This document shows, one piece after another, positions 1-64,000 of a DNA stretch of 64,000 nucleotides; position 1 is the stretch's first letter; each line of letters starts with the position of its first letter. Location: NCBI RefSeq assembly GCF_001427635.1, contig NZ_LMHA01000002.1, positions 248,001 to 312,000 on the forward strand. Direction: 5' to 3'. A program made the translations under genes and the position numbers. The DNA comes from Pseudoxanthomonas sp. Root65 (GTDB lineage Bacteria > Pseudomonadota > Gammaproteobacteria > Xanthomonadales > Xanthomonadaceae). The notes under the pieces were generated by a model. It was not told the DNA's origin, made no database searches, and worked only from the letters and a program-made list of their open reading frames with translations.

Positions 1-128
1 ATGTCGTGGTGCGCCGATCGTGACGCCAGTACGACAAACATGACGCTCGGCTGACGACGGCGGCTGGCGTTGACGGGCGCGTGACGCGTCCGCGCCTAGC
101 GTGTCTCCATTCCCGACGAGAAAGCGCC

Positions 129-620
129 ATGCATACGCCTGAAGAACTGGAAAAGAAGCTGTGGAAAGCGATCAAGTCCGACCGCACGCTGATGCTCGGC
201 CTGGACGGCGTAGAGGACGGCCATACGAGACCGATGACGGCCTTGCTGGAGCATGACGGGCGGGGTCCGCTGTGGATCTTCACCGCGACGGACAACCGGC
301 TGGCGCAGCAGACCCTGTCGCCGCAGCGTGCGATCGCCACCTTCGCGTCGATGGGGCATGACCTCTTCGCCAGCGTGCAGGGCTCATTGGTGCGCGACGA
401 CGACCGCGCGGTGATCGAGCGCCTGTGGAACCCCTTCGTGGCGGCCTGGTATGAAGGCGGCAAGGACGATCCCAAGCTCGCCCTGCTGCGTTTCGATGCC
501 GAACACGCAGAGATCTGGCTCAACGAGCACAGCCTGCTCGCCGGCGTGAAGATGCTGCTCGGCGTTGACCCGAAAGAGGACTACCAGGACAAGGTGGCCG
601 AGGTGAACCTGCGCGGCTGA
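129..620 (+). CDS. Pyridoxamine 5'-phosphate oxidase-like (general stress protein 26 type) flavin barrel protein
   Basis: 163 aa. Resembles the small FMN-binding split-barrel proteins related to general stress protein 26. Supporting stretches are the N-terminal RPMTALLEHDG/LWIFTATDN strands and the later WYEGGKDDPKLALLRF segment, which matches the loop and strand pattern of that family. The family usually binds FMN or F420; the substrate here is unknown. The ATG at 129 is preferred over the longer GTG start at 81 because the first 16 residues of the longer form look non-coding. It is a single gene; the next gene starts 163 bases on. Confidence 0.75.
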   Translation: MHTPEELEKKLWKAIKSDRTLMLGLDGVEDGHTRPMTALLEHDGRGPLWIFTATDNRLAQQTLSPQRAIATFASMGHDLFASVQGSLVRDDDRAVIERLWNPFVAAWYEGGKDDPKLALLRFDAEHAEIWLNEHSLLAGVKMLLGVDPKEDYQDKVAEVNLRG

Positions 621-783
621 GGCCGCGGTCGGTGTAGGCCATAGGTCACGGTTTCCCCAACGGCACATGACGTCGGCTGCCACACGGTGGCCGGCGTCGT
701 GTCGTGCGTACGTCACAGGGGAAAGCCGACATGCGGGAACAGGGGCGCGCATCGGCGATCACTCACATCGGACACCTCGCCCC

Positions 784-1089
784 ATGTTGTTCTATTCGCA
801 CACTCATCTGCACGCCGCGCTGGAGCGGTTGGAAACCAGCGATGCCCGCACCACCGGCCAATTCGAAGCGCTGACGGTCTGGGTTGCCGCGCTGGTACAG
901 ACCCATCCCGATGGCGAGCGCCTGCGGGCTGCTGCGCAGACCCTGTCGGCACGCAATCCGTTCCGTGCGATTTGCCAGTACCAGGAAGAAGTGGCGGCCT
1001 ACGACGCCACGTTCTGCCAACTGCAGTCACTGGTCGCTGCTTCCGAAATCCCCCCACGCGTGCGCATGCCGTTGCCGCCCAACGTCTGA
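784..1089 (+). CDS. Hypothetical protein, 101 aa
   Basis: I do not recognise the family. The protein is predicted to be mostly helical and soluble, with a leading MLFYSHTHLHAALERLE segment and amphipathic helices containing RLRAAAQTLSARNPF and EVAAYDATFCQLQSLV. There is no signal peptide or membrane segment. Length and helix pattern recall small chaperone- or secretion-associated helical proteins, but that is only a shape argument. The ATG at 784 was chosen because the upstream in-frame sequence does not look coding. Confidence 0.5.
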   Translation: MLFYSHTHLHAALERLETSDARTTGQFEALTVWVAALVQTHPDGERLRAAAQTLSARNPFRAICQYQEEVAAYDATFCQLQSLVAASEIPPRVRMPLPPNV

Positions 1090-1516
1090 GGCGCGCCTCG
1101 TGCGGCACCGGCCGTCCATGCGTGCTGCGCGCGTGGGCAGCAATGAGTCAGCATGAGCAGGGGAAGGGTCTCGTGCTTCTCCTTCCCCCGTGTCAAGCGG
1201 GAAACGTGCCGCGAGCCCGGCCCCCGTACCTAACACGGGGACGCGGGAGTGGCGCTTCCATAAGAGGGTACCGCGCCAGCGATCCTTCGACGGGGACGCA
1301 CCTGCAGCCAAGCTGGGCGAAGCTAGGGCTTCGCACAACGGTACCCTTGTGGTCGCCGTGGCTGTTTCACCTGGATCCGGCAGGCCGCTGTCGCGGCATC
1401 GACCACGCCTGCAGTGTCGCGCGGCGTTCGCAAAGATCGCGTCAACGCCGTGCGACCGCACGTGCATAACTGCGCGCCGGATCACATGATGGCGTGAACG
1501 CGTGCTGTCGGGCGCT
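1090..1516. other. 427-base gap without a convincing gene; contains an inverted repeat
   Basis: No reading frame here has convincing protein-like composition. A 9-base inverted repeat, AGGGTACCG at 1265-1273 and CGGTACCCT at 1339-1347, encloses about 65 bases and extends imperfectly outward to 10 of 12 pairs (AAGAGGGTACCG versus ACAAGGGTACCG). It could be a structured RNA, a decayed element or chance. The stretch lies between two convergent genes, so no protein-coding promoter is expected in it. Confidence 0.35.
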
Positions 1517-2914
1517 TCAGCGTGCGGGCGTGGTCGGAGCAGCGCCGCTGGCGTCGATGAACACCGGGTTGGAATAGAACCACAGGTCCTGCCACGGATC
1601 TTCGCCGGGCACATCGGCGGGCGGTGTCGCGTCCAGCGTATTGCTGCCGCGTGCACGCACGAAGGCGCCGCGCGCGGGTACCGGCAGCGTCCACGTAGCG
1701 ACCAGCATGTCGCCGTCGCGGCGCCAGCTGTCGGCGCGCCAATGGCGCGTCTGCATCATCGGTGTGCCTTGGTCGCCGAGGGTGCCGACGATCAGCTCCA
1801 TCTGCGCCAGTACCGGGCGCGCGCCCTCGGCGTTCGGCCGCGAAGGCTGGCGCACGCGCAGTTCGATGCGCATCGTCGTGCCGACGGGCAATGCCAGGGT
1901 GTCGCCGAGGGTCGCCACGTGCGCGGCATCGTCGCCGCGCACCGTCAGTTCCAGCGCGTCGATCAGGTCGCCGGTGACGGCGAACATGCGGCCGTGGCGC
2001 AGGCCGTCGAGGATGTCCCCGGCCTCGCGTCGCGCCCAGACGTAGGTCTTGCTGTATTCGCCGGGATCGTAATCGCGTCCGCCGTCGCGCAGGTTCTCGT
2101 GCGAGTCGGACGTGGCGGTGATCCAGAATCGCCGGCCCTCGGCCAGCAGCGTGTCCCAGACGCCGCCGACCTGCGTGGTCATCTGGTCGAAGCCGCCGAA
2201 GGTCGGTGCTGCCCGGTTGCGGTACAGGCCGCGCTCGCTGCGGATGGCCTGGTGGCCGGGGGCGCCTTCCATGCCCACCAATACGCGCGGTGCGGCGTCG
2301 TGCCAGGCGCGCAGTTCGTCCGGTTCCACCTCGCCCCACTGGCCCACGCCGGTGGCGGTGCGCGAGGGATGGTTGACGAACATCAGTGGCGGCGCGGGCA
2401 GGGCGCGCATGTGCGCCAGCGCCGCGAGCATGGTCTGCGCCTCGTCGCGCTGCATGCCGTCCACCGGTTCGTTGCGGCTGAAGCGGCGCTCGATGTCGAC
2501 CAGGTCATCACGCTCATGCGGACCGGGCGCGATGATCAGCGAGGCATGCTCGGCCGCCGGCACGTCGAACTCCATGCCGTTGAACTGGATCAGTGGCGGC
2601 ACGTCGCGGCGCGCCTGTTCCAGTGCGGGCCATGCGTGGTCACGGGTGACGGCCGAGTGACCAGGGCCACCGTGGTCGGTATGCACCATCCAGGTGAGGC
2701 CATATGCGAGTGCCTGTCGTGCATTGCGGCTGCGCGTATACGGGGAGTCGCCGCCGCGGAGGGGTGTGGGTGGTGAGGTGGTGCGATCCCAGTCGACGCT
2801 CCACTCGCTGTGCACGTGGTGGTCGCCGGCCTGCCAGGCACGGCCTTCATCGTCGGCCATGGCATTCGTGGACAGGGACAGGGCCAGCAGAGCCGGCAGC
2901 AGGAAGCAGCGCAT
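1517..2914 (-). CDS. Secreted PHP-domain metallohydrolase (CehA/McbA-like)
   Basis: 465 aa with an N-terminal signal peptide (hydrophobic core to about residue 19, then ADDEG), so probably periplasmic. The PHP metal-binding pattern is visible: DHHVH (H33, H35), HTDH (78-81), E115 in FNGMEF, H182 in NHPSR, and D270/H272 in TSDSH. The family hydrolyses phosphoesters, and CehA-type members hydrolyse other esters and carbamates. The ATG at 2914 is used although the same frame stays open far upstream through the receptor gene. It follows the TonB receptor by 92 bases on the same strand, with a strong hairpin between them, so it probably acts on what the receptor imports. Confidence 0.8.
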   Translation of the reverse strand: MRCFLLPALLALSLSTNAMADDEGRAWQAGDHHVHSEWSVDWDRTTSPPTPLRGGDSPYTRSRNARQALAYGLTWMVHTDHGGPGHSAVTRDHAWPALEQARRDVPPLIQFNGMEFDVPAAEHASLIIAPGPHERDDLVDIERRFSRNEPVDGMQRDEAQTMLAALAHMRALPAPPLMFVNHPSRTATGVGQWGEVEPDELRAWHDAAPRVLVGMEGAPGHQAIRSERGLYRNRAAPTFGGFDQMTTQVGGVWDTLLAEGRRFWITATSDSHENLRDGGRDYDPGEYSKTYVWARREAGDILDGLRHGRMFAVTGDLIDALELTVRGDDAAHVATLGDTLALPVGTTMRIELRVRQPSRPNAEGARPVLAQMELIVGTLGDQGTPMMQTRHWRADSWRRDGDMLVATWTLPVPARGAFVRARGSNTLDATPPADVPGEDPWQDLWFYSNPVFIDASGAAPTTPAR

Positions 2915-2971
2915 GGGACCTCGCAGGATGCGGCGACGCCGTCGCAGAAGCGGCGGGTCGCGGGAAGAAGA

Positions 2972-3001
2972 GGCGCGCCGCGGCCGGTGCCGCGGCGCGC
3001 C
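2972..3001 (-). terminator. Strong intercistronic hairpin after the TonB receptor gene
   Basis: Perfect 12-base stem GGCGCGCCGCGG / CCGCGGCGCGCC with a 6-base loop, starting 5 bases after the receptor stop codon. On the minus strand it is followed by a pyrimidine run (TCTTCTTCCC). It may terminate most receptor transcripts, or stabilise the receptor mRNA while lowering expression of the downstream hydrolase. Confidence 0.55.
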
Positions 3002-3006
3002 GGGGC

Positions 3007-6000
3007 TCAGAAATCCGCGCGCAGGCCCAGGCTGATGCGGCGGCCCGACTTCTCGTACATCGTCGGGAAGGACGGGTCCATGGTGTAGCCGCTGGTCTCT
3101 TCGTCGGTCAGGTTGATGCCCTTGAGGCTCAGCTTGAGGTGGTCGCTGATCCGGTAGCCGATCGAGACGTCGAGCTGGCCGTAGGCGTCGCGCCAGATCG
3201 GATACATGTTGTAGCCGATCGACTCCACGTATTCGTCCTTGTGGTTGTAGGACACGCGGGCGTCGAAGCGTGCGTTCTCGTAGTAGGCGGTGAAGTTCCA
3301 GGTCTTCTCGGACAGGCCGGGCATGGGCGTGCGGATGCCCAGGTCCGATTCGCCGGCCAGCGAGCTGTCCAGCATCGTGTAGTTGGCATTGATGCCGAAG
3401 CCTTCGAGCGCCGGGTGGAACGTGGCCAGCGGCAGGTTGGCGATCAGCTCGATGCCGTCGACGTCGTACGAGCCGTCGGCGTTCACCGGCTGGTAGACGT
3501 CGAAGTCGTAATAGCCGTTGAGCGTGCCGTTGGCGTTGTAGACGGCCACGTCCTCGACCACGCCGGTCAGCGCGTTCACCACTACCCCGTCGATCTTCTT
3601 GTGGAAGTACGACGCCGCCAGCAGGCCACCGTTGTCCAGGTACTTCTCCAGGCCGATTTCCCACTGCTTGGCGTAGGTGGGCTTGAGGTCCGGGTTGCCG
3701 TCGGTGAAGCGGAACGAACTCCAGCTGGCGGTGCGCTTGTAGGCCACGTCGGTCAGCGCCGGACGGATCAGCGTCTCGGAGCCGGCGGCGCGCAGCAGCA
3801 GGCCATCGGACAGCTCGGCGGTCAGGTTGAAGCTGGGCAGCACGTCGGTATAGCCACCGTCGCTGGACACCGGCGTGTCGGTATAGCCGGTGCTGCCATC
3901 CGGATTCTGCACCGGGTGGTAGCCGAAGGAGGTGACGGAGGTGTCGATGTAGCGCGCGCCCGCGTTCACCGTCACCGGCACGCGGCCGAGGATGAAGTCG
4001 AAGTGGGTCATCGCGTAGAGCGCGGCGACTTCTTCGTCCACGCGGTAGTACTGCGCGTCGTCGAACGGCGTCGAGAAGCCGGGGTAGCGGAAGTAGCCGC
4101 GGGCGAACGCGTTCGACACCTGCCGCCAGTCGAGGTCCTTCACGCTGTAGGCACCACCGGGGACGATGTCGCCGATGGCCTGCAGCGGGCTGTCGGCCAG
4201 CGTGCGCGTGTTGACCCAGGAAGTGTCGCCAGCGGACGGGCCGGTGATCTTCAGCTCGCCGTACTGGCGCTCCTTGCTGCGGTCGGTGTAGCGGCCACCG
4301 AACTGCACGCTGCGCAGGGCGGACAGGAACGGCAGGTCGAGCTTGCGCGTCACGTCCAGCTTGGCGGCGTACTTGTCGTCGTCGATCTTCTCCAGCGTGG
4401 TCTCGTAGGCCTCGAACAGGTAGCGCTCGGGCGAGCCGTACATGTCGAAGCCGGCCGAGCTGGCGCTGGGGATGGTCTCGCCACTGCGCCCGGTCCAGCG
4501 CGTGCGCGACGGCGCGTAGGCGACATGCTTCAGGTTCGAATAGTCCAGCGTCTTCTCGGCGCCGGAGTAACCCGCCATCGCCTCGACGTCCCAGAGGTCG
4601 TTGTTCCAGTCCAGGGCGAGGCTGTACTGGCCGTAGTCGGTCTTGTTGATGCGCTCCTTGCTGAGGAACTCGTGCTGTGTCGCCGTGTAGGACACGTCGC
4701 GCAGCACCAGCATGCCGTACTCGGACAGCGTGGTGTCGTCGTATTCGTGGATCGTTTCCAGCGTGCTGCGGCTGGAGGCTGAATACGCGGCCGCGTCGTA
4801 CTCGTCCTCGGTGGTGTCGTAGCCGCCGACCATGGCGTCGAAGGTCAGGCTGAAGGTGCGGCTGGGCTTGTACTGCAGCGAGGCCGTGGCGCCCCACTTG
4901 TCCTGGTCGTTGAGGTAGACGCGGTCGCCCACCTTGTCCTGGAAGATGATCAGGTTGCTTTCGGCGGTGTTGGCGCGGTTGTCGATGATCCGGCCGGTGT
5001 CGCGCTCGATCACCGCCTCGGCCTGCGAGCCGCGCGTGCCGGACGCGCCGAGGAAGCGCGACATCGGGCGGAAGTTGATGCCCGAGGTGGAGTCGGTGCG
5101 GTTGGTGCGCTGCGCATGCGCGAAGGAGACCAAGGCGCCCCAGTCGCCCCAGGTGTCGCTGGCGAGGAAGGCGAATTTGGGGTCGGTCTCTTCGGAGATC
5201 GAGTTGTGCGCGCCTTCGGCGGAGAACACCAGCTTGCGGTCGCTGTAGTCGAACGGCCGTGCGGTGGAGATCTTCACCGAGCCGGCGATGCCGCCTTCCT
5301 CGTCCGCCGCGGTCGGCGACTTCTGCACGGTGACCTGCTGGATGATCTCGGAGGCGAACAGGTCGAACTCGACATCGCGCCCGCCGCTGCCGGAGGCGGT
5401 GGCCAGGTCGTTGATGGAAACGTGGGTGTACTCGGACGGAAGCCCGCGCACGTTGACCTTGCTGCCCATGCCCTTGTTGCGTTCGATGGTCACGCCGGGC
5501 ATGCGCTGGAGCGCCTCGGCGAGGTTCTGCTCGGGAAAGTCGGCCACGTCGGTAGCGACGATGGAATCGGAGAAGCCGACGTTGTAGCGCTTGATGTCGA
5601 CCGCCTGTTCCAGGCTGCGGCTGTAGCTGCCGACCACTTCGATGCTTTCCAGTTGCTGCGCATCCACCGCCGAGGCCGACGGCGTACCGGCGGACGGCGC
5701 GGGTGCCGCCGCAGGCGCGGCGGGTGCGGACGACGGCGTGGTCGCGCCGGTGGCTTCGATGGTCACCGTGCTGGCGTTGAGATAGCGGTAGCGCAGGCCG
5801 GTACCGTCGAGCAGGCGGGTAAGCGCCTGCTCGGAGGAGAGCCCGGCGGGCACGGCGCGCGTGCGCGGATTGCCGGCCTGCGCGTTGTAGACGAACTGCA
5901 GCCCGGTCTGGCGCGAGAGGGCATTGAGCGCGCTGTCGAGCGACTGCGGCGGGATGGCGTCGGTCGCGGCCGTCGCCTGCTGGGCGATCGCGTTGACGGT

Positions 6001-6048
6001 CGTGGCCTGCAGGGCGAGGGCGATGGAAAGGACAAGGAGTCGGCGCAT
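3007..6048 (-). CDS. TonB-dependent outer-membrane receptor with N-terminal STN signalling domain
   Basis: 1013 aa. Order: signal peptide (about 1-22), STN domain (about 35-100, IPPQSLDSALNALSRQTGLQ to NASTVTIEA), Ala/Pro-rich linker (about 100-130), TonB-box region around ESIEVVGSYS, plug (LAEALQRMPGVTIERN, VNVRGLP) and a 22-strand type barrel ending in the outer-membrane signature SLGLRADF with C-terminal Phe. Layout is that of FecA/FpvA-like transducers, which import a ligand and signal to a FecR protein in the inner membrane. The neighbouring FecR and sigma genes fit this. The ligand cannot be read from sequence; the downstream PHP hydrolase suggests an ester or phosphoester compound rather than a plain siderophore. 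Confidence 0.92.
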   Translation of the reverse strand: MRRLLVLSIALALQATTVNAIAQQATAATDAIPPQSLDSALNALSRQTGLQFVYNAQAGNPRTRAVPAGLSSEQALTRLLDGTGLRYRYLNASTVTIEATGATTPSSAPAAPAAAPAPSAGTPSASAVDAQQLESIEVVGSYSRSLEQAVDIKRYNVGFSDSIVATDVADFPEQNLAEALQRMPGVTIERNKGMGSKVNVRGLPSEYTHVSINDLATASGSGGRDVEFDLFASEIIQQVTVQKSPTAADEEGGIAGSVKISTARPFDYSDRKLVFSAEGAHNSISEETDPKFAFLASDTWGDWGALVSFAHAQRTNRTDSTSGINFRPMSRFLGASGTRGSQAEAVIERDTGRIIDNRANTAESNLIIFQDKVGDRVYLNDQDKWGATASLQYKPSRTFSLTFDAMVGGYDTTEDEYDAAAYSASSRSTLETIHEYDDTTLSEYGMLVLRDVSYTATQHEFLSKERINKTDYGQYSLALDWNNDLWDVEAMAGYSGAEKTLDYSNLKHVAYAPSRTRWTGRSGETIPSASSAGFDMYGSPERYLFEAYETTLEKIDDDKYAAKLDVTRKLDLPFLSALRSVQFGGRYTDRSKERQYGELKITGPSAGDTSWVNTRTLADSPLQAIGDIVPGGAYSVKDLDWRQVSNAFARGYFRYPGFSTPFDDAQYYRVDEEVAALYAMTHFDFILGRVPVTVNAGARYIDTSVTSFGYHPVQNPDGSTGYTDTPVSSDGGYTDVLPSFNLTAELSDGLLLRAAGSETLIRPALTDVAYKRTASWSSFRFTDGNPDLKPTYAKQWEIGLEKYLDNGGLLAASYFHKKIDGVVVNALTGVVEDVAVYNANGTLNGYYDFDVYQPVNADGSYDVDGIELIANLPLATFHPALEGFGINANYTMLDSSLAGESDLGIRTPMPGLSEKTWNFTAYYENARFDARVSYNHKDEYVESIGYNMYPIWRDAYGQLDVSIGYRISDHLKLSLKGINLTDEETSGYTMDPSFPTMYEKSGRRISLGLRADF

Positions 6049-6104
6049 CGTGGAGTCCGGTAGTGTGGGGTGGTGGGGTCGCGCTCATCGCGCGCTCACC
6101 TCCC

Positions 6105-6165
6105 TACGATTCCGCACGAAGAAGATCGGGCACCGTTTTCTTCGTGAATTTTTTCTTACAGCGCC
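6105..6165 (-). promoter_or_regulatory. Candidate ECF-sigma promoter region with inverted repeat upstream of the receptor gene
   Basis: The 120-base gap between fecR and the receptor holds an A-rich block (AAGAAAAAATTC on the minus strand) and a 9-base inverted repeat CACGAAGAA / TTCTTCGTG (6115-6123 and 6138-6146). FecI-type promoters often carry an A-rich -35 element. Position and composition make this the likely site for the adjacent ECF sigma factor, but I cannot fix the -10 box. Confidence 0.35.
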
Positions 6166-6168
6166 GGC

Positions 6169-7218
6169 TCAGTAGGTGCCGGACACGGGCGCGTGGCGCG
6201 AGCGCACGCGGATCTCGCCGTTGCCGGTCGTGGTCGTCAGCGTGGGGTGTTCGTCGAGGAACGCGCGCAGCGAGGCGAGGTCGTTCGCCTTGAGGTTGCC
6301 GGTCAGGCGCAGCGCGCCAGCGACGCTGTCGTCCACGTGCAGGCGCACGCGGTTCATGCGGTTGAAGCGGTCGGCGATCTCGCGCAGCGGTTCGTCGCGG
6401 AAGACGATGCGGCGTTGCCACCAGGCGGTGAGCACGTCGGGGTCTTCCCGGCTGATCGACACACGACGGTCGCCATGCCCGATGCGCGCCGCCTGCCCGG
6501 CATGGAGATCGGCGAGCAGGCGGCCCGCACCGCCGTCGTCGATCACGTGGATGCGTCCTTCGGTGACGCCGAAGCGCGCCTGGTCGCGTTGCAGCGAGAC
6601 ATCGAAGGTGGTGCCGATGTCGCGCACTTGCAGTCCCGCCGCCTGCACGGTGAAGGGGCGCAGGCCGGGGGCCACGACGAAGCTGGCCTGGCCACGCGTC
6701 AGCGCCACCTGCCGGCGGAACAGGCCGAATGCGACCGAGGCTTCGCTTTCCGCATTCAGATGCAGCACCGTGCCATCGTCCAGCGCGAACACGCGCGTCT
6801 CCCCGTGCGGCGCGGCATACATGCGCGGCGGCGGCGTGGCGAAGTGCAGGCCGGCGGCGACGCTGAGCAGCAGGGCGGCGGCCACTGCCATGCGCGGCAG
6901 CCAGGTGCGCTGGCGCGGACGCCGCGTCTGCGCCGCCGCGATCCGCGCGCGACCCAGCGACACGACGTTGTCGCCGTCGCGGTGACCGGCGATGAAGGCA
7001 TCGACCTCCGCGTCCGCCGGCAGGGTGCGCACGGCGTCACCCAGTTCCGCGGCCACGCGCGCCATGGCGAGGTATTCGCGCAGGTGCAGCGGCGAGGCGA
7101 CCAGCCAGTCCATGAAGCGCTGCTGGTCGGCCGGGCTCAGGGCGCCTTCGCGCTGCAGCAGGTGCCATTGCGCGGCTGCTTCGGTGGTCGAGGGGGTGCC
7201 GGGTGCGTGGGGGCTCAC
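6169..7218 (-). CDS. FecR-family anti-sigma factor / signal transducer
   Basis: 349 aa. Cytoplasmic N-terminal region of the DUF4880 type (AAQWHLLQREGALSPADQQR), one membrane span near residues 110-130 (RMAVAAALLLSVAAGLHF), then the periplasmic FecR domain (RVFALDDGTVLHLNAES, VALTRGQASFVV, VRDIGTTFDV) and a C-terminal DUF4974-like domain. It would hold the sigma factor inactive until the loaded receptor's STN domain contacts its periplasmic part. Start is GTG at 7218, overlapping the sigma stop codon (GTGA), which indicates translational coupling. Confidence 0.92.
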   Translation of the reverse strand: MSPHAPGTPSTTEAAAQWHLLQREGALSPADQQRFMDWLVASPLHLREYLAMARVAAELGDAVRTLPADAEVDAFIAGHRDGDNVVSLGRARIAAAQTRRPRQRTWLPRMAVAAALLLSVAAGLHFATPPPRMYAAPHGETRVFALDDGTVLHLNAESEASVAFGLFRRQVALTRGQASFVVAPGLRPFTVQAAGLQVRDIGTTFDVSLQRDQARFGVTEGRIHVIDDGGAGRLLADLHAGQAARIGHGDRRVSISREDPDVLTAWWQRRIVFRDEPLREIADRFNRMNRVRLHVDDSVAGALRLTGNLKANDLASLRAFLDEHPTLTTTTGNGEIRVRSRHAPVSGTY

Positions 7219-7730
7219 GTCGCGTCTCCCATCGCCCGCCTGCACACCGCAAGCCCGCGCACGACATGCTTCTTCACCATGTGCGGGGACACGCCCATGC
7301 GCTCGGCGATCTGCCGGTAGGTCAGGCCGTCGCGGTACTGCATGACCAGCACCGCGCGGGTGCGCGTGGGCAGGCCGGCGAGCAGTGCCTGCATGTGCTC
7401 GCGACGCTGCACGCGCTCGGTCGCATCCTCGACACCTTCGGCAGGACTCATCAGCGCGGCGACCTGTTCGATGTCTTCGAGGGGCACCGGCGAGCGCTGG
7501 CGGCGCGCGGCCTGTTCGCGCGCCAGGTTGGTGGCGACGGTGTACAGATAGGCTTCGGGATTGGCGATGCGCTCGCCCTCGCCCTGGTGCGCGCGCAGCA
7601 GGCGCAGGTAGGTTTCCTGCACCAGGTCTTCGGCCTCGTCGTTGGCGCCACGGCGTGCGAAGAAACCGCGCAACGCGGGCGCCTGGTCGGTGAAGACGCG
7701 TGTCAGCGCCCGTAGTGCCTGCTCGGCCAA
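7215..7730 (-). CDS. ECF RNA polymerase sigma factor, FecI-like
   Basis: 171 aa. Sigma region 2 (DEAEDLVQETYLRLLRA, EAYLYTVATNLAREQ) and region 4 (RTRAVLVMQYRDGLTYRQIAER with helix-turn-helix GVSPHMVKKHV) are clear; size is normal for ECF factors. The likely start is TTG at 7730 (LAEQALRAL), with a GGGGACAGGA purine stretch upstream. It forms an operon with the overlapping fecR-type gene and probably drives the receptor gene 1.2 kb downstream. Confidence 0.9.
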   Translation of the reverse strand: MAEQALRALTRVFTDQAPALRGFFARRGANDEAEDLVQETYLRLLRAHQGEGERIANPEAYLYTVATNLAREQAARRQRSPVPLEDIEQVAALMSPAEGVEDATERVQRREHMQALLAGLPTRTRAVLVMQYRDGLTYRQIAERMGVSPHMVKKHVVRGLAVCRRAMGDAT

Positions 7731-7810
7731 CGTCCCGTCCTGTCCCCGGTAAAGGGCGGCACGGTACGTGGGGCCGATGACGGTTCGGTGACATGCCGCG
7801 GTGCGGACGG

Positions 7811-8020
7811 CTACAGACGGCTGATGTTGCGCAGCCGGATGGCGCCCGCCTCCACGCCCTGTTGCTTGGCGGCACGCATGCGCAGCGCCTGCATGGCGGT
7901 GTCTGCCGCGCAGGCCAGTGTCACCTGGCCCCAGGCGATGCGCTGGCCAGCGTCGTAGACCTCGTAGTCGGCAAAGTAATGGCGCGCAGCGGTGTCCGCC
8001 TCAGGTGCCGACGTGCACAT
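7811..8020 (-). CDS. Small hypothetical protein, 69 aa, last gene of the dehydroquinase-like cluster
   Basis: I do not recognise it. The sequence (ARHYFADYEVYDAGQRIAWG through GAIRLRNISRL) looks like a compact alpha/beta fold; there is no signal peptide. Its ATG at 8020 lies inside the end of the upstream dehydroquinase-like gene (20-base overlap, different frame), so it is probably translationally coupled and may act with that protein. The ATG at 8020 is preferred because a longer upstream extension would be Arg-rich shadow sequence of the upstream gene. Confidence 0.5.
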   Translation of the reverse strand: MCTSAPEADTAARHYFADYEVYDAGQRIAWGQVTLACAADTAMQALRMRAAKQQGVEAGAIRLRNISRL

Positions 8021-8447
8021 CGCATTCGCATTCGGCGCAGCCCAGCTGCTCCAGCGCGATCTCCAACGCCAAGGCGTAGCCGCGCGCGCCGTAGCCCTCC
8101 ACCACGGCGAGGCGGTGGCTTCCGGCGGAGGGCAGCGCGGACGCATGTCCGCCCAGGTCGCTGTGCACCTCCACGTATGGATGGGTGAGGCCCTGCACGG
8201 CCCGCTGCAGCAGGGGATGGTCCGTGAGTGTGCCCGGATCGAGCAGGGTGGCGCGCACCCCCCATTCGTTGGCCAAGCGCAACGCGGTCAGCACTTCCGT
8301 GCTGGAGCCGCAACTGCGCACCGCGAGGGTCTGCCCGGCGCAGCCGGCGCGCTGCACCAGCGCGCCCATCACCGCAGGCGGCAGTGGGGACGGCGGGCTG
8401 GTGAGCGCGTCGTGGCGCTCGGGTCCGCGGATGACAAGGATGGACAT
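8001..8447 (-). CDS. Type II 3-dehydroquinate dehydratase-like protein, probably not catalytic (paralogue 1)
   Basis: 148 aa, the size of AroQ. The fold landmarks align: MSILVIRGP with the AroQ N-terminal strand (ILxLNGPNLNLLG), LLDPGTLT with the INPGAYTHTS loop, PYVEVHSD with PFVEVHLSN, and GARGYALALEIAL with the C-terminal helix. Key AroQ residues differ: the NGPN and TREP/YG loop is lost, the NPG asparagine is Asp, and the FRH arginine segment is missing; the EVH histidine remains. This suggests a repurposed fold rather than a shikimate enzyme. It lies 13 bases downstream of a second such gene. Confidence 0.6.
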   Translation of the reverse strand: MSILVIRGPERHDALTSPPSPLPPAVMGALVQRAGCAGQTLAVRSCGSSTEVLTALRLANEWGVRATLLDPGTLTDHPLLQRAVQGLTHPYVEVHSDLGGHASALPSAGSHRLAVVEGYGARGYALALEIALEQLGCAECECDVHVGT

Positions 8448-8460
8448 GAGGGGCTCCGGC

Positions 8461-8898
8461 TCAAGCACGGAAGGTCTCCGTGGGGGTGGGACGCAGGCGC
8501 CGCAGTGCGATCTCCAGCGCCATCGCATAGGCGCGCGGCAGGTCGTTACGCAGGATCACGGTGACCAGCGGCGCGTGCTGGGGTTGCACGCGCGGTTCGA
8601 GCGCATGCGCCGCATCGTCGTGCACTTCAATGTAGGGTGAAGGCAACGTGTCGAGGGCGTCGCGCAGGGCATGGGCGTGGGCGGGACCCTGCATCGCCAG
8701 TTCGCCGACATCGAGCAGCAGCATGTCGGTCCGTTCCCTGCGCGCACGGCGCAGCCCGCAGACCAGGTCATGAACGCTGGCGAAGGCGCGGTACCGCAAC
8801 GATTGGCCAGCGGCGTTCGCACGCTGGCGCAGCGGTCGGTAGAGGGGACTGACATCGGGATGCGCGGCATGCGGGCCGCGCAGTATCATGATGGACAT
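8461..8898 (-). CDS. Type II 3-dehydroquinate dehydratase-like protein, probably not catalytic (paralogue 2)
   Basis: 145 aa. Shares with its downstream neighbour MSI-x3-RGP at the N-terminus, LLLDVGEL at the position of AroQ NPGA, PYIEVHDDAAHA at the AroQ VEVHLSN position, and YAMALEIALRRL near the C-terminus. As in paralogue 1 the catalytic Tyr/Arg loop and the NPG asparagine are gone. The ATG at 8898 was chosen by matching the MSI start of paralogue 1. The two genes presumably arose by duplication and then diverged strongly. Function unknown; a structural, binding or regulatory role is inference. Confidence 0.55.
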   Translation of the reverse strand: MSIMILRGPHAAHPDVSPLYRPLRQRANAAGQSLRYRAFASVHDLVCGLRRARRERTDMLLLDVGELAMQGPAHAHALRDALDTLPSPYIEVHDDAAHALEPRVQPQHAPLVTVILRNDLPRAYAMALEIALRRLRPTPTETFRA

Positions 8899-9006
8899 GG
8901 AACGGTTCGTGGCGCACATCGCGTGCGGTGTGGCCACGATAGGCGCCACGGGCGTAAAGCCACCATGCCGTTACGCCTGCGCCGGCGTAAAGAACGCGTA
9001 GCCTTC

Positions 9007-9629
9007 TCAACACAGCACGATCAAACACACACCCGTCAGCGCGAGCAGAAGCGTCCATGCGGCTTCCGTGGAGAATGCGCGATGCCGGAGGCTGCGAGAG
9101 ACACTTCGGGCGACCAGCTGTGTCGTCGCCAGCATCGCCAGCAGATGCAAGGCGACCGCCATCAGCATCGGTACGAGCGATCCGCTGGCGGTGATCGCAC
9201 ATGCGGTTCCGTCCGGCATGCACAGCGGCACCAGCGCCGGCACCAGCATCAGCCCGCTGCCATGCGCGGTACCCATCAGGCACACCATGCGACCAGACCT
9301 GCATACGAGCGGTATGCCGGTGGCGCGTCGCCAGAGGGTCGCTTTCTCGCCAGCCGCCATGCGGCGAACGCGTGCAGACACCCTCCCGCCAAGGCCTGCA
9401 TGCGATCAGGCGCCAGCCTCATGCCCTGCGTCACCAGTGCGATGACCAACGCGACCGACAGCGCATGTCCGATGGCGACCGTCAGCAGCGCACGGTGCAG
9501 GTCACGCGTGTCGCCGCTGCGCGTCGCCTGCGATGCGGCGAACAGCCAGCCGTTCGCCGGACTCATGCCGTGCAGGACGCCGACGCCGGCGACCACCAGC
9601 CATGGCCACCACGCGTCCGGCGGCAACAT
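9007..9629 (-). pseudogene. Polytopic membrane protein disrupted by a frameshift
   Basis: Two frames together make one membrane protein of about 205 residues. The first part (from ATG 9629) reads WLVVAGVGVLHGMSPANGW... and stops at 9276-9278; the second frame, entered near 9279-9290, continues LMGTAHGSGLMLVPALVPLC and ends with a TM-rich tail at 9007. The two His-Gly motifs, LHGMSPANGW and AHGSGLMLVP, look like paired halves of a small transporter. One base appears to be missing around GCATGGTGTGCCTGA. No slippery heptamer is visible. It could be a real pseudogene or a sequencing error; the gene order (12 bases after the DUF899 stop) suggests one operon with that gene. Confidence 0.6.
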
Positions 9630-9641
9630 GACGGTGCGGCC

Positions 9642-10406
9642 TCAGGGCGTCGCCGCGCAGCATCCATCGCCTGCGGCGACCGGCGCTACGGCGTAGCGGT
9701 CATGGTGGCGCACCCACGCCATCGGGTAGTCCAGTGCGTCTTCGTCGCGGCCGTGCGGCGTCAGGTCGAGCAGCGCGTAGGTATGCATCATCGTCTCCAC
9801 CCCTCGGCCGTAGCGCGAGTACGTGTGGAAGACCTGGCCGACATCGTCGCGCACGAACACGCTGATCCCCGGCGCTTCCTCGTGCGGGAACGGCTGGCGC
9901 GTGTAGTTGTAGTCCACCGCGCCGCGTGACATCTCCTCCTGGGTGAAGTGCACGCCGAAGTCGTGGTTGAACGAGGTGCCGAACGAAGAGACCCACGGGA
10001 ACGTCCAACCCATCCGACGGCGGAACGCCTCGATGTCGGCCAGCGGCGCCCGCGACACCGCAACCAGGGTCAGGTCGCGTTGCGCGAGGTGCGGCAGGAC
10101 GCCGGCATGATGGTCGGCCATGAAGGAGCAGCTCTTGCAGCCCTGCTCCCAGCCCGGCGCGAACATGAAGTGCTGCACCATCAGCTGGCGGCGCCCATCG
10201 AACAGTTCGATCAGCGTGCGTGTGCCCTGCAGCGTGTGGAAGGCATAAGGCGTATCGACGCGTACCCACGGCAATGCGCGCCGTTCGCGTGCGATCCGGT
10301 CGTGCAGACCGGTCAGTTCCTTCTCCCGGGCGAGCAGCGCGAGGCGCGCGGTACGCCAAGTGTCGCGGGAAACGATGGCAGGGATTTCGTGCGCAGCGAT
10401 CTTCAT
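9642..10406 (-). CDS. DUF899 family thioredoxin-like protein
   Basis: 254 aa. Matches the DUF899 pattern: an N-terminal helical part with LLAREKELTGLHD and RALPWVRVD, the central FAPGWEQGCKSCSFMADHH segment with CxxC, and the conserved FPWVSSFGTSFNHDFGVHF and YNYTRQP blocks. Family members have a thioredoxin-like fold of unknown reaction, with the CKSC pair as the obvious candidate redox site. It lies between a beta-propeller gene (119 bases upstream) and the frameshifted membrane protein. Confidence 0.85.
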   Translation of the reverse strand: MKIAAHEIPAIVSRDTWRTARLALLAREKELTGLHDRIARERRALPWVRVDTPYAFHTLQGTRTLIELFDGRRQLMVQHFMFAPGWEQGCKSCSFMADHHAGVLPHLAQRDLTLVAVSRAPLADIEAFRRRMGWTFPWVSSFGTSFNHDFGVHFTQEEMSRGAVDYNYTRQPFPHEEAPGISVFVRDDVGQVFHTYSRYGRGVETMMHTYALLDLTPHGRDEDALDYPMAWVRHHDRYAVAPVAAGDGCCAATP

Positions 10407-10525
10407 GGGAGGATTTCCTCGGGTGGATGGCACGGGTGCAGGCAGGCGGCAGCGAGCATCGTCCGCGTCGCCTCTGTATGCGGCCGAGAGCGGTACGAGA
10501 GTGCCGCGTGGGGTTGCGCGAAGCG

Positions 10526-11191
10526 TCAGTCGGCCCGTGCGGGACGCCTGACCGCGCGCAGCAGGCCGCTGGGGCCGCCACCGCAATAGAACAGGTCGGC
10601 GCCGTCGGATTCCAGGCCGCTGACGTGGGCGCCCGCCGGCATGTCGAAGCGTTCGAGCACGCGGCCGTCGCGCGGGTCGATGCGGCGCAGGTCGCTGTCG
10701 TCGCCCTCCCAGGTGGCGTGCCAGAGTTCGCCGTCGACCCAGCTGACGCCGGTGACGAAGCGGTCGGATGCGAGCGTGCGGAGGATCTCGCCGGTGGCCG
10801 GGTCGATCTGGTGGATGCAGCGCTCACGGTACTGGCCCACCCACAGGCTGCCTTCGGCCCAGGCCATGCCCGAATCGCGGCCCTGGCCCGGTGCGGGAAT
10901 CGAGGCGACCACGGCCCCGGTTACCGGATCGATCTTGTCGATGCGCGCTTCGACCAACTGGTACAGGTGCGTGCCGTCGAAGGCGGTGCCGGCATCGCCG
11001 GGACGGTCGATGCTGCGGATGACGTCGCCGCTGGCGGGCTCGATGGCCAGGATGCGCTCGCTGGTGGCGGCCCAGACGTGCCGGCCGTCGTGGGTCACGC
11101 CGTGGATGCTGGGTGAGCCGTCGAAGGGGCCGTACTCGCGGACGATCTCGACGTAGCGGGCGGGGGTGTCGTGGCGTGTGGCGTCGTTCAT
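10526..11191 (-). CDS. Six-bladed beta-propeller-like protein (glutamine cyclotransferase / Vgb-like)
   Basis: 221 aa from the ATG at 11191 (an alternative ATG is at 11200). Repeating blades of the form WAATSERILAIEPASGDV, YQLVEARIDKIDPVTGAV, WVGQYRERCIHQIDPATGEI and WHATWEGDDSDLRRIDPRDG point to a propeller of the glutamine cyclotransferase/streptogramin lyase type. No signal peptide is seen, so it is probably cytoplasmic. It shares strand and spacing with the regulator upstream and the DUF899 gene downstream, which suggests one transcription unit. The substrate is unknown. Confidence 0.65.
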   Translation of the reverse strand: MNDATRHDTPARYVEIVREYGPFDGSPSIHGVTHDGRHVWAATSERILAIEPASGDVIRSIDRPGDAGTAFDGTHLYQLVEARIDKIDPVTGAVVASIPAPGQGRDSGMAWAEGSLWVGQYRERCIHQIDPATGEILRTLASDRFVTGVSWVDGELWHATWEGDDSDLRRIDPRDGRVLERFDMPAGAHVSGLESDGADLFYCGGGPSGLLRAVRRPARAD

Positions 11192-11227
11192 GGCGGGCAT
11201 CCGTATGCGTGGGGGGACGGGGCCAAT

Positions 11228-12448
11228 CTACGCAGGCGGCGTCGCGGCAGGGAGTAACAAGATCGTCGTGAATCCGGCCAGCGGCGGCGCCACCCAGCGT
11301 TGCGCGCGGGCGCGGCCGACCGCACGCACCTGCCCGGCAGCTTCCATCGCGGCGAGTGCGCGCTGCACCGAACGCTGGCTGTCGCCGGTGGCCAGCGCCA
11401 GCGCCGAGGTGGACCAGGCCATGCCATCGGCCAGCAGTCCGTGCAGTACGCCCTGTTCGCCTTCGACCGGCGGCGCCAGCACCACCACGCCGTGCCTGCC
11501 GTGCGGGGACAGCTGGAAGCCGCGCGCGGTGGCGGTAAGCGCGGCGAACGGGATGAGCAGGCGACGCAGGCGTCCGATTTCCACGCGCAACCGCGCGCGG
11601 TGCGTCTCGTCCGGTTGGCGCGTGCGGAATACGCGCGCGATCAGCGCGTTGCGCTCGACGTCGCCGGGCCAGCCGGTAGCGAGTGCGCGCAGCAGCGCGA
11701 ACAGCACGGGGCGGCGCGCGAACGAGCGAATGGTGCTGCCATCGCGCAGTGCATGGCGCACGGCATCGACGACCAGTGCGCCGGAAGCGAGCAGGGCTTC
11801 CACATCATCCAGCGTCACCGGCTGTTCGTGGCCGGCCTGCATCACGCGCGCAGCGGGACGTTGCAGGCTGGCGTCGAGCTGCGCGATCTCGGCGGACAGC
11901 GAGGGAATGCCCGCCTGCGCGGCGGCGGTACGTGCGCGCTGCAACGCGAGGCGTGCCTCGCGCGTGCGCAGCGAGCGCAGGGCGATTTCGGCCTGCGCAA
12001 GCGCGGCCAGGGCATGGTGCGCGGCGGGTGCGCCTTCCAGATCGAGCGCGTCCACGGCGGCACGCGCGGCTTGCAGCCGCCCCAGCAGCAGGTGGCGACG
12101 CAGCGCAATCAGTTCCGCGTGGCGCGCGTTGGCGCGGTCGCCGCGCGCGGCCAGCGCCTGTGCGGCGGTGTACAGGCGTTGCGGCTCGGCGCCGAAATCG
12201 CGCAGGGCCAGCGCCACCTCCGCCTCAGCGACGACACAGCGCGCCCGGGCCATGGGCTCGCGGGGACCGAAACCGCGCGCGGCGCGACGCAGCAGATCGC
12301 GCGCACGCGGATAGTCGCCCAACTGCGCCATCGCGATACCGCGCAGGGCGAGCGCAGGCGGGTCGTCCCGCCAGCCCACGTGCTTGAGTGCGCCCAGGAC
12401 GTCGCCGGTCGAGAGGGCGCGCCCGGCGGCGGCGATCAGGGAATCCAT
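11228..12448 (-). CDS. TPR-containing helix-turn-helix transcriptional regulator
   Basis: 406 aa. The N-terminal half is Ala-rich and helical with TPR-like repeats (ALRGIAMAQLGDYPRARDLLRRAAR, ARGDRANARHAELIALRRHLL). The C-terminal part has a segment like an OmpR/SARP-type winged helix (RARLRVEIGRLRRLLIPFA, TARGFQLSP) and an HTH resembling a MarR/GntR helix pair (LLADGMAWSTSALALATGDSQRSVQRALAAMEAAGQV). It is probably a local regulator of the propeller and DUF899 genes that follow 36 bases later. Ligand unknown. Confidence 0.65.
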   Translation of the reverse strand: MDSLIAAAGRALSTGDVLGALKHVGWRDDPPALALRGIAMAQLGDYPRARDLLRRAARGFGPREPMARARCVVAEAEVALALRDFGAEPQRLYTAAQALAARGDRANARHAELIALRRHLLLGRLQAARAAVDALDLEGAPAAHHALAALAQAEIALRSLRTREARLALQRARTAAAQAGIPSLSAEIAQLDASLQRPAARVMQAGHEQPVTLDDVEALLASGALVVDAVRHALRDGSTIRSFARRPVLFALLRALATGWPGDVERNALIARVFRTRQPDETHRARLRVEIGRLRRLLIPFAALTATARGFQLSPHGRHGVVVLAPPVEGEQGVLHGLLADGMAWSTSALALATGDSQRSVQRALAAMEAAGQVRAVGRARAQRWVAPPLAGFTTILLLPAATPPA

Positions 12449-12621
12449 GCCGGCAGCCTACCGCGCGGGCATGCTGGCGTCGCGGGCGTCATGAGGCGGC
12501 AGATGCATTTCGCCGCGGGCCTGTGGAACCTCGCGTTGACGCCTCCCTGACATCCCGTCGCGGACACTCGTTGACCGCATGCCATGCCATTACTGTCGGC
12601 TCTTCAAACGGAGATCGCACC

Positions 12622-13050
12622 ATGGAAACGCAGGAACTGCATCGCGGTCGGCTGATCGACCACATCCAACTGGTCGTCCGCGACCTGGACGCCAGCCGCG
12701 CGTTCTACACGGCGGTATTCGATGTATTGGGCGTGCCGATGGGCGGCACCGCCGACGATTACTTCTGGGCCGATGAGCTGTTCGTGTCCACCGCCGACAG
12801 CGAGGCGGCGGAAGGCAAACTGACCGGTCGGCACCACCTGGCGTTCCAAGCACAGGACCGGGCGGCGGTGGAAGCGTTCCACAAGGCGGCGCTGGCCAAC
12901 GGCGGCACCGACAACGGCGCGCCGGGCGAGCGGCCCTATCATCCGGGGTATTACGCCGCGTTCGTGCTGGATCCGGACGGCAACAACATCGAGGCCGTGT
13001 ACCACGGTGAAGCCAAACGCAGCGCGCCGTCGGTGAAGGTCGCCTTCTAG
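12622..13050 (+). CDS. VOC superfamily (glyoxalase/bleomycin-resistance fold) protein
   Basis: 142 aa. The two beta-alpha-beta-beta-beta modules are visible: LIDHIQLVVRDLDASRAFYTAV at the start, and HHLAFQAQDRAAVEAFHKAAL with YYAAFVLDPDGNNIEAVYHG at the end. Metal-ligand candidates are the His in LIDHIQL and the Glu in NNIEAVY. The reaction is not predictable. The ATG at 12622 was chosen as the point where the domain begins; 173 bases upstream separate it from the divergent regulator gene. Confidence 0.85.
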   Translation: METQELHRGRLIDHIQLVVRDLDASRAFYTAVFDVLGVPMGGTADDYFWADELFVSTADSEAAEGKLTGRHHLAFQAQDRAAVEAFHKAALANGGTDNGAPGERPYHPGYYAAFVLDPDGNNIEAVYHGEAKRSAPSVKVAF

Positions 13051-13056
13051 GCGACG

Positions 13057-14301
13057 TCAGGCCGGCTGGCTGCCTGATTGCGGTTGCGCGGCGCGGCGCT
13101 TCACCAGCGCACGGAAGAACGGGCCGGTCAGCAGCGTCGACAGCACGGCCAGGGTGACCAGTGCGGCGAAGGCGTGTTCGGACAACAGGCCTTTGTCGCG
13201 CAAGATGGTGGCGGCGACGATTTCCATCAGGCCCTTGCATTGCAGCAGCGTGCCGACCGCCAGCGCGTCGCGGCGGGACAGGTGCGAGGCCGGCGGGCAC
13301 GCCAGCACGGCGGCGAGCTTGGCGACCACCGCCAGCACCAGCAGTGCGAGCGACGCCTGCAGCGACGCCCAGCCCAGCACGCTGCCGTCGATCTTCAGGC
13401 CGCTGTGACCGAAGAACAGCGGTGCGAGCCCGATCAGTGCGAACTGGCCCAGCCGTTCCACCGGCAAGCGTCGGCCCCACGCCGGCGGCACCATCGCGCC
13501 GCCGAAGTACGCGCCCAGCAGGGCATGCAGGCCCAGCTGCGAACTGGCCCAGGCACCGGCGACCATAAAGACCGGTAGCGACACCCACACCAGCCAGGCC
13601 GGCGGCGGTGCGCGCAGCCGCTGTGCCAGCGTGCCGGCGGCGGCCAGCAGGATCGCCACGCCCAGCGCGAGCACATGCAGGACGGAGGCGCCGGCCAGCA
13701 GTGAACCGCCCTCGGCAGCCAGCAGCAACAGTGCCAGGCCGATCCACAGCACGGCGTCGTCGATCACCGCGATGCGCAGCGCCAGCTGGGTCAGCGGGCG
13801 ATGCAGCGGACCGAGTTCGCGCACGATGCCGATCAGCACGGGCAGCGCACTCACCGCAAGGCACAGGCCGATGGCCATCGAGCCCATCCACGCGCCGCCG
13901 CGCGGTGCGTCCCAGCCCGGCAGGCCGGTGAAGTAGTAATGCGCGGCCAGCGTGCCCAGGGCGAACGGCAGCAGCAGCGCCATGCCGGCGCTGGCCATGA
14001 AACGCAGCGCCTGCGTGCGCGGCAGCGGGGCGGCTTCGGAGGTGGGGGGCAGGTGCGCGGACTGACGCGTTTCCAGGCCGGCGGTGAAGGCGAGCAGCAG
14101 CACGCCGACGAAACCCAGCTGCCCACCGAGCTTCGACGGCACGCCCCAGCCGGCGGGCAGCACGCCGGTGGCCGCCAGCCCCAGCCCGATGATGATCGGG
14201 ATGACCGCGATCGGGATCGCCCGTCCCAGCACGCGCCATACTCCCCAGGCCAGGCCAATGAAGATCAGGGCATCGAGGGCGAAGGCGGCCAGAGCGGGCA
14301 T
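13057..14301 (-). CDS. Monovalent cation:proton antiporter, CPA2/Kef type membrane domain
   Basis: 414 aa, about 12 membrane spans. Typical Na+/H+ exchanger features include GLGLAATGVLP, GFVGVLLLAFTAGLE, the SALPVLIGIVRELG helix, IAVIDDAVLW (acidic residues of the transport core) and LLQCKGLMEIVAATIL. No TrkA-N or C-terminal nucleotide-binding domain follows, so this is a bare transport domain. It probably exchanges K+ or Na+ for protons at the inner membrane. It converges with the VOC gene, 6 bases apart. Confidence 0.8.
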   Translation of the reverse strand: MPALAAFALDALIFIGLAWGVWRVLGRAIPIAVIPIIIGLGLAATGVLPAGWGVPSKLGGQLGFVGVLLLAFTAGLETRQSAHLPPTSEAAPLPRTQALRFMASAGMALLLPFALGTLAAHYYFTGLPGWDAPRGGAWMGSMAIGLCLAVSALPVLIGIVRELGPLHRPLTQLALRIAVIDDAVLWIGLALLLLAAEGGSLLAGASVLHVLALGVAILLAAAGTLAQRLRAPPPAWLVWVSLPVFMVAGAWASSQLGLHALLGAYFGGAMVPPAWGRRLPVERLGQFALIGLAPLFFGHSGLKIDGSVLGWASLQASLALLVLAVVAKLAAVLACPPASHLSRRDALAVGTLLQCKGLMEIVAATILRDKGLLSEHAFAALVTLAVLSTLLTGPFFRALVKRRAAQPQSGSQPA

Positions 14302-14356
14302 GGGCGCGATGGTAAACGCTTGGGGCAACCGCTGCGCGGATGCAGGCACGCCAATC

Positions 14357-14430
14357 TGTGGGGGCGACGTCAGTCGCGAAGAGACGTCGCGGTTTCGATC
14401 GAAAGCATCGCGACTTGCGTCGCTCCCACC
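14357..14430. repeat. REP-like inverted repeat doublet
   Basis: Two facing copies of the local repeat core: GTGGGGGCGACGTCAGTCGC at 14358-14377 and TCGCGACTTGCGTCGCTCCC at about 14408-14427, with short unrelated DNA between. The doublet sits between the antiporter gene and the end of gcvP. It is the same family as the elements at 19465, 23963, 37895, 58788 and 60845. Confidence 0.8.
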
Positions 14431-14455
14431 GGAGCATGCCCGGGCCCGGAAAGCA

Positions 14456-14480
14456 GAAGGCCCCGCGATGCGGGGCCTTC
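14456..14480 (-). terminator. Rho-independent terminator of gcvP
   Basis: GAAGGCCCCGC and GCGGGGCCTTC form an 11-base stem with a 3-base loop, 20 bases beyond the gcvP stop. On the minus strand it is followed by TGCTTTCC. Position and stem strength fit a gcvP terminator. Confidence 0.7.
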
Positions 14481-14500
14481 CACGATCCGCCTGAGGCGGC

Positions 14501-17395
<2,895 letters not shown>

Positions 17396-17449
17396 GGGAG
17401 GCATCCGGAAGGGCAATAGGGCCAGCGTGCGGAAGCCGCACGTGGGATG

Positions 17450-17646
17450 CCCCTCTGTCCTTTTGCCTGAGAGTTTGGAAGCGCGCCGACGAGGAGGTCG
17501 CGTGCTTCGTGCCCCTTCGGCGCCGGCGCTGCCGCGAGGGCGGCCGGTCTCTCCAGAGTGTCGTTGCAGTGGTGGTATCGGGCCTGAGCGATTACGGGCG
17601 TTTGCGCCTTCGGCAGCACGTCGCGGACGACGGGCTTCTCCCACCG
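17450..17646 (-). promoter_or_regulatory. Tandem glycine riboswitch upstream of gcvP
   Basis: On the minus strand aptamer 1 (about 17646-17569) reads GGTGGGAGAAGCCC ... CTGCCGAAGGCGCAA ... CGCTCAGGCCC ... CCACCAC, and aptamer 2 (17558-17452) reads CTCTGGAGAGACCGGCC ... GCGCCGAAGGGGCA ... AAACTCTCAGGCAAAAGG, then ACAGAGG. These are the conserved cores of the glycine riboswitch class, with P1 stems GGTGG/CCACC and CTCTG/CAGAG. The short linker between aptamers is about 10 bases. The rest of the 370-base gap to the divergent exporter gene holds promoters I cannot place. Confidence 0.95.
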
Positions 17647-17765
17647 GGTGTTGCCAGCGGATTATAGCCCGCCAGGGCGGGCCACCGGCGGTTTGGGCTT
17701 ACCATGTGCAGCCCGGCGAGGCCTGTTCATGTGGCCGCGCGGCGCCTGTCCGGAGTTTTCCCGCA

Positions 17766-19019
17766 ATGAGTGCCCCCCACGCCATCTCCAATCGCCGCCT
17801 GGCCCTGCTGCTGGGCGGGCTGGCGATGTTCGGCCCGTTCTCGATCGACACCATCTTCCCGGCGTTCCCGGCCATCGGCACGCAACTGGGCGCCGACAAG
17901 GTGGCGATGCAGCAGACCATCAGCGTGTACCTGCTGACCTATGCGCTGATGAGCCTGGTGCACGGGCCGCTGTCGGATACGTTCGGCCGGCGGCGGGTGA
18001 TCCTGGGGGGCCTGGTCGTGTTCCTGCTGGCCTCGGTGGGCTGCGCGCTGGCCACCGACATGGGTACGTTGCTGCTGTTCCGGGCCGTGCAGGGCCTGTC
18101 GGCCGGCGTGGGCTTCATCGTCGGGCGTGCGGTGATCCGCGATGCCCGCGATGGCGACGACGCGCAACGGCTGATGAGCCAGGTGTCGATGATCTTCGGC
18201 ATCGCCCCGGCCATCGCGCCGATCGTGGGCGGCTGGATCCTCGGCTGGAGCGCGTGGCCGATGATCTTCTGGTTCCTGGCGGGCTTCTCGCTGCTGTTGA
18301 TCGTGGCCGTGATCGGATGGCTGCCGGAAACGCATCCGCCGGAGGCACGCCTGAAGGTGTCGCCGCGCATCCTGCTGCGCGACTACCTGGGCATCGCGCG
18401 CAATCCGCGCTTCCTGCGGCTGGCGGCGGCGGGTTCGCTGAGTTTCGGCGGGCTGTTCCTGTACATCGCGTCGGCGCCGGCGTTCGTGATGGACCTGCTG
18501 CACCTGGACGAACAGCAGTTCGCGTGGCTGTTCCTGCCCACGATCGGGGGCATGGTGCTGGGCGCGTTCCTGTCGGGGCGCGCCGCCGGACGCATCGAAG
18601 GCACGCGGCTGGTGAGGATCGGCTACGCCTGCATGGCCGTGGCCATGGTCGCCAACGTCGGCTACAACGCCTGGGCCGGCGATGCCATCCGCGTGCCGTG
18701 GGCGGTGCTGCCGATGATGCTGGCGGCACTGGGCGTGGCGCTGGTATTCCCGATCCTGACGCTGGCCATCCTCGACATGTACCCGCGCCAGCGCGGTGCG
18801 GCGTCGTCGCTGCAGGCGTTCAGCAATCTCATCATCAATGCGGTGATCGCCGGACTGCTGTCGCCGTTGTTGAGCCATCATGGCCTACACCTGGCGCTCG
18901 GCATGGCCGGCTTCGTGCTGCTGGGCTGGCTGATGTGGCAGTGGGAAGCGCATGCCCACCGGCGCCGGCTGGCCTGTCCGCGCAACGCCGCCGCGCTCGA
19001 ACCCACCGATCAACTCTGA
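17766..19019 (+). CDS. Drug-resistance MFS exporter, Bcr/CflA family
   Basis: 417 aa, 12 predicted membrane helices. The Bcr/CflA signature is present: FSIDTIFPAFPAIG in helix 1, LVHGPLSDTFGRRRVILGG (motif A) between helices 2 and 3, and RAVQGLSAGVGFIVGRAVIRD (motif B) in helix 4. Such proteins export drugs or metabolites by proton antiport at the inner membrane; the substrate cannot be told. The ATG at 17766 is used; the longer in-frame extension crosses the divergent riboswitch region. A small gene follows 17 bases later. Confidence 0.88.
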   Translation: MSAPHAISNRRLALLLGGLAMFGPFSIDTIFPAFPAIGTQLGADKVAMQQTISVYLLTYALMSLVHGPLSDTFGRRRVILGGLVVFLLASVGCALATDMGTLLLFRAVQGLSAGVGFIVGRAVIRDARDGDDAQRLMSQVSMIFGIAPAIAPIVGGWILGWSAWPMIFWFLAGFSLLLIVAVIGWLPETHPPEARLKVSPRILLRDYLGIARNPRFLRLAAAGSLSFGGLFLYIASAPAFVMDLLHLDEQQFAWLFLPTIGGMVLGAFLSGRAAGRIEGTRLVRIGYACMAVAMVANVGYNAWAGDAIRVPWAVLPMMLAALGVALVFPILTLAILDMYPRQRGAASSLQAFSNLIINAVIAGLLSPLLSHHGLHLALGMAGFVLLGWLMWQWEAHAHRRRLACPRNAAALEPTDQL

Positions 19020-19036
19020 CGTCCTGCGAGAACCCC

Positions 19037-19447
19037 ATGTCGATCCAGTCCAAAGCCCGCCGCGAGGCGAAGAAGCGCAAGGCGACCAAGGCGCACAACC
19101 AGGCACGCGCCAACGCACCGGCGATCGAGCCGCATGCCGAACTGCGCAACCCCGAGGGCGAGCTGTTGGCGGGCGTGGTGCGCCAGGCGGGCGTGTGGGT
19201 GCTGGGCCTGGATGGCCGCATCGCCGGCACGTCCGACAGCGCGGCCGAGGTGCTGGCGATGATCAAGCAGGCCGCCGCGCTGCACGAGGCGCAGGGCAAC
19301 GCCGTGCGCCTGGTCTATTCGGACGAACTGCGCGACACCGCGGTGATCGAAGCGGCGGCACAGGGACTGACGCTCGAGCAGTTCGAGGCGCAACTGGCCG
19401 AACAGATGAAGATGAACAAGCCGGAATCGGCGCCGGACGTCAATTGA
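19037..19447 (+). CDS. Conserved hypothetical protein, 136 aa
   Basis: Strongly basic N-terminus (SKARREAKKRKATKAHNQAR) followed by a small alpha/beta segment (GELLAGVVRQAGVWVLGLDGRIAGTSDSAAEVLAMIKQ) and a Glu-rich helix at the C-terminus. No membrane segment. The basic tail suggests nucleic-acid or ribosome contact, but the family is not known to me beyond resemblance to xanthomonad hypotheticals. It follows the exporter by 17 bases and is likely co-transcribed. A REP doublet starts 18 bases after its stop. Confidence 0.65.
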   Translation: MSIQSKARREAKKRKATKAHNQARANAPAIEPHAELRNPEGELLAGVVRQAGVWVLGLDGRIAGTSDSAAEVLAMIKQAAALHEAQGNAVRLVYSDELRDTAVIEAAAQGLTLEQFEAQLAEQMKMNKPESAPDVN

Positions 19448-19464
19448 GCGTCCCTCGAGTTCCG

Positions 19465-19588
19465 GTGTGGGAGCGACGTAAGTCGCGATAGTCTGCCGCG
19501 GTACGCTGGCGCCTCGTAGACGAATGGTGAGCGGTCGGATTCTGACGAGCTCAAGCTGAGCGATCGCGACTTACGTCGCTCCCACACC
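19465..19588. repeat. REP-like inverted repeat doublet
   Basis: Left arm GTGTGGGAGCGACGTAAGTC (from 19466) and right arm GACTTACGTCGCTCCCACAC (about 19568-19587) are exact inverted copies about 75 bases apart. The right arm overlaps the end of the next minus-strand gene and encodes its last residues and stop. Confidence 0.88.
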
Positions 19589-20110
19589 CATCGCCCTGCG
19601 ACGCCGCCACGCGGCCAAGCCTGCCATCACCCCCACCGGCACCCACACCCAACGCAGTTCCGACAGCAGCACCTCCACGCCGCGCGCGCTGAAGAAGCGG
19701 TTCACGAAGGGCGATACTTCGATCACCCGCCATGGCGCGAAGTGGCGCGCATCCGACCACGGCCAGTACAGCGCGACGCCCAGGCCGCCGTCGGTCAACA
19801 TGTCGAGCAGCGGATGCGAAGCCGCGGACAGGGCGATGAACAGGAATGCCGTGAAGGCCGGCGCCCTGAGCCGGCGTGCACCGCCTGCGGCGAGGGCACC
19901 GCAGGCGAGGGCGAACACCAGTGAATGGCTGGCGCCACGATGGCCGAGCGCATGCGCGTACTCGATGCCCACTTTGAACGCCACGACGTCGGCATCCGGC
20001 AGCATCGCCGCGATCACGCCGGCGACGACCAGACGTGGCGGAAGGCGTTTTCGCCCGAGTGCGACGCCGGCAGCCAAGGGGATCAGCGCGTGGGTCAGGA
20101 TGGTCGGCAT
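19571..20110 (-). CDS. Membrane-bound metal-dependent hydrolase of the YdjM/DUF457 type
   Basis: 179 aa with about four membrane segments. Family motifs are THALIPLAAG, MLPDADVV, HRGASHSLVFAL and SHPLLDMLTDGG, whose His/Asp residues are the presumed metal ligands. Members of this family are linked to LexA-regulated or phospholipase-like membrane proteins of unclear role. The last residues, GVGAT, and the TAA stop are encoded by the right arm of the REP doublet, so the natural C-terminus has been replaced or extended by repeat DNA. Start ATG at 20110. Confidence 0.85.
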   Translation of the reverse strand: MPTILTHALIPLAAGVALGRKRLPPRLVVAGVIAAMLPDADVVAFKVGIEYAHALGHRGASHSLVFALACGALAAGGARRLRAPAFTAFLFIALSAASHPLLDMLTDGGLGVALYWPWSDARHFAPWRVIEVSPFVNRFFSARGVEVLLSELRWVWVPVGVMAGLAAWRRRRAMGVGAT

Positions 20111-20185
20111 GGAGGTGGCGTGCAGGAGGTGGTGTGCACTCTTGCGGCGCTCTGTGTGGCCACGATGAAGCCGATGCGTGCGAAG

Positions 20186-20213
20186 AAAAAAGGCCGGCAT
20201 GTGCCGGCCTTTT
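20186..20213 (-). terminator. Rho-independent terminator of the serine protease gene
   Basis: AAAAAGGCCGGCATGTGCCG with its partner GCCGGCCTTTT forms a long stem, followed on the minus strand by a run of T residues (TTTTTTC). It lies about 20 bases past the protease stop at 20235. Confidence 0.85.
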
Positions 20214-20234
20214 CGCATGCAACCGAAGGCAGGC

Positions 20235-21827
20235 TCAGCGCTCGCGCACGCCTTCGCGCAGCGGGGCGATCTGGCGCTCACGTCGCGCGGGCGCGCGCAC
20301 CGGTGCCGGCGTGGCGACAGCCGGCACGGCACGTGCGCCCTGTCCTTGCGCGACCGCACCGGAGGTACGCACCAGCGGCTGCGATCCGTTCTCGCGGACC
20401 GGGTCGGCGGCGATCCACTGCTTGATCTGCGGGAAGATCAGATCTAGCCGCGAGTAGTGGTCGCGGTTGGTGGTGGTGGAGAGGCTGCCGGAGTTGACGC
20501 AGCTGGCGCTGCCACCGAACAGGCCGCCGCGCAGGCGGTAACTGCCGTCGCGATACAGCGTGAAGAGGCCGGAGCCGCTGCTGCCACCTTCGGTGGTGCC
20601 TTCCTGCCAGCCGACGGTGTAGTTTTCGGGGTAGACATCGGTGACATGCTGGCCGCGCGAGTACTTCTTCGCATCGCCGGAGGGATGGTGCAGGGCGATC
20701 ACGCTCGCGTTCGCGGCCAGCGGGCTGGCGTCCCAGCCGGCGAAGGTCGCCGAGGCCGGGGGCGGATTGCGCAGGCGCAGCACCAGCGCATCGACGTTGG
20801 CATCATGGAACATCACATCGGCACCCCCGGTCAGCGGGTTGGCCCTCACGCCATTGTTGGTGCCGCAGGTCGAGTTCTCGTAACCCCAATAGGTGTTGAG
20901 GCTGAGTGCGACCTTGGCGCGGTCCTGCACCGGCACGCCGTTGCTGCCGCCGGAGAAGCAGTGGTCGGCCGTGTAGAACCACGGCACCTGCGTGCCCGGC
21001 GTGGTGTCGTTGAGCAAGGTGCCTGTGCAGATGTAGGTGCCGTGGATACCGCCCGACGTGGTGTAGGCATTGAACACCATGTGCGCCACGGCATTCTTCG
21101 CCTGCACATACGCGGGTCCCAGGCTGTCGACCCGGCAGACCGCGTCGATGTTGCACGACGCCGATTCGCCGATCTTCTCAACGATCTTGAAGTTGTTCTC
21201 GCTGTTGGCCAGCAGGTGCGATACCTGCGGCGCCTGCATCTGGGCCTGCGCCGCGTTGACGTGAGCGGGACGATAGACCTCGATGATCTGCGTGATGCCG
21301 TCGGTGGCAGGACTCCAGTACATGCCCTGTGCGTCTGCGGACTGCTGCGCCTGGGCGGCGCTGATGGCGGCGACCACGCGCGACGGAGTATCGGAACCGC
21401 CGAAACGCAGTTCGACATGCGGGTGCAGGCCCGTTACCTGCAGGCCCACGCGTAAGCCGAGGGCATCGGGTGAATTGACCAGCAGGCGGGCAACCGCGCC
21501 GCCGGACCTCAGCGGTATCCAACGCAACGCGGGCGTGCTGCGACCGATGCCCTCACCGGCCAGCTGCCGGCCGATGCCGATCTGGGTGGCCTTGAGCTGC
21601 GGCGATGCGTTGCGGTTCTGCAGGTCCACCAGACGCTGGATCGCCATTTCGCGATAACGCAGTGGCGTTGCAGTGCGGTCCGGGAACTGCGCCAGCTTCC
21701 AGACGGGTGCCATCTGCGACGGCGTACGGCTGGGCTCGCCAGCGACCTCGGTGACCGCCGCATGGGCCAGGAACGGAGCCGCCAGCAGCAGGCTGGCGAA
21801 CAGGTTGAGCGTCGTGGAGCGGGGCAT
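20235..21827 (-). CDS. Secreted trypsin-like serine protease, lysyl endopeptidase type
   Basis: 530 aa preproprotein. Signal peptide to about residue 23 (LLLAAPFLAHA), a propeptide to about 222, then the catalytic domain starting near SCNIDAVC. The triad is visible: H289 in YTADHCF, D346 in NVDALVLRL, and S417 in GGSSGSG. Six or more Cys in the domain (CNIDAVC, TYICTGT, DHCF, STCG, ASCV) fit disulfides. A basic, Pro/Ala-rich tail (about 490-530, RAPARRERQIAPLR) ends the protein and may be cleaved or aid export. The lysyl-endopeptidase label rests on fold and Cys pattern; specificity is not proven. Confidence 0.85.
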   Translation of the reverse strand: MPRSTTLNLFASLLLAAPFLAHAAVTEVAGEPSRTPSQMAPVWKLAQFPDRTATPLRYREMAIQRLVDLQNRNASPQLKATQIGIGRQLAGEGIGRSTPALRWIPLRSGGAVARLLVNSPDALGLRVGLQVTGLHPHVELRFGGSDTPSRVVAAISAAQAQQSADAQGMYWSPATDGITQIIEVYRPAHVNAAQAQMQAPQVSHLLANSENNFKIVEKIGESASCNIDAVCRVDSLGPAYVQAKNAVAHMVFNAYTTSGGIHGTYICTGTLLNDTTPGTQVPWFYTADHCFSGGSNGVPVQDRAKVALSLNTYWGYENSTCGTNNGVRANPLTGGADVMFHDANVDALVLRLRNPPPASATFAGWDASPLAANASVIALHHPSGDAKKYSRGQHVTDVYPENYTVGWQEGTTEGGSSGSGLFTLYRDGSYRLRGGLFGGSASCVNSGSLSTTTNRDHYSRLDLIFPQIKQWIAADPVRENGSQPLVRTSGAVAQGQGARAVPAVATPAPVRAPARRERQIAPLREGVRER

Positions 21828-21864
21828 GCGCGGACATCCTTGTGACGGAGTCGGTGGGTAAGAA

Positions 21865-21884
21865 GCGGGCCGTCGCCGGCCCGC
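21865..21884 (-). terminator. Probable terminator of the M2 peptidase gene
   Basis: GCGGGCC / GGCCCGC stem (7 bases) with 6-base loop, ten bases after the peptidase stop at 21894. On the minus strand TTCTTACC follows, giving a weak U-rich tail. Confidence 0.5.
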
Positions 21885-21893
21885 CCTCGTGGC

Positions 21894-23876
21894 TTACGAC
21901 TTGGCCGGCGCTGTCGGCGTGGGTGCAGCCGCCGTGGCCGGCACCTGCCATCCGCAGGTCTGGCCTTCATTCTGCTGCTTCAGCCACTCCTGCAGCGGTG
22001 CGAAATACTCCAGCACCGCGCCGGCGTCCATCTTCTCGGTGCCGGTCAGTTCCTTCAGCGTGCCCTGCCAGGGCTGGCTGGCGCCCTTCTCGAGCATCGC
22101 CCAGAACTTCTGGCCGGCGGCCTTGTCGCCGTAGAAACTGCAGGTATACAGCGGACCTTGGTGGCCGGCCGCATCGCACAGGCCCTTGTAGAACTGGAAC
22201 TGCAGCACGTGCGAGAGGAAGTAGCGCGTGTACGGCGTATTGCCGGGCACGTGGTACTTCGCACCCGGGTCGAAGAAATCCTCGCCGCGCGCCGTGGCCG
22301 GCGCCACGCCCTGGTACTTGGCCTTCAGTTCCCACCACGCCTTGTTGTAGTCGGTCGGCTTGATGCTGCCGTCGAACACACCCCAGCGCCAGCGGTCGAT
22401 CATCAGGCCGAACGGCATGAACGACACCTTCGCCAGCGCCATGCGCATCTGCGCGTTGATGAGCGCCTCGTTGCTCTGCTGCGGGGCATCGACCATGCCG
22501 ATCGACTTGAGGTAGTCCGGCGTCATCGCCAGCACCATGGTGTCGCCGATCGCCTCGTGGAAACCGTCGTGCGCGCCGGTCTGGAACAGCGGCGGCAGCT
22601 TGTTGTAGGCCAGGTAGTAATACACGTGGCCCAGCTCGTGGTAGATGGTGGTGAAGTCTTCCTCGTTCGGCTTGATGCACATCTTGGTGCGCACGTCGCC
22701 GCTCATGTTCATGTCCCACGCGCTGGCGTGGCAGACCACGTCGCGGTCCATCGGCTTGATGAACTGCGTCTTGGCCCAGTAGCTTTCCGGCAGCTTGGGC
22801 ATGCCCAGGCTGGTGTAGAAGTCTTGGGCACGCTCGGTCATCTGCTTGGCGACCTGCAGCTTCGCCTCACGCTCGGCCTGGAACAGTTTGTCAGTGCCCA
22901 GGTTCGGGCCGGCCTTGGCCAGCGCGGCCTGGTAGTCCGCCTGGTACTGCTTCTCCAGCGCGCCGGTGATATCCAGGCTGCCGGCGCCCTTGTACGGTTC
23001 CAGCACGTCCCAGAGGTTGCCCCAGTCCTGCTGCCACATGTTGCCCATCAGGTGCGCGGGCAGCAGGCCGTTGACCTGGCCCTTCTCCACGCCATAGGTG
23101 GCCTGCAGCTTGGTGCGGGTGTAGCAGTGCAGCTGCTCGTACAGCGGCTTGACCTGGCCCCAGAGACGGTCCGTTTCCGCGGCGATCTCGGCGGGCGTCA
23201 TGTCGTAGCCGCTGCGCCACATCTCGCCGGCGTCGGCGAAGCCCATTTCCTTCGAGCCTTCGTTCACCAGTTCGACGAAGCGGGTGTAATCCTGGCGCAT
23301 CGGCTGCGCGATGGTGTGCCAGCCCTGCCAGGCATCGAGCTGCGCGTCGTAGTCGCGGCTGCTGCGCAGGACGTCTTCGAGTTCGCCCAACTGCCGGCAC
23401 TTCTGCGCCTCGCCTTCGCCGGTGCAGTAGGTGCCGGCGCCGTAGGTGCCTTCCATCTTCGTGGCGATCTGGGTCAATTCGGCCAGCTTGGCCGGATCCT
23501 TGGGAGCGGGCATCGCGGTAGCCAGCTTCAGCAGTTGGATGGCGCGCGCGGTCTCGGGCGACATCTGCTGGCCCTCGAACTTCTTCGCCTGCGCGATCCA
23601 GCTGTTGAGCTGGGTCAGATAGCGCTCGTTGCCCTTGGCCGCCAGCAACTGGCTGTCGTCGTTGATGTAGGTGCTGGACAGCCACTGCGCCGCGGTCAGT
23701 TCCGGGTACATCTTCTTGAGTTCGTCGTTGACGCGCGCGATGAACTGGTCGGCCGTCTCGCCCTTGGGGGCGGCGGGAGCGGCCGCTTCGGAGGCAGGCT
23801 CATCCTTCTTGCAGGCGGCGAGCGTGGCGATGCCCGCGCCGATGGCGAGAGCGAGCAGGAGGTGGCGATGCTTCAC
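21894..23876 (-). CDS. M2 family peptidyl-dipeptidase (ACE-like) lipoprotein
   Basis: 660 aa. Lipoprotein signal with lipobox LAAC (Cys near residue 22) followed by KKDEP. The zinc motif HELGH lies in TTIYHELGHVYYYLAY near residue 413, with the third ligand Glu in GFHEAIGDTM about 24 residues on, as in angiotensin-converting enzyme. Other family blocks: YHVPGNTPYTRYFLSHVLQFQFYKGLCDAAG type C-terminal region. It would cleave C-terminal dipeptides in the periplasm, probably for peptide nutrition alongside the adjacent serine protease. Length is normal for bacterial M2 enzymes. Confidence 0.93.
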   Translation of the reverse strand: MKHRHLLLALAIGAGIATLAACKKDEPASEAAAPAAPKGETADQFIARVNDELKKMYPELTAAQWLSSTYINDDSQLLAAKGNERYLTQLNSWIAQAKKFEGQQMSPETARAIQLLKLATAMPAPKDPAKLAELTQIATKMEGTYGAGTYCTGEGEAQKCRQLGELEDVLRSSRDYDAQLDAWQGWHTIAQPMRQDYTRFVELVNEGSKEMGFADAGEMWRSGYDMTPAEIAAETDRLWGQVKPLYEQLHCYTRTKLQATYGVEKGQVNGLLPAHLMGNMWQQDWGNLWDVLEPYKGAGSLDITGALEKQYQADYQAALAKAGPNLGTDKLFQAEREAKLQVAKQMTERAQDFYTSLGMPKLPESYWAKTQFIKPMDRDVVCHASAWDMNMSGDVRTKMCIKPNEEDFTTIYHELGHVYYYLAYNKLPPLFQTGAHDGFHEAIGDTMVLAMTPDYLKSIGMVDAPQQSNEALINAQMRMALAKVSFMPFGLMIDRWRWGVFDGSIKPTDYNKAWWELKAKYQGVAPATARGEDFFDPGAKYHVPGNTPYTRYFLSHVLQFQFYKGLCDAAGHQGPLYTCSFYGDKAAGQKFWAMLEKGASQPWQGTLKELTGTEKMDAGAVLEYFAPLQEWLKQQNEGQTCGWQVPATAAAPTPTAPAKS

Positions 23877-23962
23877 GGGACGTCCTTCGGATGCGGCGGG
23901 CGCAGGAACCGGAAGGGTAGTGAGGGTGGGGGAGGGGGTGCAAGTGCGGCGGCCCGCCGTCT

Positions 23963-24107
23963 TGTGGGAGCGACGTCATTCGCGAAGCGCGGCCTCGCCG
24001 GGAAGCCTGCAGCCTGACGAGAAGAGGTGCCTCCTCCATGCTGCCGCGTGGTGCTGGAGCGGCACGGACGGCCATGGCAGGCGTTCGCGACTGACGTCGC
24101 TCCCACA
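23963..24107. repeat. REP-like inverted repeat doublet
   Basis: Left arm TGTGGGAGCGACGTCATTCG (23963-) and right arm CGCGACTGACGTCGCTCCCA (about 24086-) face each other about 100 bases apart, a longer gap than in the other doublets. It fills most of the space between the M2 peptidase start and the next gene's stop. Confidence 0.8.
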
Positions 24108-24119
24108 ATCAAGGTTTCC

Positions 24120-24605
24120 TCAGCGGTGAGGTAGCCCACGATCTTCCAGGAATGCGCGCGCATCGTCGGCATCCCGCTCGAACCACGCCTGCGTGGAGCC
24201 AAGCCGGTAGGTGTAGCCCCATGCATCCATGTCGGCCATCAGCTGTCCACGTCCCACGCCCGGCAACTGGTCGGCCAGGATGATCTGCAGGCAGCAGGTG
24301 GCGTCTTCCTCGATCACCGAATCGGTGGCGTCGGTGTGCACCTGCGCCCGCCGTTCCGGCGGCAGGACGATCAGGTGGCAGGCTTCGTGCAGCATCGAGT
24401 GCACGGGCGTGTCGCCGCGCACGTACACGTTGTGGGCGATGACGCCGGCCTCGGGTTCGCCCCAGAAGCTGCCGGGGATCGGCGCGCCGTCGTCGACACG
24501 ATGCAGACGCAGTCCGTAATGCGAGAGCAGGGCATCGGCCGCGGCGAACGGCAGCGAAGCCACCCGCATCACCTCGTGTTCGACGGTGTCTGTACCCACA
24601 TCCAT
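24120..24605 (-). CDS. Hypothetical protein with HExxH-like motif
   Basis: 161 aa from ATG 24605; a shorter start at the Met in VMRVASL is possible because a GAGGTG purine stretch precedes it. The centre holds MLHEACHLIVLPP, an HExxH motif, followed by EEDATCCLQIILAD, whose acidic pair could supply a third metal ligand. This suggests a small cytoplasmic zinc-dependent protein, but the family is not one I can name. It is transcribed in the same direction as the min genes but lies downstream of minE with a 42-base gap. Confidence 0.6.
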   Translation of the reverse strand: MDVGTDTVEHEVMRVASLPFAAADALLSHYGLRLHRVDDGAPIPGSFWGEPEAGVIAHNVYVRGDTPVHSMLHEACHLIVLPPERRAQVHTDATDSVIEEDATCCLQIILADQLPGVGRGQLMADMDAWGYTYRLGSTQAWFERDADDARAFLEDRGLPHR

Positions 24606-24647
24606 GGTCGAATCAGGCGAGGGCGGAGCAGAGCCCCGCCCCGGCGG

Positions 24648-24902
24648 TCAGGCGCTGCCTTCCTGCAGCGACACCGAAATGTCGAGCACGTCGTGCTCGC
24701 CTTCCTTGATCAGCTTCACGTTGACCGCTTCAGCATCGACATTCACGTACTTCTTGATCACTTCCAGCAGCTCGCGCTGCAGCATCGGCAGGTAATCGGG
24801 TGCGCCGCGGGTGGTGCGCTCCTGCGCGACGATGATCCGCAGTCGATCCTTGGCGATGGACGCGGTTTCTTTCTTCGGCTTGAGGAAATCGAACATGCCC
24901 AT
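24648..24902 (-). CDS. minE: Cell division topological specificity factor MinE
   Basis: 84 aa, usual size. N-terminal [19 protein letters not shown] is the membrane and MinD-contact region, and [11 protein letters not shown] plus [17 protein letters not shown] are the anti-MinCD helix and start of the topological domain. It stimulates MinD ATPase and drives oscillation. It is the last gene of the min operon, 2 bases after minD's stop. Confidence 0.97.
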
Positions 24903-24904
24903 GA

Positions 24905-25714
24905 TCAGGCTCCGAACAGCTTGCTGAAGAAGCCTTTCTTTTCGACGGTGGTGAAGCGCAGCGGACGGTCTTCGCCCAGCAGCCTGCCCACGGCATCGTC
25001 GTACGCCTGGCCTGCGGGCGACTCCAGCTCCAGGATCACCGGCTCGCCCTTGTTGGACGCATTGAGCACGTCGCCGGATTCCGGGATCACGCCCAGCGTC
25101 TTGAGGCCCAGGACCTCTTCCACGTCCTTGATGCTCAGCATCTCGCCGCCTTCCACGCGCGACGGGCTGTAGCGGGTGAGCAGCAGGTGTGGCTTCAGCG
25201 TTTCGCCGTTTTCGGCCTTGCGGGTCTTGGAATCCAGCAGGCCCAGGATGCGGTCGGAGTCGCGCACGCTGGAGACTTCGGGGTTCACCACCACGATCGC
25301 GGTGTCGGCGAAATACATGGCCAGGAACGCGCCCTTCTCGATGCCGGCGGGCGAGTCGCAGACGATGTAGTCGAAGCCGTCAGCGTCCAGGTCCTTGAGC
25401 ACCTTCTCCACGCCTTCCTTGGTCAGCGCGTCCTTGTCGCGCGTCTGCGAGGCGGCCAGCACGAAGAGGGTCTCGAAACGCTTGTCCTTGATCAGCGCCT
25501 GCTTCAGCGTGGCCTCGCCCTGGGTGACGTTGACGAAGTCGTACACGACGCGGCGCTCGCAGCCCATGATGAGGTCGAGGTTGCGCAGGCCGACGTCGAA
25601 GTCGATGACCGCGACCTTCTTGCCGCGACGCGCCAGGCCGCACGCGATGCTGGCGCTGGTGGTGGTCTTGCCTACGCCGCCCTTGCCGGACGTGACTACG
25701 ATGATTTCAGCCAA
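24905..25714 (-). CDS. minD: Septum-site-determining ATPase MinD
   Basis: 269 aa. Deviant Walker A motif [13 protein letters not shown] at the start, switch segments [12 protein letters not shown] and [14 protein letters not shown], and a C-terminal amphipathic membrane-targeting helix ending [11 protein letters not shown]. It recruits MinC to the membrane and is moved by MinE. All expected family features are present. The gene lies 44 bases after minC. Confidence 0.98.
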
Positions 25715-25758
25715 CGGTGTTCTCCTTGGTCGTTCTTATGTTCGGTTAACGCCGCGCC

Positions 25759-26535
25759 TCATTCCTGCGCGACGATCTTGAGTTGGTCCTGGTCCAGCCA
25801 GATCTGCACGGCCTTGCCACGCAGTTCGCTGGGTACTTCCTCCATCACCTTGTAGTGGCCGGCGACGGCGACCAGTTCGGCGTGGAATTCACGGCAGAAG
25901 ATGCGGGCTTCGGCGTTGCCGCGGGCGCCGGCGAGGGCACGGCCGCGCAACGCGCCGTAGATGTGGATGGAGCCGTCGGAAATGACTTCCGCGCCAGCCC
26001 CCACGGTGCTCAGCACGGTCAGGTCGCGGTTCTCGGCATACAACTGCTGGCCGGAGCGCACGGGGGTCTTCTGCACCAGGCCGGGCTTGCTGTCCGCGGC
26101 CTTGGCCGCGACCGCTTTGGCAGGCGCGGCCTCGGCCACGGTCGCGCGCGGGGCGGGAGCGGTCGGGGCGGGTGCCCCGCCTGTGGGTTCGTACTGGGCG
26201 CGGAACTTGGCCAAAAGCGGCAGTCCCAGCTGTTCGGACAGGGTTTCGGTCTCGCGGGTGCCGTAGGCCAGCGCCACCGGCAGGACGCCCGCGCCGCGCA
26301 GGCCATCGATCAGGGCGCGCGCGGTGTCCGCGTCGGGCAGCCGGGTCAGGCCACCGAAATCGACGATCACCGCGGCGCGGCCGAACAGCTTGGGCGCGCG
26401 CTCGACGCGCTCGCGCATTTCGCGGATCAGCTGATCGACATCGAGGGTGCGGATGCGGAGGTTGGCGATGCCGACCTGGCCGATCTTCAGTTCACCGGCC
26501 TGTTCGTAATCCACGGGCGCTCGCGTCACGCTCAT
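25759..26535 (-). CDS. minC: Septum-site-determining protein MinC
   Basis: 258 aa. N-terminal domain (LKIGQVGIANLRIRTLDV, RAAVIVDFGGLTRLPD), an Ala/Pro-rich linker (about 125-160), and the C-terminal beta-helix domain (SGQQLYAENRDLTVLSTVGAGAEVISDGSIHIYGALRGRALAG). It inhibits FtsZ assembly together with MinD. Its ATG at 26535 overlaps the stop of the GNAT gene (ATGA), so translation of the two is likely coupled. Confidence 0.96.
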   Translation of the reverse strand: MSVTRAPVDYEQAGELKIGQVGIANLRIRTLDVDQLIREMRERVERAPKLFGRAAVIVDFGGLTRLPDADTARALIDGLRGAGVLPVALAYGTRETETLSEQLGLPLLAKFRAQYEPTGGAPAPTAPAPRATVAEAAPAKAVAAKAADSKPGLVQKTPVRSGQQLYAENRDLTVLSTVGAGAEVISDGSIHIYGALRGRALAGARGNAEARIFCREFHAELVAVAGHYKVMEEVPSELRGKAVQIWLDQDQLKIVAQE

Positions 26536-27128
26536 GTGCCGGTCGGCCGCTGGGCGCTGGCGTCGGCCAGCAGGCGGGTGCGGGTCCACGGGACGTCCGG
26601 CAGCCCGTCGCCATAGGTGTCGAGCACCCACGGATAACTGCAGAGTTCCTTCATCAGCATGCTGGCGCGGACTTCGGCTTCCTCCATGACGTTCTGGCCC
26701 ACTTCGCGGAAACCGAAGCTGCCGTGGAAGAGCAGGGCGGGGTCGGCGCCGTGGTCGAGGAAGACTTCGCAGGCCAGCTGCGGGTAACGCAGTTCGGCGA
26801 AGCTCTGCACGTCGGCGTAGAACGCCCGGCCGACGCCGCCGCCGCGACGGCGGCTGGCCACGACGATGCGGTCGATGTAGAAGAACTGCGGATAGCGTTC
26901 GCCGAACCAGGCGAAGTTGCTGCTGTCGTGGCTGGCACCGGAGCCGAAGCCGACGAGGAAACCGGCGAGGTTGCCCTCGCGTTCGGCGACGCGGAAATAC
27001 TCGGCCGTCTCGTAGAAGCGGCGGACCTTGGCCGAATCCAGGGGCAGGATCGCCAGTCCGGCATTGTTGTTGAGGGCGAGGACGGAATCCAGCTCGTGCT
27101 CACGCACGTCGCGGATGACAATCGACAT
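26532..27128 (-). CDS. GNAT family N-acetyltransferase, first gene of the min operon
   Basis: 198 aa. GNAT fold: ELDSVLALNNNAGLAILPLD at the start, a beta4 segment FFYIDRIVVASRRRGGGVG that carries the acetyl-CoA pyrophosphate loop (RRRGGGVGRAFY), and ALLFHGSFGFREVGQN near the C-terminus. The acceptor substrate is unknown. The stop overlaps the minC start by ATGA, an unusual partner for the division genes. It diverges from the two-component system across a 179-base gap. Confidence 0.85.
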   Translation of the reverse strand: MSIVIRDVREHELDSVLALNNNAGLAILPLDSAKVRRFYETAEYFRVAEREGNLAGFLVGFGSGASHDSSNFAWFGERYPQFFYIDRIVVASRRRGGGVGRAFYADVQSFAELRYPQLACEVFLDHGADPALLFHGSFGFREVGQNVMEEAEVRASMLMKELCSYPWVLDTYGDGLPDVPWTRTRLLADASAQRPTGT

Positions 27129-27307
27129 TACCTGACTCCGAACGGGTCTTGCAGGGCGGCACGCGGCCAAGCCCGGATTATCGCATGGGGCCGCCGCGAC
27201 CGGCGAGGCGCGGGTGAGCCGGGGATGAACCCGGCCACCTCACGTTCCAACGTCGGCATGACTTTAGTTGGGACATGGCCGTCCGCGATTCCGCCTAAGA
27301 TGCCGGG

Positions 27308-28549
27308 ATGTTGGGACGACTCAGCCATACCCGCCTGCTGCGCGCCGCCGGGCTCTACACATGGGCCCTGGTGGGGATTCCCATCATCCTGAATGTGTGG
27401 GTGCTGCCGCCGTCGAGCGGCACGGACGGGCAGGGGGTCAACCTGCCGCTCACCGCCCTGTGCTACTTCAGCTTCGGCGCGGTGTACTGGCTGGCGACAC
27501 GGGCACTGGATGGGCGGCGGGACAGTTTGCCGGCGCATTGGAACGTACCGCTGGCGATGGTGCTGACGGCGACCGCGATCGGCGTGGGGTTCTACACGCA
27601 GACCGGGCTGGGCGCGGTGCTGCTGCTGATCATGGCCGGCGTGCTGCCGTGGCTGCTGGAGCTGCGTTTCGCCGTCGCCTGGCTGCTCGCCGCGCACGTG
27701 CTGCTGGTGCCGTCGTTCATGGCGCGCGACGATTTCAACTTCTGGGAGGCCCTCTTCCAGTCGATGTTCTACGTGGGCTTCGCGGCCTTCGTGCTGATCA
27801 CCACCTATGTGGCGCGGCAGCAGGCGCAGGCACGCGAGGAACAGCGCCGGCTCAATGCCGAACTGCGGGCCACCCGGGTGCTGCTGGCCGAAAGTGCCCG
27901 CGTGAACGAGCGCACGCGCATCTCGCGCGAGCTGCACGATCTGCTGGGCCACCACTTGACCGCGCTCAGCCTGAACCTGGAAGTGGCCGGCCACATGACC
28001 GAAGGGCGGGCCCAGGAGCATGTGCGCCAGGCGCACACGCTGGCCCGCCTGCTCCTGACGGACGTGCGCGAGGCGGTCAGCCAGCTGCGCGACAGCGGCG
28101 CGATCGACCTGGGCGCGGCCCTGCTGCCGCTGGCCGAAAAGGTGCCGTCGCTGGCCATGCACATGGATATCGAGGAGCCGCTGACCCTCGAGGATCCGCA
28201 CCGGGCGCACGTGCTGCTCCGCTGCACGCAGGAAATCATCACCAATGCAGTACGCCATGCCGGCGCCCGCCACCTGTGGCTGCACTGCCGGCGGGACGGC
28301 GCAAGCATCCTGATCGATGCCCGCGACGACGGCGCCGGCAGCCCGCACGTGGTGGCGGGCAACGGCCTGACCGGCATGCGCGAGCGCCTGGCCCAGTACG
28401 GCGGCGAACTGCGCATCGAAACCCGGCCGGGGCAGGGCTTCCGCCTGCACATCGCCCTTCCCGTCAGCGACGCGGCCCCCGCGCTCGCGCCCCTTCCCGT
28501 TCATCCACCCGAACCCACACCCGAGCTCAGCTCCGGAGGAACCCTGTGA
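27308..28549 (+). CDS. Sensor histidine kinase, DesK/NarX-type (HisKA_3)
   Basis: 413 aa. About five to six membrane spans in residues 15-165, a coiled segment (QQAQAREEQRRLNAELRATR), then the HisKA_3 box ERTRISRELHDLLGHHLTAL with the phospho-acceptor His, the N box QEIITNAVRHAG and a G-rich ATP lid (DDGAGSPHVVAGNGLTGMRE). A Pro-rich tail of about 25 residues ends the protein. There is no periplasmic domain, so it may sense a membrane property, as DesK does. The stop overlaps the response-regulator GTG start. Confidence 0.93.
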   Translation: MLGRLSHTRLLRAAGLYTWALVGIPIILNVWVLPPSSGTDGQGVNLPLTALCYFSFGAVYWLATRALDGRRDSLPAHWNVPLAMVLTATAIGVGFYTQTGLGAVLLLIMAGVLPWLLELRFAVAWLLAAHVLLVPSFMARDDFNFWEALFQSMFYVGFAAFVLITTYVARQQAQAREEQRRLNAELRATRVLLAESARVNERTRISRELHDLLGHHLTALSLNLEVAGHMTEGRAQEHVRQAHTLARLLLTDVREAVSQLRDSGAIDLGAALLPLAEKVPSLAMHMDIEEPLTLEDPHRAHVLLRCTQEIITNAVRHAGARHLWLHCRRDGASILIDARDDGAGSPHVVAGNGLTGMRERLAQYGGELRIETRPGQGFRLHIALPVSDAAPALAPLPVHPPEPTPELSSGGTL

Positions 28550-29187
28550 TCCGTGTCTGTCTGGTCGACGATCAAACCCTGGTACGCCAGGGCATCCGCT
28601 CCCTGCTGGCGCTGGACGGCGGCATCGAGGTGGTGGCCGAGGCGGCGGACGGCAAGCAGGCCGTGGACCTGGTGCCCCAGGTCAAGCCCGACGTGGTGCT
28701 GATGGACATGCGCATGCCGGTGATGTCGGGCTTGGAAGCCTTGCAGGCGCTGGCGCGCGCCGGCCAACTGCCCCCCACCATCATCCTGACCACCTTCGAC
28801 GACGACCAACTGGTGCTGGCCGGCTTGAAGGCCGGGGCCAAGGGCTACCTGCTCAAGGACGTCTCGCTGGAGCAGCTCGTCGGTGCCATCCGCACGGTCG
28901 CCGATGGCGGTTCGCTGGTGCAGCCGGCGGTAACCCAGCGCCTGCTGTCCGGGCTGGAGCACATGCGCAACGAGTTCGTCAGCCTGGACCGCCCGGACCC
29001 GCTGACCGACCGCGAGACCGAGATCCTGCGGCTGATGGCCAGCGGCTTCTCCAACAAGGAGATCGCCAATTCGCTGGGCGTGGCCGAGGGCACCATCAAG
29101 AACCACGTGTCCAACATCCTCTCGAAGCTGGGTGTGCGGGACCGTACGCGTGCCGTGCTGAAGGCCTTCGAGCTGCAGCTGGTGTGA
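28546..29187 (+). CDS. NarL/FixJ-family response regulator
   Basis: 213 aa. Receiver with DD at positions 8-9 of the domain, phospho-acceptor Asp in VVLMDMRMP and KD in LLKDVSL; C-terminal LuxR-type HTH (LTDRETEILRLMASGFSNKEIANSLGVAEGTIKNHVSNIL). Start is GTG at 28546, overlapping the kinase stop (GTGA), with a strong CTCCGGAGGA ribosome-binding site at 28531-28540. It forms a classic kinase-regulator pair. Target genes are not evident. Confidence 0.95.
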   Translation: MIRVCLVDDQTLVRQGIRSLLALDGGIEVVAEAADGKQAVDLVPQVKPDVVLMDMRMPVMSGLEALQALARAGQLPPTIILTTFDDDQLVLAGLKAGAKGYLLKDVSLEQLVGAIRTVADGGSLVQPAVTQRLLSGLEHMRNEFVSLDRPDPLTDRETEILRLMASGFSNKEIANSLGVAEGTIKNHVSNILSKLGVRDRTRAVLKAFELQLV

Positions 29188-29415
29188 GCCGAGCCAGCCG
29201 GCCCGGCACGCTCACGAAGGGCGGGTCAGGGCATCCGCGGCGCTGCACCGGAATGCCCGCCGTTGCAGCGCAGCAGGGCCGCCGCATGCGCCCGCGTACG
29301 TCCGGGAATCGGCCAGCCAACCGGTGTCAGATGGGCTGCCCGAAGCCCCGCAACCCTGCTAGGATGCGCGTTGCATTTTTTCACGGCCGAGGCACCGGCC
29401 CCCGGAGACTCCTGA

Positions 29416-30573
29416 ATGACCCGTTTGATCGAGTTCGTGATTGCGTTGGCGCTGGTTCTGGCGCTGTTTCTGGTGATCGGCCTGGTCCTGCCGTCCTCGC
29501 GCTCGCTGCAGGAAAGCGTCGAGACCAACCGCCGCATGACCATCGTGTTCGACACGCTGAACAACGTGCGTCGACTGAAGGACTGGAACCCGCTGATCCC
29601 GGGCGCGGCCAACGAACTCAGCTACTCCGGTGGCGAGAACAACACGGGCGTCGGCGCCAAGGTGGACTACAACTCCGCCAATGCGGCCTGGGGCCAAGGC
29701 AGCTGGGAAATCGTCACCAGCGACCGTCCCACCGCGCCCGGCACGCCCGGCAAGATCGTCTATTCGATCGTCGACAAGCGCATGGGCAGCGACAAGCAGG
29801 CCACGTTCGACCTGCAGCCGACCGGCAAGGACAACCGCAACGTCAAGATCACCCAGAGCTACCAGGTCACGTACGGCTTCAACCTGCTCGGCCGTTATGC
29901 CGGCATGTACGTCAGCCGCCATGTCGGCGACGCGGTCAAGGCCGGCCTGGGCAAGCTGACCAACATGCTGGCCACGGTGCCGAACTTCGACTACCGCACC
30001 GAAGGCAGCCCGCTGACCGATCTGAAGATCGTCGACGTGCCCGCCGAGGATCTGCTGGTCGTCAACGCCGGCAACATCGACCGCACCAACGACGCCATCA
30101 AGGCGTCGATCAAGCAGAACCAGGAATGGATCAAGCGCGTGATGGACGCCAACGGCCTGGTCGCCGCCGGCCCGCTGCGCGTCATCACCACCGACTTCGG
30201 ATCCGAGAAGTATGCGTTCGACATCGCCCAGCCGGTCCGCAAGGGCAGCGCGGCGCCGAAGGCCGACGCCGCCGCGGATGCCGCCCCGGTCACGCCGCCG
30301 GCGACGCCCGTCGCGTCGACGGGTGAGCTGAAGGTCACCATCCCCTCCGGCGCTCCGGTCGAATACGTGCGCACCGAAGCCCGCAAGTCGGCGTTCGCCA
30401 GCTACACCGGTTACATGGCCGAACTCGACAACCAGCGCAATGCGCTGCGTGCGTGGGCGGTCACCGGTGGCCACGAAGTCGTCGACCGTCCCTACGAGTC
30501 GTGGAAGTCGGGTGTCGATGCCTCGTTCGAGGCCGACGGCAAGTTCGACATCTACTGGGCCGTCAAGCAGTAA
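29416..30573 (+). CDS. Membrane-anchored SRPBCC (polyketide cyclase-like) protein with GyrI-like C-terminal domain
   Basis: 385 aa. One N-terminal membrane anchor (FVIALALVLALFLVIGLVLP) is followed by a START/SRPBCC-like domain (MTIVFDTLNNVRRLKDWNPLIPGAANE, WEIVTSDRP), a segment LTDLKIVDVPAEDLLVVNAG, an Ala/Pro linker near 275-300 and a C-terminal region with YVRTEARKSAFASYTGYMAELDNQRNALRAWAVTGG that recalls effector-binding (GyrI-like) folds. The protein may bind a hydrophobic ligand at the periplasmic side. Function unknown. A clear terminator follows. Confidence 0.75.
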   Translation: MTRLIEFVIALALVLALFLVIGLVLPSSRSLQESVETNRRMTIVFDTLNNVRRLKDWNPLIPGAANELSYSGGENNTGVGAKVDYNSANAAWGQGSWEIVTSDRPTAPGTPGKIVYSIVDKRMGSDKQATFDLQPTGKDNRNVKITQSYQVTYGFNLLGRYAGMYVSRHVGDAVKAGLGKLTNMLATVPNFDYRTEGSPLTDLKIVDVPAEDLLVVNAGNIDRTNDAIKASIKQNQEWIKRVMDANGLVAAGPLRVITTDFGSEKYAFDIAQPVRKGSAAPKADAAADAAPVTPPATPVASTGELKVTIPSGAPVEYVRTEARKSAFASYTGYMAELDNQRNALRAWAVTGGHEVVDRPYESWKSGVDASFEADGKFDIYWAVKQ

Positions 30574-30613
30574 ATCTTCCCGGACACCCGTCCCGGATGA
30601 TCCGCTCCACGCC

Positions 30614-30638
30614 AACGCGCCGCTTCATGCGGCGCGTT
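30614..30638 (+). terminator. Rho-independent terminator after the SRPBCC gene
   Basis: AACGCGCCGC / GCGGCGCGTT 10-base perfect stem with TTCAT loop, followed by GCGTTTGTG. It lies 40 bases past the stop at 30573. Confidence 0.75.
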
Positions 30639-30717
30639 GCGTTTGTGGGGCGGCGAACCGGCGGCGCGGCGTCCTCCGCTGGCAGGATGCCCGCCCCATC
30701 CCGGGACCGCTGAGCCG

Positions 30718-31086
30718 ATGAACTACGACCGACGTCAACGCAAGCCCTCGTTCCTGGCCCTGGCCGGCGGTCTGCTCGCCGCGGTGGCGGTCGGCCTGTC
30801 CGCCTATGCCTCGCACGGGATAGCGGCCGCACAGGCGCAGTCGCACGTGCAGACCGCTGCGTTGTTCGCGTTCGGCCATGGCCTGGCGCTGGCGGCGCTG
30901 GCGCCCAGCACCACGCGGCGCACGGGTAAGGCGGCGCTGTGCCTGCTGCTGCTGGGCACGCTGCTGTTCGCGGGCAGCCTGGCGGCCAGTGCGCTCGGCG
31001 GGCTGTCCACGCGACTGGCGCCGGCGGGCGGCATCGCCCTGATGCTGGGCTGGGTGGTCTGGGCGGTCGACGCCATCCGGCGCTGA
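30718..31086 (+). CDS. DUF423 family small membrane protein
   Basis: 122 aa, four predicted membrane helices. The family signature is near the start (LALAGGLLAAVAVGLSAYASHGI), with a Gly-rich central segment LLLLGTLLFAGSLAASALGG and AGGIALMLGWVVWAV at the end. The role of DUF423 proteins is unknown. Start ATG at 30718 was chosen because a longer upstream extension overlaps the terminator region and reads as non-protein. Confidence 0.82.
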   Translation: MNYDRRQRKPSFLALAGGLLAAVAVGLSAYASHGIAAAQAQSHVQTAALFAFGHGLALAALAPSTTRRTGKAALCLLLLGTLLFAGSLAASALGGLSTRLAPAGGIALMLGWVVWAVDAIRR

Positions 31087-31091
31087 CGCTC

Positions 31092-31766
31092 ATGCCACGG
31101 CACGCGCGCGGTTTCGACACCGAGCAAGCCTGGGACCACTTGGCACGGCGCGACCGCCGGCTGGGCGTGTGGATGAAGCGGATCGGCTACATCGAACCGC
31201 AGCCTACCTGGAAGAAGCCGTTCGACCCGGTCGATGCGTTGGCGCGGGCGATCCTGTACCAGCAGCTGAGCGGCAAGGCCGCGTCCACCATCGTGGGACG
31301 CGTCGAGACGGCCATCGCCAGCACGCGGCTGCATGTCGACACGCTCGGCCGCATCGATGACGTGGCGTTGCGCGCCTGCGGCGTCTCCGGCAACAAGACG
31401 CTGGCGCTGCGCGACCTGGCGGCACGCGAGCAACGAGGCGAGATCCCCACGCTGCGACGGATGTCGACGATGCGCGAGGACGACATCGTCGCCGCGCTGG
31501 TGCCGGTGCGCGGCATCGGCCGCTGGACGGTGGAGATGATGCTGATGTTCCGCCTGGGTCGTCCGGACGTATTGCCGATCGACGATCTCGGCGTGCGCAA
31601 GGGCGCTCAGCTCGTCGACAAGCTCGACACGATGCCCACGCCGAAGGAACTGGCGGAGCGTGGAGAGAAGTGGGGTCCCTACCGCACGTACGCGGCGCAG
31701 TACCTGTGGCGGATCGCGGACTTCGCGGTCGAGGCGAAGGCGCCTACGAAGCGTTCGCAGGATTGA
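31092..31766 (+). CDS. DNA-3-methyladenine glycosylase (AlkA-like, HhH-GPD)
   Basis: 224 aa. Helix-hairpin-helix and catalytic region are present: PVDALARAILYQQLSGKAAS, GVSGNKTLALRDLA, and VRGIGRWTVEMMLMFRLGRPDVLPIDD, where the final Asp is the expected catalytic residue. It excises alkylated bases in base-excision repair. The absence of the AlkA N-terminal domain puts it in the short bacterial class. The start at 31092 lies 5 bases after the DUF423 gene, so the two are probably co-transcribed. Confidence 0.9.
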   Translation: MPRHARGFDTEQAWDHLARRDRRLGVWMKRIGYIEPQPTWKKPFDPVDALARAILYQQLSGKAASTIVGRVETAIASTRLHVDTLGRIDDVALRACGVSGNKTLALRDLAAREQRGEIPTLRRMSTMREDDIVAALVPVRGIGRWTVEMMLMFRLGRPDVLPIDDLGVRKGAQLVDKLDTMPTPKELAERGEKWGPYRTYAAQYLWRIADFAVEAKAPTKRSQD

Positions 31767-31814
31767 CGCAGCGCCAGGGAATGACCAACAAGAGCCGAGT
31801 TGTTCGGAGGATCC

Positions 31815-32309
31815 CTAGGCGTCGGTTTTGGGTGCAAACAGCGGATCGTCGCTGAGGGAACGCTTCGGGGCCGGTGGGTTGCGTTTCCAGTCGCTTACGA
31901 AGCGATGGTACCGGTAGGTCGCCGTCATCGCGCGGAAATAGAAGATGGCGAACAGCAGGCCCACCACAAGGCCGGATGGCTTTCCCGTTTCGACCATGAT
32001 CAGGATCTTGGAGAGCACGAAGTAGGCCAGCATGATCGTGGCCGCCGTGCGGCTGCGCTTGTAGATGCCGAACGCGAGCAGTGCGATCAGGCCGACGTCG
32101 ACAAGATTCCACGCGCCATCTCCCAAGCCATCGCCGCCGGACGCCATCGCGATGACGGTCACCAGCAGCGTGATCGTGCCGGAGACGCACGCGGCGACCC
32201 AGCCATGCGTGATCGGACGCGTGATGTCGTCGGGCACATCGCGCTCGTGCGGAAGGGTGGCGTCGGCAATCGCGGCCGATGGACTTTCGTACGGGTTGGG
32301 TGCGTTCAT
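31815..32309 (-). CDS. Hypothetical inner-membrane protein, 164 aa
   Basis: N-terminal MNAPNPYESPSAAI (a Pro/Ser-rich cytoplasmic tail often seen on YIP1-like or RDD-like proteins), then about four membrane segments (GWVAACVSGTITLLVTVIAM, LVDVGLIALLAFGIYKRS, AATIMLAYFVLSKILIMV, LVVGLLFAIFYFRAMTA) and a polar C-terminus (KRNPPAPKRSL). No recognised family or catalytic motif. It converges on the glycosylase gene. Confidence 0.6.
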   Translation of the reverse strand: MNAPNPYESPSAAIADATLPHERDVPDDITRPITHGWVAACVSGTITLLVTVIAMASGGDGLGDGAWNLVDVGLIALLAFGIYKRSRTAATIMLAYFVLSKILIMVETGKPSGLVVGLLFAIFYFRAMTATYRYHRFVSDWKRNPPAPKRSLSDDPLFAPKTDA

Positions 32310-32425
32310 GGCGTCCTTGCGGGTCCGTTCCGGAAAAGTCTGGGCACTGTCTCGAGCCGCGTTGCAGGTCGCGGGGATTGGTCGGTGGGCCCCACGCCCA
32401 GCGTGCTTTCACCGGGTCGGCGACG

Positions 32426-33253
32426 TCAAGAGGCCGCAGCCCCCCTAAAGCACCAATGCCACGGCTCGTAGACGATCCCGTGCGGGTTGTCGCGGGGATA
32501 GCTCATGACGAAGCCGAAGTCGCCGGCATGGCGGGTAAGCCAGGCGAACGCGGCCGTGTGCTCGAACGATTCCTCGGCCGGGGGTTCGCCGGGCGTGCCG
32601 ATATCCAGTGCGCGGCCGCCGTGATGTTCGCTGTAGCCGGGGGCGGCGTTGACGGTGAGGATCTGTTCCACCGTCTGCCCGCGCGCCAGCTTCCGGGCGA
32701 AGATGCCGAGCTGGTAGTCGTGGCTGCGGTAGCCGGAGATCGCCTCGAGCATGACGCCTTCCTGATACGCGGCGTACCGCATGGCGAGCCAGGTGCGTGC
32801 GGCCGCCGCGGTCAGCCACAAGGGACGGCGATAGCGATCCCGTCCGGCGAAGACGAGCGCGGCGGGCTCGGCGACCAGGGCAAGGCCGCTGCGTTCGCCA
32901 TAGGTGTCGTCCAGCCCCAGTTCGTGCAGCCGTTCCTGCAGGGCGTGCAGCGGCAGCGTGCCCTGCGCATCCGCATCGAATCCGCGCGTCGCGCTTTCGA
33001 GGTGGTCCAGCGCGTCCCAGGCCTCGTCGAGTCCGGGCTCGCGCGACAGGGTCGGCACCAGCGGATGCACCGCCTGCGTCGACACGGCGGCCAGGTAGCG
33101 GCCATCCTGCTTGCGGCGCAGTACGGTATGGGCACCGGCAAGCGCGCGCGCATCGGCATTGCTGCGCACGCGCAACACATCGGCAGGCCACAGCTCGATC
33201 TGCGCGGTATTGAGCAGCAGCGTCTTCAGCGGTCGGGTGGGCAGGCGTCGCAT
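32426..33253 (-). CDS. D-alanyl-D-alanine carboxypeptidase-like protein, M15B (VanY type)
   Basis: 275 aa. Zinc-site motifs of the M15 family are clear: SGYRSHDYQLGIF, SEHHGGRALDIG (SxHxxGxAxD) and EPWHW near the C-terminus. There is no signal peptide at the start (MRRLPTRPLKTLLLN), which is odd for a wall enzyme; it may be cytoplasmic, or another export route is used. The N-terminal 100 residues are an unassigned domain (VRSNADARALAGAHTVLRR). It could act on peptidoglycan stem peptides or on D-Ala-D-Ala. Confidence 0.82.
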   Translation of the reverse strand: MRRLPTRPLKTLLLNTAQIELWPADVLRVRSNADARALAGAHTVLRRKQDGRYLAAVSTQAVHPLVPTLSREPGLDEAWDALDHLESATRGFDADAQGTLPLHALQERLHELGLDDTYGERSGLALVAEPAALVFAGRDRYRRPLWLTAAAARTWLAMRYAAYQEGVMLEAISGYRSHDYQLGIFARKLARGQTVEQILTVNAAPGYSEHHGGRALDIGTPGEPPAEESFEHTAAFAWLTRHAGDFGFVMSYPRDNPHGIVYEPWHWCFRGAAAS

Positions 33254-33262
33254 ACCCGCAGC

Positions 33263-33808
33263 TTAGCGATGCGGCGTGGGCGTCGCCAGTTCGCGCAGCC
33301 GCGCGAGCAGATCGGCCGGACGCGCCGGGCTGAGCAGCACCAGGCCACCGTCGCGCAAGGGCAGGGTGAGCACGCGGCTGCGGTCGGTGAGCAGGCAGAA
33401 GGCCTTGCCCAGGTTGCGCAGGCGGAAGTGGCCCGCCTTGAAGCCGGGCAGGCTGAAGCCGTTGGTTTTCAGCATCGGCGCCAGGTCGGTGTGTTCTTCC
33501 AGGCTCAGCACGCGCGCTTTGTCCAGGTCGATGGCCTCGACCGGCAGCGTCTTCGTGTAGAACGTCGCCTCCACCCGCAGCGTGCGATGGTCCAGCCTGA
33601 TCCGCCTGCGCCGCACTGCGAGCGTCAGCACGATGCCGACCGCCAGCACGAACGGGACGGTCAGCCATGCGGTAAGCGTGGGAGGCGTGGTTGATTCCAG
33701 CGTCAGTGCGACGATGGTCACGGCGATGGCGCCCAGCATCGGCAGCCAGATCCACAAGGCTGCGTGGCCGGCGAGGGGAGCGAGAGCGAAGTCCTGCGTC
33801 TGTTGCAT
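33263..33808 (-). CDS. Membrane protein with PH-like domain
   Basis: 181 aa from ATG 33808. Two membrane helices (AALWIWLPMLGAIAVTIVAL and LTAWLTVPFVLAVGIVLTLAV) are followed by a soluble part with RRIRLDHRTLRVEATFYTKTL, typical of bacterial PH-like domains (YdbT/DUF304 style). Role unknown; such proteins sit at the inner membrane. It lies 9 bases after the carboxypeptidase stop on the same strand. Confidence 0.65.
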   Translation of the reverse strand: MQQTQDFALAPLAGHAALWIWLPMLGAIAVTIVALTLESTTPPTLTAWLTVPFVLAVGIVLTLAVRRRRIRLDHRTLRVEATFYTKTLPVEAIDLDKARVLSLEEHTDLAPMLKTNGFSLPGFKAGHFRLRNLGKAFCLLTDRSRVLTLPLRDGGLVLLSPARPADLLARLRELATPTPHR

Positions 33809-33819
33809 GGAGCACCCGG

Positions 33820-34614
33820 TCAACGAGGGGAAGCGTGGCAGTCGGACCGCGCGGCGACGTGGTCGAACACGCGGTGGATTTCCGCCGCCAGCATGTCCAG
33901 CTGGGTCTCGCGCGGGATGCTGGCGAAGCGGTCGCCGGGCTGGAACCCGTAGTCGCCGAACTGGGAATGGTTGGCGCCGGGGACCTCGACCCAGCGGGTC
34001 TGCGGAGGCAACCGGGAACGGTTGCGTGCCACGCGTTCCGGGGTGGCCAGGCCGTCGCGGTCGCCGACAAGCTTGGTCACCGGCATGGATAGTGCCGACA
34101 GATCGATGTCGCGCGGGTGCGACGTCGCGACCAGCAGCAGGGCGGCGGTAGCGGCCGGGTCGTTGAGCGCGTGGCGCGACGCCACTTCACCGCCGCGGGA
34201 ATGGCCGCCGACGATCCAGCACCGCACGCCGGGCAGCACCGCCATCGCGCCGTGGCCGCGTGCCAGCACGGGCGAACCCTCTGCACCTCCGAAGGCACCC
34301 CGTCGCGGCAATTCGATGATCACGGCGGGATAACCGGCCTCGGCGAGGCGGTGGGCGGTCCGCGCATACGCGCGCGGGTCGACCAGCGCGCCTGCGTAGA
34401 ACAACAGGCCCATTGCCTGCGGTGCACGCGTGCGCGGCAGGAACACCCACCGGCCCTCACGATGCTCGACCGAGACACGCGCATCGCCGACGGCCGCACG
34501 ACGACCTTCCGCATTGGCGTAGTAGGCGATCAGGCACCACGCCATGAAGACAACCGTGGTCACAAGGCCCAGCGCGACCCAGATGCGCTTGATCCGCTGC
34601 ACGAGTCCTGCCAT
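33820..34614 (-). CDS. Alpha/beta hydrolase, membrane-anchored
   Basis: 264 aa from ATG 34614 (MAGLVQRIKRIW). One N-terminal membrane anchor (ALGLVTTVVFMAWCLIAYY), then an alpha/beta hydrolase domain with the nucleophile elbow WIVGGHSRGGEVA, an acidic residue in VGDRDGLATPE and the His in VPGANHSQFGDY. The domain would face the periplasm. Many members are esterases or carboxymethylenebutenolidase-like; no substrate can be given. It is the last gene of the SPFH operon, 11 bases after the DUF4177-like gene. Confidence 0.8.
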   Translation of the reverse strand: MAGLVQRIKRIWVALGLVTTVVFMAWCLIAYYANAEGRRAAVGDARVSVEHREGRWVFLPRTRAPQAMGLLFYAGALVDPRAYARTAHRLAEAGYPAVIIELPRRGAFGGAEGSPVLARGHGAMAVLPGVRCWIVGGHSRGGEVASRHALNDPAATAALLLVATSHPRDIDLSALSMPVTKLVGDRDGLATPERVARNRSRLPPQTRWVEVPGANHSQFGDYGFQPGDRFASIPRETQLDMLAAEIHRVFDHVAARSDCHASPR

Positions 34615-34625
34615 GGCGTGGCCGC

Positions 34626-34805
34626 TCAGGCCGGCTTCTTGAAGAACAGGCGCACCGAGATTTCGTGTTCGATGAAGAGGGTGCTGACAAGCTCCCATCC
34701 CTGCATGCTCATCTTGTCCAGTTCCTGCTGCATGCGGTCGGTGAGCTTGCCGGCGAACATCTTGAAGGGAACTTCGATGACCTTGTGGTTCCAACGGTGA
34801 TTCAT
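34626..34805 (-). CDS. DUF4177-like small protein, 59 aa
   Basis: Short gene: starts [14 protein letters not shown], ends VRLFFKKPA. The segment [20 protein letters not shown] carries the GWELV core of DUF4177 proteins (a strand-helix-strand unit found in many uncharacterised small proteins). The ATG at 34805 overlaps the stop of the ribbon-helix-helix gene (ATGA), so the two are translationally coupled. Function unknown. Confidence 0.7.
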
Positions 34806-34996
34806 GGCGAGTCCTTCTTGTTCGTGGAGGCGTCGCCCTTCGGCAGCCGCCCGGCCTTGCGCAGCGCATCGCGCAGCACGTATTCGATCTGGGCATTGAG
34901 CGATCGCAGTTCGTCGTCCGCCCAGCGTTGCGCCGCCGCCAATACGTCGGCGTTGATGCGCAGCGGATAGGCCTTCTTGTCCGGCTTCTCGCTCAC
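34802..34996 (-). CDS. Arc-like ribbon-helix-helix protein, 64 aa
   Basis: Reads [17 protein letters not shown]..., with the RHH strand KKAYPLRI and two helices ([33 protein letters not shown]). The [18 protein letters not shown] pattern is typical of Arc/MetJ-type proteins found beside SPFH genes. Start is GTG at 34996, overlapping the stop of the upstream gene. It may autoregulate the operon by binding the palindrome at 36324, but that is inference. A toxin partner is not seen. Confidence 0.75.
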
Positions 34997-35268
34997 GGTT
35001 GCTTCCTGTTGCGGCGCAGTTGCAGCACCATCGACACGATCAGCGCATTCACCAGCACCACCATTGCGATCACGATGCCCTGGGCCACTCTGTCGTCATC
35101 GCCTGCCCAGTAGATGCCGACCGCGCCGGCCTGGATCGCCAGTCCCACCAGCACCCAGTGCAGGGCCATGCCGCGCGAACGGACGGTGGGTTCGCGGCTC
35201 ATCCATGCTCCGATCAGCAGCGCAGGCAGGCCGGACACGGCGAGCATCAACGGGACGAGGGCGTGCAT
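34993..35268 (-). CDS. Small membrane protein, 91 aa, in the SPFH operon
   Basis: Three predicted membrane helices: [40 protein letters not shown] and [22 protein letters not shown], then the basic tail LRRNRKQP. No known family. It starts 12 bases after the SPFH gene's stop and overlaps the RHH gene, so it belongs to the operon and may be a membrane partner of the SPFH protein. Confidence 0.65.
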
Positions 35269-35280
35269 GCCGGCGCGTCG

Positions 35281-36144
35281 TTAGTAGATGGAGCCGGTGT
35301 TGACGATGGGCTGGGTACCGCGCTCGCCGCACAGCACGACCAGCAGGTTGCTGACCATCTGCGCCTTGCGCTCCTCGTCCAGCTTCACCACGTCGTTCTT
35401 CTGCAGTTCGGCCAGCGCCATCTCCACCATTCCGACTGCACCGGCCACGATGCGGGTGCGCGCGGCGATCACCGCGTTGGCCTGCTGGCGCTGCAGCATC
35501 GCCTGGGCGATTTCCGGGGCGTAGGCGAGGTGACTGATGCGTGCTTCGATCACGTCCACGCCGGCCTTGCCCAGGCGCTCGGCGATCTGCTCCTGCAGAT
35601 GCTGGGAGATCTCCTGCGGATGGCTGCGCAACGCGATCTGGCCTTCCTCGTGCTGGTCGTACGGGTAGCTGGAGGCCATCGCACGCAACGCGGACTCGGA
35701 CTGGATGTGTACGAAGCTCTCGTAGTCGTCGACGTTGAACACGGCCTCGGCCGAATCCACTACCTGCCACACGATGACCGCCGCGATCTCGATCGGGCTG
35801 CCATCCAACTCGTTGACCTTCAGGCGGCTGCTCTCGAAGTTGCGGATGCGCAGCGAGATCTTGCGCTTGCTGAAGAAGGGGTTGTTCCAGCGCAGGCCGT
35901 TGTCCTTCACCGTGCCGACGTACTTGCCGAACAGGCTGAGCACGGCCGACTGGTTGGGCTCCAGCTTGTACAGGCCCGCCAACAGGAAGATGACCACGGC
36001 GCCCAGCACCGCGGCCACGATCAGGTGGCTGGGCTGCTTCAGCGCAGCGCCCTGGACGAATACGACGGCGGCACCGAGACCGAGGACCAACAGGCCCAGC
36101 AGTGTGGGAATTCCGGGCAGCGAGGAGGTGGCGTTCTCTTTCAT
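35281..36144 (-). CDS. SPFH/Band 7 domain membrane protein (slipin-like)
   Basis: 287 aa. Two N-terminal membrane segments ([35 protein letters not shown]), then the SPFH domain (about 60-225) with [60 protein letters not shown] and [19 protein letters not shown]. Such proteins scaffold membrane microdomains and often control proteolysis or membrane stress. The C-terminus ends ...IVNTGSIY. It is the first large gene of a run of overlapping small genes; a 40-aa gene and an AT-rich palindrome lie upstream. Confidence 0.9.
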
Positions 36145-36165
36145 GGTCTTGGTCTCAGGACAGGA

Positions 36166-36288
36166 TCACGGCAGCGACAGGCCGGTGCCAGCGGCGAGCA
36201 GGGCAACGGAGAGGAGGAGCAGGGCGGGAATGACGCGGTGCGCCTGCGAAGGCCAGCGGCGCTGGATCTGGTGCATCACGTGGAGCAT
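36166..36288 (-). CDS. Putative small membrane protein, 40 aa, upstream of the SPFH gene
   Basis: Short open frame starting [20 protein letters not shown] and ending with one membrane helix ([20 protein letters not shown]). The frame has a basic N-terminus plus a single span, as in small bitopic membrane proteins. It lies 21 bases before the SPFH gene on the same strand and just after the palindrome at 36324-36340. Size makes the call uncertain; it could be non-coding leader. Confidence 0.45.
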
Positions 36289-36323
36289 GGCGAGTCCCCT
36301 TGTGCGATCGACTTCAAATAAAA

Positions 36324-36340
36324 GATATCAATTTGATATC
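36324..36340. promoter_or_regulatory. Perfect 17-base AT-rich palindrome, likely operator of the SPFH operon
   Basis: GATATCAATTTGATATC: two 8-base arms GATATCAA and TTGATATC around one T, in otherwise GC-rich DNA. It lies 36 bases upstream of the small gene at 36288 and 76 bases upstream of the divergent purT start. It looks like a dimeric regulator site; the ribbon-helix-helix protein of the operon, or a GntR-type regulator elsewhere, is a candidate binder. Confidence 0.6.
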
Positions 36341-36415
36341 AGATGTCAACGCATTCCCGGCGCCGCCCGTCGGCCGGCCCGTTACACTGGCGCCCCCCTT
36401 CCCGGACCGCCCCGC

Positions 36416-37600
36416 ATGACCACCCTTGGAACCCCGCTGTCTCCCCACGCGACCCGCGTCTTGCTGCTCGGGTCCGGCGAACTGGGCAAGGAAGTGGCCA
36501 TCGAACTGCAGCGCCTGGGCGTGGAAGTCATCGCCGCCGACCGCTATGCGGACGCGCCGGCCATGCAGGTGGCGCATCGTTCGCACGTGCTGGACATGCT
36601 GGACCCGGCAGCCATCCGCGCGTTGATCGCGCAGGAAAAGCCGCATCTGGTGGTCCCTGAAATCGAGGCCATCCATACCGAGACCCTGGTCGCGCTGGAG
36701 GCCGAGGGCGCCGCGCGCGTCATCCCCACCGCCCGCGCCGCACGGCTGACGATGGATCGCGAAGGCATCCGCCGGCTGGCCGCCGAAACACTGGGCCTGC
36801 CCACATCGCCGTACCGGTTCGTCGACACCGCCACCGAATACCGCGAGGCCGTGCGCGCGATCGGCCTGCCGTGCGTGGTGAAGCCGGTGATGTCCTCGTC
36901 CGGCAAGGGCCAGAGCACGCTTCGCAGCGAGACCGATATCGATGCGGCCTGGGAATATGCGCAGACCGGCGGTCGTGCCGGCGCGGGTCGCTGCATCGTC
37001 GAGGGCTTCATCGACTTCGACTACGAGATCACCCTGCTGACCGTGCGGCACGCCGGCGGCACCTCGTTCTGCGATCCCATCGGGCACTGGCAGAAGGACG
37101 GTGATTACCGGGAAAGCTGGCAGCCGCAGCCGATGTCGCCGCGCGCGCTGGAGCGTGCGCAGCAGATCGCGCGCACGGTCACCGACGACCTCGGCGGCTG
37201 GGGCCTCTTCGGCGTGGAACTGTTCGTGAAGGGCGACGAGGTCTGGTTCAGTGAAGTCTCGCCGCGCCCGCACGACACCGGCCTGGTCACGCTGGTCTCG
37301 CAGGAGCTGTCGGAGTTCGCGCTGCATGCGCGCGCCATCCTCGGCCTGCCGATCCCGGTGATCCGCCAGAGCGGCCCCTCCGCGTCCTGCGCGATGCTGG
37401 CGCATGGCCACGGCGTGCCGGTGTTCGGCAACGTGCACGTCGCGTTGGCGGCGCCCGACACCGCCCTGCGCCTGTTCGGCAAGCCGCGCGTGGAAGGCCA
37501 TCGCCGTGTCGGCGTCACCCTCGCGCGCGCGGACAGCATCGACGCCGCCCGTTCCGCGGCACGCGACGCCGCCGCCGCGATCACCATCGACTTGCAGTGA
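36416..37600 (+). CDS. purT: Formate-dependent phosphoribosylglycinamide formyltransferase (GAR transformylase 2)
   Basis: 394 aa. ATP-grasp enzyme of purine synthesis that formylates GAR using formate and ATP. Features include the N-terminal [35 protein letters not shown], the ATP-grasp loop [16 protein letters not shown], and [18 protein letters not shown]. The length matches the E. coli enzyme. Start ATG at 36416. Divergent from the SPFH operon across a 127-base region that contains the palindrome. Confidence 0.96.
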
Positions 37601-37610
37601 GGCGCGCACC

Positions 37611-37910
37611 ATGAATGGAAACACCGGCTACGCCGTGTTCTTCTTCCCGCAAGCGCTGGAAGCGTTGGGCGAGGCGATCAAGCCCTATCTGACCGACCAG
37701 CCGTACGGCCCGCACGTCTTCTGTCGCGAGATCGACACCGGTGGCGCGTTCACCGAGATGACCCTGGTCGGCAAGAATGCCGAAGGCCACGACGTGCAGG
37801 TGGAGTTGATGGTACCGGGCAGCATGATCCGCATGATCGTGTCGGCACAGAACGAATCGCTGTTCGGCTTCGGACCGCGGGTCGCCACCCCGGTCGTGGG
37901 AGCGACGTAA
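37611..37910 (+). CDS. Conserved hypothetical protein, 99 aa, with REP-encoded tail
   Basis: Begins MNGNTGYAVFFFPQALEALG, continues with PYGPHVFCREIDTGGAFTEM and VQVELMVPGSMIRMIVSAQNE. No membrane segment or known domain. The last codons, coding for VVGAT, and the TAA stop come from a REP-like element (GTGGGAGCGACGTAAGTC), so the native C-terminus has been replaced or extended by repeat DNA. It starts 10 bases after purT, so it is probably in the same transcript. Confidence 0.6.
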   Translation: MNGNTGYAVFFFPQALEALGEAIKPYLTDQPYGPHVFCREIDTGGAFTEMTLVGKNAEGHDVQVELMVPGSMIRMIVSAQNESLFGFGPRVATPVVGAT

Positions 37911-37919
37911 GTCGCGAGG
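37895..37919 (+). repeat. Single REP-like element
   Basis: CGTGGGAGCGACGTAAGTCG and the next bases CGAGG, one arm of the local repeat family. No facing partner is visible within 100 bases. It supplies the end of the preceding gene. Confidence 0.75.
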
Positions 37920-37971
37920 CTCCTGCTTTCCCGGCCCGCCCGTCGCTCACATACGGGGGAGGAAAGGCGTG

Positions 37972-39171
37972 CTAGAGGGAAAGATCCACCCAGACGAGGT
38001 GATGGTCGCTGCCGTCGGCGATGGCGGCATCCGGATGGCCCTTCTTCGGCCAGAACACGCCGCTGCCCTTCAACGCAAAGCCGGTCGACGGCAACACGTA
38101 GTCCAACCGCAGCGCGCCGTTGCGACGGCCGAAGTCGCCGGTGACATGCGCGGGCGCACCGCGGCGCTGCAAGCCTTTGGCGGCATAGGCTAGCGCGGTC
38201 TCCTCGCCGCCTTCGCTGCGTGGCGTGGCCATGCGCATCACGCGCGGGTGCTCCAGCAGTTCGATGATGGCCTCGTGGTGTCCGTCGCCATCGGCCGGAT
38301 CGTTGTTCAAATCGCCGGCGATGATGAAGCGCGCATCGGCCGGCAGGCCGCCGCAGCGTCCCTGGTCGTCGCAGAGCCAGGGCGCATCGCCCGGCGTCAG
38401 GTATTCGCGCCACAGGCGGATCTCGTCCGCGTTACGGAGGCCGTTGCGGTTCTCCGGCCCGTCGAAGACCGGCGGCGTGGGGTGCGAGACCAGGAAGTGC
38501 ACTACGCCGGCCGGCGTGCGCACCGGCACGTCCCAGTGCGACTTCGACGACAGACGCAACTGCTTCCAGGTCGCGTCGGGATAGAACGCCTCACGGGTGG
38601 TCGGATCCACCGGATTGTTGGCGCCCGGCATCGTGCTCCAGCGCAACAGCTGGAACGTGCGCACCTGCGCTTCGTCGATCGGGAAGCGCGACAGCACCAG
38701 CATGCCGTACTGGCCCGGATGCAGGCCATAGCCCCACGCATCGTTGCCGCGCTCGCGTCCTTCGCGACCGACCGAACCGCTGCGGTCCAGGTCCAGCCCG
38801 CTGGGCACGCCGGTGTTGACCGGAGCGAGGTACCGGTAGGGGTAGCGGAGCGGATCGCCTCCGCCGGGTTGGGCCGCTTCCAGATAGCGCTGCTGGAACA
38901 GGTCGGCGGCACGATGCGCGTCGTCGTAGTCGAATTCGTTGAGCAGCACCAGGTCCGGGCGCACCTTCTGCAGGACTGCGGCGATCTTGCGTGCGTGTGC
39001 GTCGTCGCCTTCGAGTTGCCGGATCACGCCGCCGGCGTCATCGGAGAATAGCGAGGTGTTGTAGGTCGCCACGCGCAGTGGGAGGTCCTGCGCGCTGGCG
39101 GGCCCGCCCACGGTCGCGGAAGAACTGCAGGCGGTGAGAGTCATGGTGAGCAGGAGGGAGAGGATGCGCAT
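37972..39171 (-). CDS. Endonuclease/exonuclease/phosphatase family lipoprotein
   Basis: 399 aa. Lipoprotein signal with lipobox LTAC (Cys about residue 15) followed by SSSATVGG. EEP-fold motifs: LRVATYNTSLFS, LVLLNEFDYDD (Asn/Glu metal site), FIIAGDLNNDPAD and the final SDHHLVWVDL. The enzyme is therefore a secreted phosphodiesterase or nuclease bound to the outer or inner membrane; the precise substrate is unknown. It is convergent with the small gene downstream of purT. Confidence 0.87.
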   Translation of the reverse strand: MRILSLLLTMTLTACSSSATVGGPASAQDLPLRVATYNTSLFSDDAGGVIRQLEGDDAHARKIAAVLQKVRPDLVLLNEFDYDDAHRAADLFQQRYLEAAQPGGGDPLRYPYRYLAPVNTGVPSGLDLDRSGSVGREGRERGNDAWGYGLHPGQYGMLVLSRFPIDEAQVRTFQLLRWSTMPGANNPVDPTTREAFYPDATWKQLRLSSKSHWDVPVRTPAGVVHFLVSHPTPPVFDGPENRNGLRNADEIRLWREYLTPGDAPWLCDDQGRCGGLPADARFIIAGDLNNDPADGDGHHEAIIELLEHPRVMRMATPRSEGGEETALAYAAKGLQRRGAPAHVTGDFGRRNGALRLDYVLPSTGFALKGSGVFWPKKGHPDAAIADGSDHHLVWVDLSL

Positions 39172-39235
39172 ACGCGGATTCTGTCACGTCACCATGACAG
39201 CCGTGAAAAATTGTGCCGGGGGCCCGGCGTCGGCG

Positions 39236-39958
39236 TCATCGATCCGTGCGGACCCAGCGACGGCCGTCGAAGTGCTCGAGCGGCGCAAAGCGACGCTTGT
39301 AGTCCATCTTCCGGTGCCCCTCGATCCAATAACCGAGGTACAGGTGCGTATAACCATCGCGGCGGGCCCATTCGATCTGCCGCAGGATCGCCAGCGTGCC
39401 GAGGCTGCGCGCTTCCAGCGCGGGATCGTAGAAGGTGTAGACGGCGGAGAGCGCGCCGGGGATGACGTCGGTCACCGCGACGGCCAGCAGTTGTCCGTCC
39501 TCGCGCAATTCGACGAAACGACCGCGCGACCAGCTGCCCACCAGGAACTGGTCGAATTCCGTGGCGCCGTGTTCATCCATGCCGCCAAGCGGATGCCGCG
39601 CGGTCAGGTAGCGCTGGTAGAGCGCCAGGTGCTCGTCGTCGCGCAACGCCGCGACAATCCGTGTTTCCACGCGCGCGTTGCGCGATGCGCAACGTCGCTG
39701 GCTGCGGTCGGGCGCGAAGTCGGCGACCGGGATGCGTACCGCCACGCAGGCGCGGCACTGCCGGCAATGCGGCCGGTAGACGATGTCGCCGGAACGACGG
39801 AAACCCCAGCCCAGCGCATCCGGATACAGCTGCGGCAGGCGCGGGTCGCGCGGATCCAGCACCAGGTCGCGGGCGACACGCTCGGGCCAGTAGCCGCAGG
39901 GGTGCTCGCCGGTATGGAACAGGCGCAGGTCATCGAGCGATTGCGTGTTCTCGCCCAT
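39236..39958 (-). CDS. bpt: Aspartate/glutamate leucyltransferase
   Basis: 240 aa. Adds leucine to N-terminal Asp/Glu so that ClpS/ClpAP can degrade the protein (bacterial N-end rule). Supporting blocks: [37 protein letters not shown] with the Cys cluster, [29 protein letters not shown] and the C-terminal [17 protein letters not shown]. Start ATG at 39958. The PAP2-like gene lies directly upstream with 1 base between. Confidence 0.94.
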
Positions 39959-39959
39959 G

Positions 39960-40544
39960 TCATCCTGTCCAGTGCGACGCCAGCGGCCAGAACGCGAGGC
40001 CGGCCACCGCACCGGTCGCCGCGCCTGCCACCAGGTCGCGGCGGGTGTGGCGTCCGAGCGCGAGGCGCGACCACGCCACCGCGGCGGCGAACAGCAGCGC
40101 GGCGAGCATCCATACCAGGCCCAGTTCGCGCAGCAGACAAGCGGCGAAGACAGCGAATGCCAGGTGCAGCGACAGCTTGCACCACCGCGCCGTCAGCACC
40201 GCGACCAGGATCATGGCGGCGGACAGCGCCAGGCCCAGGGCGAACAGCGGTTGACCGCCGTGCCAGACGACCAGCATCGCGCCTGCCGACAACGCCACCA
40301 GCAGGAAGCGGTTCAGCGCGCTGCGCTCGTGCACCGCGCTGGCATCCACGTGGCCCCAGCGACCGCGGCGGACCTGCCACCAGGAATAACCCATCACCAG
40401 CAGGGCGAACGCAGCGAATCCCAGCGCGGACCACGCCGCCTCGTGCGCGTTGCCTTGCGCCAGCGCGATCACCAGCACGGCCATCGGCAGCACCAGCATG
40501 GGGTGGCCGAAGATCGACAGGGTACGGGCGAAGGCCAGGGACAT
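39960..40544 (-). CDS. PAP2-superfamily-like membrane phosphatase
   Basis: 194 aa from ATG 40544, five or six membrane helices. C-terminal [20 protein letters not shown] fits the PAP2 signature with conserved Ser, Arg, His and Asp (SRxxxxxHxxxD). The upstream KxxxxxxRP motif of classic PAP2 enzymes is not obvious, so activity is uncertain. It may dephosphorylate lipid phosphates at the membrane. It ends one base before bpt's start, so the two are probably co-transcribed. Confidence 0.7.
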
Positions 40545-40688
40545 GTGGCCAGCATACTGCGGCGTCCCGGTCGCGGGCACTGCGACCGTCCGCTGCCTGA
40601 ACGCGTCCGTCCGTACGTCAACCGCCGCGGCGGCGACGCGTTTTCCCTGTCAGTGGCGCAGATGGCGCCGCGTCTTCAGGAGAACACG

Positions 40689-41402
40689 ATGAACCGCAAG
40701 ACCCTGCTTTTCGTGGCCGTGCTGGCCGCCCTCGGCGCCGGATCCGCGTTCGCCGCCACGCAGGCCGGCGACGCAGGCAAGCCGGCGCGCGCCAGCCTGG
40801 ACAAGAACAACGACGGTGCCATCGACAAGGCCGAGGCGGCCGCGCACCCGCGCCTGGCCGAACGCTTCGCCGAGATGGACAAGAACGGCGACGGCAGGCT
40901 GACCGCCGACGAACGTCCGCAACGCAAGGGCATGCGCGGCCATGGCGGACCGCGTCACGGCGATGGTTTCAAGAAGCTGGATACCGATGGCGATGGCAAG
41001 GTCAGCCGTGCCGAAGCCGCCGCCCAGCCGCGTTTCGCCGAACGCTTCGACACGATGGATGCGAACAAGGATGGGGTGCTCGACCGCAGCGACCGCGAAC
41101 TGCGCGGCAAGCAACGTCGTGACGCGTGGTTCGCCAAGGCCGACACCGACAAGGACGGCAAGCTCACGCGCGCCGAGATCGATCAGGCCGATGTGCAGCG
41201 CCGCGCCGACTTCCAGCAGCGCATGCAGGCGCGCATGGATGAGCGTTTCGTCACGTCGGACGCCAACAAGGACGGCCGCCTGTCGCGTGATGAGGTGAAG
41301 GACCTGGGTCGCCTTGTCCAACGCTTCGATGCGCTCGATGCGAACAAGGATGGCTTTTTGTCGAAGGACGAACTGGCGGCGGGGAAGCCCGCCCGTCGTT
41401 GA
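40689..41402 (+). CDS. Secreted calcium-binding protein with seven EF-hand loops
   Basis: 237 aa. Signal peptide to about residue 22 (LLFVAVLAALGAGSAFA). Seven EF-hand loops of the DxNxDG type can be read: DKNNDGAIDKAE, DKNGDGRLTADE, DTDGDGKVSRAE, DANKDGVLDRSD, DTDKDGKLTRAE, DANKDGRLSRDE and DANKDGFLSKDE, spaced by basic helices. It should bind Ca2+ in the periplasm or outside. No enzymatic domain. A clear bidirectional terminator follows. Confidence 0.85.
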   Translation: MNRKTLLFVAVLAALGAGSAFAATQAGDAGKPARASLDKNNDGAIDKAEAAAHPRLAERFAEMDKNGDGRLTADERPQRKGMRGHGGPRHGDGFKKLDTDGDGKVSRAEAAAQPRFAERFDTMDANKDGVLDRSDRELRGKQRRDAWFAKADTDKDGKLTRAEIDQADVQRRADFQQRMQARMDERFVTSDANKDGRLSRDEVKDLGRLVQRFDALDANKDGFLSKDELAAGKPARR

Positions 41403-41411
41403 TGGAAATGG

Positions 41412-41434
41412 GCGCACCCGCTTCGGCGGGTGCG
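41412..41434. terminator. Bidirectional terminator between the EF-hand gene and the sigma gene
   Basis: GCGCACCCGC / GCGGGTGCGC stem with TTCG loop, followed on the plus strand by GTTTG. It lies between two convergent genes. Confidence 0.75.
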
Positions 41435-41447
41435 CGTTTGCCCGCCG

Positions 41448-42662
41448 TCAGAACGGCAGGCGACCGGCCCGGGACAGCGCGAATGCGATCGCGCCCAGAG
41501 CCAGCAGGCTGCTGGCCATGACGGCCTTGCGGCCGATCACGTAGTCGTATCCACGCCGCCGCCGGCTATTGGCGGGATTTGCGAGGATCGGGTTCATGAT
41601 GCGCGGCAGCGTGACCAGATACTGGTAGTTGATCGCGAACATGCCCACCGCGGTGACCAACGTTACCGTCTGCCACCCCGGGGTCAGCACTGTCGCCAGC
41701 ATCAGGCAGAACAGCCAAGCCGAGCCGGTGGTCGCGTTGAGCGCCATGAAGCGGCGCACCTGCAGGCGTTCCTGGGCGGTCTGGCAGAACCGCGCCAGGT
41801 ACCACCAGGTGAAGGCGTAACCGGCCAGGCCACCGATCACGCCACCCATGACACCGCCGAGGGCCGCGGGATGTTGGGTGATCTGCTCGAAGATCACGCC
41901 CAGCGAGCCGCCGGCCACGCCGCCGGTGACGCCCCCTGTGGTCAGGCCGCCGGTGCCCAGCTTGCCCACCAGTCCGGTGCCGAGTACCCCGGAGCCGATG
42001 ACCGTCGCCGCACTGGCCGCCGGCATCGCGCCGACCAGTCCGCCCAGCACGATCATGGTGAACGCGGCGGTCGGCGCCGTGGAACGTGCGAACTCGCCGA
42101 ACCGCTGCAGCATCTCGTCGCGGACCAGGGCGCGGGCGCGCGACAGGCGCTTGCGCACGGCGGCATCGCTGAGGCCGAGCAGCTCGGCGACCTGCTGCGA
42201 ACTCTGGCCTTCGCGGTAGAACAGCAGCAGCGCCTCGCGGCTGTCCTCCGGCAACGAGGAGATGATCTCGGTGGCGGCGATTTCCTCTTCCGTCTGCAGC
42301 AGGCGTTCGGCGGGCGTGGGGTCCGGATCGGCGGCCATGCCGATGGCGATCTCCGCCACCTCGCCCGACATCGGCCGCCCGTGCTGCGCGCGCAGCCAGT
42401 CGCGGGCCAGGTTGCGGGTGATCTGCCGTAGCCAGGGCAGGAAGCTGGCGCTGTTCTTCAGCCGGTCGAGCTGCTGCCACGCCTTGAGGAAGGCCTCCTG
42501 CGCGATGTCCTCGCTGGCCTGCACGTCGCGGGTGATGGCCAGGGCGATCGCGGTGACGGTGTTCTGGCAGGCGTTGACGATGCGGCCATAGGCTTCCTGG
42601 CTGCCGCGCGTGGCGGCGGGCAGTTCGGCCTGCAGCATCAGGTCCAGGGCGATCGCATTCAT
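41448..42662 (-). CDS. ECF-type sigma factor fused to a C-terminal membrane domain
   Basis: 404 aa. Residues 1-190 are a standard sigma-70 region 2/4 pair (ASEDIAQEAFLKAWQQLDRL, WLRQITRNLARDWLRA, and HTH REGQSSQQVAELLGLSDAA). After that come about 200 residues with several membrane segments: a Gly-rich stretch (GVLGTGLVGKLGTGGLTTGG), AALGGVMGGVIGGLAGYAF, AWLFCLMLATVLTPG, VTLVTAVGMFAINYQY and ASSLLALGAIAFALS. The factor thus appears tethered to the inner membrane. No separate anti-sigma gene lies beside it; the DUF2007-like gene is upstream. Confidence 0.8.
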   Translation of the reverse strand: MNAIALDLMLQAELPAATRGSQEAYGRIVNACQNTVTAIALAITRDVQASEDIAQEAFLKAWQQLDRLKNSASFLPWLRQITRNLARDWLRAQHGRPMSGEVAEIAIGMAADPDPTPAERLLQTEEEIAATEIISSLPEDSREALLLFYREGQSSQQVAELLGLSDAAVRKRLSRARALVRDEMLQRFGEFARSTAPTAAFTMIVLGGLVGAMPAASAATVIGSGVLGTGLVGKLGTGGLTTGGVTGGVAGGSLGVIFEQITQHPAALGGVMGGVIGGLAGYAFTWWYLARFCQTAQERLQVRRFMALNATTGSAWLFCLMLATVLTPGWQTVTLVTAVGMFAINYQYLVTLPRIMNPILANPANSRRRRGYDYVIGRKAVMASSLLALGAIAFALSRAGRLPF

Positions 42663-42756
42663 GGCATCAGGCTCATCCGGTGGGCTGATGACCCTGACGG
42701 GCCAAAGCGACGGATGTGACCGGATTCCGCGACACGCCTCCTGCCATGCCCCGGGC

Positions 42757-43257
42757 TCAGTCGCCGCTGACGGGCTGGATGCGGATGCGGTCTTCTTCTT
42801 CGTCCGCCGGCGCGGGCGGGGTGGGAACCGACTGTTCCGGCATGGGCGGCGCCACGGCGGACGGCGGCGTTGCGGGACGCCGCATCCACATCACGACGGC
42901 GGCCAGCGCGATCAGCGCCAGCAGGACCAGGCGGATGCGCCAGGCCCATGAGCGCTGCGGCGTCGTGGTGTCCTGCGCACTGCTGAAGGTCAGCGTGGAT
43001 GCGTAGCCGGGCCGCGTGCTTTCCAGCAGGCCGGCCTCGCGCAGCAGTTCACGTGCGCGCGGCTGGTCGTCCGCATGCCGCACCCAAACGGCAGGCTGCA
43101 ACTGCGCCTTCACCGGTTCGGTATAGCTGAACTGGCCGCCGCGCTTGCTGTGGTATGAGCGCCCGTTGCTGATGTGCACGGGAATGCCGGCCTCCGTCAG
43201 CATCCTGGCGACGCCTTCGACCGTCTCGATCCGCTGGCTGGAAAACACCTGGCGCAT
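42757..43257 (-). CDS. DUF2007-like (pathogenicity-like) membrane protein
   Basis: 166 aa. N-terminal alpha/beta domain of the DUF2007 type (VFSSQRIETVEGVARMLTEA, GIPVHISNGRSYHS, VWVRHADDQPRARELLREAG), then one membrane segment (IRLVLLALIALAAVVMWMRR) and a Pro-rich tail. This domain is thought to be a small signal-transducing or ligand-binding unit; xanthomonad relatives are often named pathogenicity-like. It lies 9 bases after tesB on the same strand and 94 bases before the sigma-membrane fusion gene. Confidence 0.7.
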   Translation of the reverse strand: MRQVFSSQRIETVEGVARMLTEAGIPVHISNGRSYHSKRGGQFSYTEPVKAQLQPAVWVRHADDQPRARELLREAGLLESTRPGYASTLTFSSAQDTTTPQRSWAWRIRLVLLALIALAAVVMWMRRPATPPSAVAPPMPEQSVPTPPAPADEEEDRIRIQPVSGD

Positions 43258-43266
43258 GCGTGCTCC

Positions 43267-44202
43267 TCAGTCCTTGGCCGGGACGGCCGATGCCGCTTCG
43301 GCATCGGGCACCACGCGGATCAGGCCTTCCTGCGCGGTGCTGGCGACCAGCCGGCCCTGGCGGTCGAAGATCTGCCCGCGCGCCAGGCCGCGCGAACCGC
43401 TCGCGCTGGGGCTGTCGATGGAATACAGCAGCCAGTCGTCGGCGCGGAACGGGCGATGGAACCACAGTGCATGGTCGAGCGAGGCCATCTGCACGTTCGG
43501 CTGGTAGTAGCTGATGCCGTGCGGGTACGTGGCCGTGCCCAGCAGCTGGAAATCGGAGGCGTAGGCAAGCAGGGCGCGATGCAGTTCTGGCGAGTCGCCG
43601 ACCGGTTCGCTCAGGCGGAACCACACCTGCTGGAACGGCGGGCGCTTGGGTGGATTGAGTTCGTCGCGCGGATAGACGTGGCGGAACTCGAACGGTCCGC
43701 GCCGCGACATCCAGCGCTGCACCTTCGGCGGCAGCGTGACCATCACCTCGGGCGGCACCGGCGGTGCGGCGGTGATGTCCTCCGGCTGCGGCACTTCCGG
43801 CATCGACAGCTGGTGTTCGGCGCCATCCTCCTCCGCCTGGAACGAGGCCGCGCAGAAGAAGATCACGCGGCCGTGCTGGATCGCGGTGACGCGGCGGACG
43901 GAAAAGCTGCCGCCGTCGCGCGTGCGGTCCACTTCGTAGACGATCGGCGCCTCGATGTTGCCCGCACGCAGGAAATAGGCGTGCAGCGAATGCGCACGAC
44001 GGCTGCCGGAGCCGCCTTCCACCGTGGCCTGCGCGGCGGACAGCGCCTGTCCCAGCACCTGTCCACCGAACACGTACTTGGTGCCGATATCGCGGCTCTG
44101 GCCGCGGAACAGGTTGTCTTCCAGCCGCTCCAGCGACAGCAGCTCGATCAGTTCGGAGACGACGGGTTCGGGAGCGGGCACGGCAGGGCCTGGTCGATGC
44201 AA
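43267..44202 (-). CDS. tesB: Acyl-CoA thioesterase II
   Basis: 311 aa. Double hot-dog fold with RDIGTKYVFGGQVLGQALSA, RAHSLHAYFLRAG, RDGGSFSVRRVTAIQHG, and the second half with YYQPNVQMASLDHALWFHRPF and ASGSRGLARGQIFD. Catalytic Asp, Thr/Ser and Gln of TesB are in these blocks. It hydrolyses medium- and long-chain acyl-CoA. ATG at 44202 is used. The DUF2007-like gene follows 9 bases later. Confidence 0.93.
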   Translation of the reverse strand: MHRPGPAVPAPEPVVSELIELLSLERLEDNLFRGQSRDIGTKYVFGGQVLGQALSAAQATVEGGSGSRRAHSLHAYFLRAGNIEAPIVYEVDRTRDGGSFSVRRVTAIQHGRVIFFCAASFQAEEDGAEHQLSMPEVPQPEDITAAPPVPPEVMVTLPPKVQRWMSRRGPFEFRHVYPRDELNPPKRPPFQQVWFRLSEPVGDSPELHRALLAYASDFQLLGTATYPHGISYYQPNVQMASLDHALWFHRPFRADDWLLYSIDSPSASGSRGLARGQIFDRQGRLVASTAQEGLIRVVPDAEAASAVPAKD

Positions 44203-44253
44203 TGGCGACGGATTATAGCGGGCCGTCCGCGAGCACCCCGCGCGATTCGTTTC

Positions 44254-44326
44254 GACGCGGATACAGGCGGATCAAACCGGGCGGTACCTGCCTTCCATCC
44301 GCCTGATCCGCCGTGATCCGTGTCCG
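44254..44326. repeat. Intergenic inverted repeat
   Basis: ACGCGGATACAGGCGGATCA (left) faces TGATCCGCC and a second GTGATCCGTGTCCG block (right). The facing GGCGGATCA/TGATCCGCC pair makes a hairpin. It sits between the amidase stop and the tesB start. It looks like a copy of a dispersed intergenic repeat, or a terminator for the amidase gene. Confidence 0.45.
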
Positions 44327-44364
44327 ATTCCCGGCCCGGATTCGCCGTCATCACCGCGTCGATG

Positions 44365-44958
44365 TCAGGCGGCGGCGCCATCCGTCCGGGGCAGCAGCCG
44401 CTCCAGCGACGTCGTCCGCAGCACCGCGTCCCACGGGAACAGCGGACCGGGATCCATCTTGCGGCGGACCAGTACGTCGGGATCGTCGCTGGCGGGTTCG
44501 CAGGCGGTATCGAGGTCTTCGTGGCCGGCGATGAAGCGCAGGGAGGGCAGTTCGTGCTGCAGGTCGGCCAGCAGCGCATCCAGCGATGCCATCTGCGCGT
44601 CGGTGTAGGGCTCGTGCATCGACTGGCTGCCGGTCGACAGCCAGTGCGGGTAGCGGCCGGTGTTGACCAGTTCGATCCCGACCGAGCGCGGGTTGTAGCC
44701 GCGCACGTGGTGGGCGATGCGCTGCGGTCGCACGTACACATGCACGCTGCCGTCGCGGTCGACGTAGTAATGCCCGCAGTTGCCCGTGCCCGAGGCATGC
44801 AGGACGCGCTCGCCATAGTCGCGCGCCGTGGCCAGATCCGGCAGTTCGGTGCAGTGGATGACCACCAGGTCGATCTGGTCCAGCGGCCGCGCCTCCAGCC
44901 TGTCCTCGTAGGGCAGCGGATCGACGATGCGGGCGAAAGGCGTGGGTTCTGCGCTCAT
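44365..44958 (-). CDS. N-acetylmuramoyl-L-alanine amidase, AmpD/amidase_2 type
   Basis: 197 aa, no signal peptide. Amidase_2 fold with DLVVIHCTELPDLATARDYG (first zinc His), NCGHYYVDRDGSVHVYV, RSVGIELVNTGRYPHW and FIAGHEDLDTACEP (later ligands). Substrate would be muropeptide or anhydro-muropeptide in the cytoplasm, as in wall recycling. It is longer at the N-terminus than simple AmpD. It diverges from the MOSC gene. Confidence 0.85.
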   Translation of the reverse strand: MSAEPTPFARIVDPLPYEDRLEARPLDQIDLVVIHCTELPDLATARDYGERVLHASGTGNCGHYYVDRDGSVHVYVRPQRIAHHVRGYNPRSVGIELVNTGRYPHWLSTGSQSMHEPYTDAQMASLDALLADLQHELPSLRFIAGHEDLDTACEPASDDPDVLVRRKMDPGPLFPWDAVLRTTSLERLLPRTDGAAA

Positions 44959-45035
44959 GCGCCGATGCTAGCAGGCGGGGCGCCCCGCAGCCGCGTCCGG
45001 TAAACTGCCCGCCTTCCCCGTGCCGCCGGTCGCCC

Positions 45036-45527
45036 ATGCCGCTGAATCCCGATTCCCCCCTGGCCAAGCTGATGGCCACCCTGCCGCGTGCCGGCCAGGT
45101 GGAGTGGATCGGTCTGCGGCCTGCGCGTGACGAGCTGATGGTCGCCATCGACGCCGTCGAGGCCGTCACCGGCGCCGGCCTGGTCGGCGACCGCTACAAG
45201 GGCGGCAGCGGCAAGCGCGGCATCACCCTGATCCAGGCCGAACACCTGCCCGTGATCGCCACGCTGGCGCAGCGACCGGATCTGGCGCCGGCGCTGCTGC
45301 GCCGGAACGTGGTGGTGTCGGGCATTCCGCTGATCGCGTTGAAGCAGCGCCGCTTCCGCATCGGCACCGCGGTGTTCGAGGGCACGGAAGACTGCGATCC
45401 GTGCTCGCGCATGGAGGACGCCCTCGGACCCGGCGGCTACAACGCGATGCGCGGTCATGGCGGCCTGTGCGCGCGCATCGTCGAAGGCGGCAGCTTCCGC
45501 CTGGGCGATGCGGTGGAGGCGCTGTGA
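45036..45527 (+). CDS. MOSC domain protein
   Basis: 163 aa. The MOSC pattern is visible: GQVEWIGLRPARDELMVAID, AGLVGDRYKGGSGKRGITLIQ, LLRRNVVVSGIPLIALKQRRFRIG and the Cys-containing segment TEDCDPCSRMEDALGPGGY. The domain is thought to bind molybdenum cofactor or sulfur via Cys. Target unknown. Its stop overlaps the GTG start of the next gene. Confidence 0.88.
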   Translation: MPLNPDSPLAKLMATLPRAGQVEWIGLRPARDELMVAIDAVEAVTGAGLVGDRYKGGSGKRGITLIQAEHLPVIATLAQRPDLAPALLRRNVVVSGIPLIALKQRRFRIGTAVFEGTEDCDPCSRMEDALGPGGYNAMRGHGGLCARIVEGGSFRLGDAVEAL

Positions 45528-46051
45528 CGCGCGGCCACTGCATCCTGTCGCACGGGTTCGAGAGCGGCCCGGACGCGACCAAGGTCACCGCGCTCGCCGA
45601 GGTGGCCGAACGGCTGGGCTGGAGTCATGAGCGCCCCGATTACACCGACCTGGACGCACGCCGCGACATCAGTTCGCTGGGCGACGTGGTCGCGCGGCTG
45701 GCGCGTCTGCGCGGTCTGGCGCAGGCCGCGGCCGCGCGCGGTCCCGTGGTGCTGGCGGGCTCCAGCCTGGGCGGCTACATCGCCGGGCGGATTTCGCTGG
45801 ATGTACCCGTGCACGGCCTGTTCCTGATGGCACCGGCGATCGCGATGGGCCCGCTACCGGCCCTCGATGCCGCCGCCGTGCCCGTGTCCATCATCCATGG
45901 CTGGGATGACGAGCTGATCCCGGCGCAGGCGGTCGTCGACTGGGCGCATGCGCGCCGCGCCGATCTGTTGCTGGTCAACGACGGGCATCGCCTGTCCGAT
46001 CATGTCGACGCTTCGGCGGAGGCGTTCGGACAGTTGCTGGCGCGTCTTTGA
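45524..46051 (+). CDS. Alpha/beta hydrolase, YqiA/YcfP-like
   Basis: 175 aa. Starts at GTG 45524, which overlaps the MOSC stop (GTGA). Features: CILSHGFESGPDATKVTAL, the nucleophile elbow VLAGSSLGGYIAG, SIIHGWDDELIPA (Asp) and NDGHRLSDH (His). Small esterase-like cytoplasmic protein; substrate unknown. The overlap indicates translational coupling with the MOSC gene. Confidence 0.82.
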   Translation: MTRGHCILSHGFESGPDATKVTALAEVAERLGWSHERPDYTDLDARRDISSLGDVVARLARLRGLAQAAAARGPVVLAGSSLGGYIAGRISLDVPVHGLFLMAPAIAMGPLPALDAAAVPVSIIHGWDDELIPAQAVVDWAHARRADLLLVNDGHRLSDHVDASAEAFGQLLARL

Positions 46052-46061
46052 CGTCGCCTTC

Positions 46062-46182
46062 CGTCATTCCGGCGCAAGCCGGGCTTTCAACCGCCGAATG
46101 GCGGGTCATCCATGTTGACTCTGGTTCTGCTTCCGGGCGCGGAGCCAGAGCGAGATGGGTCCCAGCGTTCGCTGGGACGACG
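46062..46182. repeat. Intergenic repeat pair of the CGTCATTCC type
   Basis: Left block CGTCATTCCGGCGCAAGCCG and right block GGTCCCAGCGTTCGCTGGGA then CGACG, each a small hairpin, facing each other about 70 bases apart. A related pair lies at 63622-63705. It fills most of the space upstream of rlmL. Confidence 0.55.
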
Positions 46183-46205
46183 ATCCTGTTTACCGAGGTT
46201 TTACC

Positions 46206-48341
46206 GTGAAATTCTTCGTCTCCTGCGCCAAAGGCCTGGAATACCTGCTCGCCGATGAGCTGACGGCGCTCGGGATTCCCAAGGCCACCGCCACTGTCGC
46301 CGGCGTCAATGCCGAAGGCGCGCCGGTCGATGCGCAGCGCGCCGTGCTGTGGTCGCGCCTTGCGAGCCGCGTGTTGTGGCCGATCGCCGAGTTCGAGTGC
46401 CTCGACGAGCAGGCGCTGTACGACGGCGTGATGGCGATCGCCTGGGAGACGCATACGCGTCCCGAGCTGACGCTGGCGGTGGATGCGCACGTCTCCGGCG
46501 AGGCGATCACCCATGCGCGCTTCGCCGCGCAGCGCGTCAAGGATGCCGTGGTCGACCGCCTGCGCCAGCAGGGCCTGGAGCGGCCGTCGGTCGATGTGGA
46601 ACAGCCGGACGTGCGGATCAACCTGTCGCTGCGCAGGAACCGCGCGACGATCTCCATCGATCTCGGCGGCGGTCCGATGCATCGACGCGGCTGGCGACAG
46701 GCGCAGAACGATGCGCCACTGAAGGAGAACCTGGCGGCGGCCGTGCTGATGCGCGGTGGCTGGCCGGCCCTGTACGACGAGGGCGGCGCGCTGCTCGATC
46801 CGATGTGCGGCAGCGGTACGCTGCTGATCGAAGGCGCGTTGATGGCGGCGGACGTGGCGCCGGGCCTGCAACGGCACGGCAACGTGCTGCCGTCGCGCTG
46901 GTCGGGCTTCGACGTGGAGGCGTGGCGTGGCCTGTTCGCCGAGGCGGTGCAGCGCGAGACGGAAGGACGCAAGGCGCTGCGCCCGGCGTTCTTCGGTAGC
47001 GACATCGACCTGGGCGCGATCCGCGCCGCCCGCGACAACGCCGTGCTCGCCGGCCTGGCCGGGCAACTGCAGTTCGACGCGCGCGACGTCGCGCAACTGC
47101 CTGTCCAGGAAACACCGCGTGGCCTGGTGGTCTGCAATCCGCCCTACGACGAACGGCTGGCGGCCGACGCCGACCTGTACCGCGCGCTGGGCGATGCCTT
47201 GCAGCGGGCCGTGCCGCAGTGGCGCGCCAGCCTGCTGTGCGGCAATGCCGATCTGGGCTATGCGACCGGCCTGCGCGCGGCGAAGAAGTACCAGCTGTTC
47301 AACGGTGCGATCGAATGCGCGCTGATCGTCTGCGATCCGGTGGCCACCCCGGCGCGCGAGCCGCGTGAAGCCAAACCGCTGTCGGACGGCGCGCAGATGG
47401 TCGCCAATCGCCTGCGCAAGAACCTGAAGAAGTTCAAGCGCTGGCGCGAACAGGAACAGGTGAGCTGTTACCGCGCCTACGACGCCGACCTGCCCGAGTA
47501 CGCCGCCGCCATCGACGTCTACACCGAAGAGGGCGGACAGGGACGCACGTTCCTGCACGTGCAGGAATACGCGGCGCCGGCCACCATTCCCGAGCACGAC
47601 GTGCGCCGCCGTTTCAGCGAACTGCTGGCCGCCGTCCGTGAGGTGTTCGCCGTGCCGCAGGAGCAGATTGCGGTGAAATCGCGCGAGCGCGGCAAGGGCG
47701 GTTCCAAGTACGGCCGCATGCAGCAGCGCGACGAGTTCATCGTCGTGCGCGAGTCCGGGGCGCTGGTGCGGGTCAACCTGTTCGATTACCTCGATACCGG
47801 CCTGTTCCTCGACCACCGTCCGCTGCGCCGCCGCATGGCGCAGGAGTCGCGCGGCAAGCGCTTCCTCAACCTGTTCTGCTACACCGGCGTGGCCAGCGTG
47901 CAGGCGGCGGTGGCCGGTGCGGCGTCGACGACCAGCGTGGACCTGTCGGCGACCTACCTGCAGTGGTGCGCGGACAACCTGGCCGAGAACGGCCTGGGCG
48001 GCGCCAAGCACCGGCTGGTGCAGGCCGACGCGGTGCGCTGGCTGGAGGCCGAGCAGGGCGAGTACGACCTGGTCTTCTGCGACCCGCCGACGTTCTCCAA
48101 CTCCGCGCGCGCCGACGATTTCGACGTGCAGAAGGAACAGATCCGCCTGCTGCGTGCCGCCGTGGCGCGACTGGCGCCGGGCGGCGTGCTGTACTTCAGC
48201 AACAACTTCCGTCGCTTCAAGCTGGACGAGGACGCCGTGGCCGAATTCGCCCACTGCGAAGAGATCAGCGCCAGCACGATCCCGCCGGATTTCGAACGCA
48301 ACGCCCGCATCCACCGCGCCTGGCGGCTGACGCGGGCGTAA
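46206..48341 (+). CDS. rlmL: Bifunctional 23S rRNA methyltransferase RlmKL (m7G2069 / m2G2445)
   Basis: 711 aa from GTG 46206. N-terminal THUMP domain ([18 protein letters not shown]), first Rossmann methylase with [19 protein letters not shown] and [11 protein letters not shown], then a second methylase with [20 protein letters not shown] and [10 protein letters not shown]. This two-enzyme fusion is the RlmKL form found in gammaproteobacteria. It modifies 23S rRNA during ribosome assembly. The GTG start is preferred over one 51 bases upstream because [11 protein letters not shown] is the known N-terminal pattern. Confidence 0.93.
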
Positions 48342-48347
48342 GCCGCC

Positions 48348-49193
48348 TCAGCCGACGATCAGCACGAAGTCCCCGCGCTGCGAGGCCATCGACAGCGCCA
48401 GCGTGCTCTCGCGTGCGGCCAGGTCGGCGGCGGACAGCGTGGTGCTCGGGGGATGCGCGCGGTAGCTGGCGTCATCGGCCAGGGTGTCGCGCACCACGTA
48501 GCCCATCAGCACGTTGACCAGCTCGCCCAGTGCGTCGAGGGCGAGTTCGTCGTCGCACTGGTCGGGCGTGATCGACAGCAGCGAACAGCCGATCGCCTGC
48601 ATGGTGGCGCGGCTGCAGCCGATGCCGATCAGCAGGGATTCCGTGCCGGCATCGATGCGCACGTGCGCCGTGACGTCGCAGGCGGCGAGCGTGGCGGCAT
48701 CGGCGATGCCGGATGCCTGGCACTGGCTGCCCAGCAGGCGCGGGAACAGGCGGTTGCTGACGCGGATCGCGCTGGTGGCCACGTCGGCCAGCGCGTGGCC
48801 GGCGATGCCGAGCGCGAGTGCGTGGTTGGCCTCGTCCAGGTCGCGGCGATGCGCGGCCAGTTCCGTCTCCAGCTGCTCGGCGGTCAGCGTGCCCTGTTCG
48901 ACCAGGATCTGACCGAACAGCTTGCGGCCCTTCTTCTGCGCGGTCAGCAACACGTCGAGCTGGCCGGCGTCCAGCAGGCCCATCTCCAGCGCGATGTCGC
49001 CGAAGCGGCGATCCTCGGCGCGCTGGCGGTCGTTGATGCGGCGCGCCTGCGCGGCATCCAGCATCTGGTGATGGACGGCCAGTTCGCCGAGCAGGGGGTT
49101 GGAGGCGCGCTGCGCGTCGAGCGCGGCCAGCAGTTGTGCGGAGGTGATGGTGCCGCGTTCCAGCAGGAACTGGCCCAGGAATTTCGCTGCCAT
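48348..49193 (-). CDS. MshEN-repeat protein with CheX-like phosphatase domain
   Basis: 281 aa. Residues 5-115 are four 24-residue motifs (5-28, 34-57, 63-86, 92-115), each of the form xLGxxLxxxGxxxxxqLxxxLxxQ and separated by exactly 5 residues (RASNP, RAEDR, KKGRK). This is the MshEN pattern, known in other proteins to bind c-di-GMP. The C-terminal half resembles CheX/CheC phosphatases: DELALDALGELVNVLMGYV contains the ExxN signature (E and N of ELVN). The neighbour 43 bases upstream is a CheY-like regulator, its probable substrate. Overall role inferred: c-di-GMP-controlled dephosphorylation of the regulator. Confidence 0.75.
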   Translation of the reverse strand: MAAKFLGQFLLERGTITSAQLLAALDAQRASNPLLGELAVHHQMLDAAQARRINDRQRAEDRRFGDIALEMGLLDAGQLDVLLTAQKKGRKLFGQILVEQGTLTAEQLETELAAHRRDLDEANHALALGIAGHALADVATSAIRVSNRLFPRLLGSQCQASGIADAATLAACDVTAHVRIDAGTESLLIGIGCSRATMQAIGCSLLSITPDQCDDELALDALGELVNVLMGYVVRDTLADDASYRAHPPSTTLSAADLAARESTLALSMASQRGDFVLIVG

Positions 49194-49236
49194 GATGTGG
49201 TCTCGTACTGAAGAGGAAGGAGAACGTGCGCGGTGG

Positions 49237-49605
49237 TCAGGCGACCGCTTCGTGCAGCACGCGATCCATCACTTCCGGATCGATGGGTTTCTGCAGGTAC
49301 GACTTCGCACCCAGCTTCAGGCAGTCCTCGATGTCGCTCTGCGCGCCGAGCGAGCTGAGGATGACCACGCGGGCGCCGGGGTCGTGCGAGAGGATCCGGG
49401 CGAGCGCCTGCTTGCCATCGCACTCCGGCATCACCAGGTCCAGCAGCACCACATCGGGCTGCAATGCCTGGTACTGGTCGAAGGCTTCGTTGCCGTTGCC
49501 GGCTTCACCCACGACTTCGAAACCGCAGTCGGACAATTGGCGTGCGGCAAGCATGCGCAAGGCGCGCGAGTCGTCGCACAGCAGGACGGTAGGACGTGAC
49601 GTCAT
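49237..49605 (-). CDS. CheY-like single-domain response regulator
   Basis: 122 aa, receiver domain only. Acidic pair LLCDDSRA, phospho-acceptor Asp in VVLLDLVMPE, Ser/Thr switch in VVILSSLGAQ and Lys in YLQKPID are all present, so it should be phosphorylated. No output domain. Co-transcribed with the CheX-like gene 43 bases downstream. The partner kinase is not in the window. Confidence 0.92.
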   Translation of the reverse strand: MTSRPTVLLCDDSRALRMLAARQLSDCGFEVVGEAGNGNEAFDQYQALQPDVVLLDLVMPECDGKQALARILSHDPGARVVILSSLGAQSDIEDCLKLGAKSYLQKPIDPEVMDRVLHEAVA

Positions 49606-49719
49606 GGTGGTGGATCCCCCTGTTGGATCGTGAAGGCCCCGCGTCGGAGATCGACGCGGGGCGACATGTAGGCACTATCGGCCGGTGCAGGGAGATCTTG
49701 AGAGGTGGCGCACGCACAT

Positions 49720-49765
49720 CGCGCCGCGGACGGCCCGGGGAGAGGGGCGGCCCGCCCGCGGCGCG
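49720..49765 (-). terminator. Hairpin after the outer-membrane protein gene
   Basis: CGCGCCGCGG (49720-49729) and CCGCGGCGCG (49756-49765) form a perfect 10-base stem with a GC-rich 26-base loop, starting 6 bases past the stop at 49772. A second 10-base perfect hairpin, GCCCCGCGTC / GACGCGGGGC, lies at 49636-49662 in the leader of the CheY-like gene. No U-run follows either. Confidence 0.45.
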
Positions 49766-49771
49766 TGGCGG

Positions 49772-50557
49772 TCAGAAGTCGAAGCGGGCGGCGATGGAGA
49801 CCGGCACCGACACGCGCTTGCCGGTGTCGTTGATCGAGCCCAGGCCCAGGCCGCCGATGGCGCTGTCATCGCCGCTCAGGTCGGCGACGTAGCGCACGCC
49901 CGCCTGCGCGGTGATGCTGAAGCTGTCGTTCACCGGGATCAGCACGCCCACGTCCACGCCGGCACTGGCGGCCCACTTCTTCTCGGTGAATGGCGCGTTG
50001 GGAATGGTGATGCCGGCATCGGGGATTTCGAACGTGGCGCGGATGTCATCGGTCTGCGTGGCGCCCAACCGGCCTGCAATGAACGGGCGGGTGTAGCCCG
50101 GCTCCATGAAGTAGTGGCGGTAGCCGGCTTCGACGGTCAGCGCCTTGTAGTCGCTGAAGGTGCCGTAGACGGGCAACGTGGTGTTCAGTGCGGGCACGAA
50201 GGCGCCACCTACCTGCACGGTGCCGGGATCGGTTTCGGTGCGACGGACCTGGCCGAAGATTTCCGCGTTCTGGTTGAGCCCGTAGGCGAACTCCAGGCCA
50301 TAGCCCACGGCGTTGTCGTAGATGTCTTCATGCGAACGCGGCTGGATGCGCAATTCGGCACTCACGCCGGCGAGTGCCGGATTCAACGGGCCCAGGTCCG
50401 GCACCGCAGCGGTGGCACCATCGTGCACGTCGCCGCTGACGGGCGTGTCGGTGCCGCCGAAGACGGACATCGAGAACTTGCCCGGCTGCGGGCCGGCCGC
50501 GTAGGCGGGTGCTGCGAGGGCGAACGATACGGCCACTGCAAAGAGCGACTTCTTCAT
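49772..50557 (-). CDS. Outer-membrane beta-barrel protein
   Basis: 261 aa. Signal peptide (KKSLFAVAVSFALAAPAYA), then alternating strands (FSMSVFGGTDTPVSGD, EFAYGLNQNAEIFGQVRR, ALTVEAGYRHYFMEPGYTRP) and the C-terminal barrel signature ending VSVPVSIAARFDF with terminal Phe. Size fits an 8- to 10-stranded OmpA/OmpW-like barrel. No ligand suggestion. An imperfect hairpin lies downstream. Confidence 0.75.
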   Translation of the reverse strand: MKKSLFAVAVSFALAAPAYAAGPQPGKFSMSVFGGTDTPVSGDVHDGATAAVPDLGPLNPALAGVSAELRIQPRSHEDIYDNAVGYGLEFAYGLNQNAEIFGQVRRTETDPGTVQVGGAFVPALNTTLPVYGTFSDYKALTVEAGYRHYFMEPGYTRPFIAGRLGATQTDDIRATFEIPDAGITIPNAPFTEKKWAASAGVDVGVLIPVNDSFSITAQAGVRYVADLSGDDSAIGGLGLGSINDTGKRVSVPVSIAARFDF

Positions 50558-50719
50558 CGGGGGAATCCTCCAGGGGAAAAGGCCGATGCATCGTGCATCG
50601 GGCGCCACCCCTTACGCAGATATGCCGACGATGGATGCGGCGACGTCGCAGGACGCAAGCGCCTTCTTCTTCACACGCCGTGCACGCGTGCGGCAACGTC
50701 CTGCGATTTCACGTCGCCT

Positions 50720-51949
50720 TCACTGCCCGGCAGACGCATCGCCGTTGCGTGCGAGCGTTTCCTCGACGGCGGTGAACGCGGAGTTCGCACCGGCTGCCGA
50801 CGTGCCCGCGTCGGTGGCGAAATACGCAACGCCCGTGCCGCGCTCGCGATCGATCCACAAGCCGGAGCGCAGACCGTAGGCGTCGCCGGAATGGCCCACG
50901 TGCGCGCGGCCATCGCCGAACAGGTCGTCACCGCACTGCGCATGCGGTGTCGCCAAGGTCTGCGCGGCGAGGCCGTAGCGGCAGAAGAAGGCCTTGGCCG
51001 TGCCGGCGCCGGTGTCTTCTTCGTGCGTCACGCCGTTGTCGCCGGTGAAGGTCCACTGGGGGCGCAGTAGTTCGGCCACGGCCGCCGGTTGCAGCAGCCG
51101 GACGCCGTCGACGTCGCCCTGGTTCAACAGCAGGCGCCCGATCTTCGCTAGCCCATTGGCCGAGATCCGCAGGCCGCCTTGCGGCGAGAACAGTGCGCCG
51201 TTCTCGCCGGCCTTCCAGCGGGCGAGATCGCAGTCGGCTCCGTCCTTGACGACGACGGCACAGGCGGGTTTTCCCGCCCGGTTTTCGTCGCGCACCGACG
51301 CGCGGTCGCGATACAGCACCACGGCACGCATGGCGGTGTCGGCGTCGCAGCTTTCCCAGTTGAAGCAGGCGTCCAACTTCAGCGGCGTTAGCACCAGACG
51401 GCGCATCAACAGGTCGAAGCGTTCGCCGGTGGCGCGTTCCATCGCCATCGCCACCAGCGGGAAGTTGAGGTTGGTGTAGCGGAAGTGCGTGCCGGGCGCA
51501 TGCGCGTCGTCCCAGGCCTTCGGGTCGTCGAGGATCGTCTTGAGCGGTTCGCCCAGCGGCGTGGCGTAGTAGCCGGCGGCATCGGTCAGGCTGGAGCGGT
51601 GCGACAGCAGCAGGCGCAGGGTGATCGGTGTGTCGGGGAACTGCGGGTGGCGCAGCGTCCAGCCCAGGTAGGTGGACACGTCGGCATCGAGGTCGAGCGT
51701 GCCCGCTTCGACCAACCGCATCACGCCGATGGCGGTCACCAGTTTCGAGATCGAGGCGATGCGCACGGGATCGTCGGCGGTGACCTGGCGACCGGTGGCG
51801 AGATCGGCCTTGCCTTCGGCGCGGGTGGCGACGATGCCGCCGCGGTCGAAGGCGACGCGCACCTGCGCGACGGGTTCGCCGGCCGATGCGATCGCCGCGA
51901 CGGCGAGGCAGGGCAGCAGGACGAGGATGCGGATACGACGGAAGGACAT
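50720..51949 (-). CDS. Secreted serine hydrolase, class C beta-lactamase family
   Basis: 409 aa from ATG 51949. Signal peptide to about residue 23 (LVLLPCLAVAAIASAGE). The SxxK motif is SISK in VRIASISKLVTAIG, the YxN-type motif lies in FRYTNLNFPLVAMA, and the HSGDAYG segment serves as the KTG-like box. Family members are esterases, DD-peptidases or beta-lactamases; this is not a typical AmpC by length. Localised in the periplasm. It is 32 bases downstream of mmsA on the same strand, but with no clear metabolic link. Confidence 0.82.
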   Translation of the reverse strand: MSFRRIRILVLLPCLAVAAIASAGEPVAQVRVAFDRGGIVATRAEGKADLATGRQVTADDPVRIASISKLVTAIGVMRLVEAGTLDLDADVSTYLGWTLRHPQFPDTPITLRLLLSHRSSLTDAAGYYATPLGEPLKTILDDPKAWDDAHAPGTHFRYTNLNFPLVAMAMERATGERFDLLMRRLVLTPLKLDACFNWESCDADTAMRAVVLYRDRASVRDENRAGKPACAVVVKDGADCDLARWKAGENGALFSPQGGLRISANGLAKIGRLLLNQGDVDGVRLLQPAAVAELLRPQWTFTGDNGVTHEEDTGAGTAKAFFCRYGLAAQTLATPHAQCGDDLFGDGRAHVGHSGDAYGLRSGLWIDRERGTGVAYFATDAGTSAAGANSAFTAVEETLARNGDASAGQ

Positions 51950-51981
51950 GCGTCTGCGCCTCTCGGGGACCGGCACCGACT

Positions 51982-53472
51982 TTACTTCATCGTCGGCATC
52001 ACGAACTCGGCCGCGTGCGTCTCCGGCCAGCGGGCGGTGACGGTCTTCAGGCGGGTGTAGAAGCGCACGCCATCCGGGCCATGCACATGCAGGGGGCCGA
52101 AGATCGAGCGTTTCCAGCCGCCGAAGCTGTGGAAGGCCATCGGCACCGGGATCGGCACGTTGATGCCGACCATGCCGGCCTGCACGCGATGGGCGAACTC
52201 GCGCGCGGCGCCGCCATCGCGGGTGAACACGGCGGTTCCGTTGCCGTACTCGTGGGTGTTGACCAGATGCAGGGCGGCCTCGAGATCCGGCACCCGCATG
52301 ACGCACAACACCGGGCCGAAAATCTCCTCGCGGTAGATCGTCATGTCCGGCACGACGCGGTCGAACAGGCAGCCGCCGAGGAAGAAACCATCGGCATGGC
52401 CGTCGACCACGTGGCCGCGACCATCGACGACCAGCGTCGCACCCTCGGCCACGCCGGCATCGACATAGCCGCGTACCTTGTCGCGGTGCGCCGCGGTGAC
52501 CAGCGGGCCCATTTCCGGATCCAGGCAGCCCGGGCCGATCTTCAGTGCGGCGACCTTGGGGGCCAGCGCCGCCACCAGCGCGTCCGCGGTGGCATCGCCT
52601 ACGCAGACCGCCACCGAGATCGCCATGCAGCGCTCGCCGGCGGAACCGTAGCCGGCACCGAGCAGCGCGGAGACGGCGCCGTCCAGGTCGGCATCGGGCA
52701 GCACGACCATGTGGTTCTTTGCCCCGCCCAGCGCCTGCACGCGCTTGCCGTTGGCACTGCCGCGCGCGTAGATGTATTCGGCGATCGGGGTGGAGCCTAC
52801 GAAACTCAGCGCCTGCACGCGCGGCTCGTCGAGCAGCGCGTCCACCGCCACCTTGTCGCCGTGCACGACATTGAAAACACCATCGGGCAGGCCGGCCTGT
52901 TTCAGCAGGTCGGCCATGAACAGTGCCGCCGACGGATCGCGTTCCGACGGCTTCAGCACGAACGTGTTGCCGCAGGCCAGCGCCACCGGGAACATCCACA
53001 GCGGCACCATCGCCGGGAAGTTGAACGGCGTGATGCCGGCGACCACGCCGAGCGGGGCGTACTCGCTCCACGAATCGACATCGCGGCCGACGTTCATCGA
53101 ATGCTCGCCCTTGAGCAGGTGCGGGATGCCGCACGCGAACTCGACGACTTCCAACCCGCGCGTCACTTCGCCACGCGCGTCGGAGAGCACCTTGCCGTGC
53201 TCCGACGTAATGATCTTCGCCAGGTCGCCGGCGTGCTTCTCCAGCAGTTCCTTGAAACGGAACATCACGCGCGCGCGGTTCAGCGGCGTGGTCGCCGCCC
53301 AGGCGGGGAAGGCGGCGGATGCGGCATCCACCGCTCGCCTGACGTCATCGGCCGACGCCAGCGGCACGCGTGCGGTGACGACGCCGGTGGCGGGGTCGAA
53401 CACATCGCCGAAGCGGCCACTGCCGCCTTCCACCCGCTGTCCGTTGAAGAAATGGTGCAGCGCTTCTGTCAT
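51982..53472 (-). CDS. mmsA: Methylmalonate-semialdehyde / malonate-semialdehyde dehydrogenase (CoA-acylating)
   Basis: 496 aa aldehyde dehydrogenase. Oxidises (methyl)malonate semialdehyde to acetyl-CoA or propionyl-CoA. MmsA features: [41 protein letters not shown], catalytic Cys in [35 protein letters not shown]. Close resemblance to the BauC/MmsA group fits the neighbouring bauA-like transaminase, whose product is malonate semialdehyde. 227 bases separate it from ald. Confidence 0.95.
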
Positions 53473-53492
53473 GGCGGACTACCTTGCTGTAT

Positions 53493-53692
53493 CCCTCGCC
53501 CCGCGAGCGGGGAGAGGGTGCCCGAAGGGCGGGTGAGGGGCGACGGAGCCCTTTTCTTCAATCGTGGCGCGGTGTTTCGAGTGTTGCTTTTCCAGTCGCT
53601 CGATAGGGTCGTCATCGCCGAGGCGGTGATGGCTCCTGCGTGCCCCTCATCCGCCTTCGGCACCTTCTCCCCACAGTTGCGGGGAGAAGGAA
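53493..53692. repeat. Intergenic inverted repeat of the CCCTCGCCC/GGGGAGAGGG type
   Basis: Left part CCCTCGCCCCGCGAGCGGGG plus AGAGGGTGCCCGAAGGGC; right part GCCTTCGGCACCTTCTCCCC plus ACAGTTGCGGGGAGAAGG. The two halves are complementary across about 100 bases and each is itself a hairpin. A related element lies at 57042-57252. It separates mmsA from ald and may act as a terminator region or dispersed repeat. Confidence 0.65.
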
Positions 53693-53699
53693 CAGCGGG

Positions 53700-54815
53700 T
53701 TACGCCAGCGCGTCGCGCGCCGACACGTAGGCGTAACCCAGGTCGTCGGCCACCGCCTTGTAGGTGATCTTGCCGGCGTGCACGTTCAGGCCATTGAGCA
53801 GGTGTTCGTCGTCCAGCATGGCCTGCTTCGCGCCCTTGTTGGCCAGCTGCACGGCGAAGGGCAGGGTGGCGTTGGTCAGCGCGAAGGTGGACGTGCGGGC
53901 GACGCCGCCCGGCATGTTGGCCACGCAGTAGTGGATGATGCCGTCCACTTCGTAGGTCGGGTTCTGGTGGGTGGTGGCTTTCGAGGTCTCGAAGCAGCCG
54001 CCCTGGTCGATCGCCACGTCCACCAGCACCGAGCCGGGACGCATCAGCTTCAGCTGCTCGCGCGACACCAGCTTGGGGGCGGCGGCGCCGGGGATCAGCA
54101 CCGCGCCGATCACCAGATCGGTGTCGGGCAGGCGCTCTTCGATGGCGTCGCGGGTCGAGTAGATCGTGGTCAGCTGGTGGCCGTACAGCTCGTCCAGATA
54201 CTTCAGGCGGTCGAGCGAGCGGTCGAGGATGGTGACGTGCGCGTTCATACCCATCGCCATGCGCGCGGCATTGATGCCCACCACGCCGCCGCCGATCACC
54301 AGCACTTCGGCGGGCTTCACGCCGGGTACGCCGCCAAGCAGCACGCCGGAACCGCCCTGCGCCTTCTCCAGCGCGTGCGCGCCGGCCTGGATCGACATGC
54401 GGCCGGCCACTTCGGACATCGGCGCCAGCAGCGGCAGGCCGCCCTTGCGGTCGGTGACGGTTTCGTACGCGATGCAGGTGGCACCAGAAGCGACCAGCGC
54501 CTTGGTCTGCTCGGGATCGGGCGCGAGGTGCAGGTAGGTGTAGAGCACCTGGCCGGGGCGCAGCATGGCGCACTCGTTCGGCTGCGGCTCCTTGACCTTG
54601 ATGATCATGTCGGCGCGGGCAAAGATCTCTTCGGCCGTGTCGACGATCTGCGCACCGGCCTTGATGTACTGCTCATCGGTCAGGCCGATGGCCTTGCCGC
54701 CGTCGCGCTGGACGATGACCTGGTGGCCATTCGAGACCAGTTCGCGCGCGCCGGACGGGGTAAGCCCGATGCGGTACTCGTGGTTCTTTATTTCCTTGGG
54801 GACGCCGATCAGCAT
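53700..54815 (-). CDS. ald: Alanine dehydrogenase
   Basis: 371 aa. Converts L-alanine to pyruvate and ammonia with NAD+. Features: MLIGVPKEIKNHEYRIGLTP, VIVQRDGGKAIGLTDEQYI with active-site Lys, YTYLHLAPDPEQTKAL, the Rossmann loop VLVIGGGVVGINAARMAMGM and CIAYETV. Length is normal. In this cluster it would recycle the alanine produced by the beta-alanine:pyruvate transaminase. Same strand as the transaminase and mmsA genes. Confidence 0.97.
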   Translation of the reverse strand: MLIGVPKEIKNHEYRIGLTPSGARELVSNGHQVIVQRDGGKAIGLTDEQYIKAGAQIVDTAEEIFARADMIIKVKEPQPNECAMLRPGQVLYTYLHLAPDPEQTKALVASGATCIAYETVTDRKGGLPLLAPMSEVAGRMSIQAGAHALEKAQGGSGVLLGGVPGVKPAEVLVIGGGVVGINAARMAMGMNAHVTILDRSLDRLKYLDELYGHQLTTIYSTRDAIEERLPDTDLVIGAVLIPGAAAPKLVSREQLKLMRPGSVLVDVAIDQGGCFETSKATTHQNPTYEVDGIIHYCVANMPGGVARTSTFALTNATLPFAVQLANKGAKQAMLDDEHLLNGLNVHAGKITYKAVADDLGYAYVSARDALA

Positions 54816-54881
54816 GTTGCTCTCCAGTAGCGGGAAGGGGCTTCGCGCGAGGGGGAGCGCTGGTGCCGTTGATCCGTAATT

Positions 54882-56258
54882 TTACGCGGTCGCGCGTATG
54901 GTGTCCGCCAGGACATTCGCGATCCGGTCGATCTGGGACTTCTCCACGATCAGCGGCGGCGACAGGGCGATGACGTCGCCGGTCACCCGGGTCAGCAGGT
55001 GGCCTTCATGGAAGGCGCGGCTGAACACGTCATAGGCGCGGGTGCCCGGTGCGCCCGCGCGCGGGGCCAGTTCGATGGCGCCGACCAGGCCGACGTTGCG
55101 GATGTCGACCACGTTCGGCAGATCCTTCAGCGAGTGCAGCGCCTCCTGCCAGTAATCGCCCAGACTGAGCGCCTTGTCGAACAGGTTTTCTTCCTCGTAG
55201 GTGTCCAATGTGGCGAGCGCGGCGGCGCAAGCCAGCGGATGGCCGGAGTAGGTATAGCCATGGAACATGTCGATGACGTGGTCCGGCCCGCGCATGAAGG
55301 CGTCGAACATGCGGTCCGACACGAAGGTGGCACCCATCGGCACGCAGCCGTTGGTGATGCCCTTGGCGGCGGTGATCATGTCCGGCGTGACGCCGAAGCG
55401 CTGCGCGCCGAAGGCGTGGCCGACGCGGCCGAAGCCGGTGATCACTTCGTCGAAGATCAGCAGGATGCCGTGCCTGTCGCAGATCTCGCGCAGGCGCTGC
55501 AGGTAGCCCTGCGGCGGGATGACCACGCCGGCAGACCCGGAGATCGGCTCGACGATGACGGCGGCGATGGTCGAGGCGTCGTACAGCGCGATCTGGCGCT
55601 CCAGGTCTTCGGCCAGTTCGATGCCATGCGGCGGCAGGCCCTTCGAGAACGCATTGCGCGACACGTCCAGCGTGTGGCGGATATGCGACACCGCCGACAG
55701 TCCCGGGCCGAACCACTTGCGGTTGTTCGGCAGGCCGCCCACCGACATGCCGCCGAAGCCGACGCCGTGATAACCCTTCTCGCGGCCGATGAAGCGCGTG
55801 CGCTGGCCTTCGCCACGCACGCGGTGGTAGGCCAGGGCGATCTTCAACGCACTGTCCACCGCTTCCGAGCCGGAGTTGCTGAAGAACACCTTGTTGAGGT
55901 CGCCCGGCGCCAGCGCGGCCAGGCGCTCGGCCAGCTTGAACGGCAGCGGCGAGCTCATCGAGAAGTTGGGCGCGAAGTCGAGCGTGCCGATCTGCTGCCT
56001 GATGGCTTCGACGATGCGCGGCCGGGAGTGGCCGGCATTGCAGCACCACAGGCCGGCCGTGGCATCCAGCACTTCGTTGCCGTCGACATCGCGGTAGTAC
56101 ATGCCGGACGCGCTGGCGAGCAGGCGCGGCTTGGCCTTGAACTGCTTGTTGGCCGTGAACGGCATCCAGAAGTGGTCCAGCGAGGCCGGTGCCTCGAGGT
56201 TCTGGCGGGCGTAATGATCGGCCAGGGCGCGGGAAGAGGAAGTGTCGTCGGCGCTCAT
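54882..56258 (-). CDS. bauA: Beta-alanine:pyruvate (omega-amino acid) transaminase, class III
   Basis: 458 aa PLP enzyme. Class III motifs: LDATAGLWCCNAGHSRPRIV, VFFSNSGSEAVDSALKIAL, ILLIFDEVITGFGRVGHAFG and the PLP-lysine in DMITAAKGITNGCVPMGA. The sequence is close to Pseudomonas beta-alanine:pyruvate aminotransferase in layout (YTYSGHPLACAAALATLD, LPNVVDIRNVGLVGAIELAP). The mmsA and ald neighbours support beta-alanine as substrate; putrescine or spermidine-derived amines remain possible. It diverges from puuR. Confidence 0.85.
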   Translation of the reverse strand: MSADDTSSSRALADHYARQNLEAPASLDHFWMPFTANKQFKAKPRLLASASGMYYRDVDGNEVLDATAGLWCCNAGHSRPRIVEAIRQQIGTLDFAPNFSMSSPLPFKLAERLAALAPGDLNKVFFSNSGSEAVDSALKIALAYHRVRGEGQRTRFIGREKGYHGVGFGGMSVGGLPNNRKWFGPGLSAVSHIRHTLDVSRNAFSKGLPPHGIELAEDLERQIALYDASTIAAVIVEPISGSAGVVIPPQGYLQRLREICDRHGILLIFDEVITGFGRVGHAFGAQRFGVTPDMITAAKGITNGCVPMGATFVSDRMFDAFMRGPDHVIDMFHGYTYSGHPLACAAALATLDTYEEENLFDKALSLGDYWQEALHSLKDLPNVVDIRNVGLVGAIELAPRAGAPGTRAYDVFSRAFHEGHLLTRVTGDVIALSPPLIVEKSQIDRIANVLADTIRATA

Positions 56259-56306
56259 CGCGGGTCCGGGGCGGGGTGGATGGGCGCAGCTTAGCGCGTT
56301 GAAAAA

Positions 56307-56450
56307 ACTTTACAACTGACGAGGGTCACGGTCGGCCGCGCAGGCGGGGCTGCCGCGTCGGTCTTCATGGCTGCAGGGCGCCGCAGCAGAAGCGTCCGCC
56401 CCATAAGCAGCCAGAGGGCTTCCCAAGATGAGGGGCGCGAGGTGTAAAGT
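56307..56450. promoter_or_regulatory. Divergent bauA-puuR control region with two inverted copies of TGTAAAGT
   Basis: The 227-base gap carries GTTGTAAAGTTTTTTC on the minus strand (56316-56301) and GGTGTAAAGTATCC on the plus strand (56441-56454). Each copy lies about 35-50 bases before its gene's ATG and reads toward that gene. They may be paired PuuR operators or matching -10 promoter boxes (TAAAGT). I cannot choose between these. Confidence 0.45.
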
Positions 56451-56485
56451 ATCCCGTGACATCAGGGTTTCACCAAAGGGTGGTG

Positions 56486-57034
56486 ATGGACATCGGCGCA
56501 CGCCTGCAACTGGTCCGCAAATCCAAGAGCCTCAGCCAGCGCGAGCTGGCCAAGCGCGTGGGCGTCACCAACAGCACCATCTCGCTGATCGAGCAGAACA
56601 AGGTCAGCCCGTCGGTCAGCTCGCTGAAGAAGGTGCTGGACGGGATTCCGATCTCGCTCGCCGACTTCTTCACCCTCGATCTGGAGAAGGGCCTGCCCGA
56701 CAGCCCGTTCTACGTGGCCGACGAGTTGCCGGACGTGGGCAGCAACGGCATCCACTATTTCCTCGTGGGCCAGCACCGTCCGCAACGGCAGATGTGCATC
56801 CTGCGCGAAGTGATGCCGCCCGGCAGCGATACCGGCGACAGCATGCTGGCGCACGATGGCGAAGAGGGCGGCGTGGTGATCGCCGGCGAAGTGGAGGTCA
56901 CCGTCGGCGAGCAGGTGCGCGTGCTGAAGGCAGGCGAGGCCTACTACTTCGAAAGCCGCGTGCCGCATCGGTTCCGGAATGTCGGTGAGGTGGATGCGGT
57001 GATCGTCAGCGCGAATACGCCGGCGACGTTTTGA
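56486..57034 (+). CDS. puuR: PuuR-type transcriptional regulator (XRE HTH plus cupin)
   Basis: 182 aa. N-terminal HTH (GARLQLVRKSKSLSQRELAKRV, GVTNSTISLIEQNKVSPSVSSL) and a C-terminal cupin domain (GEEGGVVIAGEVEVTVGEQV, YYFESRVPHRF) ending SANTPATF, the same ending as E. coli PuuR (TPTTF). PuuR represses putrescine genes and is relieved by putrescine. Start ATG at 56486 follows the AAAGGGTGGTG site. It is divergent from bauA and reads toward puuC. Confidence 0.9.
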   Translation: MDIGARLQLVRKSKSLSQRELAKRVGVTNSTISLIEQNKVSPSVSSLKKVLDGIPISLADFFTLDLEKGLPDSPFYVADELPDVGSNGIHYFLVGQHRPQRQMCILREVMPPGSDTGDSMLAHDGEEGGVVIAGEVEVTVGEQVRVLKAGEAYYFESRVPHRFRNVGEVDAVIVSANTPATF

Positions 57035-57041
57035 ACGATTC

Positions 57042-57252
57042 GAGCCCCTCTCCCATCGGGAGAGGGGTTGGGGGTGCCCCACCGCTTATACGGTCCTATG
57101 ATGAACGAGCCGCGGCGAGCCATGAAGTCGATCCATCGGCTGTTTGCCCCATCCACTCGCTGTGGCTCGCTATGCAGCACAGGTGCCGGATAGATGGCAG
57201 TGGCACCCCTCATCCGGCGCTTCGCGCCACCTTCTCCCGGCGGGAGAAGGGT
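57042..57252. repeat. Intergenic inverted repeat of the CCCTCTCCC type
   Basis: Left half CCCCTCTCCCATCGGGAGAG and GGGTTGGGGGTGCCCC; right half GGCACCCCTCATCCGGCGCT and CACCTTCTCCCGGCGGGAGA. It fills most of the puuR-puuC gap and is related to the element at 53493-53692. Confidence 0.65.
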
Positions 57253-57274
57253 GCAAACCCACTATGGAGTTCCC

Positions 57275-58777
57275 ATGAACAATCCCCGCACGCAACACGA
57301 CTGGCAGGCCATGGCCGCCGCGCTGTCGATCCGCACGCAGGCCTTCATCGACGGCCGGTATGTGGATGCGGCGTCCGGCAAGACCTTCGACTGCATCAGT
57401 CCCATCGATGGCCGCTTGCTGGGCCAGGTGGCCGATGGGCAGGAAGAGGACATCAACCGTGCCGTTGCCGCCGCGCGCCGCAGTTTCGAGGCGGGCGCGT
57501 GGTCGAACGCGCGCCCGACGCACCGCAAGAAGGTATTGCTGAAGCTCACCCGGTTGATCGAAGAGCATGCCGACGAACTGGCGCTGCTGGAATCGCTGGA
57601 TATGGGCAAGCCGGTCAGCGACGCCCGCACTGTGGATCTCGCCGCGACCATCCGCTGCATGGGCTGGACCGCCGAGGCCCTGGACAAGGTGTATGGCGAA
57701 GTCGCGGCGACCGGGCAGGACGAGCTGGGCCTGGTGACGCGCGAGCCCTTGGGCGTAATCGGCGCCATCGTGCCGTGGAATTTCCCGCTGCTGATGGCCA
57801 CGTGGAAGCTGGCGCCGGCGCTGGCGATGGGCAATTCCATCGTGCTGAAGCCGTCGGAGAAATCGCCGCTCACCGCGATCCGCCTGGCCGAACTCGCCAT
57901 CGAGGCCGGCATCCCGGCCGGCGTGCTCAACGTGGTGCCGGGCTTCGGCAAGACCGCCGGCGAGCCGCTCGCGCTGCACATGGACGTGGACGGCCTGGTG
58001 TTCACCGGTTCCACTGCGGTCGGCAAGCGCCTGCTGCAGTGCGCGGGCCTGTCGAACATGAAGCGCGCGTACATGGAATGCGGCGGCAAGAGCCCCAACA
58101 TCGTGTTCGCCGACGCGCACGACCTGGACGTGGCCGCGAAGGCGGCGGCGGGCGGCATCTTCTACAACCAGGGTGAGGTCTGTACCGCGGCGTCGCGTCT
58201 GCTGGTGGAGCGCTCCATCAAGGATGAATTCGTCGCCCGCGTGGTCGAGGCCGGCAAGGCCATGCGTCCGCGCCATCCGTTGGACCCCGGCGCGCCGATG
58301 GGCGCGATGGTGGACGAAGGGCAGACCCGACGCGTGCTCGACTACATCGAGAAAGGCAAGGCCGAAGGCGCGCGCCTGGCACTGGGCGGCCGGCGTGCCG
58401 ACGTGGAAGCCGGCGGCTGCTATCTGGAGCCGACCGTGTTCGACGACGTGGCGCACGAGCACACGATCAGCCGCGAGGAGATCTTCGGCCCGGTGCTGTC
58501 GGTGATCGCGTTCGACAGCGAGGAAGACGCCCTGCGCATGGCCAACGACAGCGAGTACGGCCTGGCGGCCGGCGTGTGGACGCGCGACATCAGCCGGGCG
58601 CATCGCGTCGCCCGCAAACTGCGCGCGGGCAGCGTGTGGGTGAACTACTGGGACGGCGGCGACATGACCGCGCCGTTCGGCGGCTACAAGCAGTCCGGCA
58701 ACGGCCGCGACAAATCGCTGCACGCCTTCGACAAGTACACCGAGATCAAGGCGACCTGGATCAATCTGGGGAGCTGA
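57275..58777 (+). CDS. puuC: Gamma-glutamyl-gamma-aminobutyraldehyde dehydrogenase
   Basis: 500 aa NAD(P)+-dependent aldehyde dehydrogenase. Features: PLGVIGAIVPWNFPLLMATW, VLKPSEKSPLTAIRLAELAI, the Glu segment AYMECGGKSPNIV, and the catalytic Cys in FYNQGEVCTAASRLL, with C-terminal GDMTAPFGGYKQSGNGRDKS as in E. coli PuuC. It oxidises the aldehyde formed by PuuB to gamma-glutamyl-GABA. Start ATG at 57275. A REP doublet follows its stop and the transporter gene comes next. Confidence 0.93.
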   Translation: MNNPRTQHDWQAMAAALSIRTQAFIDGRYVDAASGKTFDCISPIDGRLLGQVADGQEEDINRAVAAARRSFEAGAWSNARPTHRKKVLLKLTRLIEEHADELALLESLDMGKPVSDARTVDLAATIRCMGWTAEALDKVYGEVAATGQDELGLVTREPLGVIGAIVPWNFPLLMATWKLAPALAMGNSIVLKPSEKSPLTAIRLAELAIEAGIPAGVLNVVPGFGKTAGEPLALHMDVDGLVFTGSTAVGKRLLQCAGLSNMKRAYMECGGKSPNIVFADAHDLDVAAKAAAGGIFYNQGEVCTAASRLLVERSIKDEFVARVVEAGKAMRPRHPLDPGAPMGAMVDEGQTRRVLDYIEKGKAEGARLALGGRRADVEAGGCYLEPTVFDDVAHEHTISREEIFGPVLSVIAFDSEEDALRMANDSEYGLAAGVWTRDISRAHRVARKLRAGSVWVNYWDGGDMTAPFGGYKQSGNGRDKSLHAFDKYTEIKATWINLGS

Positions 58778-58787
58778 TCGTGTTTCC

Positions 58788-58862
58788 TGTGGGAGCGACG
58801 TCAGTCGCGATGCCGATGTCCGCCAGGCCGGACGCAGTTCGCGACTGACGTCGCTCCCACAG
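58788..58862. repeat. REP-like inverted repeat doublet
   Basis: CTGTGGGAGCGACGTCAGTC (left) and GACTGACGTCGCTCCCACAG (right) are exact inverted copies about 35 bases apart. Located between puuC and the MHS transporter gene. Confidence 0.88.
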
Positions 58863-58912
58863 CCCCTCGTCCGTTCTGCCAGAATCGCCCCGACCCACCG
58901 ATCGGCTCCTCC

Positions 58913-60190
58913 ATGACCGCCAGCGCCGCCGCTTCCACGTCCACCAACTCGCCCGGCCGCGTGCTGTTTGCCAGCCTGATCGGCACCACCATCGAGTTCT
59001 TCGATTTCTACATCTACGCGACGGCGGCGGTGCTCGTGTTCCCGCACCTGTTCTTCCCGCAGGGCGATCCCACCACCGCGATGCTGCAGTCGTTCGCCAC
59101 CTTCGCGCTGGCGTTCATCGCGCGGCCGGTGGGCTCGGCGCTGTTCGGCCACTTCGGCGACCGCGTCGGGCGCAAGGCGACGCTGGTGGCGGCGCTGCTG
59201 ACGATGGGCATCTCCACCGTGCTGATCGGCCTGCTGCCGACCTATGCGCAGGTGGGCATCGTGGCGCCGTTGCTGCTGGCGCTGTGCCGCCTGGGGCAGG
59301 GCATCGGTCTGGGCGGCGAGTGGGGCGGCGCGGTGCTGCTGGCCACGGAGAATGCGCCGCCAGGCAAGCGGGCGTGGTATGGCATGTTTCCGCAACTGGG
59401 CGCGCCGCTGGGTTTCCTGTGCTCGACCGGCATCTTCCTGCTGTTGACCGAAGTGATGGACGATGCGCAGTTCCTGGCCTGGGGCTGGCGCATTCCGTTC
59501 GTCGCCAGCGCCGTGCTGGTGTTCGTCGGGCTGTGGATGCGGCTGAGCATTGCCGAGACGCCCGATTTCCAGCAGGCGCTGGACCGCGACGAACGCGTCA
59601 AGGTGCCGATGCTGACCACCGTGCGCGAGCACCCGGTCGCGCTGGTGACCGGCACGTTCGCGCTGGTCGCTACGTTCGTGCTGTTCTACCTGATGACGGT
59701 GTTCGCGCTGAGCTGGGGCACCTCGAAGCTGGGCTACTCGCGCGAGCATTTCCTGATGCTGCAGATGATCGGCGTGCTGTTCTTCGCGCTCACCATCCCG
59801 GTGTCTGCGCTGTACGCGGATCGCTTCGGGCGGCGCAATGCGATGATCGTGGCCACGTTGCTGATCATCGGCTTCGGCTTCGTGTTCGCCCCGCTGCTGG
59901 AATCCGGCAGCGACCTGGGCGTGCTGGCATTCCTGGCGCTGGGCCTGGGGGCGATGGGGCTGACCTATGGCCCCTGCGGCACGATCCTGGCGGAGATGTT
60001 CCCCACCGCCGTGCGCTACACCGGCGCGTCGCTGGCGTTCAACCTGGCCGGCATCCTGGGCGCATCGCCGGCGCCGTACATCGCCACGCGACTGGGTGAA
60101 CGGTACGGGCTTGCCTCGGTCGGGTGGTACCTCGCCGCGATGGCGGGCCTGACCTTGGTGGCGCTGCTGGTCATGCCGCGCCGCCGGTAA
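58913..60190 (+). CDS. MFS transporter, metabolite:H+ symporter (MHS) family
   Basis: 425 aa, 12 membrane helices. MHS-family blocks: LIGTTIEFFDFYIYATAAVLVFP, ARPVGSALFGHFGDRVGRKATL, LCRLGQGIGLGGEWGGAVLLATENAP, GWGWRIPFVAS-like AWGWRIPFVASAVL, and IAETPDFQ. MHS proteins take up organic acids or amines with protons. Position after puuC suggests a polyamine-pathway substrate, but this is inference from neighbourhood. Confidence 0.85.
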   Translation: MTASAAASTSTNSPGRVLFASLIGTTIEFFDFYIYATAAVLVFPHLFFPQGDPTTAMLQSFATFALAFIARPVGSALFGHFGDRVGRKATLVAALLTMGISTVLIGLLPTYAQVGIVAPLLLALCRLGQGIGLGGEWGGAVLLATENAPPGKRAWYGMFPQLGAPLGFLCSTGIFLLLTEVMDDAQFLAWGWRIPFVASAVLVFVGLWMRLSIAETPDFQQALDRDERVKVPMLTTVREHPVALVTGTFALVATFVLFYLMTVFALSWGTSKLGYSREHFLMLQMIGVLFFALTIPVSALYADRFGRRNAMIVATLLIIGFGFVFAPLLESGSDLGVLAFLALGLGAMGLTYGPCGTILAEMFPTAVRYTGASLAFNLAGILGASPAPYIATRLGERYGLASVGWYLAAMAGLTLVALLVMPRRR

Positions 60191-60205
60191 GGTGTCCGCA
60201 CACGC

Positions 60206-60266
60206 CGTAGCGTGCGCCACGCGCACGACCGCAGGATTTTTCCCCGTGCGCACAGCGCACGCTACG
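60206..60266. repeat. Inverted repeat, second family (CGTAGCGTGCGC)
   Basis: CGTAGCGTGCGCCACGCGCA (60206-) and TGCGCACAGCGCACGCTACG (to 60266) match on 20 of 22 positions as inverted copies. The right arm includes the stop codon (TAG, minus strand) of the hemerythrin gene. It lies between two convergent genes. Confidence 0.7.
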
Positions 60267-60723
60267 CGAACAGGCGCTTCACGGTGCGGCTCAGCCAGCC
60301 GCCCTGCTGGTGGTCCCGTACGAACTGGTTGAGGTGCCGCTTCACCGAGTCTGCGTACGCCTTGTCGTCGTTGCGGATGTGGTTGAACAGCCAGCGCGAC
60401 AGCATGCCGCGCAGTTCGTCCACGATGTCCTCGCCAGCCTCGAAGCGCAGGCGGTATTCGGAAACCCGCTTGGTGAACACGTCGTGCACGCGCTTGTGCG
60501 CCGCGCTGAACGGATAGCCGGCTTCCTCCATCAGCTCTTCCTCGAAGGCGAAGTGGGACAGCGTGTAGTCGACCAGTTCATCGATCACCTCGCCGACGGC
60601 GAAGCGCTCCATCGATTTCTGGGTAACGTGCAGATGGTTGATCATCTCCACGATACGGCGGTGCTGGCCATCGATGATGTCGATGCCGGTGTCCATGTCG
60701 TCCTGCCAGATCAGCAGTGTCAT
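60262..60723 (-). CDS. Bacteriohemerythrin
   Basis: 153 aa from ATG 60723. Di-iron O2-binding ligands are visible: [15 protein letters not shown] (first His), the [19 protein letters not shown] block with His and Glu, HKRVHDVF, and [11 protein letters not shown] (His and Asp). It would bind O2 in the cytoplasm, as a sensor or carrier. The stop codon lies inside an inverted repeat. It follows the diguanylate cyclase on the same strand, separated by a REP doublet. Confidence 0.92.
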
Positions 60724-60844
60724 GTGCGGATTCCCCTGCCGGCGGATGCCGGAATGCAGGGGAAATCTAGGTGCGCGCCCGCGTCGCGGCATTGATCGGG
60801 ATCAATGCTGCGACATGGGGTCACAGGGAGCGAAATTGATGTTT

Positions 60845-60918
60845 GGTGTGGGAGCGACGTAAGTCGCGAGCTCTTACCTCAACGACGGCAAAGCTCGCGA
60901 CTTACGTCGCTCCCACAG
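60845..60918. repeat. REP-like inverted repeat doublet
   Basis: GTGTGGGAGCGACGTAAGTC at 60846- and GACTTACGTCGCTCCCACAG facing it, with outer and inner bases complementary (GCGAGCT / AGCTCGC). It sits between the hemerythrin start and the diguanylate cyclase stop. Confidence 0.88.
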
Positions 60919-60927
60919 GAGAGTGTC

Positions 60928-62232
60928 TCAGCCGCTGGAGACCACCCGGTTCCGCCCACCCGCCTTGGCCAGGTACAGCCGCCGATCGGCTTCGCTGAGC
61001 AGGTGATTGAGTGTCTGGCCGGGGAAGCGGGTGCGGAACACGCCGATGCTGACCGTCATACGCAGGGTGTGGCCGCCGATGTCCACGGCAAGCGCTTCGA
61101 TCGCGGCACGCAAGGACTCGAAGTAATCCACCGCCTCGCTTTCGCCCAGATAAGGCACCAGCGCACAGAACTCCTCGCCACCGAAGCGGGCGACCAGGTC
61201 CTGCGTGCCGGCATGGCGTGCGATGGCCTGGGCGACAGCCTTCAGCGCGACGTCGCCCGCCTCGTGACCATGGGTGTCGTTGATGTGCTTGAAGTGGTCG
61301 ATATCGATGATCGCGGCGGTGACCGCCTGCTGTCGGCCCAGCGTATTGGGCAGCAGCGCGTGGCATTCGGCCAGGAAATGGCGGCGATTCGGCAGGCCGG
61401 TCAGGAAATCGCGCGTGGCCAGGTCCTGCAGCGTGCCGATCAGTTCCAGCTGGTCGATGTTCTGCGAGACGCGGCAGAAGAATTCCTCGCGCGAGAACGG
61501 CTTGTGCAGGAAGTCGTTGGCGCCGCTCTTCAGGAAGCGTGGCACCAGGCTGCCGTCGCTGGTGCCGGAGATGCCGATGATCGCCAGATGGTCGCGCGCG
61601 TGGCGCGCACGCAGGCGCCGGGTGAATTCGTGGCCCTTCATGCCGGGCATTTCCTGGTCGACGATGGCCAGACGGATGTCGGGGTTGGCGTCCAGCATCG
61701 CCAGGCCGGCTTCGCCATCGGCGGCTTCGACCACGCGGAAGCCGTACATCGACAGCAGCGCCGCTGCGTGCTGGCGCGCCGAACGCGAGTCGTCGACGAT
61801 CAGCGCCGCGATGCGGCGGTTGCGCTCCAGCCGCTGCACCAGCCAGACCAGGTAGTCGATGCTGCCCGGCGTGTTCTTCAGCACGTAGTCCACCACCTGC
61901 CGGCGCAGCACCTGCTCGCGCAGGGTGTCGTCGTACACGCCGCTGACCACCACGGTGGGCAACTGGCGCGACAGGAAGAATTCGACCACCTCGTCGTGGC
62001 TGCCGTCGGCCAGCACCAGGCTGGTGACCACCATGAACCAGTCGGGATGCTTGTCCAGCGTGGTCCGCGCCTCGCCCAGCGTGGCGGCGTACACCACCGG
62101 CAGGCTGAGCTTCTGCTCGATGGCCTCGCCGATCAGGCGCGCATGCGTGCGCGAGTTCTCCACCACCAGAATGCGCTGGGGCAGGGGCGACTGGCTGGCG
62201 ATGGCGGGTACGGCGCGTTGCGGACTGGACAT
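60928..62232 (-). CDS. Diguanylate cyclase with two receiver domains (one lacking the phosphorylation Asp)
   Basis: 434 aa. Receiver 1 (about 20-140) reads WFMVVTSLVLADGSHDEV, where the usual phospho-acceptor Asp is Ser. Receiver 2 (about 143-260) is intact (IAALIVDDSRSA, LAIVDQEMPG, NDFLHKPF). The GGDEF domain follows, with DIDHFKHINDTHGHEAGD and RFGGEEF as active site. The inhibitory RxxD motif upstream of GGEEF appears to be GTQD, so product inhibition is probably absent. It makes c-di-GMP in response to an unknown kinase. It lies between puuB and hemerythrin. Confidence 0.92.
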   Translation of the reverse strand: MSSPQRAVPAIASQSPLPQRILVVENSRTHARLIGEAIEQKLSLPVVYAATLGEARTTLDKHPDWFMVVTSLVLADGSHDEVVEFFLSRQLPTVVVSGVYDDTLREQVLRRQVVDYVLKNTPGSIDYLVWLVQRLERNRRIAALIVDDSRSARQHAAALLSMYGFRVVEAADGEAGLAMLDANPDIRLAIVDQEMPGMKGHEFTRRLRARHARDHLAIIGISGTSDGSLVPRFLKSGANDFLHKPFSREEFFCRVSQNIDQLELIGTLQDLATRDFLTGLPNRRHFLAECHALLPNTLGRQQAVTAAIIDIDHFKHINDTHGHEAGDVALKAVAQAIARHAGTQDLVARFGGEEFCALVPYLGESEAVDYFESLRAAIEALAVDIGGHTLRMTVSIGVFRTRFPGQTLNHLLSEADRRLYLAKAGGRNRVVSSG

Positions 62233-62318
62233 GCTCGGGAGGGCCGAGGAAGGTTTCCTGTCACCTTCATCGGCGCCTGCGGGCGGAACTTGAGAGCCGC
62301 GTCACGGAACGCCGCCGC

Positions 62319-63608
62319 CTACCAGAGCGCGTCCCGCAGCTTGTACCAGGCCATGGCCGCGACCAGGAGCGGCGTGCGCAGGGCGCGACCGCCGGGGAAG
62401 GGGTGGTGGTCGATCTTGGCGAACAGGTCCAGCCGCTCCGACTGGCCGCGGATCGCCTGGGCGAGCACGGTGCCCGCCAGCCCGGCGGCGATCAGCCCGT
62501 GTCCCGAGAAGCCCTGGGCGAAGTAGACGTTGGGCGACAGCCGGCCCCAATGCGGCGCCCGGTTGAGCGAGATGTCGATCATCCCGCCCCACAGATATTC
62601 GATGCCGACATCGCCCAGTTGCGGGAACACCCGGTGCATGCGCCGCGTCATCACGCCGCGCAGGTTGGGCGGCGTCATCGTCGAATAGCTGGCGCGTCCC
62701 CCGAACAGCAGCCGGTGGTCGCGGCCCAGGCGGAAATAGTCCAGCGCCCAATTGGTGTCGGCCACCGCCATGTCGTTACGGATCAGGTCGCGCGCGCGCG
62801 CTTCGCCCAGCGGCGGGGTGGCGGCGATGTACGTGCCGACCGGCATCATCCGCGATTCCAGTTCCGGCGCGATCCCGCGCAGCAGCGCGTTGCCGGCCAG
62901 GATCACCGTGTCGCATCCCACCTCGCCCTGCGCGGTTCTCAGTACCGGGCGCGCACCCCGCACCAGCTGGATGACCGGCGAACCCTCGAAGATGCGTGCG
63001 CCTGCCTCCAAGGCGGCGCGGCCCAGTCCCAGCGCATACGCGAGCGGATGCAGGTGGCCGCTGACCGGGTCGTACATCGCGCCCAGGTAGCGGTCGCTCG
63101 CAAGTGCCGCGCGCAGGCGCTCGCGGTTCCACCACTGCACGGGATGGCCATAACGGGTGTTGAAGTCCTCGACCGCGTGTTCGACCTCGCGCTGCTGTCG
63201 CGGCTTGATCGGCACGGTGGCATGGCCGTCGCGCCAGTCGCAGTCGATCCCGTGCCGGTCGATGCGCCCGCGCAGCCAGCGCAGGCCGTCCAGCGACAGG
63301 TCGAACATCTTCTTCGCGTCGTCGAAGCCGACCAGCGCTTCCAGCTTCGCTTCGCCGCAGCTGAAACCGGCGATCGCCTGCCCACCGTTGCGTCCCGACG
63401 CGCCCCAGCCGATGCGCTCGGCTTCCAGCACGACCACCTTGTAGCCGGCTTCGGCCAGTTCCAGCGCCGCCGACAGCCCGGTGTAGCCGGCGCCGAGGAT
63501 GCAGACATCGGCCTCGATGCGGCCTTGCAGCACGGGTTGTGCGGGCAGCGGCGTGGCGCTGGCGGCGTACCAGCTGTCGGGGTAGGCGGGCGTGGCGACG
63601 GTGCTCAA
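62319..63608 (-). CDS. puuB: Gamma-glutamylputrescine oxidoreductase
   Basis: 429 aa FAD-dependent amine oxidase. N-terminal FAD loop ADVCILGAGYTGLSAALELAEAG, then GWGASGRNGGQAIAGFS; later blocks SDRYLGAMYDPVSGHLHPLAYALG, GTYIAATPPLGE, FAQGFSGHGLIAAGLAG and HHPFPGGRALRTPLL closely match E. coli PuuB order. It oxidises gamma-glutamylputrescine and releases H2O2 and ammonia. The stop is at 62319. It lies 121 bases downstream of the puuA fragment. Confidence 0.93.
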   Translation of the reverse strand: MSTVATPAYPDSWYAASATPLPAQPVLQGRIEADVCILGAGYTGLSAALELAEAGYKVVVLEAERIGWGASGRNGGQAIAGFSCGEAKLEALVGFDDAKKMFDLSLDGLRWLRGRIDRHGIDCDWRDGHATVPIKPRQQREVEHAVEDFNTRYGHPVQWWNRERLRAALASDRYLGAMYDPVSGHLHPLAYALGLGRAALEAGARIFEGSPVIQLVRGARPVLRTAQGEVGCDTVILAGNALLRGIAPELESRMMPVGTYIAATPPLGEARARDLIRNDMAVADTNWALDYFRLGRDHRLLFGGRASYSTMTPPNLRGVMTRRMHRVFPQLGDVGIEYLWGGMIDISLNRAPHWGRLSPNVYFAQGFSGHGLIAAGLAGTVLAQAIRGQSERLDLFAKIDHHPFPGGRALRTPLLVAAMAWYKLRDALW

Positions 63609-63621
63609 GATGTCTCCCTGC

Positions 63622-63705
63622 CGTCATCCCCGCGCAGGCGGGGATCCCGTGTCTTTGGACTTGCGAAGCAGAAGTCGCTGGGTTCCTGCCTGCGCGGGAA
63701 TGACG
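63622..63705. repeat. Intergenic repeat pair of the CGTCATCCC type
   Basis: CGTCATCCCCGCGCAGGCGG then GGATCCCG on the left, and GGTTCCTGCCTGCGCGGGAA then TGACG on the right, inverted copies about 30 bases apart. Related to the pair at 46062-46182. It lies between puuA and puuB. Confidence 0.65.
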
Positions 63706-63729
63706 ATTTCAGGGAAGACATGCTCCCCC

Positions 63730-64000
63730 TCACACCGACCGCAGATACCACGCGTATTCCAGATCCGTCACCTCGGTATAGAAGCTGTGCATTTCCTTGA
63801 GCTTCTGCTGGCCGTAGATGTGCTGGAACGCCTCGCCGAACTGTTCGCGGATGAACTCGCTGTCCATGAACGACGCGATGGCCTCGCGCCAGAACGGGGT
63901 GCGGATCTCGGTCTGGTCGTAGGCGTTGCCGGTGATCGGCGGGCCGGGGTCGAAGCCCTGTTCCATGCCATGCAGCATGCCGGCGAGCACGGCGGCGGTG
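63730..64000 (-). CDS. puuA: Gamma-glutamylputrescine synthetase, C-terminal part (truncated by window end)
   Basis: Only the last 89 or so residues are in the window; the start lies beyond 64000. The segment LEYAWYLRSV at the C-terminus, with TPFWREAIASFMDSEFIREQFGE and YTEVTDLEY before it, matches the end of glutamine-synthetase-family enzymes of the PuuA group. It would attach glutamate to putrescine using ATP. Its place directly upstream of puuB and near puuC and puuR supports the assignment. Confidence 0.88.
   Translation of the reverse strand, partial: TAAVLAGMLHGMEQGFDPGPPITGNAYDQTEIRTPFWREAIASFMDSEFIREQFGEAFQHIYGQQKLKEMHSFYTEVTDLEYAWYLRSV

Follow-up and report, generated by a model that had tools for sequence, protein, structure and literature searches.

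A two-gene locus of Pseudoxanthomonas sp. Root65 pairs a CheY-like receiver with a CheX-type putative phosphatase carrying four MshEN motifs

Introduction

How the phosphoryl group of a CheY-like receiver is removed, and whether a second messenger might set the pace of its removal, is the question raised by two adjacent genes in a 64,000-nucleotide stretch of the Pseudoxanthomonas sp. Root65 genome (hereafter the window). The preliminary description, made from the letters of the window, read these genes as a CheY-like regulator and a protein joining an MshEN-type half to a CheX-type phosphatase, and proposed that c-di-GMP gates the phosphatase. If this is true, cellular c-di-GMP would control chemotaxis at CheY-P removal, with a single protein acting as sensor and enzyme. 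Even without c-di-GMP binding, the locus would still represent an additional, conserved CheY/phosphatase pair in bacteria most of which also possess CheZ. The combination of MshEN and CheX domains was already named in one sentence in 2016 (PMC5013675), and our search of the open-licence literature found no study of any characterised MshEN-CheX protein. Among Vibrio proteins, the CheX-family member VC0377 is mentioned as secondarily mutated in a motility suppressor (PMC8789113).

Results

Both open reading frames lie on the minus strand, at the positions given in the preliminary description. The receiver (49237..49605, ATG start, 122 aa, Pfam Response_reg 90.4 bits) is followed after a gap of 43 bp by the downstream gene for the MshEN-CheX protein (48348..49193, ATG start, 281 aa), which was delimited by ORF, Pfam, and NCBIfam evidence and modeled by AlphaFold (pLDDT 94.6, pTM 0.78). 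The closest named relatives of the MshEN-CheX protein are from Pseudoxanthomonas, at up to 93% identity. The receiver carries D11, D12, D56, S84, and K106, which we take to be the acidic pair, phospho-Asp, Ser/Thr, and Lys positions of CheY, and with all five present the claim that it is intact for phosphorylation holds. D56 and K106 were kept in 63/63 loci counted, some of which are copies of one genome. McvR of Xanthomonas (PMC8995066) was weighed as a possible relative of this receiver and set aside.

An rRNA methyltransferase gene adjoins the pair here and in Pseudoxanthomonas loci. Elsewhere (L012, L017, L116, and L120 only) the neighbors encode an antiporter, a PilY1-like protein, RNase E, a pseudouridine synthase, a TPP enzyme, and others, and no common theme was found among the flanking genes across the loci compared. 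The PilY1-like protein (1160 aa, L116:6873-10355) adjoins the pair in a distant relative and scored 27.9 bits, just below the cut-off. Within the window, a long minus-strand ORF at 50720-53134 overlaps with its 5' part an aldehyde-dehydrogenase-like ORF (51982-53472); its second half resembles secreted serine hydrolases of the beta-lactamase/penicillin-binding kind (SISK).

The pairing of the two genes is conserved. A receiver adjoined the phosphatase in 17/17 named loci (both genes being frameshifted in L020) and in 43 of the 46 positive genomes among 297 genomes of the family (both genes being in pieces in G514); the two sets overlap. A search of 369 genomes of the class gave five full-length relatives in three other families, with 26-33% identity in the CheX part, and the receiver was adjacent in all five, partly out of frame in G835. 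At the order level 22/299 genomes had a match, but only 6 of these were full-length, all from the same family. At the class level, three partial matches with frames of similar length (G655, G525, and G790) are MshEN-like motifs on other proteins; because no CheX part could be seen in them by eye, they do not contradict the pairing. The same class also contains short MshEN-like proteins, about 270 aa long, with C-terminal parts that do not resemble CheX (L121:3539-4348, L122:3965-4780). In Pseudoxanthomonas sp. NC8 (L020 and L105) the receiver, the phosphatase, and several neighbors are all split by frameshifts, a pattern that suggests poor assembly and not gene death.

The N-terminal half contains four 24-residue motifs, at residues 5-28 (49110..49181), 34-57 (49023..49094), 63-86 (48936..49007), and 92-115 (48849..48920), all on the minus strand. 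Their starts at 5, 34, 63, and 92 give an exact 29-residue period (24 + 5) and thus two motif pairs with the 5-residue spacer of MshEN domains (starts 5/34 and 63/92). Scored at 11 positions per window against the relaxed MshEN motif (PMC5013675), motif 3 fits at 11/11 positions (R63, L79, L83, Q86) and motifs 1, 2, and 4 at 9, 8, and 8. The total of 36/44 was reached, at any start, by 0/20000 shuffles of the protein (maximum 31). A lone window scoring 8 is unremarkable, as four more such windows occur in the same protein; it is the periodic set that stands out. NCBIfam NF053729 (c-di-GMP_motif, MshE-related) matched in two stretches with 76.8 bits (E 7.7e-22, cut-off 38), and the two matches in the Root65 genome above the MshEN-motif cut-off both lie inside the MshEN-CheX gene. 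The MshEN arrangement read from the letters is therefore borne out by period, score, and profile. Pfam matches to FumaraseC_C and DUF4388 fell under the cut-off and were discarded; fumarase tails resemble these helices structurally as well.

Departures from the key residues ([R/K/L]-L-G...G...L-xxx-L-xx-Q) are found at Q43 for Gly and A50/N54 for two Leu in motif 2 (which begins with L34 and ends in Q57) and at H115 for Gln in motif 4 (L92, L108, L112). Motif 1 runs from F5 at position 1 to Q28 at position 24. We followed these residues in an alignment of 190 rows, made of 62 loci, which include copies of one genome, and 128 of 131 homologs from protein searches, the latter drawn from the best 120 of 246 and best 120 of 256 matches; three short homologs, two frameshifted loci, and four copies of the window were excluded. 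Gly at position 3 of all four motifs and Gln28, Gln57, and Gln86 are kept in 190/190 rows; in motifs 1, 3, and 4 the hydrophobic positions 17 and 21 are mostly kept as well. Position 1 is F5 in 190 rows, L34 in 156, R63 in 186, and L92 in 150. Residue 50 is Ala in 180/190 rows and otherwise Ser or Val; residue 54 is polar in every row (Asn 145, Gln 24, His 21); residue 115 is His in 178 and Gln in the other 12. Residue 43 is Gly in 170/190 rows but Gln in this protein. The distant relatives outside the family have N54 in 5/5 and H115 in 4/5 cases, which argues for a conserved variant; decay of the motifs was rejected, since the odd residues are conserved despite an overall identity of 26-33%.

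The predicted structure recovered both the MshEN_N four-helix fold and the CheX fold. The model matches MshE over residues 32-89, that is motifs 2+3 (one alignment per structure entry), and the alignment to 9g1w spans 1..115 with one model and 32..80 with the second. By profile, motif pairs 1+2 and 3+4 score 47.4 and 42.9 bits, and pair 2+3 scores 27.5, below the cut-off of 38. Model pairing (2+3) and profile pairing (1+2 / 3+4) thus disagree over 48849-49181, and counts of site pairs were uninformative on which motifs pack together. Going by the model, motifs 1 and 4 might pack together.

The C-terminal half (residues 132-281, 48351..48800, minus strand) is a CheX-type phosphatase domain. Pfam CheX (PF13690) was borderline for the protein, with 27.0 bits at a cut-off of 27, and gave 29.2 bits in a six-frame search of the genome; two of four relatives tested scored over the cut-off (32.7, 30.8) and two under it (26.6, 25.2). 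GELVNVLMG at residues 223-231 supplies the ExxN signature that had been noted, as E224 and N227 of ELVN (48513..48524, minus strand), which align to the GExxN of the solved CheX structures 3hm4 and 3h4y. CheX-family phosphatases use the Asn to orient the attacking water and the acidic residue to contact the receiver Lys (PMC3035606). Across the 190 rows E224 is kept in 190, D220 in 189, and N227 in 182; the other eight rows, two of which are the same gene, have Ser, and N227 is replaced in one clade only.

This clade includes the three genomes in which no receiver lies beside the gene, G466, G487, and G505 (99, 99, and 87% complete). Their orphan genes have ExxS for ExxN (L092:2501-3343 in G466, L106:4001-4843 in G487, and L093:1694-2536 in G505), and four more homologs, known as proteins only, share the Ser. 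All seven form one clade with support 99/96 in a tree of 57 rows from which 8 duplicates had been dropped. No comparable receiver was found elsewhere in the three genomes, the best match having 33-37% identity (E <= 1e-10), as compared with 62-80% for the adjacent receiver in G001, G111, G433, G354, and G402. Within the 297-genome search, they also had no FliM and no CheZ match, and 3 CheW matches each versus 8 each in G001, G111, and G433, the comparison genomes of their genus. That the flagellar chemotaxis set disappeared along with the receiver and the catalytic Asn is as predicted for a CheY-P phosphatase of that pathway; being confined to one clade, the joint loss is a single event. Because the whole set was lost, the event fits the paired receiver and the flagellar CheY equally as target. 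The orphan gene is open and constrained: over 3 pairs its halves have mean dN/dS of 0.36 and 0.35, compared with 0.31 and 0.61 over 21 pairs of receiver-paired relatives, so that some role persists without receiver or Asn. On sequence grounds, it is possible that the orphan proteins are phosphatase-dead readers.

FliM occurs in 154 and CheZ in 150 of the 297 family genomes, and FliM was present in 41/46 genomes with the protein versus 113/251 without it (odds ratio 10, Fisher p 1.2e-8, uncorrected for kinship). Within the genus, the protein was found in 9/13 FliM-positive and 0/5 FliM-negative genomes; four members (G032, G211, G260, and G286) have FliM and lack the module, which is thus not needed for the flagellum. 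The FliM-negative G402 keeps receiver and Asn; given its CheZ and 8 CheW matches, the lack of FliM is probably a gap in the assembly. G354 (75% complete) keeps receiver and Asn with 4 CheW matches and no match to FliM or CheZ. In Root65 itself, CheZ lies beside another receiver (25% identical) in a contig region that also holds FliM, which makes the MshEN-CheX pair an additional one, and its contribution could be small given that CheZ is also present. There are 43 receiver matches in this genome, the pair's own included, and the pair is unlinked to the CheW-bearing regions.

Discussion

The domains, their folds, the conserved pairing, and the loss in one clade together with the flagellar chemotaxis set follow from the sequence, the model, and the genome comparison. 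Given conserved adjacency and the joint loss of receiver and catalytic Asn, the proposed link between phosphatase and receiver stood up, and we consider it likely from these sequence comparisons that the MshEN-CheX protein is the phosphatase of its paired receiver. It is likely, too, that the module is tied to flagellar chemotaxis. That the CheX half mainly serves another receiver, either the flagellar CheY encoded beside CheZ or a Chp receiver, with the neighbor being incidental, is a slim prospect: the genome offers many receivers, the pair sits away from the CheW-bearing regions, and a canonical CheY fits the co-loss as well, but adjacency in 43/46 and 5/5 genomes speaks against it. A Chp receiver fits poorly because the Asn was lost though 3 CheW matches remain in each orphan genome without the receiver, which weakens a Chp/pilus link; in G466 one of these matches belongs to a very long frame, which resembles the Chp-like region of Root65 (both called Chp from their layout).

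Whether the MshEN half senses c-di-GMP depends on its unusual residues. The preliminary description had cautioned that sites without Arg at motif position 1 may be inactive. Arg is indeed found in motif 3 only (R63; the others have F5, L34, and L92), but its absence is not disabling: GSPII-B of Thermus PilF, with Lys/Leu at this position, binds with a KD of 6 nM, and its authors widen the motif to (R/K/L)LG (PMC11731258), which rules out a missing Arg as proof of an inactive site. The doubtful positions are A50/N54, plus Q43 and H115 in this protein. XpsE of Xcc lost binding via several changes of key residues (PMC5013675), and with conserved departures here and a dispensable Arg in PilF, the site could bind or not. 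A constitutive phosphate sink, in which the phosphatase acts on the paired receiver and the MshEN half is a non-binding dimerisation or docking module, is on balance unlikely. It has the XpsE precedent and the conservation of A50, polar 54, and H115, with N54 and H115 recurring in distant relatives, on its side; against it are the invariant Gly and Gln residues, the largely kept positions 17/21, and the fact that motif pairs 1+2 and 3+4 each pass the profile cut-off alone. Sensing of some other ligand, for instance another cyclic dinucleotide or another nucleotide, is improbable. The changed positions hold across families at low identity, which suggests a specialised site over decay, and MshEN binds cGAMP weakly (PMC5013675), but the 40 GGDEF matches in the Root65 genome make c-di-GMP the obvious ligand. 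Judging from the sequence, gating of the phosphatase by c-di-GMP falls a little short of an even chance. The proposed direct coupling of the second messenger to the phosphorelay is a well-founded hypothesis rather than a result.

We thus propose a two-gene module in which a CheY-like receiver is served by a phosphatase dedicated to it. Through its CheX half, the phosphatase would bring E224 and N227 to the active site of the receiver in its phosphorylated state and hydrolyse phospho-Asp56. The MshEN-type half with its four motifs would act as a switch that senses a ligand, most likely c-di-GMP, and changes phosphatase activity, in either direction, and with it how long the receiver signal lasts. 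The module would work beside the flagellar chemotaxis system, with the flagellum as the presumed target organelle, in addition to CheZ. For this mechanism as a whole, a receiver with a c-di-GMP-switched dedicated phosphatase beside the CheZ system, we see the balance as even. More tentatively, the proteins may form a widespread, uncharacterised class of c-di-GMP-gated CheY-P phosphatases. The messenger would bind a conserved MshEN variant with four motifs and directly determine how long a dedicated second CheY, beside the CheZ-controlled one, stays phosphorylated; after loss of flagella the protein would persist as a phosphatase-dead c-di-GMP reader. Because the genes are small and adjacent and the catalytic Asn has been lost naturally in one clade, the proposal is directly testable in vitro.

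Compared with the MshEN domains of V. cholerae MshE and T. thermophilus PilF GSPII-B, the present protein has four motifs, no ATPase, and the unusual A50/N54 and H115. With the CheX phosphatases (T. maritima 1xko, B. burgdorferi 3hzh) it shares the fold, the ExxN site, and presumably the CheY-P substrate; it differs in its N-terminal MshEN fusion, with 10-17% identity in VIA alignments to eight CheX/CheC-like entries. In Borrelia, the c-di-GMP receptor PlzA is a PilZ-type protein. According to a review, it has been suggested that a c-di-GMP receptor, PlzA, modulates the activity of CheX or CheY3 (PMC4013479); there the receptor is separate from CheX, whereas here a sensor-like domain and CheX are in one protein. 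The Cle proteins of Caulobacter bind c-di-GMP on the CheY-like protein itself (PMC5677366) and MapZ is a c-di-GMP-binding adaptor for chemoreceptor methylation (PMC6370697). Neither is a CheY-P phosphatase, but like the present module both are points at which c-di-GMP meets the chemotaxis machinery. The MshEN-CheX fusions of PMC5013675 have the identical domain combination and are known there by name alone.
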